From contig CADDZH010000119.1 in NCBI GenBank assembly GCA_902812455.1, positions 1 through 14,784 on the forward strand: DNA of 14,784 nt, written 5' to 3'. This document shows positions 1 through 14,784 of the stretch, one piece after another; the first letter of the stretch is position 1, and each line of letters starts with the position of its first letter. Under the pieces are notes generated by a model. That model did no database searches and was not told the origin of the DNA. It saw only the letters and a program-made list of their open reading frames with translations. The translations under genes and the position numbers were made by a program. The stretch is from Chloroflexota bacterium (lineage in GTDB: Bacteria > Chloroflexota > Ktedonobacteria > Ktedonobacterales > Ktedonobacteraceae).

Positions 1-160
1 CTGCTCGCCCCTACGATATACGATACGGGTGAGAGCGGCAGTGGAGAGTGCAGCCTGGTTGCTTGAGAGGAAGTATACCATAAAAATTGGTAGCAAGCAA
101 GGGGTGAAAGGAATCTGAGCCAGTTTGTAATACACCCTCAGAGTTCGGTAAAATGATCAC
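1..160. other. Left-edge intergenic region with a repeat remnant
   Basis: No gene is visible here. Bases 8-15 read GCCCCTAC, the right-hand end of the small hairpin repeats seen complete at 7384-7407, 9271-9295 and 9676-9700, so the window probably begins just inside such an element. The rest is unremarkable apart from a possible promoter immediately before the first gene. Confidence 0.4.
125..154 (+). promoter_or_regulatory. Possible sigma70-type promoter of the coiled-coil gene
   Basis: TTGTAA (125-130) and TAAAAT (149-154) are separated by 18 bp and resemble -35 and -10 boxes. If they are used, transcription would begin at about base 161, which is the GTG start codon itself. There is no recognisable Shine-Dalgarno sequence upstream, so the message could be leaderless. 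Only the two boxes are seen; the rest is inference. Confidence 0.35.
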
Positions 161-718
161 GTGGACATGAACACAGGCGATTACGAAGAATCAACCAGCT
201 TCGATAACAATGGCATAGAAGCAGGCAGCGATGAGCTGCTTGCGGATGATAACCTGCGCCTGCCAGAGAGCGCGCATACACTGGTGCGCGTGCATGCAGT
301 AGAGGCCTGGCTGCAACGCAGGATACAGGAAACAAAACTCGAACTGGGGGAAGCCGCGCTCGCCTTGCAGCAAGCTATGATGCAAGAATCGGCAGCCACA
401 ATGACGAGACTGCGCCGTCGCGAACAGCAAAACCAGGCCGCACAACGCCTTCATGCGCAGCAAGCCATGACAGAAGCGCAAGAACGCTTGAATGCCTATG
501 AAGAGGCGCAGAGCTTGCTGGAAGAGTGTATCACACACGCCAGTGGTGAACGTGTGCTGGTAGAATTCTATCTACTATTAGAAGATCTCGTACTCCAGGC
601 AACAACGCCCGCTGGCGCGGGAAGCCCTACTCAACCGCCAGCTTCACCCCGGCTGAGCACCTTTATCGATGTGCTACACCGGGTCGAACGTGTTGGCGCC
701 CCACATGAAGAAGAATAG
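161..718 (+). CDS. Hypothetical coiled-coil protein
   Basis: This is a 185-residue soluble protein that I do not recognise. The middle (about residues 40-130) is rich in Glu, Gln, Ala, Leu and Arg with few helix breakers, and is expected to form a long amphipathic helix or coiled coil. It is flanked by an acidic N-terminus and a Pro/Thr-rich stretch near 148-165. No signal peptide, membrane segment or catalytic motif is visible. The start is uncertain: GTG at 161 is the longest choice and ATG at 167 is only two codons later, and neither has a clear ribosome-binding site. The gene converges on the next one, with a hairpin in the 52-bp gap. Codon use looks like the neighbours and the frame is long and uninterrupted, so it is probably real. 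A structural or scaffold role is possible, but nothing shows it. Confidence 0.7.
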   Translation: MDMNTGDYEESTSFDNNGIEAGSDELLADDNLRLPESAHTLVRVHAVEAWLQRRIQETKLELGEAALALQQAMMQESAATMTRLRRREQQNQAAQRLHAQQAMTEAQERLNAYEEAQSLLEECITHASGERVLVEFYLLLEDLVLQATTPAGAGSPTQPPASPRLSTFIDVLHRVERVGAPHEEE

Positions 719-744
719 CAAGCACGGACACGACGGGCATGTAG

Positions 745-765
745 TGGCCTCCCTGGTGGGGGCCA
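745..765. terminator. Hairpin between convergent genes
   Basis: TGGCCTCC (745-752) pairs with GGGGGCCA (758-765) across a five-base loop, with one G-T pair. It lies in the 52-bp gap between two convergent stop codons, where a bidirectional terminator would be expected. There is no T-run on either side, so it is not a classical intrinsic terminator. Confidence 0.4.
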
Positions 766-770
766 GGTAA

Positions 771-1310
771 TCACCCACTAAACGCTATCGTAGTTCCGCC
801 CTCAAAACTCAGCGACAACGATGACAAGGGCACCTGTGTATTGACGGGAAAATCGAAGTAGCCATCCTGAGACTGCCCAGGGAAGACCACAGGGGACAGA
901 TCCACAAGCTTGGGTGAGATAGCCTCGCCATTGGAGAGAACGAGGTGAGCAAGCGATGCAAATTTATACCCTGTAGGAGACTTTATGCTGGCATCAGGCT
1001 GCACAAGCACAGACACCCGCACTGTGTATGTCCCTTGTGGTTTTGGATCATCAGAAAAAGCTCCCGCCTCCTGAACCTGGGTGACGGTAATATGCAAGTT
1101 TCTGTAATCAACGCTCCGGTTCACCACTAACGAGCCTACCGGGTTCGCCAGCCCCACTGTCGGCGTGACCGGATTGTTCACGATGCCGATATTGGGGTCT
1201 TGCTCTTTGTCTGGCAGAAAAAAAGCGATCACGACGGCAATCGCGATAATGGTTAATGCCAGCGTTACCCGCACTTTTGATGATCGTAAAAGACGCTTCA
1301 CCTGCGACAT
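771..1310 (-). CDS. Membrane-anchored DUF4352-like protein
   Basis: This 179-residue protein has a short basic N-terminus (MSQVKRLLRSSKVR), one hydrophobic helix at about residues 15-32 and no lipobox cysteine. It is therefore probably a single-pass protein with most of its length outside the cell. The remainder is predicted beta-rich: alternating Val/Thr/Ser strands, a GTYTVRVSVLV strand, and an end rich in Ser and Gly. This resembles the immunoglobulin/telokin-like DUF4352 fold found in many Gram-positive and Chloroflexota surface proteins. The resemblance is in pattern only and the family call is tentative. AGGAG lies about 12 bases before the ATG. The gene follows the GT39 glycosyltransferase on the same strand with repeat A filling the 140-bp gap, so co-transcription is possible but not shown. 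No enzymatic motif is seen. Confidence 0.75.
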   Translation of the reverse strand: MSQVKRLLRSSKVRVTLALTIIAIAVVIAFFLPDKEQDPNIGIVNNPVTPTVGLANPVGSLVVNRSVDYRNLHITVTQVQEAGAFSDDPKPQGTYTVRVSVLVQPDASIKSPTGYKFASLAHLVLSNGEAISPKLVDLSPVVFPGQSQDGYFDFPVNTQVPLSSLSLSFEGGTTIAFSG

Positions 1311-1344
1311 GGCTTATGTATACTCCTGCTCCAAACGAGATCTA

Positions 1345-1506
1345 TGAGTGAGCGAAGAGCAAGGAGGCGCGAGGGCACGGGGACAAGCACCAGGCCCCTT
1401 CCCATCCGCGCCTGCACCCACAGCTTCGATACATCGAGCTTCTACTGTCCCTACAGGCAGCGATCCGCTTCCCAGGCGGATTCACATAAAAACCTACCCT
1501 TGTAAA
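1345..1506. repeat. Interspersed repeat element, copy A
   Basis: This is one of four related elements in the window (A; B at 5924-6057; C at 10680-10864; D at 11195-11362). The shared core is a GAGGGCA...AAG..CCCC segment, then a TCGATnnATCGA mini-hairpin (here 1426-1437), then CCCTACAGG. The right end, AAAACCTACCCTTGTAAA (1489-1506), is nearly the reverse complement of the left end of copy D (17 of 18 bases). Both ends of D carry the GGGTAGGTTTT motif. The left terminus of A has no matching inverted repeat and looks truncated. Read on the minus strand, A supplies the stop codon and last residues of the GT39 gene. Confidence 0.75.
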
Positions 1507-3247
1507 ACACCCCACACCCCGGCAAAGGACTCCGTCCTCTGCACTCTTGTCTTCCGCTAAAAGTATACTCCATGTTTTCAGGTTGGTAAATAACGTATCC
1601 TTCAAAGGAGAACGAGCGATAGCGCTTAGTAGAACCTGCCAGGGTATGCGCAAAGGTTTGCTGCTCTGGCGAGCCTGCTGGGAGCACATATGTGGCATTC
1701 GCGTCGTGTTCAACAATGGCCTGGTAGAGCGGATATCTATTCTGCCCCGGTTGGAGCTGATTATTGACAACGCTGCAGATGATCTGCTCATCGCTTTGAA
1801 ATATGATGCGATCGCATGTCCAGTAATCAGAATAGATATGCACAGCGTGAATGCTCAATAACTTCTCGACCAGCACTTGCTGCTGCTGGTTGGTAGCCTG
1901 CACCCCCGGCACCTGCTGAAAGGTATCAAACGTGCCGTTCAAGAGAACAGCCACGATCACGAGCAGGATCGCCCACCTCAAGACGCGCAGGGCAGTTATA
2001 AAGCCAGGTGCGAGCTCACCAGCAGGGATACGCGAGCAAAGAGGCGCAATGATCGCCGGAAGAGCGACCAGCAGGCCCACCAGGTAGCGGGAAGAGGTCA
2101 CGGGAACGAGCGCAGGAGCAGGACTGAGCAGGTAAGCGCATAAGGTCAGCCCGGCAATTCCCAGGAGCATGAGGCGAGCAGCATAACGAATAACCTTTTG
2201 CCTTTGTTCGGGTTCAGGCGAGCGCAAAAGGTGATAAGAAGCTAGCAAGTCTTTAAGTGTGAGAGCGACAGCTAGCAACCAGAGGAGGATAAAACCCAAT
2301 CCCCACCAGCCCTGCACCCATAAATAGGGCAGTTGCTCTTTCCACTGCCCAGGCACGGTGGTCATCGAGTAGAGCAGGCTGTCTGCCGTTGCCATCGGCA
2401 AACTGATCACGATCGTGCCAACGATACCATCCCACAAGGTATAGGGCAGGTGCGGAGAAGCTAAGCCTCCCGAACTATGCAGGCTCAAGAGCGTGGCAAC
2501 GAAGTTTTGCGCCGGATACTTCAGATCGAAGATAATTACCGGCAGCGCCCCTATCAACAGGCCTAGCAGGAGAAATACTGTGTTGCGTATGAATAATTCG
2601 CGGCGGCAAAACAGGACTAGAAAGAGCAAGGCCACAGCCACAAAGGGGATGATCAGCATGTGGCTCCAGAGAGCAAGTCCTATTACTACTCCCAGGCAGC
2701 CATAGATGGCAGAGCGCTGCCACCGGCGCGCTGGCCCGGCATCCGGCGTAAAGGAGAGCGCCAGCCAGGAAACGATGAGCACAATCAGAGCGCCAAACAG
2801 TATGGTTTCAAGATCGCCGCCGAGCGCTTTGAGCTGCCGCGTGAATGTTTCAATGGAGCCGAGGCTTAACAAAAAGAGCGTGATTAAGGCAATTCTTTTT
2901 GTATACAGCAGGCTGCTTAGCACATACATTACGAGGAGAAACAGGACATATAAAAAGACAAGACCAAGGCGCAGCGCGAAGGAAGAGGGGCCGAGCAGCC
3001 AGAACAAAGCAGCGCCAATATACGCTTCTATCGCACCCATATAGCTCTGGCCGTAAAGGTAGATGGGTAGCTCGCCTCGCGTAATAATATGCAAGGCCAT
3101 GAGGCCCATCGTTCCCTCATCGCTATTTATGGCAGGCCATCCCAGGCTAATCAACGCAATCCTGAGAGCTGCTGCAAATGCGATGATGAGTAGGGCGCCC
3201 AGTCCATACGGGCCAATCTTGACATACTTTCTGAGCCAGAGCATCAT
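1451..3247 (-). CDS. GT39/ArnT-like membrane glycosyltransferase
   Basis: This is a polytopic membrane protein of 598 residues with the layout of GT-C glycosyltransferases of the dolichyl-phosphate-mannose/ArnT superfamily. A first membrane helix (about 13-36) is followed by an extracytoplasmic loop carrying the Asp-Glu pair NSDEG (D43, E44), the acidic motif that serves as the catalytic site in PMT/ArnT enzymes. About ten further hydrophobic helices follow, with a C-terminal soluble domain after roughly residue 470. Such enzymes transfer a sugar from a polyprenyl-phosphate donor to a protein or lipid on the outer face of the membrane; the substrate here cannot be told. Two ATGs are adjacent at the start and the nearest purine-rich stretch (AAGGA) is rather far upstream. 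The last 32 or so residues (about 567-598), rich in Cys, Arg and Gly, are read from two repeat elements, and the stop lies in repeat A. The native C-terminus has therefore probably been replaced. Confidence 0.8.
   Translation of the reverse strand: MMLWLRKYVKIGPYGLGALLIIAFAAALRIALISLGWPAINSDEGTMGLMALHIITRGELPIYLYGQSYMGAIEAYIGAALFWLLGPSSFALRLGLVFLYVLFLLVMYVLSSLLYTKRIALITLFLLSLGSIETFTRQLKALGGDLETILFGALIVLIVSWLALSFTPDAGPARRWQRSAIYGCLGVVIGLALWSHMLIIPFVAVALLFLVLFCRRELFIRNTVFLLLGLLIGALPVIIFDLKYPAQNFVATLLSLHSSGGLASPHLPYTLWDGIVGTIVISLPMATADSLLYSMTTVPGQWKEQLPYLWVQGWWGLGFILLWLLAVALTLKDLLASYHLLRSPEPEQRQKVIRYAARLMLLGIAGLTLCAYLLSPAPALVPVTSSRYLVGLLVALPAIIAPLCSRIPAGELAPGFITALRVLRWAILLVIVAVLLNGTFDTFQQVPGVQATNQQQQVLVEKLLSIHAVHIYSDYWTCDRIIFQSDEQIICSVVNNQLQPGQNRYPLYQAIVEHDANATYVLPAGSPEQQTFAHTLAGSTKRYRSFSFEGYVIYQPENMEYTFSGRQECRGRSPLPGCGVFYKGRFLCESAWEADRCL
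1511..1549. repeat. Type-2 hairpin repeat, copy 1
   Basis: The stem GCA-a-AGGAC / GTCCT-c-TGC (1522-1530 with 1534-1542) is preceded by CCCACACCCCGG and followed by a C-rich tail. The same arrangement occurs at 3331-3366 (CCCAAACCCTGG, perfect stem, C-rich tail). Flanks match while the stem sequence differs. It abuts copy A and encodes part of the altered C-terminus of the GT39 protein. Confidence 0.6.
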
Positions 3248-3299
3248 ATTAATCGTTTTTATATCAAATCCTTTTTGACCAATGCATATTCACCTAACT

Positions 3300-3377
3300 T
3301 ATTAGGGAATAAGAAAAATTGGGCACATCCCAAACCCTGGCAGGGGGCGAAGCCCCCTGCACCCCCATTCCCTAATA
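3300..3377. repeat. Nested inverted repeat (type-2 hairpin, copy 2)
   Basis: The outer arms TATTAGGGAAT (3300-3310) and ATTCCCTAATA (3367-3377) are perfect 11-bp inverted repeats. Inside lies a perfect 9-bp stem, GCAGGGGGC (3340-3348) with GCCCCCTGC (3352-3360), on a 3-base loop. Its flank CCCAAACCCTGG corresponds to that of the 1511-1549 element. It fills the gap between the end of the amidase gene and the start of the GT39 gene on the minus strand, where it could attenuate or terminate transcription. The structure is seen; the function is inferred. Confidence 0.75.
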
Positions 3378-3394
3378 GCCTTCTTGATTTTGTA

Positions 3395-4921
3395 CTACGG
3401 TGTGGTTGGCAAAAATCTGGGCTGATGCCTTGCCTTCGTAGCCTGTTCATAGGCATAAGCCAGCTTGAGTAGCATCGGCTCGCTAAAAGCCCTCCCCATG
3501 AAGGTTATACCTACCGGAAGCTCAAACGAGAAACCTGCAGGCACGCTGATAGCCGGATATCCTGCCAGTGCAGCCGGTTGCGCACTCCCTCCCAGGGAGT
3601 GATCACCGTTGACCAGATCGATACACCATGCCGGACTGGTGGTAGGCATCACCAGTGCATCCAGGTTATACTTGTCCATCACCGCATCAATTCCTTCTTG
3701 ACGGGACAGGCGATGATTTTCGGCAAGCGCCTGGAGATAGGTTGAATCAGTGAGCGAGCTGGTAGCTTCTGCCTGCAAAAGGAGTTCCTGCCCAAAGTAT
3801 TTTAGCTCCTCACCGGCATGCTCATTGTTGAAGGCGATGATATCAGCAAGCGTCCGCACAGGCGAACTGGCAAGCTCGGCCAGATACTGATTTAGATCGG
3901 CCTTAAACTCAAACAACAGCACCGTCATTTCCGAATTGGACGCTTTCATCTGCTCGGCTGTCGGAATACCGGCAGGATCGACAATCTCCGCCCCAAGTTC
4001 CTTCATCCGCTCGATAGCTGCATTGGCAATCGCATCAGCCCTGGCACTATAGCCAAAATACACCTGCCGGGCAACCCCGATGCGCGCTCCTTGCAAGCCC
4101 TGCGGATCCAGGAACCTGGTGTAGTCGGTAGAGAACCTCCCGGCGCTTGACCCGGTAGCGGGATCGCGTGGGTCAACACCCGTCATACATCCGAGCAAGG
4201 TCGCAGCGTCAGCAACGGTGCGAGCAATTGGCCCGATAGTATCCTGGCTGTGCGCGATGGGAATAACGCCCGCACGGCTCGTAAGACCTACTGTCGGCTT
4301 AATTCCGACAACTGCGTTGCTCGAAGATGGGCAAAGGATTGAGCCATCCGTCTCGGTACCAACTGCCGCCGCCGCCAGATTGGCCGCAGTAGCTGTTGCC
4401 GATCCCGAACTCGAGCCGCAAGGGCTGCGATCCAGCACATAGGGATTAAGCCCCTGCCCTCCACGAGCGCTCCACCCGCTTGATGATGCGGTTGACCGGA
4501 AGTTGGCCCATTCGCTCAAGTTTGTCTTGCCAAGCAGCACTGCTCCTGCACGACGAAGTTGCTCTGCCACGAAGGCATCTCGTGGCACACGCGATCCCAA
4601 CAGTGCCAGCGAGCCGGCTGTTGTCTCCATGCGGTCCGCCGTCGCGATACTGTCTTTGAGGAGAATGGGGATACCGTGAAGAGGTCCGCGTGGGCCTTTC
4701 GCCTTGCGCTCCTGATCAAGGGCACCGGCAATTGCTAATGCACCGGGATTGATCTGTAGGACGCTGTTAATTGCGGGGCCTTTTTTATCAATCTCCTCGA
4801 TGCGCTCGATATATAACCCGGCAAGCCTGCGAGCGGTAAGTTCTCCCGAAGCCATGGCGGCCTGCAACTCGGCGATAGTTGCCTCTTCCAACGGGAACGA
4901 TGCGCTGTTTTCGTTAACCAT
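3395..4921 (-). CDS. Amidase-signature family hydrolase
   Basis: This 508-residue enzyme belongs to the amidase signature family (the GatA, FAAH and peptide amidase superfamily), which hydrolyses carboxamide bonds with a Ser-cisSer-Lys triad. All three residues are present: Lys89 in ILLKDS, the cis-serine Ser170 in CGSSSGSA, and the nucleophile Ser194 in TETDGSILCPSS. The 24-residue spacing between the two serines is that of characterised members. Length is usual for the family and no signal peptide is seen, so it is probably cytoplasmic. No gatB or gatC is nearby and the C-terminal half differs from GatA, so a stand-alone amidase acting on small amides or peptides is more likely than the tRNA amidotransferase subunit. 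The substrate cannot be deduced. A GGAGG lies about 15 bases before the ATG, rather far. The gene is divergent from the alpha/beta hydrolase. Confidence 0.92.
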   Translation of the reverse strand: MVNENSASFPLEEATIAELQAAMASGELTARRLAGLYIERIEEIDKKGPAINSVLQINPGALAIAGALDQERKAKGPRGPLHGIPILLKDSIATADRMETTAGSLALLGSRVPRDAFVAEQLRRAGAVLLGKTNLSEWANFRSTASSSGWSARGGQGLNPYVLDRSPCGSSSGSATATAANLAAAAVGTETDGSILCPSSSNAVVGIKPTVGLTSRAGVIPIAHSQDTIGPIARTVADAATLLGCMTGVDPRDPATGSSAGRFSTDYTRFLDPQGLQGARIGVARQVYFGYSARADAIANAAIERMKELGAEIVDPAGIPTAEQMKASNSEMTVLLFEFKADLNQYLAELASSPVRTLADIIAFNNEHAGEELKYFGQELLLQAEATSSLTDSTYLQALAENHRLSRQEGIDAVMDKYNLDALVMPTTSPAWCIDLVNGDHSLGGSAQPAALAGYPAISVPAGFSFELPVGITFMGRAFSEPMLLKLAYAYEQATKARHQPRFLPTTP

Positions 4922-4973
4922 AACGATTGTGCTGCTACCTCCAATAGTGGGGCACGCCTCCGCTATTCTTGAT

Positions 4974-4979
4974 AGTATA
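4974..4979 (-). promoter_or_regulatory. Possible -10 box for the amidase gene
   Basis: On the minus strand this reads TATACT, a good -10 box, about 53 bases before the amidase ATG. No convincing -35 box lies 16-18 bases upstream, so this is only a candidate. Confidence 0.25.
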
Positions 4980-5033
4980 GCGCAAAGTCGCTGTTAATGC
5001 TACCGCAATTTCGGCCTCTTCCCTCACAGGCAC

Positions 5034-5062
5034 TTGACTAACTTCAGTCGAGCAGGTATACA
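5034..5062 (+). promoter_or_regulatory. Sigma70-type promoter of the hydrolase gene, with a dyad
   Basis: TTGACT (5034-5039) and TATACA (5057-5062) are separated by 17 bp, close to the ideal housekeeping promoter. The start codon lies 29 bp beyond the -10 box, leaving room for the ribosome-binding site GGGAG at 5080-5084. CTTGACT (5033-5039) and AGTCGAG (5046-5052) form a 7-bp inverted repeat with one mismatch around a 6-bp centre, overlapping the -35 box and spacer. That is a plausible operator position, but no regulator gene is adjacent. Confidence 0.6.
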
Positions 5063-5091
5063 ATGTCCACAAACGAAAGGGAGAAGATGCT

Positions 5092-5913
5092 ATGAGTCTT
5101 GCAAAAAACGCTATTTTGCGTGTACCTGGTGCCAACCTCTACTATGAGGTACGAGGGTCGGGCCCCCTGCTTCTCATGATCGCTGGTGGTGGGGGCGGTG
5201 GTGCCGGTGACTGGAATGGTTTCGTCAACTATCTCACTGACGCTTACACCGTCGTCACCTACGATCGGCGTGGTGCCTTGCGCAGCACGCTCGACGCTCC
5301 AGTCGAAGAGATCCCTCTGGAAACGCATGGCGACGACGCCCACCGCCTACTAGCAGAACTTACAACCGAACCAGCATATGTGTTTGGCAGCAGCGCTGGC
5401 GCTCTCGTTGGCCTTGACCTGGTCGCTCGTTACCCTGAGCAGGTACGTACACTGGTCGCTCATGAGCCGCCAGCACACTACCTGCTACCTGATGAAGAAC
5501 CGTCCCAGGAGAACCCTCTCGAGATCTATCGCCGCGAAGGGGGGCTTGCAGCTCTTAGGGAGTACATGCCCCTGAGCGGGTTGAACTACCAGGATCGAGA
5601 ACCAGGTGTTGAATTCCCCCAGGTGAGCAGAGAGGGAGCTGCCAACGCTGATGCCCTCTTCAAGTACACGTTCCTGGCAGTTCGCCGCTACAGGCTCGAC
5701 TTTGCGGCGCTTTCGACGACACCCACCCGCGTCGTCCTGGCTGGTGGAAGTGCCGGGCGAGAGTCTATAACCTACCGTTGTGCAGTCGCAGTGGCAGAGC
5801 GCCTCGGTACAACCGTCGTAGAGTTCCCCAGTCACCACGCTGGTTACATGACGCATCCTCAGGCATTCGCCCAGCGCTTGCGCGAAGTGCTTGGCGATGA
5901 GCGGAAGAAGTAA
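5092..5913 (+). CDS. Alpha/beta-fold hydrolase
   Basis: This 273-residue protein has the alpha/beta hydrolase fold. It starts with a short beta-strand region (LYYEVRGSGP), followed by a glycine-rich oxyanion-hole loop (residues 32-37 are all Gly). The nucleophile elbow is GSSAG with Ser101, and the catalytic histidine is His248 or His249 in PSHHAGY near the C-terminus. The acid residue is not certain: the usual strand before it reads VVLAGGSAGRES, where Glu224 could serve. Size and layout fit small esterases, lactonases or C-C hydrolases, but the substrate cannot be told. No signal peptide is seen, so it is probably cytoplasmic. GGGAGAAG precedes the ATG at good spacing, and a strong promoter-like sequence lies upstream, so it is probably transcribed alone. 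Repeat element B starts 11 bp after the stop codon. Confidence 0.9.
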   Translation: MSLAKNAILRVPGANLYYEVRGSGPLLLMIAGGGGGGAGDWNGFVNYLTDAYTVVTYDRRGALRSTLDAPVEEIPLETHGDDAHRLLAELTTEPAYVFGSSAGALVGLDLVARYPEQVRTLVAHEPPAHYLLPDEEPSQENPLEIYRREGGLAALREYMPLSGLNYQDREPGVEFPQVSREGAANADALFKYTFLAVRRYRLDFAALSTTPTRVVLAGGSAGRESITYRCAVAVAERLGTTVVEFPSHHAGYMTHPQAFAQRLREVLGDERKK

Positions 5914-5923
5914 ACACGGGTAG

Positions 5924-6057
5924 CCATGATGAAATTTAACGACCAGGATCAGCGATGATAAGGAGAGGGGCGCGAGGGCAAGCACAAGGCCCCCACACCA
6001 CACCGCTCCACTCCTTGCCCCTACAGGCGACGATCTGGTTGGTAAAAATCATCATGG
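5924..6057. repeat. Interspersed repeat element, copy B
   Basis: The element is bounded by CCATGATGA (5924-5932) and TCATCATGG (6049-6057), perfect 9-bp terminal inverted repeats. Similarity continues inward: the left arm has ATTTAACGACCAG where the reverse complement of the right arm has TTTTTACCAACCAG. The core shares GAGGGCAAGCACAAGGCCCC and CCCCTACAGG with the other copies but lacks the TCGATnnATCGA mini-hairpin. It occupies nearly the whole gap between two convergent genes, and its right end contains the TGA stop codon of the DUF1501 gene. No target-site duplication is obvious. Confidence 0.8.
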
Positions 6058-7314
6058 TTGTGGCAAGAAGTTCTGCGAGCCGAACGAGCCTCCGAGGACA
6101 TCGCGTGAAGAAGTTCCAAGCCAGCGATCCAGGATCGTTGCGTAAACCGAGCGAAAATCAATGGTGTATTTGAGGTTGCCGACGGAATCGAGGTTAGTCA
6201 GGCTGGGCGGTTCGCCAAAGATGCCGTTATTGACGGGGTTGCCGAGCACAAACATCGGAGCTGCCGTGCCATGATCGGTGCCCAGGCTGCCGTTCTCTTC
6301 CACGCGCCGCCCAAACTCTGACCACGTCATAATCACCACATTATCCGCCTTCCCATGCCGGCTCAGATCGGTATAGAAGGCCGATAGCCCATCCGCCAGC
6401 GTCTTCATCAAGGCGTCGTGGGTTGCCTGCTGGTTAGCATGTGTGTCAAAGCCGCCAAGCGTCACATAACCAACGCGCAGCCCCAATCCCTGGACAATCG
6501 CTTCCGCCAGTATCTGCAGGCCCTGAGCAAACGAATCTTTCGGATAGCTCACGGCTGGATGATACTGTGCAGCGGCTTGATGCAGCTCCCGCGAGCCTTC
6601 CTGGGCATCCAGAGCGGTAGCATCGAGCAGGGCGGCATAGGGGGCCGTTTTGGGATAGGAATTGTAGAGATTCATCAACGCTTTGAGCCTGGCATTGCCG
6701 CCATCCATATCGGCAGGATCGGGATAAATGCGATAGGTGTTCACGCTTGATAATGTAGGCACGGGCGCGCTGATCGAGGAAAGGGCCTGCGCGGTCTGCA
6801 CACCAACATCCAGCGCCTTGAAGGGGTGGCCGTCCTGGTCAACCCAGCCTGCGACCAGCTTGCCGAGCCAGCCCTGGCTGCCGTTGCCTGTCAGGTCCAG
6901 CGTCTGCCAGATATCCATGGCCTGGAAGTGCGAGAGGCTCTGGTTGGGATAGCCGACGCCTTCGATAATGGCCATGTGCCCGGCATCCCATAGTTCCTTT
7001 AATGGCGCCAGGTTAGGATGCAGCCCTAGCCGTCCATCCAGCGAAAGCGCCTTCGATTGCGGTATGCCTATCGCCGGGCGCATCTGGTAGTATCGTGAGT
7101 CGGTATAGGGAATAACGGTGTTCAAGCCATCATTTCCACCGGCCAGTTGCACCACGATCAGCGTGCGGTCGCTGGCGGCCTGGGCGATGCGCGAGCCTTC
7201 GAGTGACTGCGCCCGTGCCGAGGCTATGCCCCGGCTGAAGATAGCCGGCATGACCATCCCTGCCGACACCACCAGTAATCCGTCTTTTATCATTGCTCTG
7301 CGAGTAAGTCTCAT
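6052..7314 (-). CDS. DUF1501 protein with Tat signal
   Basis: This 420-residue DUF1501 protein belongs to a family distantly related to alkaline phosphatase/sulfatase folds whose biochemical role is unknown. The start is fixed by AAAGGAG six bases before the ATG at 7314; the open frame continues upstream only because it runs through a hairpin repeat. The N-terminus is a twin-arginine signal (LTRRAMIKDG, Arg5-Arg6), followed by a hydrophobic stretch to about residue 26 and an AxA-type site (ASARAQS). Family hallmarks are QLAGGNDGLNT (56-66), and WSEFGRR (331-337) followed by GTDHG (345-349). It is therefore an exported, folded protein. It lies downstream of the DUF1800 gene on the same strand, the usual arrangement for this pair. 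The stop codon falls inside the terminal inverted repeat of element B, so the last residues may have been altered. Confidence 0.93.
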   Translation of the reverse strand: MRLTRRAMIKDGLLVVSAGMVMPAIFSRGIASARAQSLEGSRIAQAASDRTLIVVQLAGGNDGLNTVIPYTDSRYYQMRPAIGIPQSKALSLDGRLGLHPNLAPLKELWDAGHMAIIEGVGYPNQSLSHFQAMDIWQTLDLTGNGSQGWLGKLVAGWVDQDGHPFKALDVGVQTAQALSSISAPVPTLSSVNTYRIYPDPADMDGGNARLKALMNLYNSYPKTAPYAALLDATALDAQEGSRELHQAAAQYHPAVSYPKDSFAQGLQILAEAIVQGLGLRVGYVTLGGFDTHANQQATHDALMKTLADGLSAFYTDLSRHGKADNVVIMTWSEFGRRVEENGSLGTDHGTAAPMFVLGNPVNNGIFGEPPSLTNLDSVGNLKYTIDFRSVYATILDRWLGTSSRDVLGGSFGSQNFLPQP

Positions 7315-7320
7315 GGTAAT

Positions 7321-7327
7321 CTCCTTT
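7321..7327 (-). promoter_or_regulatory. Ribosome-binding site fixing the DUF1501 start
   Basis: On the minus strand this reads AAAGGAG, six bases before the ATG at 7314. It is the best Shine-Dalgarno sequence in the window. It rules out the upstream in-frame start at 7413, which would add 33 residues encoded by repeat DNA. Confidence 0.85.
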
Positions 7328-7364
7328 ATTGGTTCTCCGTCCTTTGGGGTGATCGACGAGAAGT

Positions 7365-7408
7365 AGCCGATAAATCGGCGGTGGGCGCAATGAATTGCGC
7401 CCCTACGG
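7365..7408. repeat. Hairpin repeat with leader, copy 1
   Basis: AGCCGATAAATCGGCGGT, containing the mini-palindrome CCGAT-AA-ATCGG, is followed by the stem GGGCGCAAT / ATTGCGCCC on a 2-base loop and the end CCTACGG. A second copy lies 120 bp away at 7485-7527 with the same leader and end but a different hairpin arm. Both lie in the 222-bp gap between the DUF1800 and DUF1501 genes. Confidence 0.8.
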
Positions 7409-7484
7409 TTCACCCGGAAGGATGGAGACCCCCTTTATTATGGATATTGACGAATTCATACTGACATGATTGTCATTCCATGTA

Positions 7485-7527
7485 AGCCGATAAATCGGCG
7501 GTGGGCGCGATAAATCGGCCCCTACGG
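7485..7527. repeat. Hairpin repeat with leader, copy 2
   Basis: This has the same 18-bp leader as the copy at 7365-7408. The hairpin arm then reads GGGC-g-CGAT-aa-ATCG-GCCC and ends in CCCTACGG. Nine bases separate it from the DUF1800 stop codon, so it sits just downstream of that gene in the putative operon. Confidence 0.75.
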
Positions 7528-7536
7528 CCAACCTGC

Positions 7537-9240
7537 TTAATTCAACTGGTATTCTGGCGAGGCCAGCATCAAGTAGAGCGTTCCTCGCACACGGCTCAGC
7601 GGGTAGCTCTGGCCGTTCTTGAGCGTTACCTGCGCGCCGCCCCTACTTGTACCTGCCGTTGTAAAGTAATCGACAAATTGCGCTCGCCTCGCTGGGTCGA
7701 TGTTCCCATCCAGCAAGAACGAGGCAAAGTAATCAACAAAGTGCTCCGGTGAATCAATACTATTCGCATCCACTATGGCTTGCAGATTGATAGGCGAGGG
7801 GGTACCGCGAGCTGTAAACTTGCCGCGTACCAGCAGGGCATCGATATAGTTGAGGCGCATCATCCAGGTTCCGCTATTGAGCCAGAGCGCGCTGACTTTA
7901 TCGCCCGGCCAGCCGGCCACATTGGGTGGATTGAAGAGGGTCTGCCCCATGAGTGCCGTGAATTGCGGCATGCCGTTGCCATCGCCCTGCATGTCCAGCG
8001 CGTGATAGGCCCCCACAGCAAACTCGGCCGGCGATTTAATGCGGCTGCGGTAGGCCTTCGCCGAGGAAAACTGGGGCGAGAGCAACAGGGCGCGCATGAC
8101 CTGGCCCATATTGTGGCCACTCTGGACATAAGCCTCGACGAGCGGCTGCAGGTCTTCGGTGCTGGGATTTTCATAGGCAAAGAAGGCGAAGAGCTTGCGC
8201 CCGATAAACCACGGCGTGGCAGGATGGTTCGCGAGAATGTTGACCACATCTTTATAGTCCAGGTTCCCGGTATGCCCCAGGTATGTCTTGGTCAGGTTAT
8301 TGTGATCCGCCGGGACATACACCGAGCTTAATCCTCGTACATGCCAGCCGGTCAGCGCCGCTGCTCCTTCCATCACATCTTGTTGCGTGTAGTGCCCCAA
8401 TCCCAGGGTGAAAAGCTCCATCAATTCGCGAGCATAATTTTCATTTGGTGCATTTTTATGGCTTTTGGTGAGATCAAGGTAAAAGAGCATTGCCGGGTCG
8501 GCAGTAATACCCAGCAAGATATTATCAAAGGTGTCGAAGGCATGTTCGCGGAAAAACTGGTTCTGGATCATCATGCGCATGAAGGCTCTCGGTCCGCCAA
8601 CTTTTGTATAGCTGCTGGTAAACACACCATGCCAGAAGAGCGTCATTTTCTCCAGGAGGGGTCGCTGCGTCCATGCCATGCGCAGTAGCCACCAGCGCTG
8701 CTGGTCAACTGGCTTATTCAGGTCGAGGTTCAGAGCGTTCAGGCGATTATCCGTCTCGTTATCTGATACCTGCTGGTAATTAAGCAAGCGATCCACCGCG
8801 CCCGTAAAGCCAAGGCCTTTATATGTGGCCAGATCGGATGGGCTGGCGCCAAAACCGGCACGGCGCAATAAGTGCCCAATTTGCTGATTGCCCGCCTGGC
8901 CATGAAAAAGCTCGCTTATTCCCCCATCTTGAATCCAGTGTTCCAGGGCGAAACCGCCCGCGCTCAATCCGGCCAGCCCAAGTATCGAGCCGCCTATCAT
9001 TGCGCGCCGCGACACCTTCCGCCTCGCTGGCTGCGCCTGAGCAGGTGTGGGTGATGCTGCCTGCCCCAGGCGGGTGTCTATCGCAGGATGCGCGTTTTGA
9101 ATGAGCGACTGAGCAGGCCTGGGCGTTGGTGCCTGCCCGCCTGGGGGCATGAGCGATTGCGAATAGATACGAAGGCTCGGTTCGGTTGGTTGATCGTCTT
9201 CTCTATCAATATCATCCTGATCGATATCTTGCTGGCTCAT
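7537..9240 (-). CDS. DUF1800 protein
   Basis: This 567-residue DUF1800 protein belongs to a widespread bacterial family of unknown activity that is regularly encoded next to DUF1501. The start was set at ATG 9240 because GGAG lies seven bases upstream; starts at 9246 and 9267 lack such a site, and the longer one runs toward a hairpin repeat. The first 80 or so residues are an acidic then Pro/Gln/Ala-rich, probably disordered stretch. Next comes SRRAMIGGSILGLAG (from about residue 77), a twin-arginine-like or membrane-anchor segment. The family core follows, with HLLRRAGFGAS (from 123), NENYARELMELFTLG (266-280), ALTGW (295-299) and a C-terminal LFNPPNVAGWPG. It is probably exported or anchored and works with the DUF1501 protein encoded 222 bp downstream. 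Confidence 0.93.
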   Translation of the reverse strand: MSQQDIDQDDIDREDDQPTEPSLRIYSQSLMPPGGQAPTPRPAQSLIQNAHPAIDTRLGQAASPTPAQAQPARRKVSRRAMIGGSILGLAGLSAGGFALEHWIQDGGISELFHGQAGNQQIGHLLRRAGFGASPSDLATYKGLGFTGAVDRLLNYQQVSDNETDNRLNALNLDLNKPVDQQRWWLLRMAWTQRPLLEKMTLFWHGVFTSSYTKVGGPRAFMRMMIQNQFFREHAFDTFDNILLGITADPAMLFYLDLTKSHKNAPNENYARELMELFTLGLGHYTQQDVMEGAAALTGWHVRGLSSVYVPADHNNLTKTYLGHTGNLDYKDVVNILANHPATPWFIGRKLFAFFAYENPSTEDLQPLVEAYVQSGHNMGQVMRALLLSPQFSSAKAYRSRIKSPAEFAVGAYHALDMQGDGNGMPQFTALMGQTLFNPPNVAGWPGDKVSALWLNSGTWMMRLNYIDALLVRGKFTARGTPSPINLQAIVDANSIDSPEHFVDYFASFLLDGNIDPARRAQFVDYFTTAGTSRGGAQVTLKNGQSYPLSRVRGTLYLMLASPEYQLN

Positions 9241-9247
9241 ACACATG

Positions 9248-9251
9248 CTCC
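9248..9251 (-). promoter_or_regulatory. Ribosome-binding site choosing the DUF1800 start
   Basis: On the minus strand this reads GGAG (within GGCGGAG), seven bases before ATG 9240. It supports that start over the alternative ATG at 9246, which would lie one base from the same site. Confidence 0.6.
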
Positions 9252-9270
9252 GCCAATTACCTGGCAACTA

Positions 9271-9295
9271 GGGCGATGGCAAGCATCGCCCCTAC
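9271..9295. repeat. GCCCCTAC hairpin repeat
   Basis: The stem GGGCGATG (9271-9278) / CATCGCCC (9284-9291) has loop GCAAG and is followed by CTAC. It has the same ends as the hairpins at 7384-7407, 7504-7526 and 9676-9700 but a different arm sequence. It lies 30 bp upstream of the DUF1800 start codon. Confidence 0.8.
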
Positions 9296-9613
9296 TCTCG
9301 ACGAAGTTCCCGACTACCGTTTTTGGGAGAAGCCTTTTCCCAGGTTTCTGCCAGCTATTGTAGCAGGCAATCTTCAAAAAACTCTCAAGAGAAACTTAGG
9401 ATATAGTAAACATTTTGTGCTTCTTCTCGTTGCTCATACGTTTTGTATCAATGGGTACCAGAGCGATATATGAGCGTTGTAGCATAAAAGGGAAGCCCAG
9501 GCCAATAAGCCGGACATGATGGGAAAAGGGACGGGCGACCATAAAGGAAACGCCATGCGCTGTAGGCGCACCACTCCTGATGAGGTTCTACATAGCCTCA
9601 GAATACGTTGGCG

Positions 9614-9668
9614 AATGCGATGGAGAGGCGAATCGGCGCCCAATGCGATGGAGAGGCGAATCGGCGCC
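9614..9668. repeat. Two-copy direct tandem repeat
   Basis: A 27-bp sequence beginning AATGCGATGGAGAGGCGAAT and ending CGGCGCC occurs at 9614-9640 and again, identically, at 9642-9668 (period 28). With only two copies and a one-base separation it is not a CRISPR array. Confidence 0.85.
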
Positions 9669-9675
9669 TAAAGCA

Positions 9676-9700
9676 GGGCAGGGACAAGCCCTGCCCCTAC
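9676..9700. repeat. GCCCCTAC hairpin repeat
   Basis: The stem GGGCAGGG (9676-9683) / CCCTGCCC (9689-9696) has loop ACAAG and is followed by CCTAC. The loop and ends match the 9271 copy (GCAAG), while the four inner base pairs are entirely different. Confidence 0.8.
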
Positions 9701-9777
9701 TATGGTACGGCTGCGCGGGCCGGGACGTCGTATGGGAGGGGCGACCCCCATAGGTGTTAACATAAGATGCCAAATAT

Positions 9778-9873
9778 GCCATCCTGAGCGCAGCCTGCAG
9801 ATCTCTGTCGATGGGCAGCGGATGTTTCCCCTTCACGCGCGTTCAGGGCTGCGGCTCACTCGCTCAGGATGAC
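9778..9873. repeat. CATCCTGAGCG inverted-repeat element
   Basis: GCCATCCTGAGCG (9778-9790) and CGCTCAGGATGAC (9861-9873) are terminal inverted repeats matching at 12 of 13 positions around about 70 bp without coding sense. The sequence resembles none of the other repeats here, so it is a separate family. It ends 69 bp before the glycosyltransferase start codon. Confidence 0.75.
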
Positions 9874-9942
9874 ATGTCTGGACTTTTCTGGTGATTGAAG
9901 CATTATCACGTTGATTTGAACCTTGCCTAACGGGAATATTTT

Positions 9943-12081
9943 ATGTTGAAAAAAACGCAAGTAGCGACAATGGCCACCTTACCAGCATTGGGGCTGGAGC
10001 GCGTCCTGGCTATTGCCAGTTTTGTGGCTATGCTGTGTTCGATTCTTTTCCTGGATGCCGTATTGCCGCTGGCCGGCTTCTGGCTGCATACTTCCTTGCT
10101 CACGGAGCTTGGTTCCTGGCCATTACTGCCCACTCATCTGCTTTTCCCAGGGCGGGCTATTAGCTCCTCGATCAGCGGCGTACATCCTGGTATTCCGCCA
10201 TCTATCATACTTAGCTGGCAAGAGGTGCCGCTCTTTTTCCTGGCTCTTGTGCTGCTGTTTGCCTGCTACCTGCTGGCTTTACGCTACGTGGTTCCCCATA
10301 TTTCCAACGTGCGCCTGATCCTGTATTCTACATTCCTGCTGGGCCTCCTCTACGCGATCATTCCCGTTGTCACTTCGCTGGATGTGTTTTCCTATATTAG
10401 CTACGCCCGTATAGGCATCATCCACCATCTCAATCCTCTGACTACTTTGCCAATCAGCATTCGTCCAGATCCCATCCTCGCTCATATTACCTGGCTGAAT
10501 CAGCCGTCGGCCTACGGCCCCACCTGGATCGCTCTGACCAGCCTCTTCCAATGGGGCACGCTTGTTGCCTTCGGCGCGCAGGCCCTGCTGCCCATGCTCC
10601 TCGCGCTGCGCGTGTGGGGACTGGTTACGCATCTCAGCTCGACGCTGCTTATCTGGGCAATTACCGGTCGCCTGCAAAGCCTGATGATTTTTTCCAATCA
10701 AAAGAGGAAAGAGGATTGGCGGGAGGAACGAGGGCACAAGGACAAGGCGCAAGGCCCCCACACCACGCAACACCACCCACGGCTTCGATCAATCGAGCCT
10801 CTACAGCCCCTACAGGTACGGTCCAATTCGTCATTACCTCATCTGACCGAAAAAAATCATCAGGGAGCCGATGCTCGTTCCAAACGCATATTCATTACCG
10901 CTGCCTTCGCCTGGAACCCGTTGCTGCTTTTCGAGGCCTGCGTCAACGCTCACAACGATTCCTCGGTCTTACTTCTGGTTTTGCTTGCCATCTGGTTTCT
11001 CTTATCTGAGACCTCGCCTGAAAAGCAGGCGCATAATCTCGTGCAAAGGATTCCCTGGCTGGCTATTATCATGCTTGCTCTTGCCACCTGCCTCAAACTG
11101 AACACGGTCTTGCTCGTGCCCGGCCTGCTTATTTTCTTATGGAAGCAATGGCCCAGCAGGCAAACAACGCAGAGAGCCAGGGCGAGGGCCAGCATTTACA
11201 GGGGTAGGTTTTCTGGGGCAAGAGAGGAGCGTACGAGGCGCGAGGGCAAGCACAAGGCCCCTTCCACCCATCCACATCCACTCACGGCTTCGATAAATCG
11301 AGCCTCTACAGCCCCTACAGGTATAATCCGCTTACGAGGCGGGTTCACGGAAAAACCTACCCTCGATGGGTCATACAATGGTGCTCTTCTGGCTGTTGGG
11401 GGAACGCTGTGCGTTTATGGAGCGATTATTCTCTTGCTATATGCGCCCTTCTGGCAGCATGGAGCCATTTTAGATGTCTTTCTGGCAAATCCGACCGCCT
11501 CTCGCAATATCAACTCGCTCGCTGAGTTCGTGAGCCGCCTCTACAACAGCATTCGCGTTGATCTGGGGTACCCGGCACCGGCAGTTATCGGCTCGCCTTC
11601 CGAGCATATTACCCATGACCTCAGTCTTGTCATCTTTGTCGTGCTCTACTGCTGGCTCTGCTGGCGGGCTATGAGCAACCGGCAGGCTTTGCTCACGCTG
11701 CCCAATCTGATCGGTTGGATGGCGCTGACCTGGCTGCTCTACTGTGCCATCGGGTCTCCCTGGTTCTGGCCCTGGTACACGGTCATCTTCTTCGGCCTCT
11801 ATGCCCTCCTGGGGGTAACATCTGATGAGAAGTCCTGGCTGCGTAGCTCTTCTGAGTCATCTCCGGCCATCATTCTCCTCGCATTCGCGATGCTGCTCAT
11901 CTACCTGACCTACGTCTGGGGGCCGCATAAAACCGATATGCCAGGGCTGATAACTTTCCAGTGGGGCTATCTCAGAGGCTTATGGGTCTTACTGCTTCCA
12001 CTCTTCATCACGCGCTGGCGCTTTTACCCTGCTATCAAACAAAAGGATCATGGGCTGTTACAAAAGCCCAGCGGACAATGA
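9943..12081 (+). CDS. GT-C membrane glycosyltransferase with two in-frame repeat insertions
   Basis: This 712-residue polytopic membrane protein resembles polyprenol-phosphate-dependent mannosyltransferases of the MptA/MptB or GT87 type. Hallmarks are an early hydrophobic core, then DVFSYISYAR (D147 onward) with LNP (163-165), AYGPTW (190-195), FAWNPLLLFE (322-331) followed by AHND (336-339), and many further helices to about residue 700. It probably transfers a sugar from a lipid carrier on the outer membrane face; donor and acceptor are unknown. Residues about 246-308 and 420-474 are hydrophilic, basic and low in family character. They coincide exactly with repeat elements C and D, yet the frame stays open. 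Without them the protein would be near 595 residues. Both inserts are Lys/Arg/His-rich and lie between membrane helices, probably in cytoplasmic loops. The stop overlaps the next start as ATGA, so the two genes are translationally coupled. Whether the product is functional is not shown. Confidence 0.82.
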   Translation: MLKKTQVATMATLPALGLERVLAIASFVAMLCSILFLDAVLPLAGFWLHTSLLTELGSWPLLPTHLLFPGRAISSSISGVHPGIPPSIILSWQEVPLFFLALVLLFACYLLALRYVVPHISNVRLILYSTFLLGLLYAIIPVVTSLDVFSYISYARIGIIHHLNPLTTLPISIRPDPILAHITWLNQPSAYGPTWIALTSLFQWGTLVAFGAQALLPMLLALRVWGLVTHLSSTLLIWAITGRLQSLMIFSNQKRKEDWREERGHKDKAQGPHTTQHHPRLRSIEPLQPLQVRSNSSLPHLTEKNHQGADARSKRIFITAAFAWNPLLLFEACVNAHNDSSVLLLVLLAIWFLLSETSPEKQAHNLVQRIPWLAIIMLALATCLKLNTVLLVPGLLIFLWKQWPSRQTTQRARARASIYRGRFSGAREERTRREGKHKAPSTHPHPLTASINRASTAPTGIIRLRGGFTEKPTLDGSYNGALLAVGGTLCVYGAIILLLYAPFWQHGAILDVFLANPTASRNINSLAEFVSRLYNSIRVDLGYPAPAVIGSPSEHITHDLSLVIFVVLYCWLCWRAMSNRQALLTLPNLIGWMALTWLLYCAIGSPWFWPWYTVIFFGLYALLGVTSDEKSWLRSSSESSPAIILLAFAMLLIYLTYVWGPHKTDMPGLITFQWGYLRGLWVLLLPLFITRWRFYPAIKQKDHGLLQKPSGQ
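10680..10864. repeat. Interspersed repeat element, copy C, inside a gene
   Basis: The terminal inverted repeats are CCTGATGATTTTTTCC (10680-10695) and, at 10849-10864, the reverse complement of CCTGATGATTTTTTTC. These ends resemble those of copy B (CCATGATGATTTTTACC). The core matches the other copies: GAGGGCACAAGG, GGCCCCC, the mini-hairpin TCGAT-ca-ATCGA (10785-10796) and CCCCTACAGGTA. The element is 185 bp and contains no stop in the glycosyltransferase frame, where it encodes about 63 residues. The core is read one base out of register compared with copy D. No clear target duplication is seen. Confidence 0.85.
11195..11362. repeat. Interspersed repeat element, copy D, inside a gene
   Basis: GGGTAGGTTTT (11202-11212) and AAAACCTACCC (11352-11362) are perfect 11-bp inverted repeats. 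The left end extends outward to TTTACA (11195-11200), matching the outer end of copy A. The core has GAGGCGCGAGGGCAAGCACA, the mini-hairpin TCGAT-aa-ATCGA (11290-11301) and CCCCTACAGGTA. The right part, with CCGCTT, GGCGGGTTCAC and the terminal repeat, is very close to copy A. It is read through by the glycosyltransferase frame as about 55 residues. Confidence 0.85.
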
Positions 12082-13238
12082 ACATGGTGCAAAGACCAAA
12101 AATTTTAATCTTCATCTCGCTCACGGGCGGGGGCCACCTCAGCCTCGCACAGGCCTTACAGGACATGCTCGATGAGCAATACGATATCGAGATTATCGAC
12201 CCCTATCCCCCCATCTTTCACCAGATTCATACCTCGGTTGGCAGCGGCAGCCACCATTTCTTACCATTATGGGAACTTGAATACAAGATCAGCAATACTG
12301 AGCAGGCGGCGTTCGCTGTCCATAAACTGCTGGCGGCCCTGCTCCAGAGACGACTGCGGGCGCTCATCGAGCGTATCAAGCCCCAGCTCATCATTACAAC
12401 ACACACCTTGTTGTCTTATGAAGTTGCCCAGGCTATCAAACAAAATGCTACAAGAGTCCCGCTCGTCTTCCAGTTGAGCGAGTTAGCGGAAATCCATGCC
12501 ACCTGGCTCACTGAGAAGCATGCAGGCGCTTATCTTGTTCCTACACAGGAAATACTGGCACAGGCGCGAGCGCGTGGCATCGATGAAAGTCGCCTCCACC
12601 TGACGGGCATGCCGGTACGCAAGCAGTTTCTCCAGGATTACAGCGCAACAAGATCCGAAACGCTAGCTGCCTTCGGCTTTGACCCCGCCGTGTTTACCGT
12701 TTTTCTGCAGGGAGGTGCAGAGGGAGCTGCCGGCATCAAGGGAACCATCAAGAACATCCTGGCTGGAGGCAAAGCTATCCAGATCATCCTGGCCGCTGGC
12801 AAGAGTAAACAGTTGGCCACTCGCTTTACAAACGTCCCCCATCTCAAAGTGCTGCCTTATACACAAACGATTGCGCCTTTTATGGCTGCCTCAGATGTCA
12901 TTATGGGCAAGGCCGGCCCAAACTTTATAGCCGAAGCAGTTATGCTAGGGAAGCCATTCCTCGCGACGGCCTTCATTCCTGGACTTGAGGCGCCAAACTT
13001 GCCATTTCTCGAGCGGCACAACCTGGGCTGGGTCTGCCTGGAAAAAGCTGCCCAGCCGGAGCTAATCATCACACTAGCAAGCAACCCATCAATGCTGGCT
13101 GAAAAAGTCAAGGCTGTGCTGGCATACCGAGCGTGGAATATGCAAGCCAATCAATCCCTTTATCCGCTGATCGCGGGCTTGTTGCCCCCTCGTCACCCTG
13201 TGTACCCTACCACGTCCGTGCCGCCGGGCGCGAAATAA
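12078..13238 (+). CDS. GT28 / MGDG-synthase-like glycosyltransferase
   Basis: This 386-residue GT-B glycosyltransferase is of the type that includes MurG, monogalactosyldiacylglycerol synthase and the diglucosyldiacylglycerol synthase UgtP. The N-terminal domain has the glycine loop and histidine SLTGGGH (14-20). A linker carries TGMPVR (176-181). The C-terminal nucleotide-sugar domain has FLQGGAEG (209-216), GKAGPNFIAEA (277-287), where MGDG synthases usually have a KPGG-type motif, and IPGLEAPNLPF (300-310), matching the IxGQExxN region of lipid galactosyltransferases. The start at 12078 was chosen because it overlaps the upstream stop as ATGA; an earlier in-frame start would lie deep in the preceding gene. 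The likely job is transfer of a hexose from a UDP-sugar to a lipid at the inner membrane face, together with the upstream GT-C enzyme. The last 15 codons overlap the 3' end of the opposite-strand peptidase gene. Confidence 0.87.
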   Translation: MNMVQRPKILIFISLTGGGHLSLAQALQDMLDEQYDIEIIDPYPPIFHQIHTSVGSGSHHFLPLWELEYKISNTEQAAFAVHKLLAALLQRRLRALIERIKPQLIITTHTLLSYEVAQAIKQNATRVPLVFQLSELAEIHATWLTEKHAGAYLVPTQEILAQARARGIDESRLHLTGMPVRKQFLQDYSATRSETLAAFGFDPAVFTVFLQGGAEGAAGIKGTIKNILAGGKAIQIILAAGKSKQLATRFTNVPHLKVLPYTQTIAPFMAASDVIMGKAGPNFIAEAVMLGKPFLATAFIPGLEAPNLPFLERHNLGWVCLEKAAQPELIITLASNPSMLAEKVKAVLAYRAWNMQANQSLYPLIAGLLPPRHPVYPTTSVPPGAK

Positions 13239-14784
13239 CCATAAGTGAAGTACATCGGGCGCTCGGCGACTATTGTACCGCTTGCTGCCTGCACCGAAAT
13301 GGAGACTGCATATCCCGCATGGGGGTCTGCCTGCTCAACCGGCTGCACGATCCCATTAATGTCGACCGTCACGCGCGTCTGGGCTGCAACGGTCACAACC
13401 TGCTCTGTGGTGATGCTATTGCCCATATAGAGCCTGACCACTACATCTTCGCTCGTCGTAGTGGGGTTTTGCAGTGTCAGCACCTCTGAGAAGCCGTTCC
13501 CGGTATAGCCCTCTGCGAAGCTATAGGCGGACTTTGCCGGGCCTGGCTGGCCAATGACATCGGTCCCACCGGGAATTGTGCCATTGTAGCGGAAGTACTC
13601 CTGCCGCTGCACCACAACCGGGGCATCAGAAGTGACCTCAGCCGAGACTGCGGGCGTGCTCTGGGCGAAACCTGCAGAGGCTCGGTTCACATCAAAGAAA
13701 TACTGCGATTGTGGCGCAACCTGCACCGTGGTGGCGTTTGTCTGCCCATTGCTATATTCCAGGTTGACCGTCACGTTAGCCGTCGTGGCGGTGTCAAAAT
13801 TTGCCAGCGCCAGGTACTCGTGGAAATTGGGGCCGGTGTAGCCTTCGGCAAACAGCCAGTCCTTGCCGGGAGCCTGTGTGCCAACCACCGACGCTGCCCC
13901 GGTTACAGGCCCGCTGATATTCGAGCGCGATGTGCTGAAGTACATTGGGCGCTCCACCACAACCGGCTGATCCGAGTGGACGTGCACAGCGCTCGTCTGG
14001 TTGATGCCTAGATACATTGGCGATGTCGTTCCGCGTTGGCCGGCAGGGACAACCAGCGTGGTGGTGCCGATCTGCGATCCGGCAGCGAAATAGCTGACCG
14101 TCACATTGGCGCTCTTGCCGCCCGGCGGATTGAGAATGGTGATAAAGCTGGTGTAGTTGCGCTCAGATTCTACGTCGGCAAAGTAGAAATCCTGCCCTAA
14201 CTGCGTGGCACCGAGCGCATCCGTTCCACTGTTGATACCATTGAATGAAAAATACATAGGCCGCTCTGCGACAATTCCCACACCGTTGGTCGAAGAAACG
14301 ATCATGGCAATCGATGTTCCCGGCCCCGTATAGGCAATATGCAGATCACTGTTGACGCTGACGGTGGCCCGGCTCTGTGGTGGCACGCTATGTACAACGC
14401 TCTTCGCCGGTGCATTCGGGAAAAGATAGGTTACCTGCACCTGCGCCGTTCGCTGCGGATCGGGATTCTCCAGGGTCAGGTACTCCTGGAAATCGCCTCC
14501 CACGCGCCCTTCGGCAAAGTACCAGGTCGTACTTGTGGGCGTTGTGCGCGGTACTGCTCCCAGGCTCAGCGTGATCAATGCCTGCGCTAGATTTGCCGCG
14601 TTGCATGAGCCGAGGCCCGTTGCCAGGTCATACATGCTCGTGTCAGGATACGTCCCGCTATTCCCGACATAATCGTTATTATTCACGCCGCCTGGAACAG
14701 GCACAACATCATGAAAGGCGCTAGCATAGGAGGTGCCAGCCGCGCCATGACTGATGCCATAGAGGCTCGGATTGAGAAAACCAA
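13193..14784 (-). CDS. S53 (sedolisin) peptidase, C-terminal part, with four tandem repeats
   Basis: This is the C-terminal 529 residues of a gene that enters from the right edge; the frame is open to base 14784, so the GTG at 14704 is not the real start. The first residues, GFLNPSLYG, SAFHDVV and MYDLATGLGS, are the end of an S53 sedolisin/kumamolisin catalytic domain, including the Asp-Val and later Gly/Asp positions of its calcium site. The Ser-Glu-Asp active site lies outside the window. After a short linker come four tandem domains of 111, 111, 110 and 111 residues (13196-14524). S53 enzymes are secreted acid endopeptidases made as proenzymes. The repeat domains lie where binding or cell-wall attachment modules usually sit. 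The 3' end overlaps the glycosyltransferase gene by 46 bp. Confidence 0.88.
   Translation of the reverse strand, partial: GFLNPSLYGISHGAAGTSYASAFHDVVPVPGGVNNNDYVGNSGTYPDTSMYDLATGLGSCNAANLAQALITLSLGAVPRTTPTSTTWYFAEGRVGGDFQEYLTLENPDPQRTAQVQVTYLFPNAPAKSVVHSVPPQSRATVSVNSDLHIAYTGPGTSIAMIVSSTNGVGIVAERPMYFSFNGINSGTDALGATQLGQDFYFADVESERNYTSFITILNPPGGKSANVTVSYFAAGSQIGTTTLVVPAGQRGTTSPMYLGINQTSAVHVHSDQPVVVERPMYFSTSRSNISGPVTGAASVVGTQAPGKDWLFAEGYTGPNFHEYLALANFDTATTANVTVNLEYSNGQTNATTVQVAPQSQYFFDVNRASAGFAQSTPAVSAEVTSDAPVVVQRQEYFRYNGTIPGGTDVIGQPGPAKSAYSFAEGYTGNGFSEVLTLQNPTTTSEDVVVRLYMGNSITTEQVVTVAAQTRVTVDINGIVQPVEQADPHAGYAVSISVQAASGTIVAERPMYFTYGYFAPGGTDVVGYTG
13196..14524 (-). repeat. Four tandem 111-residue protein repeats
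   Basis: Units run at about 14192-14524, 13859-14191, 13529-13858 and 13196-13528 on the minus strand. Each begins with a W/F/Y-x-FAEG or FAD motif followed by EYL-x-L-x-NP or similar. Each continues with Val/Thr-rich alternating strands and a V-P/A-x-x-R segment, and ends with ERPMYF or QRQEYF and a G-T-D-V-x-G type turn. Units 1, 3 and 4 are closest; unit 2 has FADVES and lacks the GTD turn. The pattern predicts beta-sandwich domains. Confidence 0.85.

Follow-up and report, generated by a model that had tools for sequence, protein, structure and literature searches.

Elements in the window

The window, by which we mean the whole 14.8-kb stretch of DNA analysed, contains four copies (A, B, C and D) of a core of about 90 nt, carried on elements of 134-187 bp with no transposase inside them (Table 1). 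Two of these small mobile repeats, C and D, lie within one soil-bacterium enzyme gene and leave its reading frame unbroken. The initial annotation had placed both inside a single open frame, and the ORF at 9943-12081 does run without an internal stop. Its description of C and D as genuine repeats with a shared core and inverted ends was likewise borne out by blastn within the window, where the two were 83% identical across 93 columns (E 4e-19). The same search gave 79% across 130 for A and D (E 3e-26), 77% across 97 for A and C (E 3e-14) and 25 of 25 for B and D (E 2e-8). With identities of 77-83% over the three long alignments, the copies do not look like a fresh burst.

Table 1. Positions of the repeat elements and their host gene in the window.
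Feature	Positions	Strand	Remarks
Element A: core and type-1 right end, left end decayed	1350..1507	+	
Element B: shorter core copy, type-2 ends	5924..6057	+	
Intergenic REP, of a family found in frame in G006 genes	7485..7529	.	resembles loop peptides of P0076 and P0088
Membrane glycosyltransferase-like gene with elements C and D in frame	9943..12081	+	712 codons
Element C: core and type-2 ends (CCNTGATGATTTTT)	10679..10865	+	residues 246-304
Element D: core and type-1 (IS4-like) ends	11195..11369	+	about residues 418-474

Two types of end were observed, type-1 common to A and D and type-2 common to B and C, the latter occurring four times in the window against 0.18 expected. The arms of C (10680-10710 and 10834-10864) are 81% complementary. 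Because the inverted ends of D fall near 11195-11214 and 11350-11369, we kept its earlier start and moved its end from 11362 to the limit given in Table 1. The shared core is read in two registers, as had been proposed, with D reading LTASINRASTAPTG where C reads RLRSIEPLQPLQ. The inserts had also been described as made of basic residues, which overstates their composition: they are mildly basic, with 11 K+R and 7 D+E in residues 246-304, and 12 K+R and 4 D+E in residues 418-474. That the elements are removed at the RNA level or bypassed in translation, giving a protein without them, we consider almost inconceivable; the inverted ends, and nothing else, speak for it, whereas the inserts have kept an open frame, something unnecessary if they were removed, and an Rfam scan of the window returned no family match.

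Elements A and B overlap the ends of genes. Element A supplies the last 18 codons and the stop of the gene at 1451-3247 on the minus strand (overlap 1451-1507), and at any of residues 581-598 of the encoded protein, the end derived from A, no more than 3 of 119 homologues have a residue. The right end of element B (6044-6057) holds the TGA stop of the minus-strand gene at 6052-7413. Other repeats were observed just upstream of the glycosyltransferase-like gene, where positions 9778-9880 form an inverted repeat of the CATCCTGAGCG type. It resembles the CATTCTGAGCGCAGCGAAG repeats of G006, a genome of the same order, as well as a loop peptide of the homologue P0107, VILSAAKD..ALRMT, and falls outside the stricter G006-repeat pattern. 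Two tandem 28-bp copies, 96% alike, occupy the intergenic positions 9614-9669.

The host protein and its inserts

The protein-database entry for the ORF at 9943-12081 has 703 aa, this version probably starting at Met-10. Its homologues are multi-pass membrane proteins, the named ones from Ktedonobacteraceae, and PF26314 or PF13231 is present in many of those listed; a Pfam scan of the window protein itself gave no match. An AlphaFold2 model, for which the input was the window protein with 54 of 119 homologues, reached a pLDDT of 77.9 and a pTM of 0.82. Foldseek found no matches to this model at E<=0.001, and the top match, a weak one, was 9wno, a GPI mannosyltransferase I (E 0.07; TM 0.64 by target length and 0.40 by query). 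The product would be a GT-C enzyme whose active site faces outward, and we regard the protein as GT-C-like with moderate confidence only. The gene that follows encodes MGDG-synthase and GT28 domains.

The inserts were compared with 119 homologues, which are the 120 listed of 535 matches minus the window's own protein. Each of the positions 246-303 in the C insert was filled in 0 or 1 of these 119, and positions 420-474 in the D insert in at most 15 of 119, the latter being sometimes filled because the D loop varies in other species too. Compared with the homologues, both inserts are additional sequence. Among the 119 listed homologues the C loop measures 2-13 residues (median 4), compared with 63 in the window protein, and the D loop 3-59 residues (median 7, with at least 20 in 16 of the 119), compared with 80. 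Other homologues carry other inserts in the D loop, some of them repeat-derived. An assembly or binning artefact at the repeats would fit a single metagenome contig and a 712-aa protein with one member sequence in the protein database. We consider it extremely improbable, as both inserts are in frame, the family sequence picks up at the expected residue on either side of each, and the neighbouring protein ending in element A has four member sequences.

Both inserts are in predicted cytoplasmic loops, the sides being assigned from the order of helices in the model and the mean loop charge over homologues. The segments at C and D, at 114-124, 354-373 and 574-587, and at the C-terminus were net positive over homologues. 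Segment 623-641 was slightly negative, though inside by helix order, and the remaining hydrophilic segments had charges of -1.1 to +0.1, except the five-residue turn 384-388 at +1. Stretches modelled with pLDDT <50 were 280-297, 442-463 and 465-468. Up to about residue 269, insert C was modelled as a confident helix continuing the preceding one, which argues against a purely disordered insert.

Such a helix extension, together with mildly basic inserts predicted to face the cytoplasm, would be consistent with recruitment of the inserts, for example for binding or regulation on the cytoplasmic side. We nevertheless find recruitment highly unlikely: C and D translate their common core in different registers, homologues have unrelated inserts or none, and a word search for the D peptide among 5.8 billion proteins (four candidates) found only the window protein.

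The DNA of element D was found in 0 of 4 genomes and in no plasmid, and patterns of the core and right half of the elements matched 0 viral contigs. In the family set, 4 of 29 genomes matched the D DNA at E<=0.01, with 17 short core matches in G014 and one short match each in G005, G008 and G029; in the order, 3 of 47 genomes matched at 0.001. The core recurs in G014 (loci L006-L025), where it lies within palindrome pairs whose outer end is different, and it may thus be carried in more than one kind of shell.

Repeats in the loops of homologues

Segments at least 12 residues above the median numbered 47, in 43 of the 119 listed homologues. Twenty-one of these were located at 353-374, 16 at 400-492 (the D loop), 5 at 622-645, 4 at 114-124 and 1 at 574-585. 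When compared with 1.98 Mb of relatives' DNA, excluding the glycosyltransferase loci and the window, 4 of the 47 matched at E<=0.001 against 0.125 expected from shuffles; there were 6 matches at 0.01 (1.3 expected) and 9 at 0.05 (5.7 expected). The matches at E<=0.001 came from P0025 and P0026 (the same loop), whose loop matches internal sequence of a G029 type-1 element, and from P0076 and P0088, whose loops match G006 REPs and the window REP at 7485-7529. In the D loop of a homologue from G042, a genome of the same order outside the family set, a CCCAGCCCCTCTCCC-type repeat is present twice at the DNA level, and this pattern has 185 matches in G042 and none in the reversed control. Of the loop-D versions read at the DNA level in relatives, a recognised repeat was observed in 1 of 28 distinct ones, that of G042. 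Further segments are repeat-like by eye and individually not significant, namely GRPRGSPLH (P0034, P0036, P0037, P0039), QGDRKGRPYN-like (P0063, P0087) and GKDKGRPYN (P0102). On the side of the membrane where C and D lie, some homologues have loops with other in-frame repeats.

Origin of the element ends

In related genomes, the type-1 ends of A and D belong to an IS4-like insertion sequence and to miniature elements derived from it (MITEs). The two ends of D differ from the type-1 end by 2 and 5 mismatches of 20, and A keeps the right end only. With up to 2 mismatches allowed, 6 of 29 family genomes contained the type-1 end TTACANGGGTAGGTTTTTTGG, most copies being in G008 (19), G029 (14) and G010 (11), giving at least 48 matches compared with 3 for the reversed pattern. 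Type-1 ends in G010, a relative, bound intact 1412-bp elements with a 427-aa transposase, which matched NF033591 at E 1.8e-20 (73 bits, under the curated cut-off of 152) and PF01609 at E 2e-4 (21.5, under the curated cut-off of 23). Perfect 11-bp target duplications flanked 6 of 25 candidate end pairs in relatives and duplications with 10 of 11 positions another 3, these 25 including alternatives for one element. No target duplication is left at element D, whose flanks agree at chance level (0.33), and none was visible on reading the flanks of element C. Because they carry IS4-like terminal repeats, A and D are, on sequence, best called MITEs of an IS4-like transposon family rather than RPEs, the Rickettsia palindromic elements to which the initial annotation had likened C and D. 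The RPE-like behaviour that it proposed for a Chloroflexota-type genome is supported, and the way homologues and loci are named points to a Ktedonobacteraceae-like lineage.

Type-2 ends were matched loosely in 19 of 29 family genomes (42 matches compared with 7 for the reversed pattern). No convincing pairs were found in the 29 genomes; 3 loose pairs of <400 bp among 30 loci had unmatched flanks. As pairs, the ends of B and C were observed in this window alone.

Eight of nine type-1 elements in G008 were observed in the centre of REP palindromes (L115, L119, L120, L121, L123, L124, L125 and L128), or 8 of 17 across G008, G029 and G010, the control being 160 of 20,000 random 60-mers of G008. 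A test of whether D itself had inserted into an older REP gave no support for that idea. The G010 loci C1:10847 and C2:10847 hold the same type-1 element at the same coordinate of two contigs, as if the contig ends had been duplicated.

In-frame repeats in other genes and genomes

Across 400 kb of G006 there were 63 repeat intervals, 10 of them inside frames of at least 150 aa. Nine frames were involved, and all eight that were scanned, a 158-aa frame being excluded, have a Pfam domain. A stricter cut over 800 kb placed 7 of 53 intervals inside frames. Among those clearly internal, the repeat in RecJ (440-454) is between the part aligned to a solved RecJ (to 439) and the next (from 504), that in an AMP-binding enzyme is inside the domain (186-200), that in a hybrid histidine kinase is between domains and that in an alpha/beta hydrolase is inside the domain. 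Contigs C1 and C3 of G006 are densely populated with repeats and C30 and C39 have few, so G006 may be a mixed bin.

Around 40 of 100 places listed in G042, 7 of 49 repeat clusters were inside frames of at least 200 aa, and 5 of these 7 frames have a Pfam domain. Clear internal cases were a PEP-utilising enzyme, an MFS transporter and the glycosyltransferase homologue. The MFS transporter (L299:1785-3212) has about 60 repeat-derived residues near its middle, perhaps in the central cytoplasmic loop. Some of the G006 and G042 repeats precede the first Pfam domain of their frame and may be upstream of the real start. None of the repeat intervals in G008, which is rich in type-1 elements (0 of 15 and 0 of 27), or in G018 (0 of 1) was inside a long frame. 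In G010, 9 of 12 intervals were inside frames, but at least 8 of these are tandem repeats belonging to two proteins, and the remaining one is ambiguous. In G006 and G042, which belong to the same order, other enzymes do contain repeats in frame.

Discussion

In-frame palindromes in genes are already known, as RPEs in Rickettsia, as REPs and as QMITEs. One review describes RPEs as short inverted-repeat elements found in frame inside conserved genes, each encoding a conserved peptide (PMC10969869). Elements C and D are likewise short inverted-repeat elements in frame in a conserved gene. They differ from the RPEs so described, the comparison being by description only, in that their core is read in two registers with no conserved element-encoded peptide, in their host and in the derivation of type-1 ends from an IS4-like transposon. 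GTAG/CGTC REPs are reported to occur inside genes, with double insertions in uvrA and insertions at about the same recB site in two species; they supply stop codons, and loops were proposed as tolerant (PMC3733652). The window elements resemble them in being intragenic, in occurring twice in one gene and in supplying stops. These REPs are palindromes of 20-40 bp, however, whereas C and D measure 175-187 bp and carry terminal inverted repeats; the REP insertions of G006 are nearer to that class. The Coxiella elements QMITE1 and QMITE2 are MITEs that, as reported, overlap gene ends and give stops and basic C-terminal residues; they are sometimes in frame within genes, mid-gene in hypothetical proteins and at the 3' end in known genes (PMC5896051). 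Elements of the window also overlap gene ends, supply stops and occur in frame; unlike those QMITEs, they have other sequences and have struck a conserved enzyme family twice mid-gene. Within the accessible parts of the open-licence literature on Ktedonobacter, Chloroflexi and Chloroflexota, including PMC12306157, no report of in-frame repeats was found.

We think it very probable that old transposable elements, non-autonomous and now decayed, account for C and D. Such elements would have inserted at random, here in a membrane glycosyltransferase gene, with selection keeping those in frame in tolerant loops. Both would have arrived by transposition and would now be translated. Insertion would be random as to frame, with one length in three preserving it; about one in five frames of elements like these would be open, so that roughly one random insertion in fourteen would leave the gene open. 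Insertions breaking the frame or striking a constrained part would be purged, and those in cytoplasm-facing loops, away from the expected outside active site, would survive and decay while selection holds the frame open. Across the order the same process would act on further genes, in further species and with different repeat families. By itself the added peptide probably brings no benefit, and it would be neutral.

We also considered that the gene is dead or dying, with inserts open by luck in a non-functional protein. Composition shuffling left any given frame open with a probability of 0.07 in C or 0.11 in D, so luck is not absurd, and the elements have somewhat more open frames than their shuffles. 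Fifteen elements of relatives had 20 of 90 frames open compared with 12.7 in dinucleotide shuffles (6 of 500 reached 20), and the window's four elements had 6 of 24 compared with 3.9 (82 of 500), an excess that is only a hint because the elements are related and their frames correlated. A dead gene is nevertheless unlikely. The entire 712-codon frame is open and retains the 72 or so invariant family columns, and the 17-23% divergence of A-D over the long alignments, together with the lost duplication at D, indicates that time has passed without a stop appearing.

Selfish repeats in frame have been discussed mostly from Rickettsia and some other proteobacteria, and here they are observed in a Chloroflexota lineage. 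A broader proposal, which we rate at somewhat less than an even chance, is that several Ktedonobacteria, with their large free-living genomes, take palindromic repeats into coding genes often enough for these to be a regular source of new protein segments, that one membrane enzyme family records repeated colonisation of its cytoplasmic loops by unrelated repeats, and that the repeats may have drifted to open frames. As a caution, some of the loop-length variation in Chloroflexota proteins is repeat-derived. A conserved enzyme family allows several insertions to be compared side by side, and such a family is a natural insertion scan, showing where a membrane protein tolerates foreign sequence; with strain data, it could separate neutral tolerance from recruitment.
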